The notes beneath the pieces were generated by a model. It did no database searches. It had not been told where the DNA came from and saw only the letters and a list, made by a program, of their open reading frames with translations. Position numbers and translations under genes: made by a program. Below are positions 1-64,000 of a stretch of 64,000 nucleotides of DNA, piece after piece. Source of the stretch: Cupriavidus basilensis. GTDB lineage: Bacteria > Pseudomonadota > Gammaproteobacteria > Burkholderiales > Burkholderiaceae. Numbering within the stretch: position 1 is the first letter of the stretch; every line of letters begins with the position of its first letter. The DNA lies in assembly GCF_008801925.2 (NCBI RefSeq), contig NZ_CP062803.1, forward strand, positions 4,216,001-4,280,000. Reading direction: 5' to 3'.

Positions 1-808
1 TGGTGGTGGCAGGCTTGCGCGCCTTGCGGGCCGTGCGCGCCGGCCTGGCGGGATTGTCGGCCATCTCGGAAACGGTGGAGGCATCGTCGCCGCCATCGCC
101 CGCATCGTCGTCGCCCGGCGTGATCTGTGGCCCCAGCGCCGCCACCTCGGAGCGCGACAGGCGCCGGATCTCCACCTGCGTCGAGCCGTGGTCCGTGAAG
201 CCGAGGCGCCTGGCGGCGCCGTAGGAGACATCGAGGACGCGGTTGCTGTGATACGGCCCGCGATCGTTGATGCGGACCACCGCGACCTTGCCGTTGCGCA
301 GGTTGCGCACCAGCACCCAGCTGTCGAGCGGCAGCGAGGGATGCGCGGCGGTCATCGCGCGCATGTCGAAGCGCTCGCCATTGGCGGTCTTGCGGCCATG
401 GAAGCCCTTGCCATACCAGGATGCCAGGCCACGCTGCTCGAAGGAGCCCAGATCGGGCCGCAAGCCTTCCAGCGAGCCCTGGCCGACGCCCTCGCCCAGC
501 GCATCGTTGCCGCCGCCCCAGCGGAACAGGCCCCAGCCGTTACCGTTGTCTTTCTGGGCATGATCGGTCGCCTCGCCCCTGGCGGCATCATCGGCCTTGC
601 CGTTCTTGCCACCGTTCTTGTCGCCCTTTGCCGTCTTGCCCGGCTTGGCAGCCTTGGCACTTCCCGGGGTGGCGGCAGTGGGCATGCCCTCCTGCCCTTC
701 ATCCGCCGGCGGGATCGCGCAGGCGGCCAGCGCCAGCGCGCACGTGGCGTGCAGGCACAGGCGGACGATCCGCCCGGGGCGGGAAAAATAGGGGGGTAAC
801 CAAGACAT
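1..808 (-). CDS. rlpA: RlpA-family septal ring lytic transglycosylase lipoprotein (partial, 3' end outside window)
   Basis: Reading leftward from ATG at 808, 269 codons are visible before the window edge. The N-terminus has a signal sequence ending in a lipobox (LALAAC, Cys30), so the protein should be an outer-membrane lipoprotein. A Lys/Gly-rich linker (about 45-100) follows. The double-psi beta-barrel is at about 127-217, with the family landmarks GLASWYG, TANGE, TAAH, NDRGP and a final VEIRRL. RlpA proteins cleave naked glycan strands at septa in several bacteria; that role is inferred here. After the barrel comes an acidic, then Arg/Ala-rich tail that runs off the edge, so the presence of a SPOR domain cannot be judged. 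No strong ribosome site precedes the ATG. Confidence 0.9.
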   Translation of the reverse strand, partial: MSWLPPYFSRPGRIVRLCLHATCALALAACAIPPADEGQEGMPTAATPGSAKAAKPGKTAKGDKNGGKNGKADDAARGEATDHAQKDNGNGWGLFRWGGGNDALGEGVGQGSLEGLRPDLGSFEQRGLASWYGKGFHGRKTANGERFDMRAMTAAHPSLPLDSWVLVRNLRNGKVAVVRINDRGPYHSNRVLDVSYGAARRLGFTDHGSTQVEIRRLSRSEVAALGPQITPGDDDAGDGGDDASTVSEMADNPARPARTARKARKPATT

Positions 809-852
809 CGCGGGAGTCTAGCATCACGCAGTTACACCTATGGCCTTGATTA

Positions 853-873
853 TGTTACGAATTGTCTGTAACA
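853..873. promoter_or_regulatory. Inverted repeat TGTTAC-N9-GTAACA upstream of rlpA
   Basis: A perfect 6-bp inverted repeat with a 9-base spacer lies about 45 bases upstream of the rlpA start. It sits in the 326-bp divergent gap (809-1134) between rlpA and the metallo-hydrolase gene. The gap is locally AT-rich here, as expected for a promoter or operator. A TACAAT hexamer at 1011-1016 could be a -10 for the rightward gene. No regulator is assigned. Confidence 0.35.
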
Positions 874-1134
874 CGCGGCAAAAACCGTACCCGATTCGGC
901 GGCGGCCGGGCGCAATGCCAGTCCTGGCAAGGCTTTCGCGGTGTGATGCCCGCATGGCATCATGTCCTGGCCGCGCTGCCGGGCGCAGCACGTTCCAGTG
1001 TGCCCGACGCTACAATGCGAGGACGATTCCAATCGCGGGCCGTCCCGGCGGTTGCGCCCGTTGTGGCGCATCAGGCGCCCGCGGTTTCCGCGGCTTGCGC
1101 GATCTCCCGCGTTCCCCCTCCTGAATTCCGCTCC

Positions 1135-1785
1135 ATGCAAGTGCTATTGATTCCCGTGACGCCCTTCCAGCAGAACTGCGCGCTGCTGATCGACGAGACC
1201 ACCGGCCGCGCCGCGGTGACCGATCCCGGCGGCGACCTTGACCGCATCCATGCGGCGGTCAAAGAGCACGGCGTGACGCTGGAGAAGATCTTCCTCACCC
1301 ACGGCCATGTGGACCATTGCGCGGGCGCCGCGTCGCTCGCGCGCGAGCTTGGGATCCCGATCGAGGGGCCGCACGAGGACGAGCGCTTCTGGATCGAGCA
1401 ACTGCCCGAGCAGACGCGCCGCTTCGGCTTTGGCCATGCCGAGATCTTCGAGCCGCAGCGCTGGCTGGACACGGGCGACACCGTGCAGTTCGGCAGCGAG
1501 ACGCTGGAGGTCTACCACTGCCCGGGCCACACGCCCGGCCACGTGGTGTTTTTCTCGCGCGCCAACCGGCTTGCCATCGTGGGCGATGTGCTGTTCGCCG
1601 GCTCGATCGGCCGCACCGACTTTCCGCGCGGCAACCACGCCGACCTGATCCGCTCGATCCGCACCCATCTGTGGCCGCTGGGCGAAGACGTCACCTTCGT
1701 GCCCGGCCATGGGCCCGTCTCCACCTTTGGCGAGGAGCGCAGGAACAACCCGTACGTGGCGGACCACCTGATCGATGTGGCCTAG
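1135..1785 (+). CDS. MBL-fold metallo-hydrolase, glyoxalase-II-like (YcbL type)
   Basis: A 216-aa metallo-beta-lactamase-fold hydrolase. The zinc-binding signature THGHVDH is at residues 55-61, GHTPGH at 131-136, the bridging Asp at 151 (GDVLF) and the last His in VPGHGP at about 192. Length and motif spacing fit the compact YcbL-like branch of the hydroxyacylglutathione hydrolase family, which may hydrolyse thioesters such as S-lactoylglutathione. The substrate is inferred. The open frame extends to 862, but similarity to the family begins at ATG 1135 (MQVLLIPVTP), so that start was chosen. The gene stands upstream of the exonuclease gene with a 50-bp gap. Confidence 0.9.
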   Translation: MQVLLIPVTPFQQNCALLIDETTGRAAVTDPGGDLDRIHAAVKEHGVTLEKIFLTHGHVDHCAGAASLARELGIPIEGPHEDERFWIEQLPEQTRRFGFGHAEIFEPQRWLDTGDTVQFGSETLEVYHCPGHTPGHVVFFSRANRLAIVGDVLFAGSIGRTDFPRGNHADLIRSIRTHLWPLGEDVTFVPGHGPVSTFGEERRNNPYVADHLIDVA

Positions 1786-1835
1786 CGGGCTAAACCCGCC
1801 ACCGCGCTTCCCGAACCTCATTTCCAAGGCAGGCC

Positions 1836-2483
1836 ATGGCCAAGCGACAGGCACCTGACACCCGTCCCGAAATCTATGTCAGCACCGACGTGGAGGCCGA
1901 CGGCCCCATCCCCGGGCCGCACTCCATGCTGTCGTTCGCCTCCGCCGCGATGCTGGCGGACAAGACCGTGCTGAGCACCTTCTCGGCCAACCTGGAAACG
2001 CTGCCGGGCGCGGCCGGACATCCGGCGCAGATGCAGTGGTGGCAAACCCAGCCGGAAGCCTGGGCCGCCTGCCGGCGGGACCTGGAGCCGCCCGAGCGGG
2101 CCATGGTGCGCTACGTGGAGTGGGTGGAAAGCCTGCCCGGCAAGCCGGTCTTCGTGGCCTTTCCGGCTGGCTTCGACTTCACCTGGATGTTCTGGTACAT
2201 GATGCGTTTTGCCGGCCGCTCGCCGTTTGGCTGGGCCGCGCTCGACATCAAGACGCTCGGGTTTGCCATGACCGGGCTGCCCTACCGCAAGACCGTCAAG
2301 CCGGCGCTGCCGGCCGAGTGGAAAGACCCGCTGCCGCACACCCATGTGGCGCTGGACGATGCGCTGGAGCAAGGTGCGCTGTTCTGCAACATGCTCGCCG
2401 AGCTGCGCGCGCGGGAGGCCACGCTGGCCGCCGCGCAAGCTTTGGCCGAAGGCGACGGCGCGCCGCCAGCTCCCACGGCCTGA
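1836..2483 (+). CDS. DEDDh 3'-5' exonuclease-like protein
   Basis: A 215-aa protein with the DnaQ/RNase-T exonuclease fold. The first acidic pair is Asp18 and Glu20 in STDVEADG, the second Asp is 114 in the FDFTW stretch, and the last motif is H170-x3-DD in [11 protein letters not shown], giving the full DEDDh set for two-metal catalysis. It should degrade or trim single-stranded nucleic acid 3' to 5'; whether DNA or RNA cannot be told. It lacks a polymerase-interaction or RNase T signature. It probably shares a transcript with the hydrolase upstream. Confidence 0.85.
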
Positions 2484-2658
2484 GCAGGCTGGCCTGCGGG
2501 GTGCCGCGGGCCTTGCGCCGGCCTCGCATCCTGGGCCACGCCAGCTATAGTTAAGACGTATATGGCATCCGAACCCACTCCGTCTCTCAGGGCTGCCGCG
2601 GCGCCACGCCATATACGGCTTGCACGGCCTCGCGAGCCACGCCCAGGAGGTGTCGCCC

Positions 2659-2886
2659 ATGCGTTTCCATCCCAACCTGCACTTGCGCCAGATGGCCGGC
2701 CGGTTGCATTGGCCGCACGTGACCCCATCCTCGCGCGAGTCCACCCGTCCGCACTCCCTGGAGGACGATGCCGAAGTCGCCAAGGCCACGGTCTACGTGA
2801 GCGCGGTGACGCTGGTGATCCTGCTGGTGGTCCTGGCGGCAATCGCTTTCGGCCAGGAGGCCATGCACTGGCTGGGTGTTCATTAG
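2659..2886 (+). CDS. Small single-pass membrane protein
   Basis: A 75-aa protein with a basic/His-containing N-terminal half and one hydrophobic helix at about 48-68 near the C-terminus. The start at 2659 is chosen because AGGAGG lies eight bases upstream; longer open-frame starts at 2562 or 2620 lack such a site. A strong intrinsic terminator follows directly, which supports a real transcription unit. No family is recognised and no function is proposed. Confidence 0.65.
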   Translation: MRFHPNLHLRQMAGRLHWPHVTPSSRESTRPHSLEDDAEVAKATVYVSAVTLVILLVVLAAIAFGQEAMHWLGVH

Positions 2887-2923
2887 ACGACCCGCCTGAA
2901 GCAGTCCAGCCTCCCTGACCGGG

Positions 2924-2957
2924 CCGGCCCTCACCTAGGTGGGGGCCGGTTTTATTT
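2924..2957 (+). terminator. Rho-independent terminator
   Basis: The arms 2924-2936 and 2937-2949 form a 13-bp stem with a single G-T wobble, closing on the CACCTAGGTG centre, so the actual loop must be made by opening the central pairs. TTTTATTT follows. It ends the small membrane protein gene and separates it from the converging arsC. Confidence 0.8.
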
Positions 2958-2983
2958 CGGGGCCAAGGTTTGCCGGCGCCGGC

Positions 2984-3343
2984 TCAGGCCAGCAAGGGGG
3001 CGACGTTCTCGGGCGGGCGGCCGATGGCGGCGCGGCGGTTGCGCACCACCAGCGGGCGTTGCAGCAGGATGGGGTGGTCGGCCACCGCGCCCAGCACCTC
3101 GGCATCGGTCAGGCCCGGATCGGCCAGGCCCAGCTCCTTGTAGGGCGCTTCGTTGTCGCGCACCATCTCGCGCACCGGCACGCCCAGCATGGTGTGGAGC
3201 TGCTTGAGCGTGGACAACGTGGGCGGCGTCTTCAGGTATTCCACGATCTCCACGGGCTCGCCCAGCCGGCCAGCGGCTGCCTCGACCAGCGCAAGGGTTT
3301 CGCGCGACTTCGAGCAACGGGGGTTGTGATAGATGGTAATCAT
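2984..3343 (-). CDS. arsC: Arsenate reductase-like protein (ArsC, glutaredoxin type)
   Basis: A 119-aa protein with the active-site Cys10 in NPRCSKSR at the N-terminus, and the family elements VEYLKTPP (about 34-41) and a late basic stretch with RPP (about 107-109). The family reduces arsenate to arsenite using glutathione/glutaredoxin. Stand-alone copies without an ars operon, as here, are common, and some may be Spx/YffB-like proteins with other roles. No arsenite pump or ArsR is adjacent. Confidence 0.85.
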   Translation of the reverse strand: MITIYHNPRCSKSRETLALVEAAAGRLGEPVEIVEYLKTPPTLSTLKQLHTMLGVPVREMVRDNEAPYKELGLADPGLTDAEVLGAVADHPILLQRPLVVRNRRAAIGRPPENVAPLLA

Positions 3344-3446
3344 GGCGGCACTCCTGGTTCGACCGAGGCCCCGGCGCCGGGGCTGAAACCCGCACTATAC
3401 AAGCGGCGTTGCCCGCCCGCATGCCCCCGAGAGGTGGCATACCGGC

Positions 3447-4352
3447 TCAGGCCGGGCCTTGCCTTTCCGGCGCCAGCCGCAGCAGGGCCGCCACGGTGGC
3501 GCGCAGCCCGGCGCGCAGCGGCTTGTCGTGGCGCAACACCAGCGCCAGCGTGCGCGCCAGCGGCGGGGCCAGCGGGCGCACGGCGATCCGCGCGCGCGGC
3601 TGGCCCGGCGGCAGCGCCATGCCCGGCAGCACCGAATAGCCCAGCCCGGCGCCCACCAGTTCCTTGATCGCCTCGACGCTGTCGAGCTCCATCACCGGGC
3701 GTGCGCTGATGCCGGCGCGCAGGAACCATTCGTCCACCAGCCGGCGCGTATTGCCGCCGGGCGAGAACAGCACCAGCGGCCGGCCAGCCAGGTCGGCGGG
3801 CGCCACGGTAGCGGGCAACGGCTCGTCGTCGGCGGGGCCGATGGCCACGAACGGGTCTTCCAGCACAGGCGTGATGTCGAACATCCGGCCAGAGGCCGGC
3901 AGCGTCACGAAGGCCAGGTCCAGGGCGTTGTCTTCCACCGCCTTGAGCGCCTCGCCGGTGTTTTCCGTGCTGACCACGATCTCCAGCGCGGGCATGGCGC
4001 GGCGCAGGTCGCGCAGCACCGCAGGCAGCAGGTAGATGCAGGCGGTGGCGCCCGTGCCCAGCCGCACCCGGCCGACCACCCCACCGGCGTGGCGCGCCAT
4101 GCTGTCGTCGGCGGCGGCCAGCGCACCGGCCACGCCGCGCGCGTGCGCCAGCAAGTCCTCGCCAGCGGGGGTGGGCAGCACATGGCGCCCTACCCGCTCG
4201 AGCAGGCGCAGGCCATAACGCTGCTCCAGCTGGCGCACCTGCAGGCTGACCGCCGGCTGGCTCAAGCCGAGGCGCTCGGCCGCCGCCGAAAAGCTGCCAA
4301 GATCGCAAACCAGCGAAAAAGCCTGCAGGAAGTCGGGATTGAGATGCCGCAT
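3447..4352 (-). CDS. LysR-family transcriptional regulator
   Basis: A 301-aa LysR regulator. The N-terminal winged helix-turn-helix is clear (FSAAAERLGLSQPAVSLQVR, about 21-40), followed by the effector-binding domain. ATG 4352 matches the usual LysR N-terminus (MRHLNPDFLQAF); the open frame extends upstream to 4526 without family similarity. A palindrome at 4365-4381 lies just upstream and is a likely autoregulatory site. The divergent neighbour is the GNAT gene at 4556, a possible target. The ligand is unknown. Confidence 0.9.
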   Translation of the reverse strand: MRHLNPDFLQAFSLVCDLGSFSAAAERLGLSQPAVSLQVRQLEQRYGLRLLERVGRHVLPTPAGEDLLAHARGVAGALAAADDSMARHAGGVVGRVRLGTGATACIYLLPAVLRDLRRAMPALEIVVSTENTGEALKAVEDNALDLAFVTLPASGRMFDITPVLEDPFVAIGPADDEPLPATVAPADLAGRPLVLFSPGGNTRRLVDEWFLRAGISARPVMELDSVEAIKELVGAGLGYSVLPGMALPPGQPRARIAVRPLAPPLARTLALVLRHDKPLRAGLRATVAALLRLAPERQGPA

Positions 4353-4364
4353 GCCAAAGAATTT

Positions 4365-4381
4365 CTTATGCGCTGCATAAG
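4365..4381. promoter_or_regulatory. Palindrome CTTATG-N5-CATAAG, probable LysR site
   Basis: A perfect 6-bp inverted repeat 13 bases upstream of the LysR start codon, in the divergent region with the GNAT gene. Its position fits negative autoregulation, which is common in this family. Confidence 0.5.
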
Positions 4382-4555
4382 TCAGCGAAGCTTCCTTTAT
4401 AGCACCGGCGCAAGTTAAGGTTGCAGCGTGCCCCGGCCCTTGCCACCGCGGGGCAGCTTGCCGCAACGCGGCTTTCATCCACGTATCGCCTTTCCTCCGG
4501 CATCGACTACGCTCGAACCGGCTCACCTGCCCAGACCGCTCGCCGCGCCAGCATC

Positions 4556-5191
4556 ATGAAAGCCCCTCTCGCCACACTCAGCGCCGCCTCTGCCACGCCG
4601 ATGGCCGTGGCCAATGCCACCGCCGCAGTCCAGGCCTGCGCCAGCCCGTCGATCCGCGACGCCACCGCTGCCGACATCCCCGCCATCCAGGCCATCTACG
4701 CGCACCATGTGCGTCACGGCCGCGCATCGTTCGAGGAAGTCGAGCCAGGCGTGGACGACATCCGCCTGCGTCACGCCGAGGTGAAACGCCAGGGCCTGCC
4801 CTACCTGGTGGCCGAGCGCGGCGGCGAGGTGCTGGGCTATGCCTACGCCAGCGCCTACCGCACGCGTAGTGCTTACCGCTTTGCCATTGAGGATTCGGTC
4901 TATATCGACGAGCGCTACCGGGGCCAGGGCCTTGGCCTGGCGCTGCTTGCCGCGCTGGTGTCACGCTGCGAGAGCGGCCCGTGGCGGCAGATGGTGGCGG
5001 TAGTGGCCTGCACCGCCAGCGGCGAAGGCGCTGGCTCGCTGGCCTTGCACGAGCGGGTGGGCTTTCGCACCATCGGCCGGCTGCAGTCCGTCGGGTTCAA
5101 GCACGGGCAGTGGATCGATACGGTGCTGATGCAGCGGTCGCTGGGAGATGGGGACGAAACGCCGCCGGTGGAGCGCTCGGCCAGGCCGTAA
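4556..5191 (+). CDS. GNAT N-acetyltransferase, phosphinothricin/methionine-sulfone acetyltransferase type
   Basis: A 211-aa acetyltransferase. After about 30 non-conserved residues it shows the PAT/MnaT pattern: IRDATAADIPAIQAIY, then SFEEVEP, a central YASAYRTRSAYRF, and the acetyl-CoA loop RGQGLGLALL. These enzymes acetylate small amines such as phosphinothricin, methionine sulfoximine or methionine sulfone. ATG 4556 was chosen from family length, because the open frame up to 4421 overlaps the likely LysR control region. Divergent from the LysR gene at 3447-4352. Confidence 0.85.
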   Translation: MKAPLATLSAASATPMAVANATAAVQACASPSIRDATAADIPAIQAIYAHHVRHGRASFEEVEPGVDDIRLRHAEVKRQGLPYLVAERGGEVLGYAYASAYRTRSAYRFAIEDSVYIDERYRGQGLGLALLAALVSRCESGPWRQMVAVVACTASGEGAGSLALHERVGFRTIGRLQSVGFKHGQWIDTVLMQRSLGDGDETPPVERSARP

Positions 5192-5226
5192 GACTTGGCC
5201 GGCCCCAAGCCGGCAGACAGCCGATC

Positions 5227-5246
5227 CACTGGAGTTAATTCCAGTG
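5227..5246. repeat. 20-bp near-palindrome CACTGGA-N6-TCCAGTG
   Basis: A perfect 7-bp inverted repeat with a 6-base AT-rich spacer lies in an AT-rich patch between the convergent GNAT and M20 genes. There is no T-run, so it is not a classical terminator. A second imperfect hairpin (GTCCCA...TGGGAC, about 5352-5378) follows nearer the M20 stop. Both could act as bidirectional transcript ends. Confidence 0.4.
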
Positions 5247-5386
5247 AGGAATTTAAAGTGGATCTTGATAGTTAAATATATTCGTCATGCGCATGATCTT
5301 GCGATCAAGGCTGACGAGAGGGCGCGGCGAGCGCCTGCCCCCTCTTCTAGTCCCAAGGCGGATACCAGCCCTGGGACCATGACGGA

Positions 5387-6655
5387 TCAACCGATCAGAT
5401 CCGACAGCGCCAGCGCCACCACCTTGGTGGCACGGTTCAGGTCGTTCAGGCGCAGGTTCTCGTCCGAGTTGTGGCCGCGCGCTTCCATCAGCGTGCGCGG
5501 GCCGGCGCCGTACAGCACGGTGGGGATGCCGTACTTGGTGTAGTGGCGGGCATCGGTGTAGAGCGGCACGCCTTGCACCGGGATCTCCACGCCGAACACT
5601 TCCTCGGCACGGCCCTTCAGGGCGCCGATCAGCTTTTCCACGCCCGGCAGTTCCGACAGCGGCTCGGCCAGGATGATGCGCTCGACCTTGACCTCGATGC
5701 CCGGACGGTCCTTGGCGGCCTTCTCGACCACGGCGCGCAGTTCACCCTCAGCGTCGAAGCCGATTTCCTCGGGGATCATGCGGCGGTCGACGCGGAAGGT
5801 CACCAGGTCCGGCACCACGTTGGTGTTGATGCCGCCCTTGATCAGGCCGACGTTCAGCGTGGCGGTATCGATGCCCAGCGTCTTCGACTTGCGCGTGGCC
5901 AGCTCGGCACGCAGGCCGTAGATGGCTTGCAGGATGTGGGTGGCGGCTTCGATCGCGTCCACGCCGGTGTGCGGCATGGCGGCGTGGCCTTGCTTGCCCT
6001 TGACCGTCACTTCCACGTGCAGGCAGCCGTTGTGGGCCGAGGTGATGCCGTAGGAGAAGCCGGCCGAGATGGCGTAGTCGGGCTTGCTCAGGCCCTGGTC
6101 GAGCAGGAACTTGGGACCGATGTCGCCGCCGGTTTCCTCGTCATACGTGAATTGCAGTTCCAGCGTGCCGTTGAGCTTGGCGCCTTGCTTTTCGGCTTCC
6201 ATCAGCGCCAGCACGGCGTACGTGTAGGTGGCGAAGTCCGACTTGGACACGGCCACGCCGCGGCCGTACATGACCGGGCCGTGCTCGCTGTCGGCGATCT
6301 CGCCGCCGTACGGGTCCTTGGTCCAGCCCAGGCCCGGAGGCACCACGTCGCCGTGGGCGTTCATGGCGATGGTGGGGCCGCCGGTGCCGAAGGTCTTGCG
6401 CACCAGCAGGTTGGTGGCGCTGATCATGCCAGCGGCCTTGACCAGCTCGTCCGGCACCTTGTGCGCTTCGACCTTGAAGCCCAGGCCTTCGAGCAGCACC
6501 TTGGCGCGCGCGCCGTGCGCGTCGCAATCGCCCGGCGGGTTATCCGACGGCACCTTGACCAGTTCGGCGAGGAAGGCTTCCTGCGCGGGACGCTGGGCGT
6601 CGATGTAGTTGGTGAGCGTGGTCTGCAGCGGGTTCACGTTGTCTCTTGCGGTCAT
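5387..6655 (-). CDS. M20-family metallopeptidase (ArgE/DapE-related)
   Basis: A 422-aa M20 peptidase. Metal-site elements are NAHGDVVPP (His101, Asp103), the catalytic Glu pair in YDEETGG (Glu173-174), and a C-terminal EARGHNSDE His. The usual GRGxxDMK motif reads GRGVAVSKSD, so the residue in the bridging-Asp position is not Asp. Enzymes of this group deacylate or cleave small peptides and N-acyl amino acids. The gene follows the allantoate-type hydrolase gene by 44 bp on the same strand, so the two are likely co-transcribed. Confidence 0.85.
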   Translation of the reverse strand: MTARDNVNPLQTTLTNYIDAQRPAQEAFLAELVKVPSDNPPGDCDAHGARAKVLLEGLGFKVEAHKVPDELVKAAGMISATNLLVRKTFGTGGPTIAMNAHGDVVPPGLGWTKDPYGGEIADSEHGPVMYGRGVAVSKSDFATYTYAVLALMEAEKQGAKLNGTLELQFTYDEETGGDIGPKFLLDQGLSKPDYAISAGFSYGITSAHNGCLHVEVTVKGKQGHAAMPHTGVDAIEAATHILQAIYGLRAELATRKSKTLGIDTATLNVGLIKGGINTNVVPDLVTFRVDRRMIPEEIGFDAEGELRAVVEKAAKDRPGIEVKVERIILAEPLSELPGVEKLIGALKGRAEEVFGVEIPVQGVPLYTDARHYTKYGIPTVLYGAGPRTLMEARGHNSDENLRLNDLNRATKVVALALSDLIG

Positions 6656-6699
6656 GTTGATTCTCGAAAAAGTCTTTCAGGATGGCGGATGCGGGCGCT

Positions 6700-7965
6700 T
6701 TACTGCTGCCGCGCGGAATGCTTGTCGAAATGCTCGACGAAATCGCTGAACACGGCAGCCGCGCTGGCGGCGTCCTCCGCGGTCATGATCTCGGTGGGGT
6801 GATGGCTGATGCCACCGTTGCCGCAGCGCACAAACAGCATCGCAACATCGGCAATGGCCGCGATGGCCATGGCGTCGTGGCCGGCGCCGGAAGGCAGGTG
6901 GCGCACCGGCAGCCCCTGGCGGGCGATGGCATCCGCCCATTGCTGTTGCAGCCAGGGTGCGCACGGCACGCTGACGGCCTCATGGGTCTTGCGGATCTGC
7001 ACGCGCACATTGCGCCGGGCGCACACGCGCTCGATTTCCGCCAGCACGTCATTCACGGCAGCCTGGCGCACGGCGTCTTCGCCGGCACGGATGTCGATGG
7101 AGAAGACCGCGCGGCCCGGCACCACATTGGCGGCGCCGTTAGGCACGTTGAACTGCCCGATCGTGCCGACCAGGCCAGGCAGGCCACTGCAACGGCGCTC
7201 GATAAACAGGCCGATCTCGGCGCCGGCCATGGCGGCATCGCGGCGCATGTCCATCGGCACGGTGCCGGCGTGGCCGGCAAGCCCTTCAAGTTCCACGATA
7301 AAGCGGGTGGCGCCGGAGATCGCGGTCACGACACCCAGTGACAGCCCTTCGTTGAGCAGCACCGGGCCTTGCTCGATATGGACTTCCACGAACGCCAGCA
7401 CCTGCTCGCGCGCATGCGCGGCGGCGGGCAGGCCAGCGGGATCGTAACCTGCCGCGCGCATCACTTCGCGCATGGTCTTGCCCGAGTCGTCCACGTTGTC
7501 GAGCACATTGGTGTCGAAGGTGCCGGCAATGGCGCGGCTGCCCAGCAGCGTGGCCTTGAAGCGCACGCCCTCTTCCTCGGCAAAGCCGACCACCTCGATG
7601 GCGAACGGGAAGCGCTTGCCCTGGCGGTTCCACTGCGCCACACAGGCGATCGGGAGGATCACGCCGAGGTTGCCGTCATAGCGGCCGCCATCGCGCACGG
7701 TGTCGAAATGCGAGCCGGTGAGCAGCGCGGGCGCATTGGGCGCGGTGCCCTCGTAGCGGCCGATCACGTTGCCGGCCGCGTCGCGGCGCACCGTCATGCC
7801 GGCAGCCTGCATCCACTCGGTGAGCTGCGCGGCGGCGCCGTGGTGAGCCTCGGTGAGATAGGTGCGGGTGAGCATGCCGGGCTGCTCGGTGTGGACGGCC
7901 AGGGTATCGGCCCAGGCCATGATGCGCGCCCCGGTTTCGGTAGTGGGCGTGAGGGTTGCTGCCAT
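6700..7965 (-). CDS. Zn-dependent amidohydrolase, allantoate/N-carbamoyl-amino-acid hydrolase family
   Basis: A 421-aa M20-like enzyme of the AllC/HyuC/beta-ureidopropionase family. Metal ligands are visible as GSHFDTV (His86), RYDG (Asp97), AEEEG (Glu131-132), HIEQGP (His196) and a late ISHHPTE. Such enzymes hydrolyse ureido groups (allantoate, N-carbamoyl amino acids), releasing ammonia. ATG 7965 has GGAG upstream; the open frame to 8253 runs through the promoter region and is not used. Paired with the M20 peptidase and divergent from dctA, it suggests uptake and breakdown of an N-carbamoyl or acyl amino acid. Confidence 0.88.
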   Translation of the reverse strand: MAATLTPTTETGARIMAWADTLAVHTEQPGMLTRTYLTEAHHGAAAQLTEWMQAAGMTVRRDAAGNVIGRYEGTAPNAPALLTGSHFDTVRDGGRYDGNLGVILPIACVAQWNRQGKRFPFAIEVVGFAEEEGVRFKATLLGSRAIAGTFDTNVLDNVDDSGKTMREVMRAAGYDPAGLPAAAHAREQVLAFVEVHIEQGPVLLNEGLSLGVVTAISGATRFIVELEGLAGHAGTVPMDMRRDAAMAGAEIGLFIERRCSGLPGLVGTIGQFNVPNGAANVVPGRAVFSIDIRAGEDAVRQAAVNDVLAEIERVCARRNVRVQIRKTHEAVSVPCAPWLQQQWADAIARQGLPVRHLPSGAGHDAMAIAAIADVAMLFVRCGNGGISHHPTEIMTAEDAASAAAVFSDFVEHFDKHSARQQ

Positions 7966-8137
7966 GCGTGTCTCCTGCTGGAAGTGCGCGAATGCGGGTG
8001 GCGCCGGATCATGCAAGCCCCGCGCCAGCGGTGCCTCGGGTGCCGGGCCGGCGCCGCCGGACCATCCCGGTGCGCCCTGACTCTCGTGCGAGAGCTCTAT
8101 TTTGTGCGATTCATGGTAGCACAGTGAATTCAAAAAT

Positions 8138-8158
8138 TGCATACAAAAATGATATGCA
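8138..8158. promoter_or_regulatory. Candidate GntR operator TGCATA-N9-TATGCA
   Basis: The 422-bp divergent region 7966-8387 is GC-rich except for a sharp AT-rich patch around 8100-8165. In it lies a perfect 6-bp inverted repeat, preceded by T to give TTGCATACAAAA, which resembles FadR-group GntR operators (TTGTATACAA type). The GntR gene at 9846 is the obvious candidate regulator of both flanking units. The rest of the gap shows no gene. Confidence 0.45.
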
Positions 8159-8387
8159 CTATATTGGCTTCCACGTTCCGACAATTCGCTGCGGACAATC
8201 CGCTCCGGACAGCGAGTTGCGTGGATTACGCGCCGACAAGAGGGCGAATCCACGATGCGGCGCAGCCCTCACCCGGCAGCGCGCGCGGGACGTCAGGCCG
8301 GCTGTCCGCCACGCGGGCAACCGGCAATTCCACAGCACGACAGGATGCGCCAGCCAACGTCTAGGACGCGTCCGCATGGAGACAACG

Positions 8388-9800
8388 ATGCACCCAGCAG
8401 TCCAGCAACGGCCGGCTTCCGGCCGCCCGCAAGCCGCCTTTTCGCGCTTCTTCCGATCCCTGTTTGGCCAGGTCCTTGTCGCCCTGGTGCTCGGGACTGC
8501 GCTCGGGCTGCTTTTCCCCGAAATTGCCGCCAAGCTCAAGCCGCTCGGCGATGCCTTTATCAAGCTGATCAAGATGCTGATCGGCCCGATCGTGTTCTGC
8601 GTGGTGGTGGCAGGCATCTGCGGCGCCGGCGAGCTCAAGAAGGTGGGCCGGGTCGGCATCAAGGCCGTGCTCTACTTTGAGGTGGTCACCACCATCGCGC
8701 TGGCGCTGGGCATCGCGCTGGCCTACATCTTCCATCCCGGCACCGGCATGAACGTGAACCCGGCCTCGCTCGACGCCTCGGCCATGTCCGCCTATGTGGA
8801 TACCGCCGAGAAGGTCAAGAGTGCGGGCATGGTGGACTTCCTGCTCAAGCTGATCCCCAGCACGGTGATGGGTGCGTTCGCCAGCGGCGACGTGCTGCAG
8901 GTGCTGCTGGTATCGATCCTGTTCGGTTGCGCGCTGTCGCTGGTGGGTGAGCGCGGCCAGCCGCTGGTGACGATCATCGATACTTTCTCGCACACGCTGT
9001 TCAAGATGATGGGCTTCATCATCAAGCTGGCGCCGCTGGGCGTGCTGGGCGCGGTGGCTTTCACCGTGGGCAAGCACGGCATCGGCTCGCTCAAGCAGCT
9101 GGGCTACCTGGTGCTGGTGTTCTACGGCGCGGTGGCCTTGTTCGTGATGGTGGTGCTGGGCACGGTGATGCGCCTGTGCGGCTTCTCCGTCTTCAAGCTG
9201 ATCCGCTACCTGCGCGCCGAGCTGCTGGTGGTGCTGGGCACCGCATCATCCGACAGCGTGCTGCCCCAGGTGATGAAGAAGCTGGAGTTCCTCGGCATCA
9301 AGAAATCGGTGGTGGGCCTGGTGATCCCCACGGGCTACTCCTTCAACCTGGATGCCTTTTCGATCTACCTGACGCTGGCCGCGGTGTTTATCGCCCAGGC
9401 CACCAATACGCCGCTGGCGCTGGGCGACCTGCTCGGCATCCTGGCGGTGGCGCTGGTCACTTCCAAGGGCGCGCACGGCATCCCCGGCTCGGCCATCGTG
9501 ATCCTGGCGGCCACGCTGTCGGCGCACCCGGCCATTCCCGCCATCGGGCTGGTGCTGGTGCTGTCGGTGGACTGGTTCATCGGCATTGCCCGCGCGGTCG
9601 GCAACCTGATCGGCAACTGCGTGGCCACCGTCGTGGTCGCCGCCTGGGAAAAGGATATCGACCGGGCACGCGCCCACGACGTGCTCAACGGCAGGATCGA
9701 CGCCAGCGACCTTGAAGCGGGCTTTGCCCCGGCGCCGCACGAGGCCGCCCTGCCTACCCCCGGGGCATCCCCGCTGCCCGGCGCGGCCGCGGGGCGCTAG
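8388..9800 (+). CDS. dctA: C4-dicarboxylate/cation symporter, DctA family
   Basis: A 470-aa DAACS-family transporter with about eight membrane segments. Signature stretches are KMLIGPIVFCVVVAGI, the serine-rich hairpin region LLVVLGTASSDSVLP, and GYSFNLDAFSIYLTLA. It should bring in C4-dicarboxylates (succinate, fumarate, malate) with Na+ or H+. A GGAG six bases before ATG 8388 decides the start over ATG 8376. The C-terminus carries an extra Ala/Pro-rich tail of about 30 residues. The GntR gene follows by 45 bp. Confidence 0.88.
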   Translation: MHPAVQQRPASGRPQAAFSRFFRSLFGQVLVALVLGTALGLLFPEIAAKLKPLGDAFIKLIKMLIGPIVFCVVVAGICGAGELKKVGRVGIKAVLYFEVVTTIALALGIALAYIFHPGTGMNVNPASLDASAMSAYVDTAEKVKSAGMVDFLLKLIPSTVMGAFASGDVLQVLLVSILFGCALSLVGERGQPLVTIIDTFSHTLFKMMGFIIKLAPLGVLGAVAFTVGKHGIGSLKQLGYLVLVFYGAVALFVMVVLGTVMRLCGFSVFKLIRYLRAELLVVLGTASSDSVLPQVMKKLEFLGIKKSVVGLVIPTGYSFNLDAFSIYLTLAAVFIAQATNTPLALGDLLGILAVALVTSKGAHGIPGSAIVILAATLSAHPAIPAIGLVLVLSVDWFIGIARAVGNLIGNCVATVVVAAWEKDIDRARAHDVLNGRIDASDLEAGFAPAPHEAALPTPGASPLPGAAAGR

Positions 9801-9845
9801 AATCTCGGGATTCCTCCTACCGAGACGCTGCGCAAGTGCGCGACC

Positions 9846-10535
9846 ATGCCTGAGCATATCGACCCTGCCATGACCGCCGAAGCGATCGCCGAAGACATCG
9901 TCGCGGCGATCGTCTCGCACCGCCTGCCGCCCGGCACCAAGCTGCGCGAAGAGGCCCTGGCCAGCGTCTACCGCGTCAGCCGCACCAAGGTGCGCGCCGC
10001 GCTGCTGATGCTGTCCAAGGACAAGCTCATCCAGATCGTGCCGGACAAGGGCGCCTTCGTGGCCAAGCCCAGCGCCGAGGAGGCGCGCGAAGTGTTTGCC
10101 GTGCGCCGCATCCTGGAGGCGGCCCTGGCGCGTGAATTCGTGGCGCGCGCCACCGCCGCCGACTACAAGCGCATCGACCGGCACCTCGTCGCCGAGAAGA
10201 AAGCGCTGGGCGGCAGCGATGCGCATGTGCGCACCCGCCTGCTCAGCGATTTCCACATCATGCTGGCGGACGTGGTGGGCAATGGCGTGCTGACGGGCAT
10301 GCTGCAGGAGTTGTCGTTGCGCAGCGCGGTGATCACCATGCTCTACCAGTCCCGCCGCGACGCCGCCTGCTCCTCGGACGAGCATCGCGACTTCATCGAG
10401 GCCGCCCGCGCCGGCGACACCGAGCGCGCGGTGACCCTGATGGTGGAGCACCTGAACCACGTCGAGGCGGCGCTGCATTTCGAGCAGGTGCCCGCCGCCC
10501 GCAGCAAGGACCTGGTGACGGCGCTGCTGGCCTGA
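9846..10535 (+). CDS. GntR-family transcriptional regulator (FadR/FCD type)
   Basis: A 229-aa regulator. The N-terminal winged helix includes LPPGTKLREEALASVYRVSR (about 27-46). The all-helical FCD domain follows, with metal-ligand type residues in SDFHIMLAD and EHRDFIEAARAGD. FCD regulators usually bind small carboxylates. Its position downstream of dctA and the AT-rich palindrome in the dctA/amidohydrolase intergenic region suggest it controls these genes. Confidence 0.88.
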   Translation: MPEHIDPAMTAEAIAEDIVAAIVSHRLPPGTKLREEALASVYRVSRTKVRAALLMLSKDKLIQIVPDKGAFVAKPSAEEAREVFAVRRILEAALAREFVARATAADYKRIDRHLVAEKKALGGSDAHVRTRLLSDFHIMLADVVGNGVLTGMLQELSLRSAVITMLYQSRRDAACSSDEHRDFIEAARAGDTERAVTLMVEHLNHVEAALHFEQVPAARSKDLVTALLA

Positions 10536-10553
10536 ACCCGGCATGCTGCCCGC

Positions 10554-10567
10554 TTGACCCAGGTCAA
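10554..10567 (+). promoter_or_regulatory. FNR-type box TTGAC-N4-GTCAA
   Basis: TTGACCCAGGTCAA is a perfect 14-bp palindrome matching the TTGAY-N4-RTCAA pattern of FNR/CRP-family anaerobic regulators. A class-II activator site places the start of transcription 41.5 bases downstream, at about 10602. CATCAT at 10587-10592 or 10590-10595 is a 4/6 match to a -10 box in the right place. Confidence 0.6.
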
Positions 10568-10599
10568 GGCGCGCCACGCGCCTTTGCATCATCATCGAC

Positions 10600-10696
10600 C
10601 TCGTCATGAAGCTGCGGGGGCGCGCTTCATGACACACTGGCCCGTCCATCGCGGACGGCAGCCCGCACGCCGGCTTGGGTGCGGGCTTTTTCTTTT
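10600..10696 (+). ncRNA. Predicted FNR-controlled small RNA, about 95 nt, three hairpins
   Basis: The segment between the FNR-type box and a strong terminator has no convincing reading frame but folds well. Hairpin 1 is a perfect 9-bp stem (10604-10612 with 10624-10632) with a G-rich 11-base loop. Hairpin 2 is a 6-bp stem (10642-10647 with 10653-10658). Hairpin 3 is the terminator. The predicted start (about 10602) falls immediately before hairpin 1. Promoter, length and terminator together fit an independent sRNA gene. This is prediction only; the closest concept is FNR-dependent sRNAs such as FnrS or AniS, with no sequence similarity claimed. Confidence 0.5.
10660..10696 (+). terminator. 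Rho-independent terminator
   Basis: A perfect 9-bp stem AGCCCGCAC/GTGCGGGCT (10660-10668 with 10679-10687) closes a 10-base loop and runs into TTTTTCTTTT. It ends the predicted sRNA and would also stop read-through from the GntR gene. Confidence 0.85.
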
Positions 10697-10836
10697 GCGC
10701 GCCGCGCGCGCTGCCATTGCCAGATCCGCACGTGATCGAATCACGGCTTCGGAGTAGGATGTCGGAGGCCCAAGTCAGAGGCCGCTTAAAAGATCAGTGA
10801 AGATCAATGGCAAAAGATAAAAGCCAGGAGACAGAC

Positions 10837-10965
10837 ATGACCCGTTCCAGCCGTCCGGTGGCGATGTTCGAGGCATCGCCAGCACCAGCCCGCGCCATCC
10901 TGCTCCCCGATTTGCCGCCCCTGGCGGCCCCGCCGTCCGTGCGCCCGCGCCGCGTGCGCGGCTGA
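10837..10965 (+). CDS. Short Pro/Arg-rich ORF ahead of the acyl-CoA operon
   Basis: A 42-codon frame from ATG 10837 with AGGAG seven bases upstream. The predicted peptide is rich in Ala, Pro and Arg and matches nothing I recognise. It lies 70 bp before the SDR gene and downstream of the terminator, so it would be the first frame on the operon mRNA. It could be a leader peptide or a chance frame. The remaining bases of 10697-11035 show no other feature. Confidence 0.3.
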   Translation: MTRSSRPVAMFEASPAPARAILLPDLPPLAAPPSVRPRRVRG

Positions 10966-11035
10966 TCTTCCCGCCCGACCTTCCGTGCCGGGCCATCCGC
11001 TTTCATCATCCAACCCATCCTGGTGAGGGAAACCC

Positions 11036-11857
11036 ATGTCCAACGCGTTCAAAGATGACGTCCTGGCCGGCAAGGTCGTGTTTATCGCCGGCGCTTCGTC
11101 CGGCATCAACCTGGGCATCGCCCGGCATTTTGCCAAGGCGGGCGCCAGGCTGGCGCTGGTCAGCCGCGACCCCGAGCGCATCGCCGCGGCGGCGGCCAGC
11201 ATCAACGACGCCGGCGGCAGCGCCATCGGCATGGCGGCCGATGTGCGCGACTACGCCGCGGTGGAGGCGGCGCTCACGCGCACGCGCGACGAGCTTGGCC
11301 CGATCGATATCGTGATCTCGGGCGCGGCCGGCAATTTCGTGGCGCCGGCGCTGGGCATGTCCGCCAACGGCTTCAAGACCGTGGTGGATATCGACCTGAT
11401 CGGCACCTTCAACGTCTTTCGCGCCTGCTTTGCCTTTCTCAATGCGCCGGGCGCCTCGCTGATCGCCATCACCGCGCCGCAGGCGGTCAACGCCATGATG
11501 TTCCAGGCCCACGTCTGCGCCGCCAAGGCCGGCATCAACATGCTGGTGAAATGCCTGGCCATGGAATGGGGCCCGGCCGGCGTGCGCGTCAACGCCATCT
11601 CGCCCGGCCCCATCGCCGGCACCGAGGGCATGGCGCGGCTCGCGCCCACGCCGGAAATGGAGGCGCGCTTCAAGGCACGCCTGGCGCTGCGCGACTACGG
11701 CGACAAGGACGATATCGCCAATACGGCGCTGTTCCTGTCAACCGACAACGCCCGCTATATCACCGGCACCATCGTCGACTGCGATGGCGGCAGCAAGCTG
11801 GGCGACGCGTCGGCCGATGCACTGCATCCGCCCAAGGCACCGGGCAAGGCGGCCTGA
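11036..11857 (+). CDS. SDR oxidoreductase, 2,4-dienoyl-CoA reductase-like
   Basis: A 273-aa short-chain dehydrogenase. The nucleotide loop is IAGASSGINLG (about 17-27). The usual catalytic Tyr of YxxxK is missing: Lys164 is present but position 160 is Val, and His159 sits five before the Lys. That HxxxxK arrangement and the AAGNF, FKTVxDID and GTFN landmarks are those of the peroxisomal-type 2,4-dienoyl-CoA reductase (DECR2). It probably reduces unsaturated acyl-CoA with NADPH. GAGGG precedes ATG 11036. First sure gene of a four-gene acyl-CoA operon. Confidence 0.85.
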   Translation: MSNAFKDDVLAGKVVFIAGASSGINLGIARHFAKAGARLALVSRDPERIAAAAASINDAGGSAIGMAADVRDYAAVEAALTRTRDELGPIDIVISGAAGNFVAPALGMSANGFKTVVDIDLIGTFNVFRACFAFLNAPGASLIAITAPQAVNAMMFQAHVCAAKAGINMLVKCLAMEWGPAGVRVNAISPGPIAGTEGMARLAPTPEMEARFKARLALRDYGDKDDIANTALFLSTDNARYITGTIVDCDGGSKLGDASADALHPPKAPGKAA

Positions 11858-11945
11858 GCCGCGCGGCGCTACACACACTCAAGCCACCGTGCATTTGCGC
11901 CTTCGTGCATTTGTGCATCAGAACACCTACGACAAGGAGACACCT

Positions 11946-12722
11946 ATGACATCACCCGTGCTCTATCACGCCGCCGAGGGCGTGGCCACCATCACCCTGA
12001 ACCGCCCCGACGTGCTCAACGCGCTCAACAGCGCGCTGATGCTCGATCTGCGCGCCGCCGTCGAGCGCGCCGCGCAGGACGAGGCCGTGCGCGCGGTGGT
12101 GCTGACCGCCAATGGCCGCGGCTTTTGCGCGGGCGCCGACCTGGCCGGGCGTGAGCCCGGGCTGCAGGATTCGGGCACGCTGCTGCGCGAGCGCTACCAC
12201 CCGATCATCCTGGCGCTGCGCAATATGCCCAAGCCCGTCATCACCTCGGTCAACGGCGTAGCGGCCGGTGCCGGCATGAGCCTGGCGCTGGCCGGCGACG
12301 TGGTGCTGGCTGGCCGCTCCGCGTCGTTCCTGCAGGCGTTCTCGAAAATCGGCCTGGTGCCCGATGCGGGAAGCACCTACTTCCTGCCCCGCTACGCGGG
12401 CGAGATGCGCGCCCGCGCGCTGGCCATCCTGGCCGAGAAAATCGATGCCGAAGAAGCCCATCGCATCGGCCTGGTGTGGAAGGTGCATGAGGACGAAGCC
12501 CTGCCGGCCGAGACCGCCAAGCTGGCCGCCCACCTGGCGCAGATGCCCACCTTTGCCTACGGCCTGATCAAGGAAGCGCTCAACGCCAGCCTGGAGAGCG
12601 ACCTGCCGGCGCAGCTCGAACGCGAAGCCACGCTGCAGTCGCGCGCATCGAAGAGCGAGGACTTCAAGGAAGGCGTGGCGGCGTTCCTGGAAAAGCGCAA
12701 GCCCGCATTCAAGGGCCGCTGA
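11946..12722 (+). CDS. Enoyl-CoA hydratase/isomerase (crotonase, PaaG-like)
   Basis: A 258-aa crotonase. The oxyanion-hole segments are RGFCAGADL (about 58-66) and NGVAAGAGMSLALA. The second catalytic position reads GLVPDAGSTYFLP, with Asp in place of the hydratase Glu, the pattern of PaaG-type epoxyacyl-CoA isomerases and other ring or delta-isomerases. It may therefore isomerise rather than hydrate. AAGGAG precedes ATG 11946; longer starts overlap the SDR gene. Central member of the acyl-CoA operon. Confidence 0.87.
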   Translation: MTSPVLYHAAEGVATITLNRPDVLNALNSALMLDLRAAVERAAQDEAVRAVVLTANGRGFCAGADLAGREPGLQDSGTLLRERYHPIILALRNMPKPVITSVNGVAAGAGMSLALAGDVVLAGRSASFLQAFSKIGLVPDAGSTYFLPRYAGEMRARALAILAEKIDAEEAHRIGLVWKVHEDEALPAETAKLAAHLAQMPTFAYGLIKEALNASLESDLPAQLEREATLQSRASKSEDFKEGVAAFLEKRKPAFKGR

Positions 12723-12785
12723 CCACCGCTGGCTACGCATCGCACCACCAAGTCGACATCCATGCGAAACCAGGAGACGCGCACC

Positions 12786-14483
12786 ATGCTAGGCCTCATG
12801 CAAGACCGTCCGTTGTTGATTTCCTCACTGATCGAGTACGCCGCGCAGTACCACCCGCTGCAGGAGATCGTGTCGCGCACGATCGATGGCGGCACGGTGC
12901 GTTCCAACTACGCGCAGGTGCACCGCCGCGCAAAGCGGGTCGCCAGTGCGCTCGTCGGCCCCGGCGGCCTGGGCGGACTTGACGTTAAGCAAGGCGACCG
13001 CGTCGGCACGCTGGCGTGGAACACGCATCGCCACCTGGAGCTGTACTTTGGCGTGTCGGGCGCGGGCGTGGTGCTGCATACCGTCAATCCCCGCCTGTTC
13101 CCCGAGCAGATCGACTACATCATCAATCACGCGGAAGACCGCGTGCTCTTCTTCGACCCGTGCTTCGCGCCGCTGGTGGCGCAACTCGCGCCGCGCCTGT
13201 CCAGTGTCGAGCACTACGTGGCAATGACCGATCGCGCCGGCACCGACGCGCTCGGCCTCGCCGGCAAGCTGCCCAGCCTGCTGTGCTATGAAGACCTGGT
13301 CGAGGCCGGCAGCGAGGACTATGCGTGGCCGCAGTTCGACGAGCGCACCGCGTCGTCGCTTTGCTACACATCGGGCACCACCGGCAACCCGAAAGGCGTG
13401 CTGTATTCGCATCGCTCCACCGTGCTGCACAGCCTCAAGGCTTGTGCGTTCGACACCTTTGGCGTGAGCGCGGACAGCGCGATCCTGCTGGTCGTGCCGC
13501 TGTTCCACGCCAACGCCTGGGGCATGCCCTACGCATGCGCCATGACGGGGGCCAAGATGGTGCTGCCCGCCCAGCACCTGGACGGCGAGAACGTCTACCG
13601 CATGCTGCGCGACGAACGCGTGACCTTTTCCACCGCGGTGCCCACGGTGTGGCTGATGCTGTTCCAGTACCTGGATGCGCATCCCGAGATCGATCCGCGC
13701 TCGCTCGGGCTGAAGCTGGCCGGTGTGGGCGGCTCCGCAGCGCCGGCGGCGATGATCGAGCGCTTCGAGCAGCAGTTCGGCGCGCGCTTTGTCCAGGGCT
13801 GGGGCATGACGGAGACCAGCCCGATCGGCGTGATCAGCACGCTCTTGCCCAAGCATCATGCGCTGGGCACGCAGGAGCAATTGAAGATCAAGCTCAAGCA
13901 AGGCCGCGCGCTGTGGGGCGTGGACCTGCGCATCGAGGACGACCAGGGCAACGCGCTGCCGCACGACGGCCAGGCCTTTGGCCGGCTCAAGGTGCGCGGG
14001 CCGTGGATCGCCTCGGCATACTTCAAGGCAGAGCACGACGCGCTCGACGCCGACGGCTGGTTCGACACCGGCGACGTTGCCAATATCGATGCCGACGGCT
14101 ATGTGCAGCTGGTGGATCGCGCCAAGGACGTGATCAAGTCAGGCGGCGAGTGGATTTCTTCCATCGACCTGGAGAATGCCACCATGGGCCATCCCGCCGT
14201 GGCCGAAGCCGCCGTCGTGGGCGTGCCACATCCCAAGTGGCAAGAGCGCCCGCTGCTGGTGGTGGTGCGCCGCGCGGGCAAGGACGTGAGCGCCGCCGAA
14301 CTGCTCGCGTTTCTCGCCGCGCGCGTCGCCAAATGGTGGGTGCCCGACGACGTCGCCTTTGTCGACTCACTGCCCCACACCGCCACGGGCAAGCTGCTTA
14401 AGGTGAAGCTGCGCGAACAATTCAAAGACTATGTCCTGCCCACCGCGCAGGACCCGATTCCAGCAAGGAGCCATGCAAGATGA
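12786..14483 (+). CDS. Fatty-acid/acyl-CoA synthetase (AMP-forming)
   Basis: A 565-aa adenylate-forming ligase. The P-loop is [18 protein letters not shown], the A5 motif GWGMTETSP, the A7 motif GWFDTGDVA, and the C-terminal catalytic Lys lies in TATGKLLK. It activates a carboxylic acid to its CoA thioester. Length and the GVGGSAAP stretch fit the medium/long-chain FadD-like branch. AGGAG lies upstream of ATG 12786. Its stop overlaps the next ATG by four bases, so it is translationally coupled to the second crotonase. Confidence 0.9.
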
Positions 14484-15298
14484 ACACCAGCAGCGAACGC
14501 ATCATCCTGACCCTCGAAGAGGGCGTGGCCGAGGTCAGGCTCAACCGGCCCGACAAGATGAACGCGCTCGACCCCGCCATGTTCGACGCGCTGATCGAGA
14601 CCGGCCAGCGTCTCGCGCGCGAACCGGACTTGCGCGCCGTTGTGCTGTCGGGCGCAGGCCGCGCATTTTGCGCCGGGCTCGATATGCAGAGCATGGCCGG
14701 GCTGGGCGATGGCCAGGGCGACGCCATCGCCGCGGGGCGCCTCGCGGCGCGCAGCCATGGCATCTCCAACCGCCCGCAGTTCGCCTGTATGGTGTGGCGC
14801 GAACTGCCGGTGCCGGTGATCGCCGCTGTGCACGGCGTGGCGTTCGGCGGCGGCTTGCAGGTCGCGCTCGGCGCCGACCTGCGCTATGTCACCGCGGACA
14901 CGCGCATGTCGGTGATGGAGATCAAGTGGGGGCTGGTGCCCGACATGGCCGGCATGCTGCTGATGCGCGGCCTGGTGCGCCCCGACCGCCTGCGCGAGCT
15001 GATCTACAGCGGCCGCATCGTCACCGGCGAAGAAGCCTGCGCGCTGGGCCTGGCCACCGCCGTGGTGGACGACCCGCGCGCCGCCGCGCTAGCCACCGCG
15101 CGCGACATTGCCAACCGCAGCCCGGACGCAATCCGCGCCGCCAAGCGCTTGATGCAGGTGAGCGAGGACGGCGACGGCGCCGCCATCCTGCTGGCCGAAT
15201 CGGTCGAGCAGGACCGGCTGATTGGCGGCGCCAACCAGCGCGAGGCGGTGATCGCCAATATGGAAAAGCGGGCAGCGGCGTTCAAGCCGGCGTCGTAG
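14480..15298 (+). CDS. Enoyl-CoA hydratase/isomerase family protein
   Basis: A 272-aa crotonase with RAFCAGLDM and HGVAFGGGLQVALGAD oxyanion segments. The position usually holding the second Glu reads WGLVPDMAGMLL. Start and previous stop share ATGA. With the synthetase, DECR-like reductase and first crotonase it makes an acid-activation and double-bond-handling set, but no thiolase or acyl-CoA dehydrogenase lies in the operon, so beta-oxidation would need enzymes from elsewhere. Confidence 0.87.
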   Translation: MNTSSERIILTLEEGVAEVRLNRPDKMNALDPAMFDALIETGQRLAREPDLRAVVLSGAGRAFCAGLDMQSMAGLGDGQGDAIAAGRLAARSHGISNRPQFACMVWRELPVPVIAAVHGVAFGGGLQVALGADLRYVTADTRMSVMEIKWGLVPDMAGMLLMRGLVRPDRLRELIYSGRIVTGEEACALGLATAVVDDPRAAALATARDIANRSPDAIRAAKRLMQVSEDGDGAAILLAESVEQDRLIGGANQREAVIANMEKRAAAFKPAS

Positions 15299-15361
15299 TG
15301 TGGCGTGGCGCCGGCCGAGGTGCTTGGCGCTCCGCGTTTTTGCGATTTGCGTCGTGCGCGC

Positions 15362-15745
15362 TCAGGCGTGCCGACGCGTTCGCTGGCGCCGCATCCGGCG
15401 ACAGAGCGCCACGTAGACCGCCAGGTTGAGCGCCAGCACCACGGCGCCAAGCCCCATCTGGATCTCGCGCGTGAGGCCCTCGGGATAGATCAGCGCCAGC
15501 ACGTAGTGCTGCACGAAATCCCCGCCATAGGCTGGCTGCCCCGCGCGCTGGCGCAGCGCATTCTCCAGCGGCGTGAGCGGGCAGATCCATCCGCTCCACT
15601 CCACCACCACGCCCCAGGCCGCCGCCGGCAGATGCAGCCAGGCCATGCGCGGCCAGCGCAGCACCAGCAAACCGCCCAGCATGACGAAGACGATAAAGGC
15701 GAGGTGAAACAGGACGACCGCGTCCGCGAGCCACGCCGCCATCAT
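15362..15745 (-). CDS. DUF2784 membrane protein
   Basis: A 127-aa protein with three to four membrane helices and the DUF2784 landmarks FHLAFIVFV, WSGWICPLTPLEN and GGDFVQHYVL. The function of this family is unknown. The start ATG 15745 overlaps the stop of the upstream LysR gene (ATGA), so the two are coupled. A basic Arg-rich tail ends the protein. Confidence 0.85.
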   Translation of the reverse strand: MMAAWLADAVVLFHLAFIVFVMLGGLLVLRWPRMAWLHLPAAAWGVVVEWSGWICPLTPLENALRQRAGQPAYGGDFVQHYVLALIYPEGLTREIQMGLGAVVLALNLAVYVALCRRMRRQRTRRHA

Positions 15746-16659
15746 CGTCCTTGCCGCCCGGTCCAGTACCCCGGCACCGCGAACGCCGCCTTCAGGTGCT
15801 CGATAAAAAAGCGGATCTTTGCCGGCACCGGACGCTGCTGCGGGTACACCGCCAGGATGTCGTAATCCGGCAGCGCGTACTCGTCCAGCACCGTGATCAG
15901 CTCCCCGCTCTCCAGTTGCGGCAGGATTTCCCAGGTGGAGCGCCAGCCCAGCCCCAGGCTCTCGCCGGTCCAGCGATGCAGCAACTCGCCGTCGTTGCAA
16001 TCCAGGTTGCCATTGACGCGCACCGTCACCGTCTTGCCGTCCTGCTGGAAATACCAGCCGCGCTGCTGGCCTCCCTGCAGGTTGAACGCCAGGCAGTTGT
16101 GCTGCGCCAGGTCGTCCAGCGTCTGCGGCACGCCGTTGCGCGCGAAGTAGGCCGGCGTGCCGCACACCACGCGCTTGTTGGTCGCCAGCTTGATCGCGAC
16201 AAAGTTTGGATCGATGGCCCCGCCGATGCGGATGCCCACGTCATAGCCCTCGCGCACGAGGTCCACCACGCGGTCGGTCAGGTTGAAGGAAATCTGCACC
16301 TCGGGGTTCGCCGCCAGGAATGCCGGCGCATGCGGCGCCACATGCTTGCGCCCGAACGCCGCCGGGGCCGACACGATCAGGTGGCCGGTCGCCTTGTGCT
16401 TGCCCTCGGCGATCAGCATCTCGGCCCGGTCCAGGTCCGCGAGGGCCTTCTTGCACTGCTCCATGAACGCCGCGCCCTGCTCCGTCACCACGATGCGCCG
16501 CGTTGAGCGGTGCAGCAGCTTCACGCCAATGCGCGCCTCCAGCGCATTGATGCGGCGCCCGATCATCACCGGCGTCACGCCCTGCGTCAGCGCGGCGGCG
16601 GCCATGCTGCCGTGTTCGACGACGGCGATAAAGGCTTCGATCTGTTTTAGCTTGTCCAT
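15742..16659 (-). CDS. LysR-family transcriptional regulator
   Basis: A 305-aa LysR protein of the AaeR/DmlR-like group: the N-terminus is MDKLKQIEAFIAVVEHGSMA with a recognisable winged helix to residue 60, then the ligand domain (IRIGG around 145). AGGAG precedes ATG 16659; the frame continues to 16692 without support. It is coupled by a 4-bp overlap to the DUF2784 gene, its probable partner. Confidence 0.9.
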   Translation of the reverse strand: MDKLKQIEAFIAVVEHGSMAAAALTQGVTPVMIGRRINALEARIGVKLLHRSTRRIVVTEQGAAFMEQCKKALADLDRAEMLIAEGKHKATGHLIVSAPAAFGRKHVAPHAPAFLAANPEVQISFNLTDRVVDLVREGYDVGIRIGGAIDPNFVAIKLATNKRVVCGTPAYFARNGVPQTLDDLAQHNCLAFNLQGGQQRGWYFQQDGKTVTVRVNGNLDCNDGELLHRWTGESLGLGWRSTWEILPQLESGELITVLDEYALPDYDILAVYPQQRPVPAKIRFFIEHLKAAFAVPGYWTGRQGR

Positions 16660-16793
16660 GCGGTGTGTCTCCTGGGCGTCATTGTGGCGCATTTGCAGGC
16701 GGCGGGCATGTGCTGGGGGCTATGTGGGCTATGTGGCCTATGGGGGCGATTAGGGTGGGGGTACTCGGGCGCCCGGACGATGTGTCACGGCAC

Positions 16794-17732
16794 TCACCTG
16801 CCCGCACGCACCGCGGGCCGCCCGCGCGGCATCGTTTGCGCGCAGTGCCGCACCTCCTTGCTGAACCCGGCGCAGGCCTGGGTCATCAGGTCTTCCGAGC
16901 GGTAGACGAGGAACACGCGGAACTCGGGTAGTTCGTCGCTGATCGGCAGGCGGATCAATGACGAAGCATCGAGCCGCAGCGGGCCGGTGCCGTCGAAGAC
17001 GAAGTCGGACCACATGCTGATCAGGTCGGTGCGCGTGGCCAGTTGCAGGCCGAGCAGGTTGGAGGCGCTCTGCACCACGCGCTTGGGCATGTCGAGGCGG
17101 TGCAGCCGCATCACGCTGGCGAGCGGGCTGCCGGGGTCGTCGAGCGGGTCGAGTACGAGCCAGTCGGCGTCGAGCAGCGGCCGCAGCCGGCGTACCCGCC
17201 GCAGCGGATGGCCGGCGCGCACGGCCAGCGACATTCCGATGGAAAACAGCGGTTCCCACTGGAAGGCGCCCGTGCCGGGGCCGCTGTTGGTTGAGATCAG
17301 GCCGAGGTCGAGCCGGCCTTCGCGCAGGCCTTCGAGGATCTGTTGCGGGCGCAGCTCGAAGCCGCGCAGGGCGACGTTGGGAAAGCGCTTGCGGAACGCG
17401 GCCATGGCGTCGGGCAGCGGGCCGCTGGAGGCCACCGCGGTGAAGCCGATGTTGAGCTGCGCGTCGGCGTGGCCGCGGATGGCTTCGATGTCTTCCAGCG
17501 CATGCCGCAATTCCTGCTCCACCAGGCTGGCGCGCTTGACCAGCGCCACGCCATAGGCGGTCAGGCTGACGCCGCGCACGGAGCGCGACATCAGGGTGAC
17601 GCCGAGTTCGCGTTCCAGTTCGGCGATGGCCTTGGACAGCGCCGGCTGCGACACATGGAGGCTGCGCGAGGCTTCGTGGATGCTGCCGTGCTGGGCCACC
17701 GCCAGCAGGATGCGTAGTTGCTGCAGCTTCAT
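16794..17732 (-). CDS. LysR-family transcriptional regulator of the MHS transporter/amidohydrolase pair
   Basis: A 312-aa LysR protein; helix-turn-helix at about 15-45 (SIHEASRSLHVSQPALSKAI). GAGGAG lies eight bases upstream of ATG 17732. It is divergent from the transporter gene at 18083 across a 350-bp gap that holds the palindrome at 17871-17886, the classic LysR layout for controlling an adjacent catabolic unit. The inducer is unknown, perhaps the imported substrate. Confidence 0.9.
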   Translation of the reverse strand: MKLQQLRILLAVAQHGSIHEASRSLHVSQPALSKAIAELERELGVTLMSRSVRGVSLTAYGVALVKRASLVEQELRHALEDIEAIRGHADAQLNIGFTAVASSGPLPDAMAAFRKRFPNVALRGFELRPQQILEGLREGRLDLGLISTNSGPGTGAFQWEPLFSIGMSLAVRAGHPLRRVRRLRPLLDADWLVLDPLDDPGSPLASVMRLHRLDMPKRVVQSASNLLGLQLATRTDLISMWSDFVFDGTGPLRLDASSLIRLPISDELPEFRVFLVYRSEDLMTQACAGFSKEVRHCAQTMPRGRPAVRAGR

Positions 17733-17870
17733 CTTGGCTTCTCCTCTTTTTATGTTCTTCCAGGCGCCCCGCAACGGTGCGCGCCGCCCCGGCGCCGGGC
17801 CCGGGCGCCGTTGGCGGCACTATGGCGCGGACCCGGTGCTGCGCCGCGAATGCCCACGGCACAAGGCTTC

Positions 17871-17886
17871 TCGGTACTTGTACCGA
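17871..17886. promoter_or_regulatory. Palindrome TCGGTAC-TT-GTACCGA, probable LysR operator
   Basis: A perfect 7-bp inverted repeat with a 2-base centre in the 350-bp divergent gap 17733-18082. It is the most symmetric element there and is followed by an AT-rich stretch (17920-17950) suited to the transporter promoter. The remaining gap shows no gene. Confidence 0.5.
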
Positions 17887-18082
17887 TAGCGGCGCAGCGG
17901 TGGTTATGACGGCGATGCCATTTGGTTATCAGGATGAAAATATATGATTTTTGGCTTGCCGTGTTTGCCTCAATACTTCATCGCCAGGGAGTCCCCACAC
18001 TCCCGCGATGGATGGCCGGCAAGCGCCGGCCTCCACGGCCCTCACCCCGCCACCCCCTCAACCAGTTCGTGGAGACACCGAC

Positions 18083-19393
18083 ATGAACGATGCCACCCTG
18101 CCTGCGCCCTCGCTGGCCCCTTCCCAGCCCAAGCCCGCGAGCCCGGCGCGCCAGAGCCAGTCCCGCCTGATTGCCGCCTGCTCGATCGGCAATGCGCTGG
18201 AGATGTACGACTTCACCGTCTACAGCTTCTTCGCGCTGCTGATCGGCAAGCTGTTTTTTCCGTCCGACAGCGCATACGGCTCGTTGCTGCTGGCGGTGGC
18301 GACCTTCGGCATCGGCTTCGTGATGCGGCCGCTGGGCGGCTTCGTGATCGGCAACTACGCGGACCGCCACGGCCGCAAGGCGGCAATGACGCTGACCATC
18401 GGGCTGATGGTGATTGGCACGATGTGCCTGGCCTTCGCCCCGACCTACGCGTTCGCTGGCTTGTTCGGGCCGGTGATGATCGTGGCCGGACGCCTGCTGC
18501 AGGGCTTTTCGCTGGGCGGCGAGATTGGCGCCTCCACTGCCATGCTGATGGAGTCCGGCGGCGTCAAGGGCCGCGGCTTTCGCGTCAGCTGGCAACTCGG
18601 CAGCCAGGGCATCGCTGCGACGCTGGGCGCGCTCACGGCCGCCATTCTTTATGGCGTGCTGCCGCAAGCTTCGCTGGAAAGCTGGGGCTGGCGCGTGCCC
18701 TTCGTGCTGGGCCTGCTGATTGCGCCTGTGGGGCTGTATATCCGCGCTCACCTGGACGAGACGCACACGGCCGAGGCGCACGCGCCTAGCCCGCTCGGCA
18801 CGCTGTTCCGCGAGCATGGCGGCACGGTGGTCAAGGGCATCCTGACCATCATCGGCGGCACGGTCGCCACCTACCTAGTGGTGTATTTCATGCCCACCTA
18901 CATGATCCGCGAACTGCATCTGCCGCCATCGCTGTCGCTGCTGTCGGGTTGCGTGACAGGTGTGGTGTGCTTGGTGATGTCGCTGGTGGCCGGCACGCTG
19001 GCCGACCGCTTGCCGCACCGCAAGCCGCTGGTGCTGGGTTCGATGGCCTTCACGCTGGTGTGCCTCTATCCCGCGTTCTGGCTGATGACCCACTACCCGA
19101 GCGTGCCGCTGGTGCTGTCGCTGTCCGCGTTGCTGACCGCCAGCGTCTACCTGGGCTCCACGCCGATGCTGCTGATGATGATGGAGCTCCTGCCGGCCCA
19201 TGTGCGCGCCAGCGGCCTGTCGGTGATCTACGCGGTTGGCGTGACGGTGTTCGGCGGTTCCTGCCAGTTCATCGTCACCTGGATGCTGGCCAAGACCGGC
19301 AACCCGATGGCGCCCGCCTTCTACATGATGGCCTGTGGCGCGGTGACCATCCTCGCGGTGCTTACGATCCGCGAAAACGCTCAAGCGCATTGA
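18083..19393 (+). CDS. MFS transporter, metabolite:H+ symporter (MHS) family
   Basis: A 436-aa, 12-helix transporter. MHS landmarks are the start of helix 1 (GNALEMYDFTVYSFFA), the loop FVMRPLGGFVIGNYADRHGRK, and RLLQGFSLGGEIGAS. The family (KgtP, ProP, CitA) imports small organic acids or betaines with protons. GGAG lies before ATG 18083. The amidohydrolase gene follows by 64 bp, so the substrate may be an N-acyl amino acid or related amide. Confidence 0.9.
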   Translation: MNDATLPAPSLAPSQPKPASPARQSQSRLIAACSIGNALEMYDFTVYSFFALLIGKLFFPSDSAYGSLLLAVATFGIGFVMRPLGGFVIGNYADRHGRKAAMTLTIGLMVIGTMCLAFAPTYAFAGLFGPVMIVAGRLLQGFSLGGEIGASTAMLMESGGVKGRGFRVSWQLGSQGIAATLGALTAAILYGVLPQASLESWGWRVPFVLGLLIAPVGLYIRAHLDETHTAEAHAPSPLGTLFREHGGTVVKGILTIIGGTVATYLVVYFMPTYMIRELHLPPSLSLLSGCVTGVVCLVMSLVAGTLADRLPHRKPLVLGSMAFTLVCLYPAFWLMTHYPSVPLVLSLSALLTASVYLGSTPMLLMMMELLPAHVRASGLSVIYAVGVTVFGGSCQFIVTWMLAKTGNPMAPAFYMMACGAVTILAVLTIRENAQAH

Positions 19394-19457
19394 GCGCTCT
19401 CCTCCCTCTCCTCCTCTACCCGGCCAGGCTGGCCAACTTGCAGCAAAGGATAAACAC

Positions 19458-20669
19458 ATGACCCGCGAACCGACCCTGACGCCCTTCCAGTTGCTGCCGC
19501 ACCTGCTGCCGGCGATCCAGATCGATGCCGAGACCTTTATCGGCATCCGCCGCCAGATCCACGCCCAGCCTGAGCTCGGCTTCGAGGTTGGCGCCACCAG
19601 CAAGCTGGTGGCCACCTTGCTGGAGAGCTGGGGCTACGCGGTGCACACGGGCATCGGCAAGAGCGGCGTGGTGGGGCAGTTGAAGCTGGGCAACGGCAAG
19701 CGCCGCCTGGGCATTCGCGCCGACATGGATGCGTTGCCGGTCGTCGAGGCCACGGGCCTGCCGTATGCCAGCAAGATCCCGGGCAAGATGCACGCGTGCG
19801 GCCACGACGGCCACACTGCCATCCTGCTGGCCGCCGCCAAGGCGCTGGCCGATAGCCGCGATTTCGATGGCACCCTCAACCTGATCTTCCAGCCCGACGA
19901 GGAGAACCTCTGCGGCGCGCGCGCGATGATTGAGGATGGCCTGTTCGAGCGTTTCCCGTGCGATGCCGTGTTCGCCTTGCACAATATGCCGGGCGTGGCC
20001 GCCGGCACCTTCCGCGTGCTGCCCGGCCCGGTGAGCTTGTCGTCCGACGTGGCCGACGTGACCATCAAGGGCGTGGGCGGGCATGGCGCCATGCCGCACC
20101 GCGCGCGCGATCCGATCGCGGCGTGCGCGGCCATCGTCACCGCGCTGCAAACGGTGGTGGCGCGCAATGTGGCGCCGGACGATACGGCCGTGCTGTCGGT
20201 GGGCTTTATCCGTGGCGGCGCCACGCATAACGTGATTCCGGAATCGGTCACGCTGGGCCTGAACGTGCGCGCGGCGCGCCCGGAGACGCGTGCGCTGGTG
20301 GAGCAGCGCATCCGCGAGATCGTCAGCCTGACCGCGCAGGCGCACGGCGTGGAAGCGCACATCGACTATCGCCAGCTGACGCCGCCGATGGTCAACACGG
20401 AGGCGGAAACAACGCTGGCGCAGCAGGTCTGCGCCGAACTCGTCGGCGCAGACAAAGTCGTCACGCAAGCGCCCAAGGGCCTGAACGGCAGCGAGGACTT
20501 TGCGTGGATGCTCAACGAGGTGCCGGGCTGCTACCTGATCCTCGGCAATGGCGAAGGCGAGTTCGGCGGCTGCATGGTGCACAACCCGGGCTACGACTTC
20601 AACGACCAGGTGCTGCCGCTGGGCGCGGCTTGCTGGGTCCGGCTGGCCCAGACCTACCTGGCGGGTTGA
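19458..20669 (+). CDS. M20D-family amidohydrolase (hippurate hydrolase-like)
   Basis: A 403-aa zinc amidohydrolase. Metal ligands are in MHACGHDGHT (Cys114, His116) and the Glu pair in QPDEEN (148-149); HNMPG (about 174) and a final HNPGYDFND complete the family set. Relatives cleave N-benzoyl, N-acetyl or indole-acyl amino acids. It sits behind the MHS transporter in one LysR-controlled unit. Its last 16 bp overlap the convergent membrane-protein gene. Confidence 0.88.
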   Translation: MTREPTLTPFQLLPHLLPAIQIDAETFIGIRRQIHAQPELGFEVGATSKLVATLLESWGYAVHTGIGKSGVVGQLKLGNGKRRLGIRADMDALPVVEATGLPYASKIPGKMHACGHDGHTAILLAAAKALADSRDFDGTLNLIFQPDEENLCGARAMIEDGLFERFPCDAVFALHNMPGVAAGTFRVLPGPVSLSSDVADVTIKGVGGHGAMPHRARDPIAACAAIVTALQTVVARNVAPDDTAVLSVGFIRGGATHNVIPESVTLGLNVRAARPETRALVEQRIREIVSLTAQAHGVEAHIDYRQLTPPMVNTEAETTLAQQVCAELVGADKVVTQAPKGLNGSEDFAWMLNEVPGCYLILGNGEGEFGGCMVHNPGYDFNDQVLPLGAACWVRLAQTYLAG

Positions 20670-21601
20670 GGCAGCGCAGGCAGCGTGGGCGGAGCCGCTG
20701 CTGCGTGGTCCGCGTGGTCCGCGTGCGCCGCGGCATCCTCCTCCGGCGAGGCCGCGGCAGCATCCCCGAGCGCGCTTGCCTGGAGGACTTCGGGCGGTAC
20801 CGGCGCCGGAGATGGGACCGCGAATGCGGGCGCTGCAATGGGCGCTGCAACGGGTACGGCGGCGACCACTGCCGATGCCGCCGCGGGCGGCGTCGGCGCT
20901 CTTTCCAACTGCGCGCTGATCTGTGCCGCTTCGCCAAGCACGTAGGCAAGCCGGCGCAACGGGCGGCTGACCTGCAATTGCAGGAAGACCGCCAGCGCCG
21001 CGCCCGACACGAAGACAAGGCCGTAGAGCGACAGCAGCGGCAGCAAGCTGCCGCCTTTGCGCGGCAACTCGAACAGGCCCGTGACCAGCACCAGCGCGGC
21101 CGGGCTGACCGCGATCAGCAAACCAATCGTCCTCGCCATGCCCTCCCACATCCGTAACTGCACCTCCACCCGCCGTGCCCTGGCGCGCAGCGCCTGGGCG
21201 GGGACGCGCGCCAGCGAGCGCAGCAGCGCGCTCTCCGCCTCATCGTGCCGGTCGACCTGGTCGGCCAATGCCCCGAGCGGATCGCGCAGCTTGCGCGCGA
21301 GCGCCGGCAGGTGCGTGAGCAGCAGCGCCGCCAGCCCCGCCACGCTGCCGCCCAGCAGGCTATAGACCAGGCGCGCCAGCCATGGCGCCGGCGTCTGCTT
21401 GATCTGGTACCTGGTGTACAGCACGGCGCCGGTCACCAGCAGCGCCGCCACCGAACAAGCCCAGAACAGCACCAGCAGGCCCCTCTGCAGCCGCATCAGC
21501 TTCATGGCGGCCGTGGGCGAACCGGCGGTATCGGATACGGCGGGCGTCTTGTGCTTGAGCGCGTCAAGCAGTTCGCGGGTGGGAGGGAGCCTGGTATGCA
21601 T
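20654..21601 (-). CDS. Membrane protein of unknown function with Ala/Pro-rich tail
   Basis: A 315-aa protein with four probable membrane helices arranged as two pairs (about 38-60 and 75-95; 160-180 and 195-220), separated by a charged helical segment that looks cytoplasmic. The last 80 residues are low-complexity Ala/Pro/Val, then acidic with His. ATG 21601 was chosen because upstream sequence is not protein-like. No family recognised. Convergent overlap with the amidohydrolase gene. Confidence 0.65.
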   Translation of the reverse strand: MHTRLPPTRELLDALKHKTPAVSDTAGSPTAAMKLMRLQRGLLVLFWACSVAALLVTGAVLYTRYQIKQTPAPWLARLVYSLLGGSVAGLAALLLTHLPALARKLRDPLGALADQVDRHDEAESALLRSLARVPAQALRARARRVEVQLRMWEGMARTIGLLIAVSPAALVLVTGLFELPRKGGSLLPLLSLYGLVFVSGAALAVFLQLQVSRPLRRLAYVLGEAAQISAQLERAPTPPAAASAVVAAVPVAAPIAAPAFAVPSPAPVPPEVLQASALGDAAAASPEEDAAAHADHADHAAAAPPTLPALPQPAR

Positions 21602-21824
21602 GGCGGTCAGGTTGGCAATAGGTGGTTCCTGCGCCGTGCCCTGGCACAGGTACTGGCGCGATACCCGCACATTGTCGCCATTTGGCGGGCCGCAGGGTGT
21701 GCGCCGGGACCGACGGGCGGGCTTTTCCCGCAATTTCCTACGTATCGTTGCCGTCACACAACGTAGTTCCATGACACGCGCCAGGCCGTGCCGGGTGACC
21801 GCGTTTTCTGCCTCGATCGGCCTC

Positions 21825-21847
21825 ATTCGATATCACGGGTATCGAAT
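21825..21847. promoter_or_regulatory. 23-bp operator-like palindrome ATTCGATA-N7-TATCGAAT before gcl
   Basis: A perfect 8-bp inverted repeat with a 7-base spacer, 118 bases upstream of the gcl start, in the 364-bp gap 21602-21965. It is the only long perfect palindrome there and probably binds the regulator of the glyoxylate operon. No regulator gene is adjacent. The rest of the gap shows no gene. Confidence 0.55.
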
Positions 21848-21965
21848 CAACTGATCTCCCTTCCCTTTATCCCAACCCGCTTGCGGGAATAGCATGGACT
21901 CCAACAGTGATTCGCAGCCATCCATAGCCATTCACAAAACATCGCATCCACGATTGGAGACAGAC

Positions 21966-23741
<1,776 letters not shown>

Positions 23742-23861
23742 GCACGGCAGGCTGACAAGCGCGGGCCACGAGCCCGCGCGCAGCGCTGCATCCCTTGATG
23801 CGCCCCCCAATCACCGCATCCGCGCGAGCGGAATCACAAGACAAGTCATCCGGAGACATCC

Positions 23862-24644
23862 ATGCCAAAACTTGCCGCCAACCTGACCATGCTGTTCAAC
23901 GAAGTGGCCTTCCTCGACCGCTTTGAAGCCGCCGCGCGCGCGGGCTTCCGCGGCGTGGAGTTCCTCTTCCCCTACGCCTTTCACGCCGACCAGATCGCCG
24001 ACCGGCTCAACCGCTTCCAGCTCGACCTGGTGCTGCACAACCTGCCGGCGGGCAAGTGGGAAGCGGGCGAGCGCGGCATTGCCTGCCACCCGGACCGCGT
24101 GAGCGAATTCCAGGACGGCGTGGGCGAGGCAATCAAGTACGCCAAGGTGCTGGGCGTGCGCCAGCTGAACTGCCTGGTCGGCATCCAGCCGCAGAACGTC
24201 AAGCAGGATCAGGCTCAGGAAACGCTGGTGGAAAACCTGCGCTTCGCGTCGCAGGCGCTCGGCGCCGAGCAGATCGACCTGCTGGTCGAGCCGATCAACA
24301 CCTTCGACATCCCCGGCTTCTTCCTGTCGCGCACGCAGCAGGCGCTGGACCTGATCGCACAGGTCAACGCGCCCAACCTCTACGTGCAGTACGACATCTA
24401 TCACATGCAGCGCATGGAAGGCGAAATCGCCGCCACGCTCAAAGCCAACCTGCCGAAGATCAAGCACGTGCAGCTGGCCGACAACCCGGGGCGCAACGAG
24501 CCGGGCACCGGCGAGCTGAACTACCACTTCCTGTTCAAGTGGCTCGATGAGATCGGCTACGGCGGCTGGGTCGGCTGCGAGTACAAGCCGCGCACGACCA
24601 CGGTGGAAGGCCTGGGCTGGCGCGCGGCACACGGCGTGCAGTAA
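23862..24644 (+). CDS. hyi: Hydroxypyruvate isomerase
   Basis: A 260-aa TIM-barrel protein of the Hyi/xylose-isomerase-like family. It starts MPKLAANLTMLFNEV and shows the metal-site segments LVEPINTFDIPG and QYDIYHMQ, and a final GCEYKP. It interconverts hydroxypyruvate and tartronate semialdehyde, feeding side product back into the glyoxylate path. CGGAGA lies before ATG. 120 bp after gcl, 53 bp before glxR. Confidence 0.95.
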   Translation: MPKLAANLTMLFNEVAFLDRFEAAARAGFRGVEFLFPYAFHADQIADRLNRFQLDLVLHNLPAGKWEAGERGIACHPDRVSEFQDGVGEAIKYAKVLGVRQLNCLVGIQPQNVKQDQAQETLVENLRFASQALGAEQIDLLVEPINTFDIPGFFLSRTQQALDLIAQVNAPNLYVQYDIYHMQRMEGEIAATLKANLPKIKHVQLADNPGRNEPGTGELNYHFLFKWLDEIGYGGWVGCEYKPRTTTVEGLGWRAAHGVQ

Positions 24645-24697
24645 GCCGGAACAAGCAAATCCCCAAACATTCAACGATCCCATCAAGGAGACATCAC

Positions 24698-25624
24698 ATG
24701 GCAAACCAACGCAACGTCGGCTTTATCGGCCTGGGCATCATGGGCGCACCGATGGCGGGCCACCTGCGCGCGGCCGGCCACACGCTGTTCGTCCATGACG
24801 TGAACACCGCACCGCAAGCGCTGGTCGATGCCGGCGTCACGGTCTGCACCAGCGCCGAGGAAGTGGCCAAGCGCGCGGACATCATCGTGATCATGGTGCC
24901 GGACACCCCGCACGTGGAAGCCGTGCTGTTCGCCGAGAAGGGCGTGGCCGCCGCGCTCAAGGCCGCCGGCAAGGAAGCCGCGCACGGCAAGATCGTGGTC
25001 GACATGAGCTCGATCTCGCCGATCGCCACCAAGGATTTCGCCGCGCGCGTCAACAAGCTCGGCGCTGCCTACCTGGATGCACCGGTGTCCGGCGGCGAAG
25101 TGGGCGCGAAGGCCGCATCGCTGACCATCATGGTCGGTGGCCCGCAAGAATCGTTCGACGAGGTCAAGCCGCTGTTCGACCTGTTGGGCAAGAACGTGAC
25201 GCTGGTCGGCGGCAACGGCGACGGCCAGACCACCAAGGTGGCCAACCAGATCATCGTGGCGCTGAACATCCAGGCCGTGTCCGAAGCACTGCTGTTCGCC
25301 TCCAAGGCGGGCGCCGATCCGGCGCGCGTGCGCCAGGCGCTGATGGGCGGCTTCGCAGCTTCGCGCATCCTGGAAGTGCATGGCGAGCGCATGGTCAAGC
25401 GCACCTTCGATCCGGGCTTCCGCATCGAGCTGCACCAGAAGGACCTGAACCTCGCGCTGCAAGGCGCGAAGGCGCTGGGCGTGGCACTGCCCAACACCGC
25501 CACCGCGCAAGAGCTGTTCAACACCTGCGCCGCCAACGGTCTGGGCAAGCAGGACCACTCGGCACTGTGCCGCGCCATCGAGATCATGTCCAACCATGAG
25601 ATCGCCAAGGGCAGCGCCAAGTAA
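24698..25624 (+). CDS. glxR: 2-hydroxy-3-oxopropionate (tartronate-semialdehyde) reductase
   Basis: A 308-aa beta-hydroxyacid dehydrogenase. The Rossmann loop is GFIGLGIMGAPMAGHL, the substrate loop DAPVSGGEVGAKAASL, and the catalytic Lys lies in TTKVANQI (about 180). It reduces tartronate semialdehyde to D-glycerate with NAD(P)H. AAGGAGA precedes the ATG. Third step gene of the operon. Confidence 0.95.
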   Translation: MANQRNVGFIGLGIMGAPMAGHLRAAGHTLFVHDVNTAPQALVDAGVTVCTSAEEVAKRADIIVIMVPDTPHVEAVLFAEKGVAAALKAAGKEAAHGKIVVDMSSISPIATKDFAARVNKLGAAYLDAPVSGGEVGAKAASLTIMVGGPQESFDEVKPLFDLLGKNVTLVGGNGDGQTTKVANQIIVALNIQAVSEALLFASKAGADPARVRQALMGGFAASRILEVHGERMVKRTFDPGFRIELHQKDLNLALQGAKALGVALPNTATAQELFNTCAANGLGKQDHSALCRAIEIMSNHEIAKGSAK

Positions 25625-25712
25625 GCCAGCAGCGCCATCACGGCCTGCCGAGGCAGGCCAGCATCACTCCTGGCCGCTCGCGGCCGGGAACGCAGCACTT
25701 CCGGATCCCGTC

Positions 25713-27026
25713 ATGCTCGCCACCGATTCCTACCCTACCCTGCAGGCGCCCCAGCGCCCTGCCGGACCCACCGATCCGCGCGCCCTGCTGCGCGACCTGT
25801 TCGATACCGCGGTTGCCGCCGTCAGCGCCAGCCATTGCCTGCCGCCGCAACTGCCCACGCCGCCCAAGGGCCGCACGGTGGTGATCGGTGCCGGCAAGGC
25901 CGCCGCCGCCATGGCGCAAGCTGTCGAGGCGCACTGGCAAGGCGAGATTTCCGGACTGGTTGTGACGCGCTACGGGCATGGCGCGCCGTGCCAGCGTATC
26001 GAGGTGGTGGAAGCCGCGCACCCGGTGCCCGACGAAGCCGGCCAACGCGCCGCGCAGCGCATGGTGGCGCTGGTCAAAGGCCTGACCGCCGACGACCTGG
26101 TGCTGTGCCTGATCTCCGGCGGCGGCTCCGCGCTGCTGGCCGCACCGGCCGACGGCATCACGCTCGCCGACAAGCAAGCCGTGAACCGCGCGCTGCTAAA
26201 GAGCGGCGCCAATATCGGCGAGATGAACTGCGTGCGCAAGCACCTGTCGGCGCTCAAGGGCGGCCGGCTGGCGTTGCACTGCGCGCCCGCACGCGTCGAG
26301 ACCCTGTTGATTTCCGATATTCCCGGTGACGATCCCACGTTGATCGCCAGCGGCCCCACCCTGCCCGACGCCACCACCTGCGCCGACGCGCTGGCGGTGA
26401 TCGCCAAGTACGGCATCGAAGTGCCCGCCAATGTGCGCGCCCACCTGGAGAGCGCAGCGGGCGAAACGCCCAAGCCCGGCGATGCGCGCTTCGACGGCCA
26501 TCGCAGCGTCACGCTCGCCACCGCGCAGCAATCGCTGGAAGCCGCGGCGGCGCGCGCGCGCGAGCTGGGCTTGGAAGCCCACATCCTGTCCGACAGCATC
26601 GAGGGCGAATCCCGCGATGTGGCGCTGGTGCATGCCGCCATCGCGCGGCAGGTTGCGCAGCATGGCCAGCCGTTTCGCAAGCCCTGCGTGATCCTGTCCG
26701 GCGGCGAGACCACGGTGACGGTGCGCGGCAACGGCCGCGGCGGGCGCAATGCCGAATTCCTGCTGGCGCTGGCGGTCGCACTGGACGGCCTGCCTGGCGT
26801 GCATGCCATTGCCTGCGACACCGACGGCATCGATGGTTCGGAAGACAACGCCGGTGCGTTGCTCGCCCCCGATACGCTGACCCGTGCCGAGGCACGCGGA
26901 CTGTCCGCGCGCGCGCACCTCGGCAACAACGACGGCTACGGTTTCTTCGCCGGCCTGGACGACCTGATCGTTACCGGCCCGACCCGTACCAATGTGAATG
27001 ATTTCCGCGCCATCCTGATTGTGTAA
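25713..27026 (+). CDS. ttuD: Glycerate 2-kinase/hydroxypyruvate reductase (MOFRL family)
   Basis: A 437-aa protein of the GckA/TtuD type. The N-terminal domain shows LISGGGSALL, the ATP/sugar-acid loop, and the C-terminus ends with the MOFRL signature NNDGYGFFAGLDDLIVTGPT and TNVNDFRA. In this context it most likely phosphorylates glycerate to 2-phosphoglycerate; older annotation calls the family hydroxypyruvate reductase. ATG 25713 is taken because the 40 upstream codons in frame lack similarity. Confidence 0.92.
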   Translation: MLATDSYPTLQAPQRPAGPTDPRALLRDLFDTAVAAVSASHCLPPQLPTPPKGRTVVIGAGKAAAAMAQAVEAHWQGEISGLVVTRYGHGAPCQRIEVVEAAHPVPDEAGQRAAQRMVALVKGLTADDLVLCLISGGGSALLAAPADGITLADKQAVNRALLKSGANIGEMNCVRKHLSALKGGRLALHCAPARVETLLISDIPGDDPTLIASGPTLPDATTCADALAVIAKYGIEVPANVRAHLESAAGETPKPGDARFDGHRSVTLATAQQSLEAAAARARELGLEAHILSDSIEGESRDVALVHAAIARQVAQHGQPFRKPCVILSGGETTVTVRGNGRGGRNAEFLLALAVALDGLPGVHAIACDTDGIDGSEDNAGALLAPDTLTRAEARGLSARAHLGNNDGYGFFAGLDDLIVTGPTRTNVNDFRAILIV

Positions 27027-27043
27027 GCCCTGAATTTGAACAA

Positions 27044-27067
27044 CGGCGCGCCCATCGCGGCGCGCCG
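27044..27067 (+). repeat. Intra-operon GC hairpin between ttuD and pyk
   Basis: A perfect 8-bp stem CGGCGCGC/GCGCGCCG (27044-27051 with 27060-27067) with an 8-base loop in the 65-bp gap, not followed by T residues. It could slow 3' decay of the upstream mRNA or adjust the ratio of the two products; it is not a classic terminator. Confidence 0.5.
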
Positions 27068-27091
27068 CCCGAGATTGGAAGAGGAGACAAA

Positions 27092-28570
27092 ATGAGACGC
27101 CAGCGCAAAGCCAAGATCGTTGCCACGCTCGGACCGGCCAGCACCGACATCGAGGTGATCCGTCAGTTGTTCGAAGCCGGGGCGGATGTCTTCCGCCTGA
27201 ACTTCAGCCACGGCTCGCACGACGACCACAAGCGCCGCTACGACGCCGTGCGCCAGGTCGAGGCCGAGACCGGCCGCCCCATCGCCGTGCTGGCTGACCT
27301 GCAAGGCCCCAAGCTGCGCATCGGCACCTTCGCCGCGGGCAAGGTGGCGGTCAAGGCCGGCGACGCCTTCGTGCTCGACAGCGACCCCAGCCCGGGCGAC
27401 GCCACGCGCGTGCACCTGCCGCATCCGGAACTGTTCCGGGTGGCCGCGCCGGGCCAGTCGCTGCTGATCGACGACGGCAAGGTGCAGTTGAAGATCGAGG
27501 CGGTGGCCAGTGGCAGCATCGCCACGCGCGTGGTCAACCACGGCACGCTGTCCGACCGCAAGGGCGTGAACGTGCCCGACGCCGTGATCCCGATCCCCGC
27601 CCTGACCGAGAAGGACCGCAAGGACCTCGCCTTCGCGCTGGCGCTGGGCGCCGACTGGATCGCGCTGTCGTTCGTGCAGCGCCCGGCCGACATCGTGGAA
27701 GCGCGCGAGATCATCGGCACCCGTGCCGGCGTGCTGTCCAAGATCGAGAAGCCCGCCGCGCTGCAGCAGCTCGAAGAAATCGTGCGCGTGTCCGATGCGG
27801 TGATGGTGGCGCGTGGAGACCTGGGCGTGGAACTGCCGCCGGAACGCGTGCCGGGTGTGCAGAAGCGCATCTTGCGCATCTGCCGCCAGCACGGCAAACC
27901 CATCGTGATCGCCACGCAGATGCTGGAATCGATGATCGATTCGCCGGTGCCCACGCGCGCCGAAGCCTCCGATGTGGCCAGCGCCATCTATGACGGCGCC
28001 GATGCGGTGATGCTGTCGGCCGAGTCGGCCAACGGCCGCCACCCGGTGCCGGCGGTGGCCATCATGAACCGCATCATCACCGAGGTGGAGCGCGATCCGC
28101 TGTACCGCAACCTGCTGGACGCGGGGCATGAGGCGCCGCTGTCCACCCGCCAGGATGCGATCTGCGCGGCGCTGCGCGAGGTCACGCAGATCATCGGCGC
28201 GGTGGCTACCGTCACCTACACCTCGTCGGGCTCCACCGCGCTGCGCGCCGCACGCGAGCGGCCGTGCGCGCCCATTGTCAGCATCACGCCGAACCTGGAA
28301 ATCGCGCGGCGGCTGGCGATTGCGTGGGGCGTGCATTCCACCGTCAGCCCGGACGTGCAAAGCGTGGACGAGATGGTGAATGCGGCAACCCGCGCGGCGC
28401 TGGCGGAAGGCTATGCCGAACCCGGCGACCAGATCACCATCGCGGCAGGCATGCCGTTTGGCCAGGGCGGCACCACCAACCTGCTGCGCGTGGCCGAAAT
28501 CGGCGGCGCGGAGCCGGGCAAGGCGCAGGGGCAAGCGGCTGCCAGCGCGGCACCAGCGGTTACCGCCTGA
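27092..28570 (+). CDS. pyk: Pyruvate kinase
   Basis: A 492-aa enzyme converting PEP and ADP to pyruvate and ATP. It shows KIVATLGPAS at the N-terminus, the catalytic Lys in LSKIEKPAAL (about 217), the Mg-site region ARGDLGVELP and the signature TQMLESM. The C-terminal Ala-rich tail is extra. AGAGGAGAC precedes the ATG. As the last gene of the gcl operon it completes glyoxylate to glycerate to 2-PG to PEP to pyruvate, apart from enolase. Confidence 0.96.
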   Translation: MRRQRKAKIVATLGPASTDIEVIRQLFEAGADVFRLNFSHGSHDDHKRRYDAVRQVEAETGRPIAVLADLQGPKLRIGTFAAGKVAVKAGDAFVLDSDPSPGDATRVHLPHPELFRVAAPGQSLLIDDGKVQLKIEAVASGSIATRVVNHGTLSDRKGVNVPDAVIPIPALTEKDRKDLAFALALGADWIALSFVQRPADIVEAREIIGTRAGVLSKIEKPAALQQLEEIVRVSDAVMVARGDLGVELPPERVPGVQKRILRICRQHGKPIVIATQMLESMIDSPVPTRAEASDVASAIYDGADAVMLSAESANGRHPVPAVAIMNRIITEVERDPLYRNLLDAGHEAPLSTRQDAICAALREVTQIIGAVATVTYTSSGSTALRAARERPCAPIVSITPNLEIARRLAIAWGVHSTVSPDVQSVDEMVNAATRAALAEGYAEPGDQITIAAGMPFGQGGTTNLLRVAEIGGAEPGKAQGQAAASAAPAVTA

Positions 28571-28671
28571 TACACCACACGCATGCGTTGGCGGCATTGC
28601 CGTTGCTATACTGATCGACACGCTGCGGCCACCTTTTTGCCGCGGCGATCAACCAGTAATGCGGAGCCACC

Positions 28672-29565
28672 ATGCGTCTCGACGACGAAGCCGAAAGCCA
28701 GAATGTAGAAGACCGCCGGGGTGAAGGCTCCGGCGGTTTCGGCGGCTTTGGCGCGGGGCCCAAGACGCTCGGCATCGGCACCATCCTGGTGGCGCTGGCG
28801 GCGTCTTATTTCTTTGGCATCGACCCTTCCGTGATCATGCAGGGCGCCTCGGTGCTGCAGGGCTCGCAGCAGCAAGCGCCGCAACAGCAGCATGTGCCCA
28901 GCCATCCCCCCGCCCGGGACCAGATGACGGTCTTCGTGCGCAAGGTGCTCGGTAACACCGAGCGCACCTGGTCGCATATCTTCGAGACCGATCTCAACCG
29001 CCGCTATGCGCCGCCCACGCTGGTGATCTTCTCGGGCGCCACGCCTACCGCCTGCGGCACGGGCCAGTCGGCCATGGGGCCGTTCTATTGCCCGGGCGAC
29101 CAGAAGGTCTATATCGACCTGGCTTTTTACGATGAATTGCGCCAGCGCTTCGGGGCCGGTGGCGATTTTGCCCAGGCCTACGTGATTGCCCACGAGGTCG
29201 GCCATCATGTGCAGAACCTGCTCGGCGTGTCGGGCAAGGTCGACGCCGCGCGCCGCCGCATGGGCGAGGCGCAGGCCAACCAGTTGTCGGTGCGCGTGGA
29301 GCTGCAGGCCGATTGCCTGGCCGGCGTATGGGCCGCCACCGCAGAGCGCTTGAACCAGCAGTTGCTGGAGCCCGGCGATATCGAGGAAGGCCTCAAGGCC
29401 GCCGCCGCCATTGGCGACGACCGCCTGCAAAAGCAGGCCCAGGGCTATGTCGTGCCGGAGGCGTTCACCCACGGCACCAGCGAGCAGCGCACGCGCTGGC
29501 TGCGCCAGGGCCTGACCAGCGGCGACATCCGCAAGTGCGACACCTTCGCGGCCAAGCAACTCTGA
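28672..29565 (+). CDS. Neutral zinc metallopeptidase, YpfJ/KPN_02809 family
   Basis: A 297-aa membrane-anchored putative peptidase. The N-terminus is Gly-rich (MRLDDEAESQNVEDRRG is the family opening), one membrane helix lies at about 33-50, a Gln-rich linker follows, and the zinc motif HEVGHH is at 174-179 with Glu210 in ELQADCLAGVW as a likely third ligand. The family's substrates are not known. A TATACT hexamer at 28607-28612 may be its -10. Same strand as pyk, 101 bp downstream. Confidence 0.9.
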   Translation: MRLDDEAESQNVEDRRGEGSGGFGGFGAGPKTLGIGTILVALAASYFFGIDPSVIMQGASVLQGSQQQAPQQQHVPSHPPARDQMTVFVRKVLGNTERTWSHIFETDLNRRYAPPTLVIFSGATPTACGTGQSAMGPFYCPGDQKVYIDLAFYDELRQRFGAGGDFAQAYVIAHEVGHHVQNLLGVSGKVDAARRRMGEAQANQLSVRVELQADCLAGVWAATAERLNQQLLEPGDIEEGLKAAAAIGDDRLQKQAQGYVVPEAFTHGTSEQRTRWLRQGLTSGDIRKCDTFAAKQL

Positions 29566-29653
29566 GCCACGCATACGGATGACTGCGCGGCGCCCCTCCC
29601 CCGGGGGCAGCGCCCCCTCGCTGGTGGGGCACTCGTTTGTGCTGAATTCGCCA

Positions 29654-29690
29654 TGTAAACGTTGTTTACAAAGTGAGCGGTGTTTATAAT
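29654..29690 (+). promoter_or_regulatory. TetR operator/promoter: TGTAAAC-N3-GTTTACA with -35/-10
   Basis: A perfect 17-bp palindrome (29654-29670) overlaps a candidate -35 TTGTTT (29662-29667). After a 17-base spacer comes a perfect -10 TATAAT (29685-29690). The predicted start of transcription is at about 29697, i.e. at the ATG of the TetR gene. The operator on the -35 suggests autorepression. Confidence 0.65.
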
Positions 29691-29697
29691 CGCGGCC

Positions 29698-30426
29698 ATG
29701 TCCGCCATCCGCCCAGCACAATCCAGCCCGTCGGCCCCGCCCGCAAACGTACCCGCCACGCCGGTTGCCGCGCGTGCCGGTGCGCCCGTTGCGCGGGCCA
29801 GCGGTGCGGAGCTGCGGCGCGAAAGTGTGCGCGAAGCCTTTTTCAATGCTGCCCGCGCATTGTTTGCCGAGGCGGGCTTCAGCGGCGTCACGCTGCGCCG
29901 CATCGGCGAGCGCTGCGGCTATAGCGCGGCCGCCATCTACCGCCATTTCGAAGACAAGACCGCACTGCTGTTCGAGCTGTGCGCGCAGGACTGGGTACGC
30001 CTCGCGGCGGCGCTGGCCGACGCGCGCGCCGCCGCGGGCACGCCTGCGCTGGCGTTGCCGGCCGTGCTCGATGCCTATGTGGCGTGGGCCCTGGCCAACC
30101 GCCACAGCTATCACCTGATGATGATGATGGGCCTGCCGGCCGACGCCGAGCGCGCGATCGATCTGCGCTGGGGCGAGCGTTTCCCGGAAGACCCGGTGAA
30201 CGCGGTGCTGTTGGCTTGCGTGCATGACCAGCAAGCCACCGCGCTGATCGATTCCATGTACGACCCCGGCGATGTCACCAACGCGCTGTGGACTGCCGTG
30301 CACGGGCTGGCCGCGCTCGAAATCACGTTCGAGCACCTGCCCCACGAGGACTGGCAGCCGCTGGCGCGCAGGCAGCAGGTGCTGCTCGCGGCGCTGCTGC
30401 GCGGCTTCTCCCGACCGTCCCGCTAG
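29698..30426 (+). CDS. TetR/AcrR-family regulator with WHG-type C-terminal domain
   Basis: A 242-aa regulator. After about 40 Ala/Pro-rich residues the TetR helix-turn-helix is clear (GFSGVTLRRIGERCGYSAAAIYRHF, in part). The C-terminal part has the VHGLAALEITF element of the TetR_C_33/WHG group. ATG 29698 lies only seven bases after TATAAT, so the mRNA is probably leaderless. The RND permease gene 155 bp downstream on the same strand is the likely target. Confidence 0.88.
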   Translation: MSAIRPAQSSPSAPPANVPATPVAARAGAPVARASGAELRRESVREAFFNAARALFAEAGFSGVTLRRIGERCGYSAAAIYRHFEDKTALLFELCAQDWVRLAAALADARAAAGTPALALPAVLDAYVAWALANRHSYHLMMMMGLPADAERAIDLRWGERFPEDPVNAVLLACVHDQQATALIDSMYDPGDVTNALWTAVHGLAALEITFEHLPHEDWQPLARRQQVLLAALLRGFSRPSR

Positions 30427-30580
30427 AGCGACGGCCAGACACACTTCCCCCACAGCGTTTGTGCCACGCTGCCCGGCGCGTTTCACCGCTTGCATCTCGC
30501 GGTGCCCGCGCGCCGGATCCGTTCCACCGCGCGGTCGCGGCGGCTAGCTGCCGCGCCGACGCAAAACAATCCAATGTGCC

Positions 30581-33500
30581 ATGGCGTCCTTTTTTCTTCG
30601 CCGGCCCGCGTTCGCGTGGGTTATTGCCATCCTCACCATGGTGGCGGGCCTGATCGCCCTCACCCGCATTCCCATCGCCCAGTATCCGGCGGTGGCGCCG
30701 CCCACCGTGATCGTCTACGCGGACTATGCCGGCGCGTCCGCGCGTACCGTGGAGGATGCGGTGACCGCAGTGCTGGAGCAGCAGATGCACGGCATTCCCG
30801 GGCTGCTCTACCTGGATGCCAGCAGCGAGGGCGGCGCCGCCACCATCACGCTGGGCTTTCGCCAGGGCACCGATGCGCAGTTGGCGCAGGTCAACGTGCG
30901 CAACCGCGTGATGCAAGCCGAGCCGCTGTTGCCGGAGGCGGTGCGCCGCGGCGGCATCTTCGTGGACCAGGCCGGCAGCAGCCCCTTCATGTATGTCTCG
31001 CTGGTGTCGCAGAACAGCCAGCTCGACGAAACCGCGCTCGGCGACTTTGCCGCCGCTTCGGTGCTGCCGATGCTGCGCCGCCTGCCTGGCATCGGCAAGG
31101 CGGAGCCCTACGGGGCCGAGTACGCTCTGCGCATCTGGTTCGATCCCGACAAGCTCAATGCCTACGGCCTTACGGCCGCGGATGTCGAGCAGGCCATCAA
31201 GGCGCGCAATGGCGACGTCACCCCGGGCCAGCTCGGCGGTGCGCCAGCGGTGCCGGGCCAGCCCTACCAGGCGCTGGTGCGCCCGCCCCGGCCGCTCGCC
31301 GAGCCGGAGGCCTTCGGCCAGATCGTGGTGCGCGCCGGCGGCGACGCCTCGCTGGTACGGCTGCGCGACGTGGCGCGGGTGGAGCTGGGCGCCAGCGACT
31401 ACCGCTACAGCTCGCGCCACGATGGCCAGGTGGCAGCCTCGATCGGCCTCAAGCTGGCAGACGGCGCCAATGTACTGGCCACCTCGCGCGCGGTGCGCGC
31501 CGCGCTCGACGAAGCCGCGCGCGGCTTCCCTGCAGGCATGCGCTACGAGATCTCATCCGACAGCGCGCAGTTCGTCGAACGCTCGATCTGGCGCGTGCTG
31601 ACCACGCTGGGCGAAGCCACGGCGCTGGTCTTCCTGATCCTCTACCTGTTCCTCGGCAACCTGCGCGCCACGCTGATCCCGGTGATCGTGGTGCCGGTTT
31701 CGTTGCTTGGCACGGTCGCCTGCCTGTACGCGTTCGGCCTGTCTCTGAACGTGATCACGCTGTTTGGCGTGGTGCTGGCGATCGGCATCCTGGTCGACGA
31801 CGCCATCGTGGTGGTGGAGAACGTCGAGCGGATCATGCGCGAAGAAGGCGTGGACGCCATGGAGGCGGCGGCCCGCTCGATGCGCGAAGTGTCCGGCGCG
31901 CTGGTGGGTGTCACGCTGGTGCTGTGCGCGGTGTTCGTGCCGATGGCGTTCCTGGGCAGCGCGGTGGGCGTGATCTACCGGCACTTCGCCATCACGCTGG
32001 CGATCTCCATCGCCTTCTCGCTGTTCTTCGCGCTTTCGCTGGCGCCGGCCATGTGCGCCAGCCTGCTGCGCCATGCCCCGCATCCGCAGCGCGGCCCGCT
32101 GGCCTGGTTCGAGCGCGGCTTCTCGGCGCTCACCGCGCGCTATGCCGGCTGGATACTGGCGCTGCAGCGGCGCCGCCTGCGCTGGCTGGGCATCTACCTG
32201 GCGCTGGCGGTGGCCGGCGGCGTGCTGATGTGGCAGATCCCCGCGGGCTTCCTGCCGGAGGAAGACACCGGCGAACTGGTGATCGATATGGAACTGCCCG
32301 CGGGCGCCACGCAGGAGCAGACACGCGCCACCGTGGCGGCGCTGGAGGCGTGGCTGAAAGCCGGCAAGTATCCCGTGCGCTCGACCTTTGCCGTGCTGGG
32401 CTGGAGCAATTCCGGCAACGGCGAGCAGCGCGCCAGCATGTACCTGGCGCTGCGGGACTGGTCGGAGCGCGGCGCCGACGAACGCGCGCACGCCGTGCTG
32501 GCCAGGCTCCAGGCCGGGCTGGAAGCGTGGCCCGGGCGGGGACAGGCGCAGCTGTACGCGTATAACGGTGCTGCCCTGCCCGAGCTGGGCAGCACCGGCG
32601 GGCTCGACATGCGGCTGGTGGCGCAGGCCGGCGCCGGGCGCGAAGCGCTGTTTGCCGCGCGCGACAAGCTGCTTGCCGCCGTCAAGGACGAGCCATCGCT
32701 GGGCGAGGTGCGCGCCACCACCGGCCAGCCGGCGCCGGCGCTGGACCTGCACATCGACTATGAGCGCGCGCGCAGCTTTGGCGTGGAGCCGGATGCCATC
32801 CACCATGCGCTGTCGGCCACGCTGGGCTCGCGCTATATCGACGAAGTCGCGCGCGAAGGCCGTATCCGCCGGGTGATCCTGCAAGCGGATGCGCCTTACC
32901 GCATGGACCCGGCCAAGCTGTCGCGCGTGCATGTGCGCAATGCCAGCGGCGGCATGGTGTCGCTGGGTGCCTTCGCCGAACTGGCCTGGGGCAAGGGCGA
33001 AGCGACGCTGGAGCGGTTCAACGGGCTCACCTCGGTGCGCATCAACGCCGAAGTGGCGCCGGACCACAGCACCGGCACAGCCATGGAACGCCTGACGGCC
33101 AAGGTGCGCGAGCTGGGCGGCGCCTACGACGTGCGCTGGACCGGGCGCGCCTTCGAGCAGCAGCAAAGCGGCACGCAGGCGCCGTGGCTGTTTGCCTTGT
33201 CGATGTTGTTCATCTTCTTGTGCCTGGTGGCGCTCTATGAAAACTGGACCTTGCCGCTGGCAGTGCTGCTGATCGTGCCGGCGGGCCTCGTTGGCGCGCT
33301 GGTGGCGATCTGGCTGCGCGGCATGCCGAACGACGTCTACTTCAAGGTGGGCGGCGTGGTGATCATGGGGCTGGCGGCCAAGAACGCCATCCTGGTGGTG
33401 GAATACGCCGAGCAGTTGCGCCGCGGCGGCATGGACCTGCTGGAAGCCGCCGGCCAGGCCGCCCGCCAGCGGCTGCGCCCGGTGGTGATGACCTCGCTGG

Positions 33501-33679
33501 CCTTTATCCTGGGCGTGGTGCCGCTGGCAATCAGCACCGGCCCGGGTGCGGCCGCGCAGCGCGCGGTCGGCACCGGGGTGCTGGGCGGCATGCTGGGCGC
33601 CACCGTGATCGGCTCGCTGGCGGTGCCGCTGCTCTATGTCTTGATCGGGCACAGGCGTGCCGGGCGCGAACGGCAATGA
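30581..33679 (+). CDS. RND efflux permease, HAE1 family (AcrB-like)
   Basis: A 1032-aa inner-membrane pump with the AcrB plan: one helix, large periplasmic domain, six helices, second periplasmic domain, five helices. The proton-relay residues are present as Asp406-Asp407 in GILVDDAIVVVENVER and Lys in GLAAKNAILVVEYAEQ. It should extrude drugs or other amphiphiles. No membrane-fusion (AcrA-like) or outer-membrane gene is next to it, so it must borrow partners encoded elsewhere. No clear ribosome site precedes the ATG. Probably regulated by the preceding TetR. Confidence 0.92.
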   Translation: MASFFLRRPAFAWVIAILTMVAGLIALTRIPIAQYPAVAPPTVIVYADYAGASARTVEDAVTAVLEQQMHGIPGLLYLDASSEGGAATITLGFRQGTDAQLAQVNVRNRVMQAEPLLPEAVRRGGIFVDQAGSSPFMYVSLVSQNSQLDETALGDFAAASVLPMLRRLPGIGKAEPYGAEYALRIWFDPDKLNAYGLTAADVEQAIKARNGDVTPGQLGGAPAVPGQPYQALVRPPRPLAEPEAFGQIVVRAGGDASLVRLRDVARVELGASDYRYSSRHDGQVAASIGLKLADGANVLATSRAVRAALDEAARGFPAGMRYEISSDSAQFVERSIWRVLTTLGEATALVFLILYLFLGNLRATLIPVIVVPVSLLGTVACLYAFGLSLNVITLFGVVLAIGILVDDAIVVVENVERIMREEGVDAMEAAARSMREVSGALVGVTLVLCAVFVPMAFLGSAVGVIYRHFAITLAISIAFSLFFALSLAPAMCASLLRHAPHPQRGPLAWFERGFSALTARYAGWILALQRRRLRWLGIYLALAVAGGVLMWQIPAGFLPEEDTGELVIDMELPAGATQEQTRATVAALEAWLKAGKYPVRSTFAVLGWSNSGNGEQRASMYLALRDWSERGADERAHAVLARLQAGLEAWPGRGQAQLYAYNGAALPELGSTGGLDMRLVAQAGAGREALFAARDKLLAAVKDEPSLGEVRATTGQPAPALDLHIDYERARSFGVEPDAIHHALSATLGSRYIDEVAREGRIRRVILQADAPYRMDPAKLSRVHVRNASGGMVSLGAFAELAWGKGEATLERFNGLTSVRINAEVAPDHSTGTAMERLTAKVRELGGAYDVRWTGRAFEQQQSGTQAPWLFALSMLFIFLCLVALYENWTLPLAVLLIVPAGLVGALVAIWLRGMPNDVYFKVGGVVIMGLAAKNAILVVEYAEQLRRGGMDLLEAAGQAARQRLRPVVMTSLAFILGVVPLAISTGPGAAAQRAVGTGVLGGMLGATVIGSLAVPLLYVLIGHRRAGRERQ

Positions 33680-33919
33680 CAAGGCGCGTGGCGGCCAATG
33701 GCGTTCGGGGTAGTTCGGATTAGTCGGGGCGGGGAACTTACGAGGCTGCCGGAGGAAAAACGAAAGGCAGGGAGTGCGGGGGGCGGCGGGCAAAAATCAC
33801 CCACCCGGCGGGAGAGAGAAGGAGGAGGAGGTCAGCCGGGCAGGTGGGAGATAAAACGGGGAGCAACAGTGATACCCAAGCGGCCACCAGAATGGCCGCC
33901 GGGTAACACGGGGTCGGTA

Positions 33920-34273
33920 TCAGACCCGGTAGCCGTACAGCGAGCCGTCGCCGCTGCGCGAGTTGTCCAGCGAGCTGGCTGCGATCTCGCCACTGAAAGC
34001 GCCGCGGGCACCATCGGTGAACGTGTCGAACTTGCCAGCCTTGGCGCCGTCGGTGAACGTGTCGAACTTGCCGGCCTTCGCGCCGTCGGTGAACGTATCG
34101 AACTTGCCGGCCTTCGCGCCATCGGTGAACGTATCGAACTTGCCGGCGCGCAACGCGTCGGCGTACACGTCGAACTTGCCGACCTTGCTGTTGGCGGGCG
34201 CTGCCAGTACCGCGGCCGACGAGGCCACCATCAGCACGGCGAGAGCGCTGCCAAGGATGCGTTTGGCATTCAT
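33920..34273 (-). CDS. Secreted 12-residue tandem-repeat protein
   Basis: A 117-aa protein with a typical signal peptide (cleavage near AVLAAPA, about residue 25). Residues 32-91 are five consecutive 12-residue units with consensus GKFDTFTDGAKA; three central units are identical at protein level and nearly so in DNA. The tail (92-117) is Ser/Gly-rich. AAGGAG lies six bases before ATG 34273. The protein should be exported, small and acidic/Phe-rich. No family is recognised. The 240 bp between it and the convergent RND gene hold only a GCGGCCA/TGGCCGC hairpin (about 33882-33901). Confidence 0.75.
   Translation of the reverse strand: MNAKRILGSALAVLMVASSAAVLAAPANSKVGKFDVYADALRAGKFDTFTDGAKAGKFDTFTDGAKAGKFDTFTDGAKAGKFDTFTDGARGAFSGEIAASSLDNSRSGDGSLYGYRV
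34001..34180 (-). repeat. Five in-frame 36-bp tandem repeats
   Basis: The repeat tract of the secreted protein: unit length 36 bp, in frame, almost identical in the three central copies, so copy number may vary by slippage or recombination. The outer units are diverged (GKFDVYADALRA at the N-terminal side, GKFDTFTDGARG at the other). Confidence 0.85.
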
Positions 34274-34720
34274 TTGGGACTCCTTCAACTGATTGTGTCG
34301 TTCTTGCTTTTAATTTGCTGTACAAGCTGCCCCGGCAAATCTATGTTGCGCTGCAGGCACGGACTGAAGATTAGTGGCTTGGCGGGCAAGGAGAAATCCC
34401 ACTGCGACGAATGGTGCGTTGCGAGTCGTGAAACGCTGGAAAGTCGGACGAACGGCGTGGATTGGCTGCCCAATGGCGTGGCGGGAGGGCTTGCGAGGGG
34501 GCGCGGCGGGTGGCTAAAGCGATGCCTGATGGCCCGCCAGCCCAGGCAGGAGGCCGGTCCGCGGGCGAACAGCTTGCGCGCGGGCTGGCGTTTTGCGGGA
34601 TGGGCGGCGCCGATGAGCGCGCGCCGGGGCGCCACGACCGGCGCCCGGAATCAGCCTGGAATCAGCCCTGAGTCGGCCTGAAAGTCCCCAAAAAGTGCGG
34701 GATAAGCTTTTGACCAGGCC
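34274..34720. other. Gene-free interval between the repeat-protein gene and rnk
   Basis: About 450 bp without a credible frame. AT-rich sequence at 34290-34330 is a probable promoter region for the leftward repeat-protein gene. A direct repeat GGAATCAGCC is present twice at 34647-34667. Nothing else seen. Confidence 0.5.
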
Positions 34721-35140
34721 TTAGACGGTGTACTGGCCGTTGGCCTCAGGCTGGAAAGACAGCTCCACCACGGTGACGCTTTGCTCACGTCCGTCCGGCA
34801 GACGGTAGCTCACGGTCTGCCCCGCGCGCGCGCCCAGCAGCACACGGCCGATCGGCGACAGTACCGACAGGCGGCCTTCCTCGAAATCGGCGGTGTCCGG
34901 ATAGACCAGCGTCCAGCGGCGCGGCGTGGCCTCGCCCTCCAGCGCGCACAGCAGGCTGGAGTTCATGGTGACCACATCCTTGGGAATTGCCTCGGCCGGC
35001 ACGATGGCCGCGCGCTCGAGGATGCTGTCGAGCATTTCGGCCAGCGGCGCAGCGCCGGCGCGGCCCGCGATGCGCTCCAGACGGGTGACGTCGAGCTCGG
35101 TCAGGTAAAGGGTCGGTTGTTGTTTGGACGATGCCGTCAT
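34721..35140 (-). CDS. rnk: Nucleoside diphosphate kinase regulator (Rnk)
   Basis: A 139-aa GreA/GreB-related protein. A short N-terminal helical region precedes the FKBP-like C-terminal domain with LVYPDTADFEEGRLSVLSPIGRVLLG. Rnk proteins bind RNA polymerase in the manner of Gre factors but have a truncated coiled coil, and influence NDP-kinase levels. The start has no competing ATG. The 530 bp upstream carry no clear gene. Confidence 0.92.
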   Translation of the reverse strand: MTASSKQQPTLYLTELDVTRLERIAGRAGAAPLAEMLDSILERAAIVPAEAIPKDVVTMNSSLLCALEGEATPRRWTLVYPDTADFEEGRLSVLSPIGRVLLGARAGQTVSYRLPDGREQSVTVVELSFQPEANGQYTV

Positions 35141-35673
35141 GATGAATCCTCGCTAAGTGGCGATGCGGCGACCCGGAACAGGCTGGAGCGATCCGTCGGG
35201 GATCGGCTCCTGGCGTTGCCAGGTCATGAAATAAGGTGAGCTGTTACCGGCGGTCAGTACCGGCGGGAAAACCGCGAACTGGGGGTGACTCGGCCCGGTT
35301 CAGCGTCTGCCTGCGTTGGGGGGAACGTCAGGCTGGGAACCGGGCAGGATCAAGCGGTGCGCTGATCCGGCGGCAGGCGATCGCCTGTTTGGCTTGCGCG
35401 CGCGGCGCCTGGACTGCGCGCGCGGTCGCGCGAGCCTGCCCGATAGGGGCAAGCTCGACAGCAATCGGCGACAGGCAGCAAGGCGTCATTGGGTGCGGCA
35501 GCAATTGGAATGGAAAATCGGGAAAGCGCGCCATGCGGCGAAACTGACGAGAGCAATGGCTCACTCAAAGGCTTCGTCGCGGGCTCGGCCCGCCGCTTTT
35601 TCACCAGCTTGGTGCGCGGCAGGTAAAGGGATCGTAGCATAGCCGGCACCGTTCAGGCACCGGGGCGCAACCC
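35141..35673. other. Gene-free interval upstream of rnk
   Basis: About 530 bp between cadR and rnk. A GCTATGCTACGAT stretch on the minus strand near 35628-35640 looks like a -10 region, which would give rnk a long leader. TACCGGCGG occurs twice in tandem at 35245-35266. Arg/Ala-rich open frames here are not protein-like and were left out. Confidence 0.4.
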
Positions 35674-36114
35674 TTACGCGTGGCTCTCAGGATGCGGATG
35701 GCACTCGCAGGCGGCGCCGGCGGCAGCTTGCTGCAGGTTCTGCAGGATGCCGCATTCGCTGGCCGGATGGGGCTGGTCGCAAGTATGGCGAAGTGCCCGC
35801 AACTGCCCTTCCAGCGCCTCCAGCGCCACGCGCTGGGCGTGGATCTGCTCGATCTGGCGATCCAGCAGGCTGTTGATATCGTCGCAGGCCAGTGTCGGAT
35901 CGCGCTCGAAGTCGCGCAGCCGGCGCACGTCGGACAGGCTCATGCCGAGGGAGCGGCAGTGCCGCACGAAGTTCAGCTGCAGCAGATGGCCGTCGCCGTA
36001 GCGGCGATAGCCGTTGTCCTCGCGCTGGGGCGCGTCGAGCAGGCCTTCGCGCTCGTAATAGCGGATGGTTTCCACGTCGCAACTGCTGTGTTTTGCAAGC
36101 TCACCGATACGCAT
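35674..36114 (-). CDS. cadR: Cd(II)/Pb(II)-responsive MerR-family regulator (CadR type)
   Basis: A 146-aa MerR regulator: winged helix MRIGELAKHSSCDVETIRYY, dimer helix, then the metal site Cys77, Cys112 and Cys121 and a His-rich tail (HPHPESHA), as in CadR. It would sense cadmium or lead. Normally it sits divergent to a CadA/PbrA pump gene, but here no pump is adjacent. A MerR operator lies upstream at 36148-36168. Confidence 0.9.
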   Translation of the reverse strand: MRIGELAKHSSCDVETIRYYEREGLLDAPQREDNGYRRYGDGHLLQLNFVRHCRSLGMSLSDVRRLRDFERDPTLACDDINSLLDRQIEQIHAQRVALEALEGQLRALRHTCDQPHPASECGILQNLQQAAAGAACECHPHPESHA

Positions 36115-36147
36115 GCGGACTCCAGGTCACTTCCGATTGCACTCAAT

Positions 36148-36168
36148 ACCCTGTAGTAATTACGGGGT
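36148..36168. promoter_or_regulatory. MerR/CadR operator
   Basis: ACCCTGTAGTAATTACGGGGT is a 21-bp interrupted palindrome of the CadR/PbrR kind (ACCC-TGTAG...TACGG-GGT). It lies 34 bases upstream of cadR, between it and the stop of speD, so it most likely serves cadR itself. Confidence 0.7.
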
Positions 36169-36214
36169 TACCTGGCAGTGTAGACCATCGCGGCAAGCCT
36201 TGCCAGCTTCGTGC

Positions 36215-36592
36215 TCAGCCCGGCGCCGGGCCCCGCGCCTGGTCGCGCAGCGTGAGCGTGCGCGGCACGAAGGCCGCGCGCATCACCTCCACCGCCAGCT
36301 CTGGCCGGGCGGCGCCGCACATGAACACATCCACGGCGGCAAAGCCGTACTCGGGCCAGGTATGGATGCTGATGTGCGACTCCTTGAGCAGCAGCACCCC
36401 GGTTACGCCCAGCCCCGGCCCGAAGTGCCGGAAGCGCGCATCGACCACGGTGGCGCCGGCGGCCTGCGCCGCCTGGTAAAGCACGCGCTCGACCAGTGCG
36501 GCATCGGCCAGCAGGTCGCTCGCCACGCCTTGCAGGTCGGCAAGCAGGTGGTGGCCGAGCACCGCCGGGCAAGGCAGGGCCGGGGCGTTCAT
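36215..36592 (-). CDS. speD: S-adenosylmethionine decarboxylase proenzyme
   Basis: A 125-aa class-1b prokaryotic AdoMet decarboxylase. Self-cleavage between Glu71 and Ser72 in LLLKESHISIHTWPE gives the pyruvoyl group. Other family residues are the HTWPEYGFAAVDVFMCG run. The product, decarboxylated AdoMet, is the aminopropyl donor for polyamine synthesis. Last gene of a five-gene leftward operon and only ten bases after the small-protein stop; the aminopropyltransferase is encoded on the divergent side at 40037. Confidence 0.93.
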   Translation of the reverse strand: MNAPALPCPAVLGHHLLADLQGVASDLLADAALVERVLYQAAQAAGATVVDARFRHFGPGLGVTGVLLLKESHISIHTWPEYGFAAVDVFMCGAARPELAVEVMRAAFVPRTLTLRDQARGPAPG

Positions 36593-36602
36593 GGCCGCCG
36601 GC

Positions 36603-36770
36603 TCATTTGTGGCCGCCGCCGGAGGACCAGCCGCTGGAGCCGGAGGAACCGCCGCTCCAGCCACGCGAGCTCGCGTATCCGGAGGCGCCGGAACCGGTGG
36701 ATTCGCCGATGTTGAAGAAGGTCGTGCCGAACAGCACGATGATGCCGTAGACAAGATAAAGCAGGCGCAC
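36603..36770 (-). CDS. 55-aa membrane peptide with Gly/Ser/Trp-rich tail
   Basis: A short gene with GTG start at 36770; AAGGA lies ten bases upstream and the frame fits exactly between the stop of the DUF4178 gene (6-bp gap) and speD (10-bp gap). The peptide opens with one membrane helix (RLLYLVYGIIVLFGTTFF, about 2-19) and continues with a tail of SGSG, SGGSSG and SGWSSGGG runs ending in HK. Packing in the operon makes it very likely real. The function is unknown; it could be a small membrane partner of the neighbouring DUF350/SPFH/DUF4178 proteins. Confidence 0.75.
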   Translation of the reverse strand: MRLLYLVYGIIVLFGTTFFNIGESTGSGASGYASSRGWSGGSSGSSGWSSGGGHK

Positions 36771-36776
36771 GCTGAC

Positions 36777-38297
36777 TCAATCCTTTCCGGCCCAGCGCTG
36801 GACCAGCCAGATCGGCGCCCAAAGCAGCAGGAAGCCGACGACGATAGTGAACCAGCCCCGATCGGTGACGAGCGCCACCGGGACATTGAGGATGGCGAGG
36901 AGGATGGCGTAGACCTTGGCGCTCTTGCGGCAAAAGGCGAGGTCGGCGCTATTGCCCGCAGCCGATGCGCGCGCTGCCTGCGGCGCGCGGGCGGCTTCGG
37001 CCAGCCCCGGGCTGGACTTGAACCACTGCGCGAGCTGCGCGCGCGCCACGGTGGTGGACAAAGTCCAGACAATTTCCGTGTCGGAGGTCTCGCGCGTGAG
37101 CCGGCGCGCCGGCTTGCCGAATTCGGTCAGGCGCGTGGTGTCGCCCACCTTGACGCGCCAGTTGAAGGTGCCGGCTGCGTACAGCACCTCGCTCTCGTAG
37201 TCGTAGCCTTGCTGGAACGTCTGGCCCTGGTAGCTTGCGGCCGTGCCGGAGACCATGCGCGGCCAGGTATCCAGCACCTCGACCCGGTCCCAGCCGCTGT
37301 CCTGCTCCACCAGCCACATCAGGCCACGCTGCTCGTTGAACAGCAGATACTCGACCCAGGTGGAGGCTTCTTCCTCGTCGTTGTCGGTGCACTGCATCAG
37401 GCCCAGCACCGTGTACGGCTTGCCGTCGATGTTGCCGATGTCGCCCGGCGCCAGGCTGGTCTTGAGCGCATCGAGCTCATGCTGCTTTTCCAGCACGAGC
37501 GCCGTGGAGGTGGAGCAGTCGATCTCGCTGTGGCAACTCGGGCAGACCACGAAGCTGGCCACGCCCGCGCGGTAGGCGATCGGGCCGCCGCAGCCCGGGC
37601 AGGCCAGCGGCACGGCCTTGCCGCGATAGCGGTCGGCGGTGCCGGCGATCTGGTCGGCCTCGCGCAGCAACTGGCATTTGAGCTGGTCGAGCGTGACCGC
37701 CTGGCCGGTATAGATGGCGGGCGGATCGCCATCGGCGTAGTCGAGCGTGAGGAAACGGCCTTCGTCGCGGAAGTCCGCAACCTGCGCGGTCCAGCCGGCG
37801 CCCACCGTGAACGGCAGCTCGCCCTGCCCGCCGGTGCAGCGCGCGCTGCGCACGTCGCTGGCCAGGTAGCGATGCTTGTCGAAGTACAGGGGCGTGCCGG
37901 GCGTGAGCTGGTCATAGCGCGGCAGCGCCACGCCGTTAATCTGCGCGGCGGATTGCTCGGCCGTGACGCGCCGGGTCAGCATGTACTGGCCGGAAGCATC
38001 CGCCAGCCAGCCGTCGCTGCCGTCGTCGAACAGCAGGTACCACTCGTTCCACAGGCCGGAGTCGTAGCGCAGCTGGATGCGGCCGACCAGGGTGAAGCCC
38101 TGCCCGTCCCACTGGCCCGTGGTGTGGATCTGCAGCGGCGTGTAGTCCTCCAGCACGGTGGACATCTTGCCGATGTCCTTGACCGTGTCGGCGTCCTTGA
38201 GCAGCGTGCTGTGGCAAAACTCGCACACCACCATCGCCGCGGCAGACGAGCGGAAGGCCGCCGGCGCGCCGCAGCTTGGGCAGTTGATTTCTTGCAT
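36777..38297 (-). CDS. DUF4178 zinc-ribbon membrane protein
   Basis: A 506-aa protein. The N-terminus is a zinc ribbon (Cys6, Cys9, Cys25, Cys28), a DUF4178 beta-rich module follows (about 45-210), then a second zinc ribbon (CPGCGG...CPSCHS, about 230-258), a second DUF4178 module (about 270-420) and one or two C-terminal membrane helices. The biochemical role of this domain is unknown. The gene is 20 bp from the SPFH gene and belongs to the polyamine/membrane operon. Confidence 0.88.
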   Translation of the reverse strand: MQEINCPSCGAPAAFRSSAAAMVVCEFCHSTLLKDADTVKDIGKMSTVLEDYTPLQIHTTGQWDGQGFTLVGRIQLRYDSGLWNEWYLLFDDGSDGWLADASGQYMLTRRVTAEQSAAQINGVALPRYDQLTPGTPLYFDKHRYLASDVRSARCTGGQGELPFTVGAGWTAQVADFRDEGRFLTLDYADGDPPAIYTGQAVTLDQLKCQLLREADQIAGTADRYRGKAVPLACPGCGGPIAYRAGVASFVVCPSCHSEIDCSTSTALVLEKQHELDALKTSLAPGDIGNIDGKPYTVLGLMQCTDNDEEEASTWVEYLLFNEQRGLMWLVEQDSGWDRVEVLDTWPRMVSGTAASYQGQTFQQGYDYESEVLYAAGTFNWRVKVGDTTRLTEFGKPARRLTRETSDTEIVWTLSTTVARAQLAQWFKSSPGLAEAARAPQAARASAAGNSADLAFCRKSAKVYAILLAILNVPVALVTDRGWFTIVVGFLLLWAPIWLVQRWAGKD

Positions 38298-38317
38298 GCT
38301 TAAGGGATAGGGCGCGC

Positions 38318-39352
38318 TCAGCCGATCAGTTTCTTGAGGATCTCGGCCTTGGCAGCGTCGAACTCCGCCTGGGAGATCAGGCTCTTGTCGAGCAGGTCCT
38401 TGAGCTTTTGCAGGCGTGCGGCGGGATCGTCGGCGGGCGCGGCCACTGCGGCCGGCGCCGCTGCCGCAGCGGGTGCGGCAGGCTGGACGCCGGCGGCGGC
38501 GCCAAGCCCGCCCGCCATCGCCTGGCCCATCACCGCGCCCGCCGCCAGGCTGGCGCCAAGGCCGGCCACGCCGCCCTCGTTCTGCGCGGCCAGCGGGAGC
38601 GAGGTGGCGACCTGATACTGCGTGAACTTCGCCATATCGCCCATCATGCCCATGGAGACACGGGTGTCGATGGCCTTTTGCAGTTCTTCCGGCAGCGACA
38701 CATTGGTCACCGCGAAGTTATCCAGCGCCACGCCATAGCGCTCGAACTCCGGCGCCAGCCTGTCGCGGATGGTCTGCGACATCAGCGCCTGGTTGGCGGC
38801 CATGTCCAGGAAGGGTACCGAGGCGCCGCCCAGCGTGGCGGTCATGGTGGCGATCAGCAGGTTGCGCAGCTGTTCTTCCACCTCGTCGCGGGTGTATTCG
38901 GCGCGCGTGCCGCTGATCTCGGTATAGAACCTGGCGGCGTCGGCCACCTTGTACGAATACAAGCCGAAGGCGCGCAGCCGCACCATGCCGAAATCGGCGT
39001 CGCGGATGGTAATCGGCTGGGCGGTGCCCCACTTGCGGCCGATCTGCAGGCGCGTGCTGAAGAAGTACACATCCGACTTGAAGGGCGACTCGAACAGCTT
39101 GTCCCAGTTCTTCAGGTAGGTCAGCACCGGCAGCGTTTGCGTGGTGAGCTTGTGCATGCCGGGCCCGAACACGTCGGCGATCTTGCCTTCGTTGACGAAC
39201 ACCGCCATCTGCGACTCGCGCACGGTCAGGCTGCCACCGTACTGGATTTCCATATCCTCCATCGGATAGCGCCAGGCCAGTACGCCGTCCGTGTCCTCCG
39301 TCCACTGGAGGATGTCGATAAACTGCTTCTTGATGAACGATCCGATGCTCAT
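38318..39352 (-). CDS. SPFH-domain protein with C-terminal SHOCT motif
   Basis: A 344-aa protein. The SPFH/band-7 (virion-core-like) domain covers about 30-245, an Ala/Pro-rich linker about 255-300, and the last 40 residues are a SHOCT motif (RLQKLKDLLDKSLISQAEFDAAK). SPFH proteins form large oligomeric rings on membranes; SHOCT motifs are common in oligomerising bacterial proteins. It has no evident N-terminal helix, so it probably docks on membrane partners such as the DUF350 or DUF4178 proteins encoded beside it. Confidence 0.9.
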   Translation of the reverse strand: MSIGSFIKKQFIDILQWTEDTDGVLAWRYPMEDMEIQYGGSLTVRESQMAVFVNEGKIADVFGPGMHKLTTQTLPVLTYLKNWDKLFESPFKSDVYFFSTRLQIGRKWGTAQPITIRDADFGMVRLRAFGLYSYKVADAARFYTEISGTRAEYTRDEVEEQLRNLLIATMTATLGGASVPFLDMAANQALMSQTIRDRLAPEFERYGVALDNFAVTNVSLPEELQKAIDTRVSMGMMGDMAKFTQYQVATSLPLAAQNEGGVAGLGASLAAGAVMGQAMAGGLGAAAGVQPAAPAAAAAPAAVAAPADDPAARLQKLKDLLDKSLISQAEFDAAKAEILKKLIG

Positions 39353-39396
39353 GGCAATCCCCAGGTTCTCAGCGTTGTTCCAGCATGTTCAGGAAG

Positions 39397-39783
39397 TCAG
39401 GACAGGCAGGCGGCATTGATCAAGCCGACCGTCACTGAAATAGCGCCCATCAGGCCGCCCATGCCGATATTGTTCGATTCGATCGCTGCATCCATGTCGG
39501 GCAGCGCGCGCGCCAGGCCCGCGTAGGCCAGCGCCTGTACCAGCATCGCCCCCACCGACCACACCAGGAACATCAGGAAGGTGTCGTTGTGCTGGATGCT
39601 GGACGACAGCGTAAAGCAAAAACCGATCATCGCCCCCGACAGCGAAAGCGCCGCCGCGAGGTTGCCCTGGCGGATCAGCGCGAACTCGCGAAACGGCGTG
39701 ATCCTGGTGTAGACTCCGACGAACACCGCCAGCAGGGCAAGGCCGGCCAGCAGGTGCAGCACGTAGGCGTAGATGGCTTGCAT
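39397..39783 (-). CDS. DUF350 membrane protein
   Basis: A 128-aa protein with four membrane helices and the DUF350 landmarks YTRITPFREFALIRQGN and NNIGMGGLMGA. Relatives include YjfL of the E. coli yjfIJKLMC cluster, which also combines membrane-stress proteins with a glutathionylspermidine-synthetase-like enzyme. First gene of the five-gene leftward operon. ATG 39783 gives the family-typical start; upstream codons lack similarity. It is divergent from the speE-like gene across 253 bp. Confidence 0.88.
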   Translation of the reverse strand: MQAIYAYVLHLLAGLALLAVFVGVYTRITPFREFALIRQGNLAAALSLSGAMIGFCFTLSSSIQHNDTFLMFLVWSVGAMLVQALAYAGLARALPDMDAAIESNNIGMGGLMGAISVTVGLINAACLS

Positions 39784-40036
39784 CTTGGTTGTTCTCCGGC
39801 TGGTTCCACGACGGTGTTCCGGGCTGCCGCAACAGTCAGCGAGCCGTGAATCGTGAAGCCATATTGGCGATATCAGCATTGTTGGCAGTTGGCGCCCAAG
39901 TATATCCGTTGTCCATTTCGGTTCATCACAACTTTTTTGCAGTTTGCCAGGCGTGCGCGCATCGCGCGGCGGCTCGCCTGAGCGTCACGCCAGCCCCTCC
40001 CGGCTTCCTCTCCGACCCCCCGATTCCCTAGCCCCG

Positions 40037-41548
40037 ATGCGCGACCGTACCCTTGTTCTTTCGGTGTTGATCGTGGCGTCCTGCGGGCTCGGCTACGAGC
40101 TGATCGCCGGTGCCCTGTCCAGCTACCTGCTGGGCGACTCCATCCTCCAGTTCTCCTCCATCATCGGCTGCTACCTGTTCGCCATGGGCGTGGGCTCCTG
40201 GCTGTCACGCTATGTGAAGGACGAGGACGTGCTGGCGCGCTTCATCGATATCGAGATCCTGATCGGCCTGCTCGGCGGCATCTCCGCGGCGCTCCTGTTC
40301 GTGGTGTTTGCCTGGCTGTCCGCACCCTTTCGCACCGCGCTCTACGCCATGGTGTTCGTGCTCGGCGTGCTGGTGGGCATGGAGATCCCGCTGGTCATGC
40401 GCGTGCTCAACACGCGCCGCACCGCCTTTAGCGAGCTGGTCAGCCGCGTGCTGACGTTCGACTACCTTGGCGCGCTGGCTGTCTCGCTGGTGTTCCCGCT
40501 GGTGCTGGCGCCGCGCCTGGGGCTGTCGCGCACCGGCTTTTTGTTCGGCATGCTCAATGCGGGCGTGGCGCTCGTCACCATCCATATCTTCCGCGACGAG
40601 CTCAAGCCGGTGATGTCGCGCATGCTGCGCGCCTCGCTGGTGCTGGTGCTGCTGGCGGGTGGCTTCCTGGCCTCGGGGCGGCTGACCCACTGGGCTGAGC
40701 GCGGCATGTTCGGCGACGAGATCATCCATAGCGAAAGCACGCCGTACCAGCGCCTGGTGATCACGCGCTGGAAGGACGACATGCGCCTCTATATCAACGG
40801 CAACCTGCAGTTCTCCTCGCGCGACGAGCACCGCTACCACGAGGCGCTGGTGCATCCCGTGCTGCAGGCGCTGCCGTGGGCGCGCCGCGTGCTGGTGATC
40901 GGCGGCGGCGACGGGCTGGCCGTGCGCGAGATCCTGAAGCACAAGAACATCGAGCACGTGACGCTGGTCGACCTCGACCCCGCCATGACCACCCTGTTCT
41001 CGCGCAGCGAGCCGCTGGTGGCGCTGAATCAGGGCTCGCTCAAGGATGCGCGCGTGCAGGTGGTCAATGCGGATGCCGCGCAATGGATGGAGCAGCACAA
41101 CGAGATGTTCGACGCCATCATCGTCGACCTGCCCGACCCATCCAACTTCGGCCTGGGCAAGCTGTACTCGGTGCCGATGTACAAGCTGATGTCGCACCAT
41201 CTCGCGGAGAAGGGCTATGCGGTGGTGCAGTCCACCTCGCCGTACTTCGCGCCGCGCTCGTTCTGGGATATCGACGCCACGTTGCGCGAGGCGGGCCTGC
41301 ATACCTGGCCCTACCACGCCTATGTGCCGTCATTCGGCGAGTGGGGCTTTATCCTTGCGGGCAAGCGCGACGACTACACGCCGCCCACGCACTACACCGT
41401 GCCGCTCAAGTTCCTCGACGCCGACAGCACCGCGCTGATGTTCCGCTTCCCCGCCGACATGGCGCCGCGCGAGGCGCGTGCCAACCGGCTCAACGAGCAG
41501 TCGCTGGTGCATGACTTTGAGCAGGACTGGCGCAATGTCATTCGCTGA
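40037..41548 (+). CDS. Membrane-anchored polyamine aminopropyltransferase (SpeE-like)
   Basis: A 503-aa protein. About seven membrane helices (1-215) precede a spermidine-synthase fold (about 232-480) with STPYQRLVITRW, the dcSAM-binding GGGDGLAVREI (289-299) and the catalytic-loop DLPDPSNFGLGKLYS (364-378). It should transfer an aminopropyl group from decarboxylated AdoMet to an amine at the membrane. The acceptor is unknown. With speD in the facing operon, donor synthesis and use are encoded together. The flavoprotein gene follows by 27 bp. Confidence 0.9.
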   Translation: MRDRTLVLSVLIVASCGLGYELIAGALSSYLLGDSILQFSSIIGCYLFAMGVGSWLSRYVKDEDVLARFIDIEILIGLLGGISAALLFVVFAWLSAPFRTALYAMVFVLGVLVGMEIPLVMRVLNTRRTAFSELVSRVLTFDYLGALAVSLVFPLVLAPRLGLSRTGFLFGMLNAGVALVTIHIFRDELKPVMSRMLRASLVLVLLAGGFLASGRLTHWAERGMFGDEIIHSESTPYQRLVITRWKDDMRLYINGNLQFSSRDEHRYHEALVHPVLQALPWARRVLVIGGGDGLAVREILKHKNIEHVTLVDLDPAMTTLFSRSEPLVALNQGSLKDARVQVVNADAAQWMEQHNEMFDAIIVDLPDPSNFGLGKLYSVPMYKLMSHHLAEKGYAVVQSTSPYFAPRSFWDIDATLREAGLHTWPYHAYVPSFGEWGFILAGKRDDYTPPTHYTVPLKFLDADSTALMFRFPADMAPREARANRLNEQSLVHDFEQDWRNVIR

Positions 41549-41575
41549 TCCGCATCCCCCGCAATCGGAGCTGGC

Positions 41576-43294
41576 ATGGACCGCCGCCGCTTCCTGATCG
41601 CCGGCGCTGGCGCGGGCGGCCTGGGCTTGCTGTCCGGCTGCGATCGCCTGGGCGACGATGCCAGCCGCTTCCTGGCCGGCGTGGGCCTGCGCGAGCCCAT
41701 GCCTGTGGTGGTGCGCCCCGGCATGGCCGAGGGCCACGCGCTGCGCGATGCCGCCAGCTGGCCGTCGACTGTTTCCGCGCAGGACGAAATCGTGACCGAC
41801 GTTGCCATCCTCGGCGGTGGCGTGGCCGGGCTCAGCGCCGCGTGGCAGCTGGCGCGCGGCGGCCTGAAGGATTTCCTGCTGGTGGAGGGCCCGGAATTCG
41901 GCGGCAACGCGGCGGCCGGAAGTTTCGGCGGCGACCTGGCCTTCCCGCGCGGCGCGCACTATCTGCCGCTGCCCTCGCCCGAATCCACGCACATCCGCGA
42001 GATGCTGGCCGACACCGGCGTGATCCAGCGCGACCCGTTCGCCGCGCGGCCCGAGTTCGACGAGCGCGCGCTGGTGCATGCGCCGGACGAGCGCCTGTTC
42101 TTCGATGGCAAGTGGCACGACGGCCTGCTGCCTGGCGACGCTGCGCCAGAGCAGGAAGCGGCGCAGCACGCGCGCTTTCTCGCGCGCGTCGAGCAGCTCA
42201 AGAGCGCGCGCGGCAGCGACGGCCGCAAGGCCTTTGCCATCCCGCTGGCGCTGGCCTCGCAAGATCCGGCCTGGACCCGGCTTGACCAGCAAAGCATGCG
42301 GCAGTGGATGCTGGCCGAAGGCTTTACCGCGCCCACCCTGCACACCTATGTGGACTACTGTTGCCGCGACGACTACGGCGCGGGGCACGAGCTGATCTCG
42401 GCCTGGGCCGGCCTGTACTACTTCGCCAGCCGCGCGGGCCATGCAAGCGATGCGGCCGACGGCGCCGTGCTGACCTGGCCGGATGGTTTGCACGCGCTGG
42501 TGACGCGGCTCTCGGCGCGCATTGATGCGCACCGCGGCGCCAAACCAGGCGCCCAGCCCTGGCGCCGTCCCGGCATGGCGCTGCAAGTGCAGGAGCAGGG
42601 CCGTGGGGTGTCGGTGCTGTGCGCCTGGTGGCCGAATGGCGTTGGCGCCCGGCCGCCGCGCCTCTACCGCATCCGCGCGCGCCGCGTGATCTGCGCCATG
42701 CCCCTGCATGTGGCCGCCCGCGTGGCGCCGCTGCGCGAATTCGGCTTCGACCCGGCGCGCCACCTGCCGCCTACCGCGTCCTGGATGGTGTCCAGCTTCC
42801 GCCTGCAGGGCTTCCCGCCGGAGGCGCCTGGCGTGCCGCTGGCGTGGGACAACGTGGTGCACGGCGGACGCGGGCTGGGCTATGTGGTGAGTACCCATCA
42901 ACTGATCCGGCAGGCAAAGCCGGCAGCCACGGTCTTTACCGCGTACTGTCCACTGGACTTTGCGGCCAGCCCCGGCGCGGCGCCGCGCTCGCTCGCCGAC
43001 ACCCGCCGCTGGCTGGCCGAGGCCAGCCCCGCCGAGCTGATGGACTATGCCACCACCGATCTGCGCCAGGTCTACGGGCGCGCCTTCTGGCGCCACGCGG
43101 ATGCGGTGGAAATCACGGTGCGCGGGCACGCCATGGCCTCGCCGCGCACGGGCTTTCTGGGCAATGCCGGCGCCGCGGCCCTGCGCGCGGCCGATGGCCG
43201 CATCCTGTTTGCTCATGCGGACCTGTCCGGCCTGTCGGTGTTCGAGGAAGCGGCGTGGTGGGGTACGCGTGCCGCGCGGAATATCCTCGGCTGA
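41576..43294 (+). CDS. Tat-exported FAD-dependent oxidoreductase/lipoprotein (amine-oxidase-like)
   Basis: A 572-aa protein. The N-terminus has a twin-arginine motif (DRRRFLIAG) and a lipobox-like LLSGC (Cys22), so it should be folded in the cytoplasm, exported and perhaps lipid-anchored. The FAD-binding loop is VAILGGGVAGLSAAWQLA (76-93), and a late AHADLSGLSVFEEA suits the second FAD motif of the amine-oxidase superfamily. Being just behind the SpeE-like gene it may oxidise a polyamine product; that is inference. Confidence 0.82.
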   Translation: MDRRRFLIAGAGAGGLGLLSGCDRLGDDASRFLAGVGLREPMPVVVRPGMAEGHALRDAASWPSTVSAQDEIVTDVAILGGGVAGLSAAWQLARGGLKDFLLVEGPEFGGNAAAGSFGGDLAFPRGAHYLPLPSPESTHIREMLADTGVIQRDPFAARPEFDERALVHAPDERLFFDGKWHDGLLPGDAAPEQEAAQHARFLARVEQLKSARGSDGRKAFAIPLALASQDPAWTRLDQQSMRQWMLAEGFTAPTLHTYVDYCCRDDYGAGHELISAWAGLYYFASRAGHASDAADGAVLTWPDGLHALVTRLSARIDAHRGAKPGAQPWRRPGMALQVQEQGRGVSVLCAWWPNGVGARPPRLYRIRARRVICAMPLHVAARVAPLREFGFDPARHLPPTASWMVSSFRLQGFPPEAPGVPLAWDNVVHGGRGLGYVVSTHQLIRQAKPAATVFTAYCPLDFAASPGAAPRSLADTRRWLAEASPAELMDYATTDLRQVYGRAFWRHADAVEITVRGHAMASPRTGFLGNAGAAALRAADGRILFAHADLSGLSVFEEAAWWGTRAARNILG

Positions 43295-43406
43295 GTGCTG
43301 TGGAGTGATGCTTTCGCCATAACATGCCGCGGCGCCGCATCCTGTAGAATTCTTTGCTCGATTTCGTGTCGAACCCCCTGACACGCGATCCCAACCCAAA
43401 TTTTTC

Positions 43407-43772
43407 GTGCGCGCCATCCGCTTCCTGCTGCTGCTCCTGATGCTTGCCGTCATGCCCTTCCAAAGCTGGGCAGGCGCAGGCACGTGCGCAGTGGGCAACG
43501 CGGTGCAGGCGGATGCGTGCGGCACCTTGGCACAAGACGCCGCTGTCGCCACGGCAGACGATGCGGCGCATGCCGCCGCCATCGATGCCAGCGGCGCCCC
43601 CGGCGACGCCAAGGATCCGTCGCAGCCCGGCGCCGACCTCGCCGAATCCCTGTTGCCGGCCTCGCCCCCGCGCTTTACCGCAGGGCTTGCCCGCAGCGCA
43701 GCGCCCGCGCACCGCGCGGGCGTCATGCCCGACCCCGACCTCCCCCTTCAGCAGCGCCCTCCCAGCGCCTGA
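43407..43772 (+). CDS. Small secreted protein, Ala-rich
   Basis: A 121-aa frame from GTG 43407. It opens with a good signal peptide (RFLLLLLMLAVMPFQSWAG, cleavage near residue 22) resembling CzcI-type small periplasmic proteins of Cupriavidus. The rest is Ala/Pro/Asp-rich with two early Cys residues. A TGTAGAAT extended -10-like sequence lies at 43343-43350, and GTGTC/GACAC form an inverted repeat just upstream. No metal-efflux gene is adjacent. Function unknown. Confidence 0.5.
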   Translation: MRAIRFLLLLLMLAVMPFQSWAGAGTCAVGNAVQADACGTLAQDAAVATADDAAHAAAIDASGAPGDAKDPSQPGADLAESLLPASPPRFTAGLARSAAPAHRAGVMPDPDLPLQQRPPSA

Positions 43773-43935
43773 GTCTCCTCCGCGCGTGCGCTGGCCTTGC
43801 GTGCGCTCGTAGTCAGGTTCCCGGTTTTCCTGTCGTTAGTCTCCTGCACGCGGCGCGCCTGGCCTTGGCGCCGTGCGTGCTTGCGATGCGCGCCCCTGTT
43901 TTCACCATGGCATTGATCACTTCCTCACACAAAAA

Positions 43936-44814
43936 ATGAAACGCGTCCTGCTCTTCCTGGCGACCAACCTCGCCGTCATGCTTGTCCTCAGCTTCACCGC
44001 CAGCTTGCTGGGCGTGAACCGCTTCCTCACCGGCAACGGCCTCAACCTCGGCATGCTGCTGGCATTCGCCGCGCTGATGGGCTTCGGTGGTTCCTTCATC
44101 TCGCTGCTGATGTCCAAGACCATCGCCAAGTGGTCGACCGGCGCGCAAGTCATCACCCAGCCCAGCAACAGCACCGAAGTCTGGCTGGTGCAGACCGTGC
44201 AGAAGCTGGCCGACCGCGCCGGCCTGCCGATGCCTGAAGTCGCCATCTATGAAGGCGAAGCCAATGCGTTTGCCACCGGCGCCACCAAGAAAAGCTCGCT
44301 GGTAGCCGTTTCCACCGGCTTGCTGCAGACCATGTCGCACGACGAAGTGGAGGCCGTGCTCGCGCACGAAGTTGCCCACATCGCCAATGGCGATATGGTC
44401 ACGCTCACGCTGATCCAGGGGGTGGTCAACACCTTCGTGATCTTCCTTGCGCGCGTGGTGGGCTACTTCGTGGATTCGATGCTGCGCAAGAACGATGAGG
44501 AATCGAGCGGCCCCGGCATCGGCTACATGATCACGGTGGTGGTGTGCGAGATCGTGTTCGGCATCCTGGCCAGCATCATCGTGGCCACCTTCTCGCGCCA
44601 TCGCGAATACCGTGCCGATGCCGGCGCGGCCAAGCTGATGGGCAGCCCCACGCCGATGGTGGCGGCGCTGCGCCGGCTGGGCGGCCTGGACTCCGAAGGC
44701 CTGCCGCAGAACATGCAGGCGATGGGCATTGCCGGTGGCAAGTCGTGGCTCGCGCTGTTCTCCAGCCACCCGCCGATCGAGCAGCGCATTGCCGCGTTGC
44801 AAGCTAAGGCCTGA
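43936..44814 (+). CDS. htpX: Heat-shock membrane protease HtpX
   Basis: A 292-aa M48 zinc metalloprotease of the inner membrane. Two N-terminal helices are at about 5-25 and 36-58, the zinc motif HEVAH is at 144-148, two further helices follow, and the third ligand Glu lies in [13 protein letters not shown] (about 220). It degrades damaged membrane proteins together with FtsH. ATG 43936 matches the HtpX N-terminus ([15 protein letters not shown]). Its last 11 bases overlap the convergent regulator gene. Confidence 0.95.
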
Positions 44815-45844
44815 GGCCCTTGCCGGGCTCCTCTGGGCTCGCCCGGAACGCTGCCCGATAGCGTTCCGGCGTGGTCTGCACATGCCGCTGGAACGCCTGC
44901 CGCATCACGTCGGCATTGGCAAATCCAGTCGCGCGGGCGATGCCATCCAGGCGTCGCCCGTCTTCCTCCAGCATCCTGCGCACCGCTTCCACACGTAGCC
45001 GTTCCACGTAGCGCGCCGGCGTCTCGCCGACCTGCCGCGCGAACACGCGCGCGAAGTTGCGCGGGCTCATCGCCACGCGCTCGGCCAGCACCTGCACCGA
45101 CAGGTCGCGCGCCAGGTGCTCCGCCATCCAGGCCTGCAATTCACGCAACTCCAGGCTTTGCGCGCTCTGCGCCTGCAGCAGCGTGGAGAACTGCGCCTGG
45201 CTGCCGGGACGGCGCAGGAACAGCACCAGTTCGCGCGCCACGGCCAGCGAGGCGGCATGGCCGAGGTCGTCCTCCACCAAGGCCAGCGCCAGGTCCATGC
45301 CGGCGGTCACGCCGGCCGAGGTGTACAGATCACCCGCGCGGATCCAGATTGGGTCCGGGTCCACCTGCACCAGCGGATGGCACTGCGCCAGCCGTGCGGC
45401 GTGTCGCCAGTGCGTGGTGGCGCGATGGCGGTCCAGCAGCCCGGTGCGCGCCAGCACGAACGCGCCGGTGCAGACCGCGCCAAGGCGGCGCACGTGCGGT
45501 GCCTGCGCACGGACCCAGTCGATCAGGCGCGCGTCGTTGGCTGCCGCGGCGTGGCCTGAGCCGCCGGCGATCAGCAAGGTATCGATCGGCCCGGGCAGCA
45601 TGTCGCCGATGCGATGATACGGCGCGTCGGCCAGCAGCCGGACCCCGCTTTCGGTGCACACCAGGCCGTCGTCGCGCACGCTGGCAATGCGGATGTCGTA
45701 GGCCGGCGAGGCCCGGCCAGGGAGCCGGTTGGCATGGCCGAAGACGGCGCTGGGCCCGGTCACGTCGAGTTCCTGCGCCGGGTCCGGCGCGACGAGCACG
45801 ACGATGCGCGGCGGATCATTCGGCAAGGGATGGCTGGCAGGCAT
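44804..45844 (-). CDS. GlxA-family AraC-type regulator (DJ-1/PfpI domain)
   Basis: A 346-aa regulator. The N-terminal DJ-1/PfpI-like domain (about 12-195) has Cys125 in [16 protein letters not shown] at the nucleophile elbow; the C-terminal AraC domain (about 235-335) has two helix-turn-helices, the second ending in [13 protein letters not shown]. Such proteins control amine and amino-acid catabolism in relatives. ATG 45844 was chosen where similarity begins. 77 bp downstream of the MFS gene on the same strand. Confidence 0.9.
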
Positions 45845-45921
45845 GGACGGTGACCCAGGGCGAGAGTGTGCGTGCGCGAGGGCGCGAGTGTGGTTGCCGC
45901 CGATCATACCGGCGCCGGCGC

Positions 45922-47136
45922 TTATCCGGCCAGCACCGCCGCGCGCGGCGCGGCGCGCCGCCAGCCTAGCGTGACCAGCAGCGCCACCGCCAGCGCCGGC
46001 AGCACGGCAAGGTTGACCGCCTGCCAGCCATAGCGGTACAGCACCTGCCCGGCAGCGAGCGTGGCCAGCGCGGTCAGCGCCGCGGCGGAGAATTCGGCCA
46101 GCGCCTGGGTCCGCGCGCGCTCGGCGGGCCGGTAGCTTTCCGCCAGCAGCGTGGTGCCGCCGACAAACATGAAATTCCAGCCAATGCCCAGGCACAACAA
46201 GGCGACATAAAAGGCTGGCAACGCCGTCGAGGCCAGGGCCACGAGCGAACCCATTGCAGCGAGCCCGATGCCGCACATCAGCATCGGCCCGCGCCCGAAG
46301 CGCTGCAGCAGCCAGCCGGAGAAAAAGGACGGCGCGTACATGCCCACCAGATGCCACTCGATGATCTGCGCGCCCTGCGTGATGGTATGGCTGCACGCCA
46401 CCGCGGCAATCGGCGTGGCGGTCATCACGAACATCATCACCGCGTTGCCGATGCCGTTGTTGGCAAACGCTGCCAGGAACACCGGCTGGCGCGCGATCTC
46501 GGCGAGCGGACGCGCGGGCAACGCCGCGGCGCGTTGATCGGCCGCCGCCGCGCCTGCGTGCGCCCTTGGCTCGCGGTAGCCAAGCGCCAGCAGCAAGACC
46601 GTGGCCATGCCGAACACCGCGACCACCGCATACGATCCGGCGAAGGGCTGCGCCACCATCAGATCGCTGCTCCACGCGGCGATGGCGGGCCCGCACACGG
46701 CAGCCACCACGCCGCCGGTGAGCACGGTGGAAATGGCGCGCGGCTTATCCACAGGCGCGGCGGCGTCCGCCGCGGCCAGCCGGTAAAAGCGCGCGAACGC
46801 CTGGAACACACCGACCAGCGCCGTGCCCACGCAGAACGCCACGAAGTCATGGTGCGAGATGGCCCACACCGACACCAGCCCGCCCGCGCAGCACGCGAGC
46901 CCGCCGAGCGAAAAAGCGATGCGGCGTCCCAGCCGCTCGATCAGGAAAGCGGCCGCGATGGCGGTGAGCGCCGACGCCACCGTGATCAGCGCGAACGGCA
47001 GCGTGGCTAGCGCCTTGTCGGGCGCGAGCGTGTAGCCGACCAGCCCGGTCAGGGTCAGGTCGACCGACAGCGCCGAAGTGAACAGGGCCTGGCAGATTGC
47101 CAGGACCCGGGCTTGGGACATCGCGGGACGTGCCAT
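45922..47136 (-). CDS. MFS transporter
   Basis: A 404-aa transporter with 12 predicted helices. The loop after helix 2 reads ERLGRRIAFSLGG, a typical MFS motif A variant. ATG 47136 starts a good first helix; the open frame up to 47229 is not needed. It probably forms a unit with the GlxA-type regulator downstream. Substrate unknown; it could export a metabolite or drug. Confidence 0.87.
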   Translation of the reverse strand: MARPAMSQARVLAICQALFTSALSVDLTLTGLVGYTLAPDKALATLPFALITVASALTAIAAAFLIERLGRRIAFSLGGLACCAGGLVSVWAISHHDFVAFCVGTALVGVFQAFARFYRLAAADAAAPVDKPRAISTVLTGGVVAAVCGPAIAAWSSDLMVAQPFAGSYAVVAVFGMATVLLLALGYREPRAHAGAAAADQRAAALPARPLAEIARQPVFLAAFANNGIGNAVMMFVMTATPIAAVACSHTITQGAQIIEWHLVGMYAPSFFSGWLLQRFGRGPMLMCGIGLAAMGSLVALASTALPAFYVALLCLGIGWNFMFVGGTTLLAESYRPAERARTQALAEFSAAALTALATLAAGQVLYRYGWQAVNLAVLPALAVALLVTLGWRRAAPRAAVLAG

Positions 47137-47245
47137 CGGAGCGCTCCGGTGAGGAAGTGGCGGGGATGGCACCGAGCGTACGAAAAGCGCGAGCGTGGCG
47201 GCTGACAATGATCCGCAGAATCCTGCCAACTCGCGCCTGGCTGGG

Positions 47246-50200
47246 CTAGTTGAACACGTCCTGGCGGTAACGACCCTGCGCCACCATGCCCGCCAGCCAG
47301 TCGGAGGCCGCCGCCTCGCTCATGCCGCCCTGCTGCGCCGCGATCTCGATCAGCGTGCGCCGCACCGCCGGCGCCATCTGCCGGCCGTCGCCGCACACAT
47401 AAATCGTGGCGCCGTCCCGCAGCATCGCCCAAATGGCCTGCCGATCACGCCATAGCAGATGCTGCACATAGCGCTGGTCCGCAGCGGCAGTAGTGGAGTG
47501 AGCCGCATGCGCCTGCACCACGCCCTCGGCCTGCCAGCGGGCCACATCATCGCGGTACAGCCAGTCGTGCCCGGGATGGCGGCAGCCGTAATAGAACTGG
47601 CTGGCGGCTACCGCCTGTCCGGCGGCCTTCTGCGCCGCGCGCTCTTCCAGGAAGCCGCGGAACGGCGCGATGCCCGTGCCGGGCCCGACCAGGATCATCG
47701 GCCGCGCCGGATCGGGATCGGGCGCGAAGGCCGGGTTGGGCGTGCGGATCGCGGCCGCCACCACCGCGCCCGGCGCGAGTCCTTGCAGCCAGGTGGATGC
47801 CACGCCACGGAACATGCCGCGCCCCGAGAGCGCGGGCGACCACACGGTGCCGACCGTGATCGTCGCCACGTCCGGTGAGACCAGCGGCGACGACGCGATG
47901 GAATAGAAGCGCGGCCGCATCGGCGCCGTGCAAGCCAGCAGGCCCGGCAGCGTGAGCGCGATGGCGGGGTGGCTGACCAGCACATCCACCAGCCCCAGCC
48001 GATGCGAAGCCACGCGCGCCGCGTAGCCCTCTTGCGCGTGGTCCGAGCCGAGCCGCTCCAGCGCCGCGCGCGTGAACGGGCAACGCGTGTATTGCAGCAG
48101 CGTGCGCAGCGTCTGGCGCGACACCACATCTTGCAGCTCGATGAAATGCGTCAGCAGTTCGCGCAAGGGCAATGCCTCGTCCAGGGGCAGCCCACGCGCG
48201 GCGTAGCCAGGCGCGGCGGACAGCGTCACCATGGCGTCGGGATCGAGATCGAGCCGCTCGCACAGGTCCCGCACGGTGGCGGGATGGTTCTGTGGATACA
48301 CCGCAAGATGATCGCCGGTCGCGTAGCTTGCGCCTTCCGGCAGGCGCAGCCGGATGTCGCGCGTGGAGGTGCGCGGCGCTTCCAGCGCGAAGTCCCACAG
48401 GCCCGCCGGATCGTTCACCAGCTCCGTGTTGGCCAGCACCGTGAAGGCCTGCGTCGACGGCGGCAACGTGGTGGCACGGATGGCGGCGATATCGCGCAGC
48501 CGCACCTCGATCTGGCTGGCGCCCGCTGCATCTGGCGCCGCGCCCTGCTCCACGCGCAGCGCCTGCAGCGATTGCCACAACGCGGTGAGCCATGACTCCG
48601 CCGCCTGGTCGAAGTCGCCATTGCCATCCGCCTCGCCGCGCGCGAGCAAAGGCGCCGCGCCGGCCGCGCTGAAGAAGTCGTGCAGCCGCTTGGGGAATGC
48701 CTGGTACGTGGCCCATTGCGAATTGCCGCAGCCTAGCAACGCAAAGCGCAGGCCTTCCGCGCGGTAGCCGCCGGCATCGCCGCTATCGAGCATGGCTTCG
48801 AAGCGTCGCGCTGAATCGGGTGCGCGCCCGTTGTAGGTCGCCGCCACGATCACGGCGAGCCCATCGGTGGGCAACGCGCCCACGGCTTCGTCCAGGTCGC
48901 GCAGCGTGGCAGCAAAGCCGGCCGCCAGCGCGCCGGCGTGGATCTGCTCGGCCAGCTCGCGCGCGGTGCCGAGGCTGGAGCCGCACAGCACGGCAAGGGG
49001 CTGGCCGTTGCCGCGCACCGCCGGGGGTTGCGACTGCGCGCTGGCCGCGCCGGGCGCAGCTGCGGCGGCGATGCGCTCGTGCGCACGGCGCCGCCGCGCG
49101 CGCAGCGTGAACGCATCCGGCTTCAGGGTCAGCGTCTCCTTGATGCGGAACTGGTAATCGTGCGGATCGCTGAACTGGAAGTTGCGCAGCATCAGGGCCA
49201 GCGCGAGCTTGGCTTCGGTCAGCGCGAACTGGCGCCCGATGCAGGCGCGCTCGCCATTGCCGAACGGCTTGTAGGCGTGGGGATGGATCCTGGCCTCGTT
49301 CTCGGGCAGGAAGCGGTCGATGTCGAAGGTCTCCGGATCGGCCCACACTTTCGGGTCGCGGTGCAGCGCGGTGAGCACCACCGAGATGCGCCGATCCTTG
49401 CGGATCAGGTAGCGCCCGCCGATCACCGTGTCTTCGAATGGCGCCACCGCAAAGGCGGGCGCCGTGGGCCACAGGCGCAGCGTTTCCTTGAGCACGCGGT
49501 CAATCACCTGCAGCTTCGCGAGGTCGGCATAGACCGGCGGCGCGTCACCCGGCAGCACCGCGTCCACCTCGGCATAGGCTTGCGCCAGCACGCCGGGATG
49601 GCGCAGCAGCTCATACAGCGCGAACGTAAGCAGGCCGCTGGTGGTCTCGTGCCCCGCGATCAGGAAGGTGATGACCTGGTTGCGGATGTTCACGTCGTCC
49701 AGGCGCTGGTCGGTGTCGGGGTCGCGCGCCTCCAGCATCAGGCTGAGCAGGTCGTGCGCGGGCGGCTGGCCGGCGTTCTTGCCGGCCGCGGCGCGGCGCT
49801 GCCGCACCACGTCATCCACCAGCTCTCGCATGTACCGGATATCGTCGGCGAACTTGCGGTGCGCCTTGTGCATGAACTTGTCCTGCAGCGCAAAGCGCGT
49901 GAGCTTGCCCATGGCCTCCTCGAGCGCGCCGACCATGGCGTCGATAAAGGGATGGAGCTGCTCGCGCGAGAACGAATCGAAGTCGTAGCCGAAGCCTGAC
50001 AGCGCGATGGTGTCCAGCGTGAGCCGGGTCATGTCGTCGGCGATCGGGATGTCGGTGTCGGCGCCCTGGCGGTCCCACTTGTCGACCAGCCGGTTGGCCA
50101 CGCGCAGCATCACGTCGAAGTAGCCCTTCATCGCGCGCTGGCTGAAGGCGGGCATCAGGATGCGGTGCGCACGGCCCCAGTTCCCCTCCTCGGCGTGCGC

Positions 50201-50542
50201 GGTGAACAAGCCGTCGCCAGCCAGGTCGCGCAGGTAAGACAGCGGCGGCCCGACGGTCTTGCGAAAGTGCCGCCCGTCCGACAGCTCGCCCACCAGCGCG
50301 GCGTCGCTCACGAACGCCACCCGGCGCCCGGCGAAATCGAGTTCGAAAATGCCATCGAAGGCACGGCTGCGCGCCAGCAGGTGCTGCCCGACCTTGCCCG
50401 GGGTGACCTGCAACAGGTTGCCGACCAGCGGCCAGCCCGGGTCGCGCGGGATGGGTTCGAGCGAGCGTGCGGGCTGCGCCGCTGGAATGGTTGCGGAGGT
50501 TGCGGCCGGAGCGGCGGAGGCAGGAGTGGAGGCGCGCTGCAT
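47246..50542 (-). CDS. Self-sufficient cytochrome P450/NADPH-P450 reductase fusion (CYP102 family)
   Basis: A 1098-aa fusion. P450 part (about 25-490): oxygen-binding AGHETT (296-301), ExxR ETLR (353-356), heme ligand Cys434 in FGNGERACIG. Then a flavodoxin FMN domain (from about 525, LCGSSLGTARELAEQ) and the FAD/NADPH domain with RFYSIASSP and LVGPGTGIAPFRGF. The enzyme hydroxylates fatty acids near the omega end with NADPH and needs no partner. A 24-residue Ala-rich extension precedes the P450. It is divergent from a TetR gene, as in Bacillus BM3/BM3R1. Confidence 0.95.
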   Translation of the reverse strand: MQRASTPASAAPAATSATIPAAQPARSLEPIPRDPGWPLVGNLLQVTPGKVGQHLLARSRAFDGIFELDFAGRRVAFVSDAALVGELSDGRHFRKTVGPPLSYLRDLAGDGLFTAHAEEGNWGRAHRILMPAFSQRAMKGYFDVMLRVANRLVDKWDRQGADTDIPIADDMTRLTLDTIALSGFGYDFDSFSREQLHPFIDAMVGALEEAMGKLTRFALQDKFMHKAHRKFADDIRYMRELVDDVVRQRRAAAGKNAGQPPAHDLLSLMLEARDPDTDQRLDDVNIRNQVITFLIAGHETTSGLLTFALYELLRHPGVLAQAYAEVDAVLPGDAPPVYADLAKLQVIDRVLKETLRLWPTAPAFAVAPFEDTVIGGRYLIRKDRRISVVLTALHRDPKVWADPETFDIDRFLPENEARIHPHAYKPFGNGERACIGRQFALTEAKLALALMLRNFQFSDPHDYQFRIKETLTLKPDAFTLRARRRRAHERIAAAAAPGAASAQSQPPAVRGNGQPLAVLCGSSLGTARELAEQIHAGALAAGFAATLRDLDEAVGALPTDGLAVIVAATYNGRAPDSARRFEAMLDSGDAGGYRAEGLRFALLGCGNSQWATYQAFPKRLHDFFSAAGAAPLLARGEADGNGDFDQAAESWLTALWQSLQALRVEQGAAPDAAGASQIEVRLRDIAAIRATTLPPSTQAFTVLANTELVNDPAGLWDFALEAPRTSTRDIRLRLPEGASYATGDHLAVYPQNHPATVRDLCERLDLDPDAMVTLSAAPGYAARGLPLDEALPLRELLTHFIELQDVVSRQTLRTLLQYTRCPFTRAALERLGSDHAQEGYAARVASHRLGLVDVLVSHPAIALTLPGLLACTAPMRPRFYSIASSPLVSPDVATITVGTVWSPALSGRGMFRGVASTWLQGLAPGAVVAAAIRTPNPAFAPDPDPARPMILVGPGTGIAPFRGFLEERAAQKAAGQAVAASQFYYGCRHPGHDWLYRDDVARWQAEGVVQAHAAHSTTAAADQRYVQHLLWRDRQAIWAMLRDGATIYVCGDGRQMAPAVRRTLIEIAAQQGGMSEAAASDWLAGMVAQGRYRQDVFN

Positions 50543-50689
50543 GTTCAGGTCACCAGAAGGTAGTCGGCGGGTGTCACGCCGGGGTTGGGCCAAGGGGCTC
50601 AGGCGCCGCCTTGTGTCTCTTGTCCGTCTTTCTGTTTTCTGCCGGGTGCATGGCGTACATGACGTACATGGCTATCCCTGCAAGTTGAC

Positions 50690-50743
50690 GTAGACAACCG
50701 TCTACTTTTGCAGCAAAGTAGACGAATGTAGACCGAGTGTCAA
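50690..50743 (-). promoter_or_regulatory. CYP102 promoter with repeated GTAGAC operator
   Basis: On the minus strand, -35 TTGACA (50743-50738), a 17-base spacer and -10 TACTTT (50720-50715) form a strong promoter for CYP102. Four GTAGAC half-sites lie here (50690-50695, 50700-50705 inverted, 50718-50723, 50728-50733), and TCTACTTT/AAAGTAGA form an 8-bp palindrome at 50701-50722. Two half-sites lie in or on the promoter elements, which fits repression by the divergent TetR protein. Confidence 0.7.
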
Positions 50744-50817
50744 TTCCAAACCGGATTCGCTCAATCCGGCGTATTCAAGCCGGTGTATCCCGGCCTTAAC
50801 TTTTTTTGCCTGACACC

Positions 50818-51489
50818 ATGGAAGACATTGCCGGCGGCAAACGCAAACTGATCGACGCGGCGCTGCGCCTGGCCGCAGCCAGGCGCAGCTTCGCCGGCCT
50901 CGGCCTGCGCGAGCTGGCGCGCGAAGCGGGGCTGAACCCCAATACCTTCTATCGCCACTTCCGCGACATGGAAGACCTGGCGCTGACCGCCGTGGCCGAG
51001 GTCGGCAACGAATTGCGGCCCATGCTGCGCGCGGTGCGCTGGGCGGTGGCGCAGGACAACCCCGGCGAGGTCGCCACCCGCGCCTGCGACGCCTTCTTCG
51101 CCTACGCCGATGCCCACCCCGACGCCTTCTTTGTCGGCGTGTGCGGCAGTACCGGCCCGCAGCCGGCTCTGCGCGAGGCCGTGCGCCAGGTGCTGGCGGA
51201 TATCGCCGGCGAGATGGCGGAAGACATCGAGAGGCTGGCGCTCTGCCCGGGCCTGTCGCGCCCCATCGTCGACGACCTCTGCGGCTACGTGGTGTCCTAC
51301 CTGTTCCACCTGTCGTCGGACTATCTCGAAGATAACGCCAAGGGACGCCGCTCGCGCATCCAGCAATCCAAGCAGCTGATCAGCTGGCTGCTGCGCGGCG
51401 CCGCCGAACAGCAGCGGGCGCAGGATCAGCCGGCGCCCGTACCCGCGCCTGCGCGCAAACGCAAGCCGGCGGAGCGCCGGCCGCACTGA
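50818..51489 (+). CDS. TetR-family repressor of the CYP102 gene
   Basis: A 223-aa regulator with a TetR helix-turn-helix (LGLRELAREAGLNPNTFYRHF, in part; about 27-47). The C-terminal ligand domain is of the FadR/FabR-like group (FRDMEDLALTAV then a long helical part), and the last 25 residues are basic. It is divergent from the P450 gene across the operator region, as BM3R1 is in Bacillus, where fatty acids or related ligands relieve repression. ATG 50818 fits the family start. Confidence 0.87.
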   Translation: MEDIAGGKRKLIDAALRLAAARRSFAGLGLRELAREAGLNPNTFYRHFRDMEDLALTAVAEVGNELRPMLRAVRWAVAQDNPGEVATRACDAFFAYADAHPDAFFVGVCGSTGPQPALREAVRQVLADIAGEMAEDIERLALCPGLSRPIVDDLCGYVVSYLFHLSSDYLEDNAKGRRSRIQQSKQLISWLLRGAAEQQRAQDQPAPVPAPARKRKPAERRPH

Positions 51490-51500
51490 GCGCGCCGCCC

Positions 51501-51905
51501 TTAGTCCACCACCTTGCCGCGCTGCGCCTTGACCTGGCTGCGCTGGCTCTTGCCTTCGAGGCGCCGCATCTTGGAGCCAAAGGTAGGCCGCGTGGGGCGG
51601 CGCGTGCGCGGCGGCGTGGCCACGCTGCGCACCAGGTCGTGCAGGCGCTGCACGGCCTCCTCCCGATTCATCTCCAGGCTGCGGTGTTGCTGCGCCTTGA
51701 TCACCACCACGCCATCGCGCGTGATGCGGTGGTCATGCAACTGCAGCAGCCGCGCCTTGTGCCCTTCCTCCAGCGACGAGGCGCGGACATCGAAACGCAG
51801 GTGGACCGCGTTGGACACCTTGTTGATGTTTTGCCCACCCGCGCCTTGCGCGCGGATCGCGGTGATCTCGTATTCGGTGTGGAGGATGGTGATGTCGGGC
51901 TGCAT
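51501..51905 (-). CDS. arfB: Alternative ribosome-rescue factor B (peptidyl-tRNA hydrolase)
   Basis: A 134-aa release-factor-like protein. The GGQ motif is at 23-25 (GAGGQNINKVSNAVHLRFD). The basic C-terminal tail (RRLEGKSQRSQVKAQRGK) is the part that enters the empty mRNA channel of stalled ribosomes. It frees nascent chains on non-stop complexes. ATG 51905 was chosen by family length. Confidence 0.94.
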   Translation of the reverse strand: MQPDITILHTEYEITAIRAQGAGGQNINKVSNAVHLRFDVRASSLEEGHKARLLQLHDHRITRDGVVVIKAQQHRSLEMNREEAVQRLHDLVRSVATPPRTRRPTRPTFGSKMRRLEGKSQRSQVKAQRGKVVD

Positions 51906-51970
51906 GGCACGCATGATAGCAAGGGCCGATGCGGCCCGCTCCCATGCGCTACCCGTGTGCTGCCCATGCG

Positions 51971-52462
51971 CTAGCGGGCAGACGGCAGCTCGCCCCAGGC
52001 CACCAGGATCCGCTGGATGCTGCGCGCGTACGCGTCGCGCTGCCCCGGCGATTCGGAGTGGTAGGCGCCGATGGCGCGCCAGGTGTTGCCATGCCTCACC
52101 ATCTTTTGCTTTAGCAGCCAGGCGGCGACAAAGACGTTGACGCACGAGTCGGTCAGCGCGCGGCTCGGCACCCCGTGGCGGGCCAGGTCATTGAAATGCA
52201 CCGAGTTGATCTGCAACTGCCCGACGTCGATCGACCCGTTCGCATTGCGGTTCACCGCGGCGGGATCGCCCTTCGACTCGAACCACGCGATGGCACGCAG
52301 CACCGAGGGGTTGACGCCTTGGTAGGTGCCCGCCTGCTCGAAGCAATCCTGCGCGCGGGCCGCGCCATGGAACAGCAATAGCGAAGCCACCAGCAAGCTG
52401 CCGGCGAGCGTGCCGGCATGCCCGCGCAGGCCGGCTGCCTTCGGATGGGCGTTAGCGGACAC
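51971..52462 (-). CDS. Secreted lytic transglycosylase (SLT family, IagB-like)
   Basis: A 163-aa protein with signal peptide (to about residue 38) and an SLT domain: catalytic Glu62 in AIAWFESKGDP, then VGQLQINSVHF and IGAYHSES. It cuts peptidoglycan, often to let envelope machines pass. The start GTG 52462 overlaps the previous gene's stop by 11 bases, indicating coupling. Last gene of a three-gene secreted cluster. Confidence 0.85.
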   Translation of the reverse strand: MSANAHPKAAGLRGHAGTLAGSLLVASLLLFHGAARAQDCFEQAGTYQGVNPSVLRAIAWFESKGDPAAVNRNANGSIDVGQLQINSVHFNDLARHGVPSRALTDSCVNVFVAAWLLKQKMVRHGNTWRAIGAYHSESPGQRDAYARSIQRILVAWGELPSAR

Positions 52463-52859
52463 GATTGATGCCCTCGCTTGCCAGACGTTGGCGATGATCT
52501 TCAGCCAGCCCGGGCGGAGCCGACTGCTGCAGGGCCAGGTCGAGCTGACGTCCGATCGTGTCCAGGTACACACGCGAGGTGTCCGAAACCACCAGCCGCA
52601 CTACCGGCGCCAGGCTCTTGCGTTCCGGCGCGGGCAGCGCTTTGGTCCTGGCCCTTGCGGTGTGGCCCACGCGCGGCGCGCTGAGCTCGTCACCGCCGCT
52701 CGCGGGCGGCAACATGGCCAGGGTTGGCAGCGGTGGATAAACCTTGTCCGCCGCCGGTGCGGCGGCTGGCAAGGCAGGACGGACATCGGCGCCAGGCTCG
52801 GTGGCAAGGACCGGCATGGCCAGCGCCAGGCTGGCGGCAAACAGGATGAGGCGGTGCAT
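52452..52859 (-). CDS. Secreted protein of unknown function
   Basis: A 135-aa protein with a signal peptide (LILFAASLALAMPVLA, cleavage near 19), a Pro/Ala-rich middle, and a conserved-looking helical end (YLDTIGRQLDLALQQ, about 98-112). No family recognised. It lies between the lipoprotein and the lytic transglycosylase genes and overlaps the latter, so all three probably act together in the periplasm. Confidence 0.7.
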   Translation of the reverse strand: MHRLILFAASLALAMPVLATEPGADVRPALPAAAPAADKVYPPLPTLAMLPPASGGDELSAPRVGHTARARTKALPAPERKSLAPVVRLVVSDTSRVYLDTIGRQLDLALQQSAPPGLAEDHRQRLASEGINRVR

Positions 52860-52905
52860 CGGCTGCGGCTCCTAGTTGCGGTGTGATTGCGGTGCTATTG
52901 CGGCG

Positions 52906-53364
52906 TTATTGCGATTGCGCCGTCTTGACGGTGACGCTGTATGGCTGGCTCGTGCCGGCCGTCAGGTTCTCGAGGTGAACGGCAGTGGTGCGGTGTGCCG
53001 GTACACCTTTCCAGATCGCCTGGTTGAGGTAGGGCAGGTCCTGGCCGAGCGCGGTGACAACGATGGTCGCCGGCTGCTTCTGCCGGGCCGCCAGCGCGCC
53101 GGCCTTGGCAAGCACGGCCGCGAGTTGCGCATCGCGCGCACCAAGCGCGTCCGGCGGGATCACGAAGCTAGCAATCGTGCTCTGCGGCGCCGGCGCGTCC
53201 GCCGTCGCAGAGGCTGGCAGTTGGGCACAACCCGCCAGCGCGAGCAAGGCTGCCGAGGCGGCCAGCGGCATCGCCAGGCGCTTTGCCCACGCGCCCTGCA
53301 GCCGAGAGTGAGCGACGGCCCGGCGCGTCCGTTCGCGAGGCACTTTGTCTGCGATATTGCACAT
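52906..53364 (-). CDS. Putative lipoprotein
   Basis: A 152-aa protein. A basic N-terminus of about 30 residues precedes a hydrophobic stretch and lipobox LALAGC (Cys46). The mature part is an Ala-rich helical region followed by a compact C-terminus (TIVVTALGQDLPYLNQAIWKG, in part). No family recognised; resembles small pilus- or secretion-associated lipoproteins. First of the three-gene secreted cluster. The 336-bp upstream gap (53365-53700) shows only AT-rich promoter-like sequence near 53430-53470. Confidence 0.65.
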   Translation of the reverse strand: MCNIADKVPRERTRRAVAHSRLQGAWAKRLAMPLAASAALLALAGCAQLPASATADAPAPQSTIASFVIPPDALGARDAQLAAVLAKAGALAARQKQPATIVVTALGQDLPYLNQAIWKGVPAHRTTAVHLENLTAGTSQPYSVTVKTAQSQ

Positions 53365-53700
53365 GGAATGACTTCCCGAGGCGTTTGATGCGGGCCATTT
53401 ACGCATTGGCCCGATCGGGCGAAAAGGCGCAATTAAGGGGAGAAATTGCTTCTGTTTGCGGATTGACAGTGCCTCCCACTGGACAGCCGTTGCGCGCTCA
53501 GGTGCGGCCACGCGCCGGTCATGGCACTTTCCGGAAAGACACGTGCTCGACAAGACGCGCGGTGCTAAACCGAAATGCCCCACGCGCCATACAGCGAGCG
53601 CCCCCGGAAATCGCCCGCGGCGGTTCCACCGCTGCCCAAATCCTGCCAAGGCGCGCGCAGCTGTATCAACGGCACAACGCGCGCATCACCATGATTGCGC

Positions 53701-54609
53701 TCAAGGCCCCCGCACCGCGCCCTGGCTTGCCGGCCGCACCAGTAGCAGGCTTGCCACAGCCAGGAGCACGCAACCGACCCCAGTCACCTGAGCCACGCTG
53801 ACCCGCTCGCCCAGCAACACCACCGCCAGGACGACCGCCGACACTGGCGCAAGCGCCGTAAACAGCGCCGCCTCGCTGCCGCTCGTGCGCGCCGAGCCCG
53901 CGTACCACAGCAGGAATCCGCCGACCGTCGGCACGATTGCGTAGTAGATCACCGCAGCCGCCGCCTGCGTGGAAAACACCAAAGTCCACGGCGCCTCGAA
54001 CACAGCGAACAGCGCGGATGCGACCAGCCCGATGCCGCACATGAGCGCCGATAGCGCGAGTGGCGCAATCGCCTGGTCCAGCCGCCGGTTGAGCAGGATG
54101 AACAGCCCCTCGCACACGACGGCTCCCAGGACGAGCGCGTTGCCGAGCAAGGAATGCCCGCTGCCGGCGCCGGAAGGGAAGGCAACCATGACAATCCCTG
54201 CCGTGGCCAGCCCGATCGCGAGCATGAGGAAACGATGGGGCCGCTCGCCAAGCAGCAGGATCGCGATCACCGCCGATACCACGGGCAGCGTACCAATGAT
54301 GACGCCCGCATCCGCGGCGGAGGTCAGCCGCAGACCGGAGATCAGCAGCGTCGTATAACCCACGCTGCCCGCCGCCGCCTGCACCACCAGCGTGATCCGG
54401 TCACGCCCGCGCGGCCTGGGCCAAGATGCACCGGTCAGTCGCATTGCGCCCAGCAAGCAAGGCAAGGCAATCGCGAACCGCAGCGCGGTGGCCGTGAACG
54501 GCGGCAGGCCGGACGCAATGACTTTGCTGGCAATCACGGTGCTGCCAACCAGCACCATCGCAAGGGTCAGATAGAAATACCCCAGATAGCTTCCCCGCTT
54601 GCCCGGCAT
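53701..54609 (-). CDS. DMT-superfamily transporter (two EamA domains)
   Basis: A 302-aa, ten-helix membrane protein made of two EamA repeats (about 8-140 and 155-290); the second ends in VLLGERVSVAQVTGVGCVL. Members export amino acids or other metabolites. It lies 71 bp downstream of the AraC-type gene on the same strand, the usual arrangement for regulator plus exporter. Confidence 0.88.
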   Translation of the reverse strand: MPGKRGSYLGYFYLTLAMVLVGSTVIASKVIASGLPPFTATALRFAIALPCLLGAMRLTGASWPRPRGRDRITLVVQAAAGSVGYTTLLISGLRLTSAADAGVIIGTLPVVSAVIAILLLGERPHRFLMLAIGLATAGIVMVAFPSGAGSGHSLLGNALVLGAVVCEGLFILLNRRLDQAIAPLALSALMCGIGLVASALFAVFEAPWTLVFSTQAAAAVIYYAIVPTVGGFLLWYAGSARTSGSEAALFTALAPVSAVVLAVVLLGERVSVAQVTGVGCVLLAVASLLLVRPASQGAVRGP

Positions 54610-54680
54610 GCGCAGCCCCCGCCATGGAAAAGCAGCAGGCTAGCCGGGCCGGCACATCGGGTCTTGAACGAAATTGCAGC

Positions 54681-55496
54681 TCAGCCCACCACGGCCGCAT
54701 AGGCGCGCGGCGACACGCCGTACTGGCGCACGAACATCCGCGTCATGTGGCTCTGGTCGGCAAAGCCGCTGGCGGCTGCCGCATCGGCCAGGGCCTTGCC
54801 CTGCGCAATCAGCGCGCGAGCCAGATGGATGCGTCGCTGCAAGAGGTACGCGTGCGGCGTCAGCCCGGTTGCCTTGGAAAACGCACGCAGCAACTGGAAC
54901 CGGCTCAGCCCGGCAACCTCGGCTAGTTCGGCCAGCGAGACGGGTGCGGCCGGATCATCGTCGATCAGGCTGCGCGCCCGATCGATCGCCCCCGCCTGTG
55001 CCCCCGCCTGCGCGCCTGCGCTGCGCACAAGGCCGGGCTCCGCCACCCGCGCCAGCAGGGCGAGCAGCATCGCTTCGCGCTGCAGATCCGAGCCAGCGCC
55101 GGCCGTAGCGAGCAGATAGAGCTGCTGGAAGCAGGCCGCCACCGCCGCATCGCTGACGACCGGGTTGGGGAATTCGCACTGCCTCGTCCTGCCTTCGCTC
55201 AGGTCCAGGCTCGCCAGCGCGATGCATGCGGGATCGAAGTAAAGCATCCGCCACGAACGCCCGGCGTCGCCGATGGGCATGCCATCGTGCACCTCGCCCG
55301 GGTTGACCATGATCATGTCGCCCGGGCCCGCTTCGACCATGCCGCGCCCGCTGTGCGACCTGTGCGCACCCTGCCAGATCACGCCGATGCCAAATTGCTC
55401 GTGGGTATGCCGCGCAAAGGTGTGGCGCGTGCTCGCCTCGACGGCCTCCACGCCAGGCATCGCGCAGCGAAGGATCCTGAACTGTCCTGAGCGCAT
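54681..55496 (-). CDS. AraC-family transcriptional regulator (cupin N-terminus)
   Basis: A 271-aa regulator. The cupin-like sensor (about 15-110) shows HTHEQFGIGVI and a GPGDMIMVNPGEVHDG strand. The two AraC helix-turn-helices are at about 175-260 (SLAELAEVAGLSRFQLLRAF; then ALADAAAASGFADQSHMTRMF). Probable regulator of the DMT exporter gene downstream. Divergent from the GNAT gene at 55576. Confidence 0.9.
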   Translation of the reverse strand: MRSGQFRILRCAMPGVEAVEASTRHTFARHTHEQFGIGVIWQGAHRSHSGRGMVEAGPGDMIMVNPGEVHDGMPIGDAGRSWRMLYFDPACIALASLDLSEGRTRQCEFPNPVVSDAAVAACFQQLYLLATAGAGSDLQREAMLLALLARVAEPGLVRSAGAQAGAQAGAIDRARSLIDDDPAAPVSLAELAEVAGLSRFQLLRAFSKATGLTPHAYLLQRRIHLARALIAQGKALADAAAASGFADQSHMTRMFVRQYGVSPRAYAAVVG

Positions 55497-55575
55497 TCCG
55501 TGCTTCCCATTCCGTTCTCTCTTTTGCGCGACGATATACTCACCCTTCAGCTTTGCGCTACCCCCCGGTTCTGAC

Positions 55576-56034
55576 ATGGAACACATCCACTTCCGGTCTG
55601 CAGTCTTGGCCGATCTTCCCGCCATCGTGGCATTGCTGGCGGACGATGCGCTTGGCAGCCGGCGAGAGATTGTCAGCACGCCCGTGGACGAAAAGTACGT
55701 TACCGCCTTCCACGCCATCGCCGCGGACCCGAATCAGCGTCTCGTGGTCGCCGTGGATGGCGACACGGTCATCGGCACGCTGCAATTGTCGTTCATACCC
55801 GGCATCGCCCGCGCAGGTGCATGGCGCGGGCAAATCGAAGCGGTTCGCATCGCGGCGCCGTTTCGCAGCGCAGGGTTCGGCCGGGAAATGTTCGACTGGG
55901 CGATCTCGGAATGCCGGTCCCGCGGATGCGCCATCGTGCAACTCACCACCGACAAGGGCCGTGCGGATGCGCACCGGTTCTACGAAAGGCTTGGCTTTGT
56001 TGCCAGCCACGAAGGCTACAAGCTGATCCTCTAG
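55576..56034 (+). CDS. GNAT-family N-acetyltransferase
   Basis: A 152-aa acetyltransferase. The acetyl-CoA-binding region reads IAAPFRSAGFGREMFDWAI and the end HRFYERLGFVASHEGYKL. Substrate unknown. ATG 55576 matches the start of similarity (HIHFRSAVLADLPAI). Last gene with the GC-rich host composition before the island on the right. Confidence 0.87.
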   Translation: MEHIHFRSAVLADLPAIVALLADDALGSRREIVSTPVDEKYVTAFHAIAADPNQRLVVAVDGDTVIGTLQLSFIPGIARAGAWRGQIEAVRIAAPFRSAGFGREMFDWAISECRSRGCAIVQLTTDKGRADAHRFYERLGFVASHEGYKLIL

Positions 56035-56066
56035 GCCGGCCAAAAACGGGAGGCAGGAAAACGGGG

Positions 56067-56252
56067 ATGTTGGGGGTGATGTGGCAAGAACTGCCAAGGA
56101 AAATCTTGGTGCGCCATACAGGACGTGGCTGGGCACTGGGAGGAAATTGTGCTTTGGCCGGCGCCGAACAAGAAAGGGCGTTCGTAGTGGAATACGCGGG
56201 TGGCCTAAAACTACTAGACGCAGGTCGCATGCACAGGCGCATGTATATGTAA
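56067..56252 (+). CDS. Short ORF at the island boundary
   Basis: A 61-codon frame from ATG 56067 with a GGA-containing purine stretch upstream. The predicted peptide (MLGVMWQELPRKILVRHT start) is mixed in composition and not obviously junk, but matches nothing I recognise. Its stop lies inside the palindrome at 56236-56271. It could be a remnant of a mobile element. Confidence 0.25.
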   Translation: MLGVMWQELPRKILVRHTGRGWALGGNCALAGAEQERAFVVEYAGGLKLLDAGRMHRRMYM

Positions 56253-56271
56253 CGATTACATATCATGCGCC
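56236..56271. repeat. 36-bp near-perfect palindrome
   Basis: GGCGCATG...CATGCGCC form the outer arms and TATGTAA-CGA-TTACATA the inner arms; a single extra base breaks the symmetry. There is no T-run, so it is not a standard terminator. It lies where composition changes, so it may be a recombination or protein-binding site linked to the island. Confidence 0.6.
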
Positions 56272-56318
56272 TACAACGCAGATGCTGTCGATTTTTACGT
56301 TGTAATCATGGATGCATC

Positions 56319-56390
56319 GTCACTTTAGGCTGCAATCAGTCATGGTCCCGAGGCTCGCGCGGCCTGTCCGAGTCCTGGCTCTAAAGTGAC
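56319..56390. repeat. 10-bp inverted repeats (GTCACTTTAG/CTAAAGTGAC) flanking 52 bp
   Basis: A perfect 10-bp inverted repeat at 56319-56328 and 56381-56390, enclosing a GC-rich segment. The layout looks like the ends of a tiny non-coding element or a fused pair of insertion-sequence ends. No target-site duplication was recognised. The 56035-56440 interval holds otherwise only the short ORF and the palindrome. Confidence 0.45.
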
Positions 56391-56440
56391 TTGATAACGG
56401 CCACCACTAGTGCGCGCAGCGTCCGCCACCCTGGCGATGT

Positions 56441-57205
56441 CTATGCTGCGATATCAGCTGGGCGCTCCGTAAAACGGCGCGCATGCACCCTTCGGCCCTC
56501 CTTACCTTCTCGCGGAAACCAGATGTTGTTTCCCCGCACTAAATTCTCGCCAGCGAGGAAAGACATGAGGTTGTGTACAAAATATCCAGGCGCCATCTGC
56601 TCGACCTCATAATGGTGCCAATGCCGGTAGTGGGCTTGCCCAGATTCAGGATGTGTCGGCCAGTATTTTATGAACGTTGATGGACCAATCGAGACGTGAT
56701 TGACAATACGACTCTCTTGCCCCTGTGCTGCTGCGTCTATGTGTTCTAGCAACGTGCCGGGAGTCCCATTACCTTCGAATGCGAAAATACCTGAGAAGAG
56801 TCGCTTCTCTGTCTCGTACCGGCGAACCAAACCACAATTATCGGCAAGTTTGACAGTTGCCTGTCGAAATCCCGTTGAGTTCAAACTCGATTTCACTTCG
56901 ATTATTCCCACACATGCCGCCGGCGGAACGAAAACGAGGTCGCCGCCCTTGTAGAGTACGGGAAGCGTATTGTCATAAATCAGCACATCAATTTGCGTAG
57001 ATGGCCCGCTGTCCGTGACCACAAATCCTGACGCCACCGAATAATTTGATGGCAAGGTTCGCGAAATTAGCGCACGCAAAACGGACTCCTTCCAGGCGCC
57101 ATCCGTTGCCCAGTGGCGGTCTTCTATAAGGTGTCTTACTCTATTTTTAAGAGCATTGCACTCTTCTGTAATCGACTGCAAATAGGACGTAATGTCGATA
57201 GGCAT
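56441..57205 (-). CDS. DUF6602-type PD-(D/E)XK nuclease-like protein
   Basis: A 254-aa protein with a restriction-endonuclease-like core: Glu40 in the first helix (WKESVLRAL), Asp73 in QIDVLIYD and Glu103-x-Lys105 in GIIEVKSSL. These form the complete E-D-ExK metal site. The start ATG 57205 has GGAGG five to six bases upstream. Such proteins are common in defence islands and probably cut nucleic acid. Base composition is less GC-rich than the chromosome. Last gene of the leftward XRE unit, 33 bp after the secreted-protein gene. Confidence 0.75.
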   Translation of the reverse strand: MPIDITSYLQSITEECNALKNRVRHLIEDRHWATDGAWKESVLRALISRTLPSNYSVASGFVVTDSGPSTQIDVLIYDNTLPVLYKGGDLVFVPPAACVGIIEVKSSLNSTGFRQATVKLADNCGLVRRYETEKRLFSGIFAFEGNGTPGTLLEHIDAAAQGQESRIVNHVSIGPSTFIKYWPTHPESGQAHYRHWHHYEVEQMAPGYFVHNLMSFLAGENLVRGNNIWFPREGKEGRRVHARRFTERPADIAA

Positions 57206-57238
57206 GCGACCCTCCAATTCCCACGCTATTTATCTGGC

Positions 57239-58150
57239 TTAATCGATGGCTCGCGTTACAGGTTTTGCAACGATAAAAACATCCTTCTCCGGTTTATAGA
57301 TTGGCGTCGTTTCTCGAAGGATGGCGAGCGGCATTGCGAACAGCGTTGCAAAGACCGAAGTTGACTCCGGAGGAATCGTGAGCGTCATGAAGTGTTTGGT
57401 TGTGATGCTCACACGACCGTTAGAATCTACCGCTCGCACAAGAGCGAAGAGCATTAAAGGCAGATTCGAGCGTTGGTCAATTGCCAACCCGCTCCGACCG
57501 CCAAGGTAAATCGTAAGCGAGCAAGGGGTTGCCGCGCGGGGTGGCAGAGGCAGGGGGGACCATTGGGTCTCGCCAATAATAAAGCCGGCCTCATGTTCAC
57601 CGTGCGATGCCAAAAACGATAGCGATGTAATAGTCACCGGATTTGAGCGTGCGTTATTGAATACTCCGCTAATCAACAGATTATCCGATTCGCGCTCAAA
57701 CTTGAAATCGTGGAAAGTCAGAGATACGTCGTGCGTGCTCGCGGGAGCGGAGCGTATGTTGCGATTGTCCGAATTCAACAGTTTATCCTTGAGACTGTCA
57801 AAGATGGCCTTCCGGCAAGCGTTTCTGCTTTGCTGAGCGGCAAGAAGGTCTTTCTGTAGTAGGCCGGCGTAGTCCTCGCTCCGATACGTTGCAGCTCCAC
57901 CGAAGCCCGCATCGGCCGCAGCCTTGATTGCGCCAGCGAGCTTCGCTTTCACTTCCCCGGACATCTCCCAAGACTGTTGTGAGCCCTTAAGGGGAACCTC
58001 GTCACACATCGCGTTGGCAAATTCTCTGATTTGGTCCAACGCTTCCTTGGTCGTGTTGCTAGCAGCTGCATGCCCCGCCAAGGATAAACAAGTCAGTGCA
58101 AGCGCAAGCAGGTAACGACTCATCTGGGTAAGCGAAACTGAGTAGGCCAT
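57239..58150 (-). CDS. Exported protein with conserved N-terminal helical domain
   Basis: A protein of up to 303 aa. A signal peptide (SRYLLALALTCLSLAGHAAA) starts at internal Met10, so ATG 58123 is an equally good start. The next 90 residues form a helical module with two Cys (NAMCDEVPLKG and SRNACRKAIF) and LLQKDLL; I recall this pattern from many unannotated bacterial proteins but cannot name it. The second half (about 140-300) is beta-rich. Adjacent to a nuclease-like gene and in the XRE-led unit, it may be a sensor. Not recognised further. Confidence 0.6.
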   Translation of the reverse strand: MAYSVSLTQMSRYLLALALTCLSLAGHAAASNTTKEALDQIREFANAMCDEVPLKGSQQSWEMSGEVKAKLAGAIKAAADAGFGGAATYRSEDYAGLLQKDLLAAQQSRNACRKAIFDSLKDKLLNSDNRNIRSAPASTHDVSLTFHDFKFERESDNLLISGVFNNARSNPVTITSLSFLASHGEHEAGFIIGETQWSPLPLPPRAATPCSLTIYLGGRSGLAIDQRSNLPLMLFALVRAVDSNGRVSITTKHFMTLTIPPESTSVFATLFAMPLAILRETTPIYKPEKDVFIVAKPVTRAID

Positions 58151-58283
58151 GATGTTAGTGTGACTTAAGGTCGACTCGCAGAATATCAATTCCACCGCGC
58201 GGGCGCAATGCACCACCCTGGTGGCGGCCTCAGTCCTGAATTTTGGCGTCAGATGTCCTGGTATAAAGTCCTGGGACGAGCGC

Positions 58284-58517
58284 TCAGCTCGATGCGGCAC
58301 GGGAAGCAACAATCAACGAGGAGCCGGCCAGGGTAATTCGGCAGTTCGTTTCTCTTAGCGCGACCCAATATGCGGCGAATCGATGTACATACACGACGGC
58401 CGGAAAGAATTCCCCGGAAGGCTTGTCGGCGGGTGTGAGGAACACCCCGCCGAGCATGTCTACTCGTTCGACAGGTACAAACCGGTCGGCCTTCGAAGTG
58501 CCCAATAGGGCCCACAC
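58284..58517 (-). CDS. Small ORF between XRE and exported-protein genes
   Basis: A 77-codon frame from GTG 58517, starting right after an in-frame stop and 17 bp after the XRE stop. Composition is protein-like (VVYVHRFAAYWVALRETNC), but there is no ribosome site; ATG 58454 (MLGGVFLTP) is an alternative start. CCACAC/GTGTGG form a hairpin over the junction (58512-58529). The 133 bp after it, up to the exported-protein start, are AT-richer and may hold a promoter. Confidence 0.35.
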   Translation of the reverse strand: MWALLGTSKADRFVPVERVDMLGGVFLTPADKPSGEFFPAVVYVHRFAAYWVALRETNCRITLAGSSLIVASRAASS

Positions 58518-58534
58518 TCAATTGTGTGGCGCTG

Positions 58535-58813
58535 TTAGCCGCTCGGTTCAATAAGCTTCTCTAGCAGCGAGACAGTGCGTCTTGCATTCTCCAGCGCACC
58601 CTCAAGCCCAACCTCCGCATGATGTCGACCGTGCACCGCTTCTGCCAGTTGGCGGAGGCAGTAATTGATGAGGTGAGTTGGCGCGCCGAGCTTTCCGGAC
58701 TCGTATCTGGAAAGGCAGGACTTGTTGATGCGCAGGGAGGCTGCGAATTCTGCTTGCGTGCTCTTGCCGCGCGCCCAGCGAATAAGTTCGCCCTGAGTTT
58801 CGGGAGGAAACAT
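58535..58813 (-). CDS. XRE-family helix-turn-helix regulator
   Basis: A 92-aa DNA-binding protein. The Cro/CI helix-turn-helix is at about 18-40 (TQAEFAASLRINKSCLSRYE). The C-terminal part (about 60-90) is helical and may dimerise. The gene faces the ATPase gene across a 96-bp region with a perfect palindrome, so it is very probably the repressor of the defence-like operon and of itself. Confidence 0.85.
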   Translation of the reverse strand: MFPPETQGELIRWARGKSTQAEFAASLRINKSCLSRYESGKLGAPTHLINYCLRQLAEAVHGRHHAEVGLEGALENARRTVSLLEKLIEPSG

Positions 58814-58821
58814 TCAACGTT

Positions 58822-58859
58822 GATGCTACAATGACATTAAGATGCTATAATAGCATCTT
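58822..58859 (+). promoter_or_regulatory. Divergent operator/promoter with GATGCTA sites over an extended -10
   Basis: AAGATGCTA-TAA-TAGCATCTT (58839-58859) is a perfect 9-bp-arm palindrome. Within it lies the extended -10 TGC-TATAAT (58843-58851) directed at the ATPase gene. A further GATGCTA half-site is at 58822-58828, 19 bp away (about two helix turns). Bound XRE dimer would directly cover the -10. Confidence 0.7.
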
Positions 58860-58909
58860 CGGACGAGCATGTCGCCTATACTTCGTCTCGAGACTTTTAG
58901 AGGTTCCTG

Positions 58910-59917
58910 ATGGCCCGTTCCGACCAAGTGAAGGCACTGCTGCGCGCATACGCTGGTGACAATCACGAGCATTTCTTCGCGGTTGCCATGCAAATGGCCG
59001 CGGACGAAGCACATCGTGGACACACCAAGCTCGCTGCTGAGCTGCGCGACCTAGTCGACGCGGCGAAGGCTGGCAGGGTCTCGGCGGGCGGGGCGGCCCG
59101 CAGCAAAGTTAGTCAGCGCCCAATTCCCCTCGCGCAGCCGAAGGGCGAGCTGTCGGAACTGTTGAGCGTCCAGTATCCGCACGAGCACCTGCAACACATG
59201 GTGTTACCGGATGCGGTCCGAAACAAGCTCAACCGCGTTTTGCGCGAGCAGCGGCATCACGAGCAACTGCGCACGTACGGACTGAGTCCGCGTCGCAAAC
59301 TCTTACTCGTCGGGCCTCCAGGTACAGGTAAGACGATGACCGCTGCGGTTCTCGCTGGCGAGTTGCGACTTCCGCTGTTTACGGCGCGGTTCGACAGTCT
59401 CATCACCAAGTTCATGGGCGAGAGCGCATCGAAGCTGCGCCTCGTTTTCGACGCGCTAAAGATGACGCGGGGCGTGTACTTCTTCGACGAATTTGATTCG
59501 TTGGGTCTGCAACGAGGAAGCCAGCACGACGTCGCCGAAATGCGCCGGACCTTAAATATGTTCCTGCAACTGATTGAGCAGGACACATCAGAAAGCTTGA
59601 TTATCGCCGCCACGAACCACGGCAAGGACCTAGATGCAGCGTTGTTCCGTCGTTTTGATGACGTCGTGAAATATGAATCGCCGGACGAACTGCAGATTGA
59701 AGCACTATTGAGAAACAGCTTGGGAACGTTTGTCGCGCCCGACATCGACTTTCAGCGTCTTGCGCTTATCGGCATGGGCGAGTCACACGCCGACATCGTC
59801 AAAGCTTGCCTCGACGCGCTCAAAGACGCGGTCATGGAGGGGCAGGAAAAGATAAGCGAATCAAGCGTCGCGCGACACTTGGAAGAGCGCTCGCTCGGAC
59901 GCAAGCTGCATCCATAG
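58910..59917 (+). CDS. AAA+ ATPase (IetA-like) of a putative defence pair
   Basis: A 335-aa AAA ATPase. About 125 N-terminal residues are helical. Walker A GPPGTGKT is at 135-142, Walker B VYFFDEFDSL at 189-198, sensor-1 Asn236 in AATNH, and Arg residues at RRFD (247-248). The core is closest in look to FtsH/katanin-like ATPases. AGAGG lies six bases before ATG. The S8 protease gene follows by 58 bp. ATPase plus subtilisin-like protease is the make-up of the anti-phage system IetAS, as I recall it; not searched. Confidence 0.88.
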   Translation: MARSDQVKALLRAYAGDNHEHFFAVAMQMAADEAHRGHTKLAAELRDLVDAAKAGRVSAGGAARSKVSQRPIPLAQPKGELSELLSVQYPHEHLQHMVLPDAVRNKLNRVLREQRHHEQLRTYGLSPRRKLLLVGPPGTGKTMTAAVLAGELRLPLFTARFDSLITKFMGESASKLRLVFDALKMTRGVYFFDEFDSLGLQRGSQHDVAEMRRTLNMFLQLIEQDTSESLIIAATNHGKDLDAALFRRFDDVVKYESPDELQIEALLRNSLGTFVAPDIDFQRLALIGMGESHADIVKACLDALKDAVMEGQEKISESSVARHLEERSLGRKLHP

Positions 59918-59975
59918 CACCTAAAATCTTGCTGTAGACTCCAAGCCTATAAAAATAAATCAAGGGCTTGAGAGA

Positions 59976-62531
59976 ATGGCAGACGAACTTCGAAGTCACC
60001 TGTCCATCGACGGGCACGTTTCAACGCTTGCCTTCCGGTCGCCGCTATCGGTACAACGTGATGCGGTGCCGCAAAGAGACAGGGGGGCGCATGGCCGACG
60101 ACTGCTCGGTCAGCTCCAGGAGCTGACTGATAGCATCGTGGCCTTTGAGGAGGCGCGGGAAGCTTTAGGCCTGCCCGAGCGCCGCGGAATGTCAATTGCC
60201 GTCGAATTTAGCCCTCGAGGGGCATTCGACTACGGTTCCGTTGAATGGAAACGTGATGGCATCGAATTGCTGACGGTCCTTGCGCACGTCAACTCAGACG
60301 TGGCAGTCTTGCATGTACCGGATGGCAAGCTCTCTGCCTTCGTCAAACGGGTCACCGAGTACATCGAACTCAACAACCCGAAAGGCACTGCGCCCAAGAA
60401 TGCGTCACTTGTTAATGCAATTGACAACATTCGGCGCGCCGCATTCGCCGAGCTTTGGACTGACACAGCCGAACCACCCGACGACATACAGCCCCATTGG
60501 TTTCAGATTTGGCTGCGGCACACAAGCGGCTCCACTGCCGAGGTGGTTGACCAATTCCGCGAACAGGCGGTGAAGGTCGAAATCCAGGTTGAGCCAGGTT
60601 ATGTAAGTTTTCCAGGCCGTGTGGTCGTCGCCGCACTGGGAACTAGGGCTGCTCTCGAGCATGCAGCTGAACTGCTCGACCTTGTGGCAGAAATCAGACT
60701 CATTGAGCCCAATGCGGAATTCTTCCTTAGCGAACTGACGCCTGCTGAGCAGGCTGACTGGATTCAGGATTTGCTGGACCGCACGACGTTCACCGTCGGT
60801 GACGACGTGCCCCATGTCTGCATTCTCGATACTGGCATTAACCGTGGGCACCCGTTGCTCGGTCCTGCTCTGGACGTAACGGACACCCATACGTACGACC
60901 CGGCTTGGCATAAGGACGACCATGCTGGTCATGGAAGCGAAATGGCTGGGATAGCACTATACGGTGACCTCACTGTTGCGCTGAATACACAGGAAGAACT
61001 CGAAATTCCCCACCGCCTCGAGTCCGTCAAAATTCTGCCGCCAGAGGGTCAAACACCGCCGAGGCTTTGGGGCGCCATCACTGCAGAGTCGGTTGGGCGG
61101 GTTGAGGTTGAAGCAGCCGACCGGCCACGAGTGTTTGCAATGATGACGACATCCGTCGGTCATCTCCTCGGAGCACCTTCGGAGTGGTCTGCGACAATTG
61201 ACCAGCTAGCCTTTGGGCGCGCTCCCGTTGATATTACTGACCTTGATAGCGATGACGACGACGCTCCATGGGTTTCCCGCCTTTTTGTCCTATCGGCCGG
61301 CAATGTCGAATGGCAGTACTGGAATGAATATCCGGAAACGAACGCCCGAAGTCCGGTCCAGAATCCAGGCCAGTCGTGGAACGCCCTTACGGTAGGCGCT
61401 GCCACTACGCTGACCCAAATCGATACGAAGAAGTATGGGACACTTACTGCCATTGCTGCTTCAGGTCACTTGTCGCCAGCGTCAACAACGTCAGTGCTCT
61501 GGACGCGTTCAGCGTGGCCGTTTAAGCCCGATGTCGTCGCAGAGGGTGGCAACGGTTCGCTCGATGGCGGCATCCATGTCACCGTCGGTCCGGAGTCGCT
61601 TCGAGTATTGACCACCTCGAGCGACCCGACGGGCGAACCATTTGCAGCGTCGGGTGACACCAGCGCGGCGGCAGCGGAAGTGGCAAGAATTTGCGCGTAC
61701 CTCCGGGCAAGGTATCCACAATACTGGCCGGAAACGATTCGGGGCCTCATCGTTCACGGGGCAGACCATACCGAGGCCATGCGCGCCACCTTACCGGATG
61801 AAACTAAACGTGCGGACAAGGAGCAACTGCTTCGCACCTTCGGTTACGGAATGGTAAACGCTGCACAGTCGGAATACTCGACTGCGCACAGACCGACGTT
61901 GGTTATACAACGGCAGTTCAACCCGTATCATCAGAAGGAGAATGGCAGCATCGTACTCGGTGAAATGCAGCTTCACGACCTGCCATGGCCGGTCGAAGAA
62001 CTGCAGCGACTGGGGGCTGCACAAGTCGAACTCCGTATCACACTCTCCTACTTCGTCGAGCCGAATCCGAGTTCGCGTGGCTGGCAGAGCAAATTTCGCT
62101 ACCAGTCTTATGCGCTGCGCTTCGCTGTCAAAGCGGCGACGGAAGATGACGACCAGTTCAAGCGCCGAATTAACAAGCTGGAACGCGTTCCCGAGGAAGA
62201 CGCCGCGTTCAACGACCCGGACGTCGGGCAGTGGAGGTATGGTGCTCAGCTGCGTGCCCGCGGTTCGCTGCACTCGGACATTTGGACTGGAACTGCCGCG
62301 CAGCTTGGCTCAAAATCCAAGATAGCAGTGTTTCCGGTCGGCGGATGGTGGAAGGACTGGAAGGAGGCGAAGCAGTACGACTCCGAAGCGAGGTACTCCC
62401 TAATTGTATCTCTACGGGCCAGCGACGACATAGACACGGACATCTATGCACCAATCGCCGCCATCGTCGAGCAGGAGGCCGTGATTGCTGTTGATGTTGA
62501 TGTCGGCTCTACAGACGCAGACCTTGCGTAG
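59976..62531 (+). CDS. S8 subtilisin-like serine protease (IetS-like)
   Basis: An 851-aa protease without signal peptide, so probably cytoplasmic. A 270-residue N-terminal region comes before the catalytic domain: Asp285 in CILDTGINRGHP, His319 in AGHGSEMAG, oxyanion Asn443 in LSAGN, and Ser563 in GDTSAAAAEVA. The Ser motif is GDTSAAAA instead of GTSMAAP. An acidic run lies at 422-429. The C-terminal 200 residues are beta-rich. Paired with the AAA ATPase, which may unfold or regulate targets. Likely role in phage defence by target cleavage, by analogy to IetAS. Confidence 0.88.
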   Translation: MADELRSHLSIDGHVSTLAFRSPLSVQRDAVPQRDRGAHGRRLLGQLQELTDSIVAFEEAREALGLPERRGMSIAVEFSPRGAFDYGSVEWKRDGIELLTVLAHVNSDVAVLHVPDGKLSAFVKRVTEYIELNNPKGTAPKNASLVNAIDNIRRAAFAELWTDTAEPPDDIQPHWFQIWLRHTSGSTAEVVDQFREQAVKVEIQVEPGYVSFPGRVVVAALGTRAALEHAAELLDLVAEIRLIEPNAEFFLSELTPAEQADWIQDLLDRTTFTVGDDVPHVCILDTGINRGHPLLGPALDVTDTHTYDPAWHKDDHAGHGSEMAGIALYGDLTVALNTQEELEIPHRLESVKILPPEGQTPPRLWGAITAESVGRVEVEAADRPRVFAMMTTSVGHLLGAPSEWSATIDQLAFGRAPVDITDLDSDDDDAPWVSRLFVLSAGNVEWQYWNEYPETNARSPVQNPGQSWNALTVGAATTLTQIDTKKYGTLTAIAASGHLSPASTTSVLWTRSAWPFKPDVVAEGGNGSLDGGIHVTVGPESLRVLTTSSDPTGEPFAASGDTSAAAAEVARICAYLRARYPQYWPETIRGLIVHGADHTEAMRATLPDETKRADKEQLLRTFGYGMVNAAQSEYSTAHRPTLVIQRQFNPYHQKENGSIVLGEMQLHDLPWPVEELQRLGAAQVELRITLSYFVEPNPSSRGWQSKFRYQSYALRFAVKAATEDDDQFKRRINKLERVPEEDAAFNDPDVGQWRYGAQLRARGSLHSDIWTGTAAQLGSKSKIAVFPVGGWWKDWKEAKQYDSEARYSLIVSLRASDDIDTDIYAPIAAIVEQEAVIAVDVDVGSTDADLA

Positions 62532-62655
62532 CGACGAACGCTTCAAATAGCCTGCAAAGCAATTGCGTTCAGTCGGTGCACGATTTGCCTACTACTGTGC
62601 GCGAGGCGGGATGCCATCTATTCACTCCATTCCAGGCAATTTTTCCGAGTGACCA

Positions 62656-63771
62656 ATGCCTATTGACCTGTTTGCAGACCTCGGTCGGCCGAACTCTGAG
62701 TTGCATCCACAGTTCGTAGCCCTCAGGGACCTCCCTGGCTATGCGCCCGCTAGAGGATTGATTCGAGAACTGCAGGAGCACTTTGTTGACGCGGACGGAA
62801 ACTTTGTCGAACAGTTTCAAACTTTCGCGTTTGATGCAAGAACCTTTGAGTTCTACCTAGCCGCAATGTTTAAGGCGATAGGACACGAAATTGACCGTAG
62901 CGTTGACAGGCCCGACTTTCTCATCAGCAAGAACGGAGTTACGGCGGCAGTAGAGGCTGTGACTGCCAACCCGCCCCCTGGGAAAGGCATACAGCCGTAC
63001 TCCGCACTCGTGAAAGACTTATCACCTGATGAAGTAGTTCAACATTTTGAAAACACGGTACCCATCCGTCTTGGCAGCCCGCTATTTTCAAAGTTGAAGA
63101 AGCAGTACTGGTTACTCCCCCACGTGGCTGGTCGCCCATTAGTTTTGGCAATCCAGGACTTTCACACGGCGGGGTCCCTAATGTCCTCTAGTGCTCCTCT
63201 GATGCGCTACCTGTACGGACTCGGACACCAATGGTGGCACGACGCAAGTGGGAAACTCGTCATTGAAGGATACGAACTGGTTGAGCACCAGCTAGGTACA
63301 AAAAAGATACCCTCTGGATTTTTTTTCCAACCGGACGCAGAGTACATATCAGCGGTACTGTTCTGCAACAGTGGAACCATCCCTAAGTTCAACAGGATGG
63401 GGCACCAAGGGAAGTACCAAACTAAAGGTGTACGTATGCTCCGTTGTGGAACGTGTTACCGCCACGACCCTAATGCGACGATGCCAAAACCTTTCGTATA
63501 CGAAGTAGGTTCCCCCGATAGAGAGCCAGAAACGTGGGCCGAAGGTACGGTCTTGCTTCGAAATCCCAATGCCTTGCACCCCTTGCCTAGCGAATGGCTC
63601 GGTGCCTCAGCCGAAGAAAACCTAGTCGACGGAACCGTTGTCACGACATTTGCAGAGCCATTCCTCCCGTATATGTCAATGACGAAGATATTCCATGGCG
63701 CGTCCAGAGGTGACTTGCGGAAAGAGGCTGAGAAGCTGGCCAAGGCTTTGCTATCCATTTTTCCCTCGTGA
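62656..63771 (+). CDS. Uncharacterised protein with nuclease-like N-terminus
   Basis: A 371-aa protein, third gene of the rightward unit, 124 bp after the protease. The part around 60-105 looks like a PD-(D/E)XK core: Glu65 in a helix (RTFEFYLAAMF), Asp87 in RPDFLIS, then Glu100 in AAVEAVTA. The Lys expected two residues after Glu100 is Val, so activity is uncertain. A CxxC-like CGTC lies at about 270. I do not recognise the family. Composition matches the island. Confidence 0.6.
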   Translation: MPIDLFADLGRPNSELHPQFVALRDLPGYAPARGLIRELQEHFVDADGNFVEQFQTFAFDARTFEFYLAAMFKAIGHEIDRSVDRPDFLISKNGVTAAVEAVTANPPPGKGIQPYSALVKDLSPDEVVQHFENTVPIRLGSPLFSKLKKQYWLLPHVAGRPLVLAIQDFHTAGSLMSSSAPLMRYLYGLGHQWWHDASGKLVIEGYELVEHQLGTKKIPSGFFFQPDAEYISAVLFCNSGTIPKFNRMGHQGKYQTKGVRMLRCGTCYRHDPNATMPKPFVYEVGSPDREPETWAEGTVLLRNPNALHPLPSEWLGASAEENLVDGTVVTTFAEPFLPYMSMTKIFHGASRGDLRKEAEKLAKALLSIFPS

Positions 63772-64000
63772 CTGTTCGCGACGGATTCCACCAAATCGAC
63801 TCGCACGTAACTGCATTCGCGTTTCTCGGTGTTCCCGCCGCATCGACATACCGGACGGGTGGGCTGCCAGACCCGGGAATACCGCCGCCCACAATGTAGA
63901 ATCTGAACACCTTCTGTACCGTCGCCGGAAGCCGTGCGCAAAAGCACAACTTCCGAGCGGCGGCCATCGTAGAACGAGTAAGAGGCATAGGCCCCGAATC
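63772..64000. other. Right-edge interval, no clear gene
   Basis: 229 bp after the last island gene. All minus-strand frames here either run deep into the preceding gene or are Arg-rich and not protein-like. A gene beginning outside the window and ending here cannot be excluded. Confidence 0.4.

Follow-up and report, generated by a model that had tools for sequence, protein, structure and literature searches.

Does the gap between a GntR-family regulator gene and an acyl-CoA operon in Cupriavidus basilensis hold a gene of its own, and if so, what would switch it on and what would its product do? An initial annotation had proposed a likely FNR-controlled small RNA (sRNA) gene at this place. We followed up this proposal in the window, meaning the whole 64-kb stretch of DNA that was analysed, G000:C1:4216001-4280000, in the genome that carries it and in genomes of the same genus, family and order. 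The features are as follows, all on the forward strand.

9846..10535, +, upstream neighbour, a GntR/FCD-family regulator gene; context, outside the sRNA
10554..10567, +, FNR-type box TTGAC-CCAG-GTCAA (TTGACCCAGGTCAA), centred at -41.5 from the predicted start; A and B copies keep the fixed distance
10590..10595, +, -10-like element CATCAT; most B copies have a TANNNT-type element here, and C copies have TAGAAT
10602 (approximate), +, predicted transcription start, placed by class-II spacing
10603..10633, +, hairpin 1, with the apex GCG-GGGG-CGC at 10614-10623 and a U bulge at 10613
10634..10639, +, single-stranded linker, which many other copies have in a longer, CU-rich form
10640..10659, +, hairpin 2, kept as a hairpin while its sequence varies among copies
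10660..10687 and 10687..10696, +, hairpin 3 and U tract, an intrinsic terminator by terminator and fold prediction
11036..11857, +, downstream neighbour, an SDR oxidoreductase gene, the first large gene of the acyl-CoA (SDR/enoyl-CoA hydratase) operon; context

Promoter and fold of the candidate gene

Within its 64 kb, the window has no perfect TTGAYN4RTCAA site other than the box at 10554-10567. In a class-II FNR promoter the -10 starts 29.5 nt past the box centre, and CATCAT occupies this position, so that, counted from the predicted start of an intergenic RNA gene, the box is centred at about -41.5. The box alone is no proof, because with one mismatch allowed the window has five sites against 2.4 expected (five or more were reached in 9 of 100 shuffles); across the 8.94-Mb genome we counted 32 perfect FNR-type boxes against 16 for a reversed-pattern control. 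It is conservation, not the box alone, that decides the case for the putative sRNA gene. A simple sigma-70 scan of 10000-11500 found no promoter, a null result that fits an activator-dependent promoter yet is no evidence for one. Elsewhere in the genome, 8 of the 32 perfect boxes cluster at about 1.84-1.98 Mb (G000:C1), where they adjoin an Fnr-like gene, with universal-stress and alcohol-dehydrogenase-like genes recognized by eye.

Downstream of the promoter, the three hairpins at 10603-10687 are directly followed by UUUUUCUUUU, giving a predicted, terminator-ended RNA of about 93 nt. Folded as a 95-nt RNA, the region reaches a minimum free energy of -52.5 kcal/mol, whereas shuffled sequences average -36.8 (z = -4.69) and none of 200 folds as well. 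The initial annotation had described the position between gntR and the acyl-CoA operon, the perfect box, a -10 at the class-II position, three hairpins from the predicted first base and a last hairpin acting as terminator; each of these points was borne out, as was the observation at 10554-10696 as a whole. Its open GGGGG first loop has to be corrected, since the actual loop is GGGG closed by GCG/CGC. By eye, this G apex could possibly pair with CCC of the linker in a loop-linker pseudoknot.

Distribution and conservation within Cupriavidus

We searched for relatives of the locus by sequence, by covariance model and by hairpin pattern. BLAST of a 161-bp stretch found matches in 34 of 60 relatives, every one of the same genus, which amounts to 34 of the 36 same-genus genomes; the two misses were G001, which the covariance model matches (E 7.3e-22), and G012, a genome that is 54% complete. 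Two or three places were matched in 30 of these 34 genomes, at least one place (G020:C37) holding no true copy. The covariance model R1 was built from 49 rows selected among 64 copies, with near-identical ones removed. Over 398 family genomes, the matches listed included 59 of 59 same-genus genomes (best E 6.4e-25 to 3.4e-20), while the 154 genomes without a match, which the listing leaves out, may include members of the genus. The window's genome carries two strong R1 copies, at 87.5 and 85.6 bits, and a third, terminator-like match at 29.7 bits.

Outside the genus, R1 matched many genomes of the family with E values from 7.5e-6, the best, to 0.01; the count at the loose threshold was 224 of 398. 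The three best of these (L126-L128) were rejected as sequences without such an apex or hairpin. Rejected as well were the same-genus matches L122-L124 (34-35 bits), which consist of a tRNA-like stretch and a terminator, and R1 matches of this strength were therefore treated as noise. A hairpin-only pattern that left the promoter unspecified gave 66 matches over the 84,980 genomes of a species collection, 62 of them titled Cupriavidus, two 'Ralstonia sp. 25mfcol4.1' and two 'Burkholderiaceae bacterium 16'; the two non-Cupriavidus titles appear to correspond to G010 and G387, both placed in the window's genus. Among 399 order genomes, a near-identical hairpin pattern was found in three, all of the window's genus (1 of 158 genera), and was absent from the 396 outside it. 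The type-A sequence, that of the window, had no match in plasmid and phage collections. Within these searches (398 family genomes, 399 order genomes and the 84,980-genome scan), the candidate belongs to a multi-copy putative sRNA family found only in Cupriavidus; the suggestion to look for stems and box in other Burkholderiaceae was answered positively across Cupriavidus and negatively for Burkholderiaceae in general.

The box travels with the hairpins. Although the hairpin-only pattern leaves the promoter unspecified, 64 of its 66 matches carry a box, perfect in 62 and with at least 9 of the 10 specified bases in all 64, whose centre lies 41.5-43.5 nt ahead of hairpin 1, counted to its first base; the loci of the other two offer just 34 and 22 nt of upstream sequence. 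Among random 60-nt windows drawn from these loci, the best score reached 10 in 0.03% and at least 9 in 0.3%. We then turned to covariance-located copies: 98 fetched loci were searched and gave 98 matches, of which L122-L124 were dropped to leave 95 copies. The 77 A and B copies among them keep the box at the fixed distance, with 10/10 in 73 and 9/10 in four (L029, L042, L048 and L136). An earlier scoring had covered 64 of 67 loci, leaving out L050 (no copy), L062 and L067 (contig edge); L062 is the G029 copy with a shorter apex, and its box is present.

The apex is nearly invariant. Its presence in 104 of 105 pattern-collected copies is a circular figure because the collecting pattern fixes the apex and leaves the box free, hence the recount on covariance-located copies, where 93 of 95 share an identical GCG-GGGG-CGC. 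The exceptions are L106, in which the final C has become T, and the type-A copy L141 of G029, which is one G short. The latter copy (L141:896-999) is a natural variant with GGG for GGGG in which the box and the other hairpins are intact.

Mean pairwise identity reaches 0.73-0.83 in the box, falls to 0.42-0.48 in the spacer and 0.28-0.46 further upstream, and is 0.89-0.97 in hairpin 1, partly owing to collection by hairpin pattern. On the 3' side of the terminator it is 0.01-0.44 in A and B copies and 0.53-0.62 in C copies, where a gene begins. Among 48 distinct rows, 93.7% of cells were paired, two-sided-change cells numbered 61 versus 26.0 in shuffles, and the covariation score was 0.186 versus 0.099 shuffled (0 of 500 reach it), dropping to at most 0.056 with partners slid. 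Further pair types in these 48 rows showed no excess over shuffles (158 of 500 reach the same number). In hairpin 1, the two outermost pairs do not form in 19 and 15 rows, respectively; as read from the alignment, A copies appear to close this stem at a one-base offset. Hairpin 2 differs in sequence among subfamilies and folds in every copy viewed. Of the 103 stretches that a loose collector returned, 100 were predicted to fold into three hairpins, and at least 7 of the 103 are non-members. The initial annotation had named a lack of conserved stems and box in close relatives as grounds for refutation; the box was found in 64/66 matches and in 77/77 A and B copies, and the stems carry two-sided changes. 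Prediction and comparison together describe a stand-alone short RNA with its own terminator and a conserved structure.

The same copies bear on whether hairpin 1 encodes a peptide. The locus had been described as having no reading frame, which is not strictly accurate: a TTG-started open frame spans 10554-10757 across the sRNA region, and an 8-codon ATG..TGA frame lies inside hairpin 1. A tiny peptide gene reading M-x-x-RGR-x-S could be imagined from the latter, which recurs in 72 of 105 copies, but ATG and TGA are there because TCATGA is self-complementary, and the frame is either missing or does not have that stop in every one of the 18 C copies and in 15 A or B copies. Over the 95 covariance-located copies, the apex codons show one silent change (L106) and one frame-breaking G loss (L141), which fits constraint at the RNA level. 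With the frame not kept in 33 of 105 copies and none of the C copies ending there, we rejected the peptide-coding reading as barely credible.

Subfamilies and gene neighbourhoods

The 105 distinct pattern-collected copies fall into 34 of type A, 53 of type B and 18 of type C. The best -10 sits 29.5 nt past the box centre in 22/34 A, 49/53 B and 18/18 C copies, and in many A copies it is a poor one, reading CATCAT in 13/34 and CACACT in 8/34, which weighs against an FNR-activated sRNA. All 18 C copies (e.g., L108, L115, L119, L131 and L134) combine a TAGAAT -10 with TTAAY-N4-GTCAA in place of TTGAY, and this conserved TTAAY may point to a different CRP/FNR-family activator or to weaker binding.

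Each subfamily has its own surroundings. Type-A copies L001, L004, L005, L016 and L109 follow a dctA-like gene, with gntR seen in L001, L004 and L016, and the A copies viewed precede acyl-CoA genes or, in L005, a LysR-like gene. The B copies viewed lie before a luciferase-like monooxygenase gene (L031, L034) and/or a solute-binding protein gene, which by our reading is sulfate-binding. C copies L058, L108, L111 and L115 adjoin a gene for 5-carboxymethyl-2-hydroxymuconate isomerase (neighbour proteins of L034 and L108 were checked with Pfam). A type-B copy with its box is present on pHG1 of C. necator H16 (L242:6001-6146, corresponding to NC_005241 222721-222866), flanked by hmpA on one side and by phaP2 and then nap genes on the other, and has no annotated feature beneath it; a second plasmid copy lies on plasmid I of C. 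taiwanensis STM 8555 (L243).

These different neighbourhoods argue for action in trans rather than in cis. A cis element, acting as a leader or as the 3'-end terminator of gntR with no separate RNA, would account for the box starting only 18 nt past the gntR stop, and gntR read-through would stop at the same terminator. The unit nevertheless recurs with its own box beside unrelated genes, and at this locus it ends about 340 nt upstream of the next large gene, which makes the cis reading highly improbable.

Two side observations concern these surroundings. Some of the additional copies have transposase-like genes nearby (recognized by eye in L066, L106 and L107, annotated in L243) or sit on conjugative plasmids, which suggests that the putative sRNA gene travels with mobile DNA. 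Within the window, a frame of about 42 codons at 10838-10966 stands behind a GGAGACA Shine-Dalgarno sequence, with similar frames in L002 (42 codons) and L003 (41) and none found in a search of L004, L005 and L016; it is possibly a small gene or a leader upstream of the SDR gene.

Candidate activator, mode of action and known RNA families

The window's genome encodes an oxygen-sensing FNR: one protein scores 254 bits as Fnr (NCBIfam cut-off 228) and carries CxxCxxxxxC plus a central Cys, which we take to be the iron-sulfur cluster cysteines. Two further Fnr relatives score 229 and 215 bits, so Fnr is present but not the sole candidate activator. The same sRNA could thus be driven by another CRP/FNR-family member with the same box, for instance a nitric-oxide sensor of the Dnr/Nnr type within this family, and would then respond to NO or denitrification rather than to oxygen itself. 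The several Fnr-like regulators, the altered half-site conserved in C copies, and the position of the pHG1 copy next to nap genes, hmpA and a gene with a hemerythrin domain all favour this possibility, whereas the cluster cysteines of Fnr, and the chromosomal copies with neighbours read, which do not adjoin denitrification genes, weigh against it; we consider it possible, if unlikely. That this is an sRNA gene controlled by an FNR-family protein is very probable, and the initial proposal of an FNR-controlled sRNA gene gains support from the box at a fixed distance, the co-varying stems, the recurring fold and the Fnr encoded in the genome.

Under our preferred reading, [4Fe-4S] FNR would bind the box at -41.5 at low oxygen and activate a class-II promoter, from which an RNA of about 93 nt would run from around 10602 to the terminator. 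This RNA would probably act in trans with Hfq (three Hfq genes are present in the genome). It would base-pair with mRNAs unwanted at low oxygen and lower their translation or stability, its likely contact sites being the conserved G-rich apex of hairpin 1, the linker, which is CU-rich in many copies, or both. We regard this pairing mode as fairly likely. A search of 21 genomes for the complement of the B linker beside an ATG found no genus-wide conserved target gene: the widely repeated string was the antisense strand of the sRNA itself, and other strings occurred in 2/21 genomes (G003, G019) and 3/21 (G009, G011, G013).

The constancy of the apex also permits a different function, a decoy RNA whose GCG-GGGG-CGC hairpin titrates an RNA-binding protein, in an amount set by the FNR promoter. 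Such a decoy would explain an apex identical in 93 of 95 copies whereas hairpin 2 and the linker differ among subfamilies. We know of no protein that binds a GCG-GGGG-CGC site, and GGA, the CsrA-type motif, is found in the stem of B copies but is absent from A copies reading ATGAAG. We consider a protein-binding decoy improbable.

The candidate was also compared with known RNA families. Rfam 15 at gathering score gave no match in the 64-kb window, and nothing above cut-off in four other loci; at a relaxed threshold the best match, at 10656-10698, scored 23.9 bits against a cut-off of 50. A ctRNA_p42d match (E 0.0038) was rejected, as it covers the terminator alone and lies below its own cut-off. 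The putative sRNA family is absent from Rfam. FnrS of enteric bacteria is an FNR-activated sRNA and AniS of Neisseria an FNR-controlled one. Like the candidate, FnrS is a short intergenic RNA that is structured, ends in a terminator and has an FNR-type box ahead of it; unlike FnrS, the RNA described here was found only in Cupriavidus, usually has at least two copies per genome, bears a 5' hairpin with the GCG-GGGG-CGC apex and lacks an Rfam match in the window. AniS resembles the candidate in being under FNR control in a betaproteobacterium, and is set apart by the same missing Rfam match in the window.

A third relation is to RF02278, the double-hairpin 'toxic' RNAs of the order Burkholderiales such as NcS27, bdhR1 and S17, as described in PMC5688073, PMC4603805 and PMC11722255. 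Both groups are short multi-copy RNAs with CU-rich unpaired stretches, a hairpin and a terminator; the Cupriavidus sRNA differs in scoring below cut-off and in having an extra 5' G-apex hairpin and an FNR box. It might still be a Cupriavidus branch of these RNAs (NcS03/05/27/62, bdhR1, S17), given the similar layout of B copies, with a UGUCU-type stretch, a hairpin and a GCCCG terminator, and a score of 22.6 bits for L046. The window itself scores 13.4 bits and the B copy of its own genome 20.3 bits, however, against a cut-off of 50, and that genome holds separate RF02278 members at 69.9 and 51.9 bits, without the 5' hairpin of the sRNA, so that common membership appears quite improbable. RF02278 RNAs in this genome (L068-L072) comprise these two, which exceed the cut-off, plus three that score 48.5, 37.5 and 36.5 bits.

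In literature searches that covered mainly open-licence papers, we found no FNR-activated sRNA described for Cupriavidus and no report of this sRNA family. A tagRNA-seq study of C. metallidurans CH34, with and without copper, gives 35 putative sRNA starts (PMC7563307), and one of the present sRNAs may be among them.

Taken as a whole, we consider an FNR-activated, trans-acting regulatory sRNA with a stand-alone gene the probable identity of this locus. This reading draws on the box, the -10, the predicted fold, the terminator, genus-wide conservation, paralogues and the Fnr and Hfq genes; from these we infer transcription, FNR dependence, Hfq use, the pairing mode and targets. Tentatively, the copies might form a multi-copy set of sibling sRNAs of Cupriavidus' own, all under FNR control, sharing targets or partners through hairpin 1 and reaching private targets through the linker, as a post-transcriptional arm of the oxygen response of the genus with copies on chromosomes and on megaplasmids such as pHG1.

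To our knowledge, FNR-activated sRNAs are known in few groups. C. necator H16 serves as a laboratory model in which hydrogen oxidation, denitrification and PHB production are studied, and with the family genus-wide and present on H16 pHG1, whether the FNR response of Cupriavidus includes an RNA arm becomes directly testable. The G-rich apex, conserved and unusual, begs for a partner, and the sRNA probably helps Cupriavidus adjust to low oxygen.
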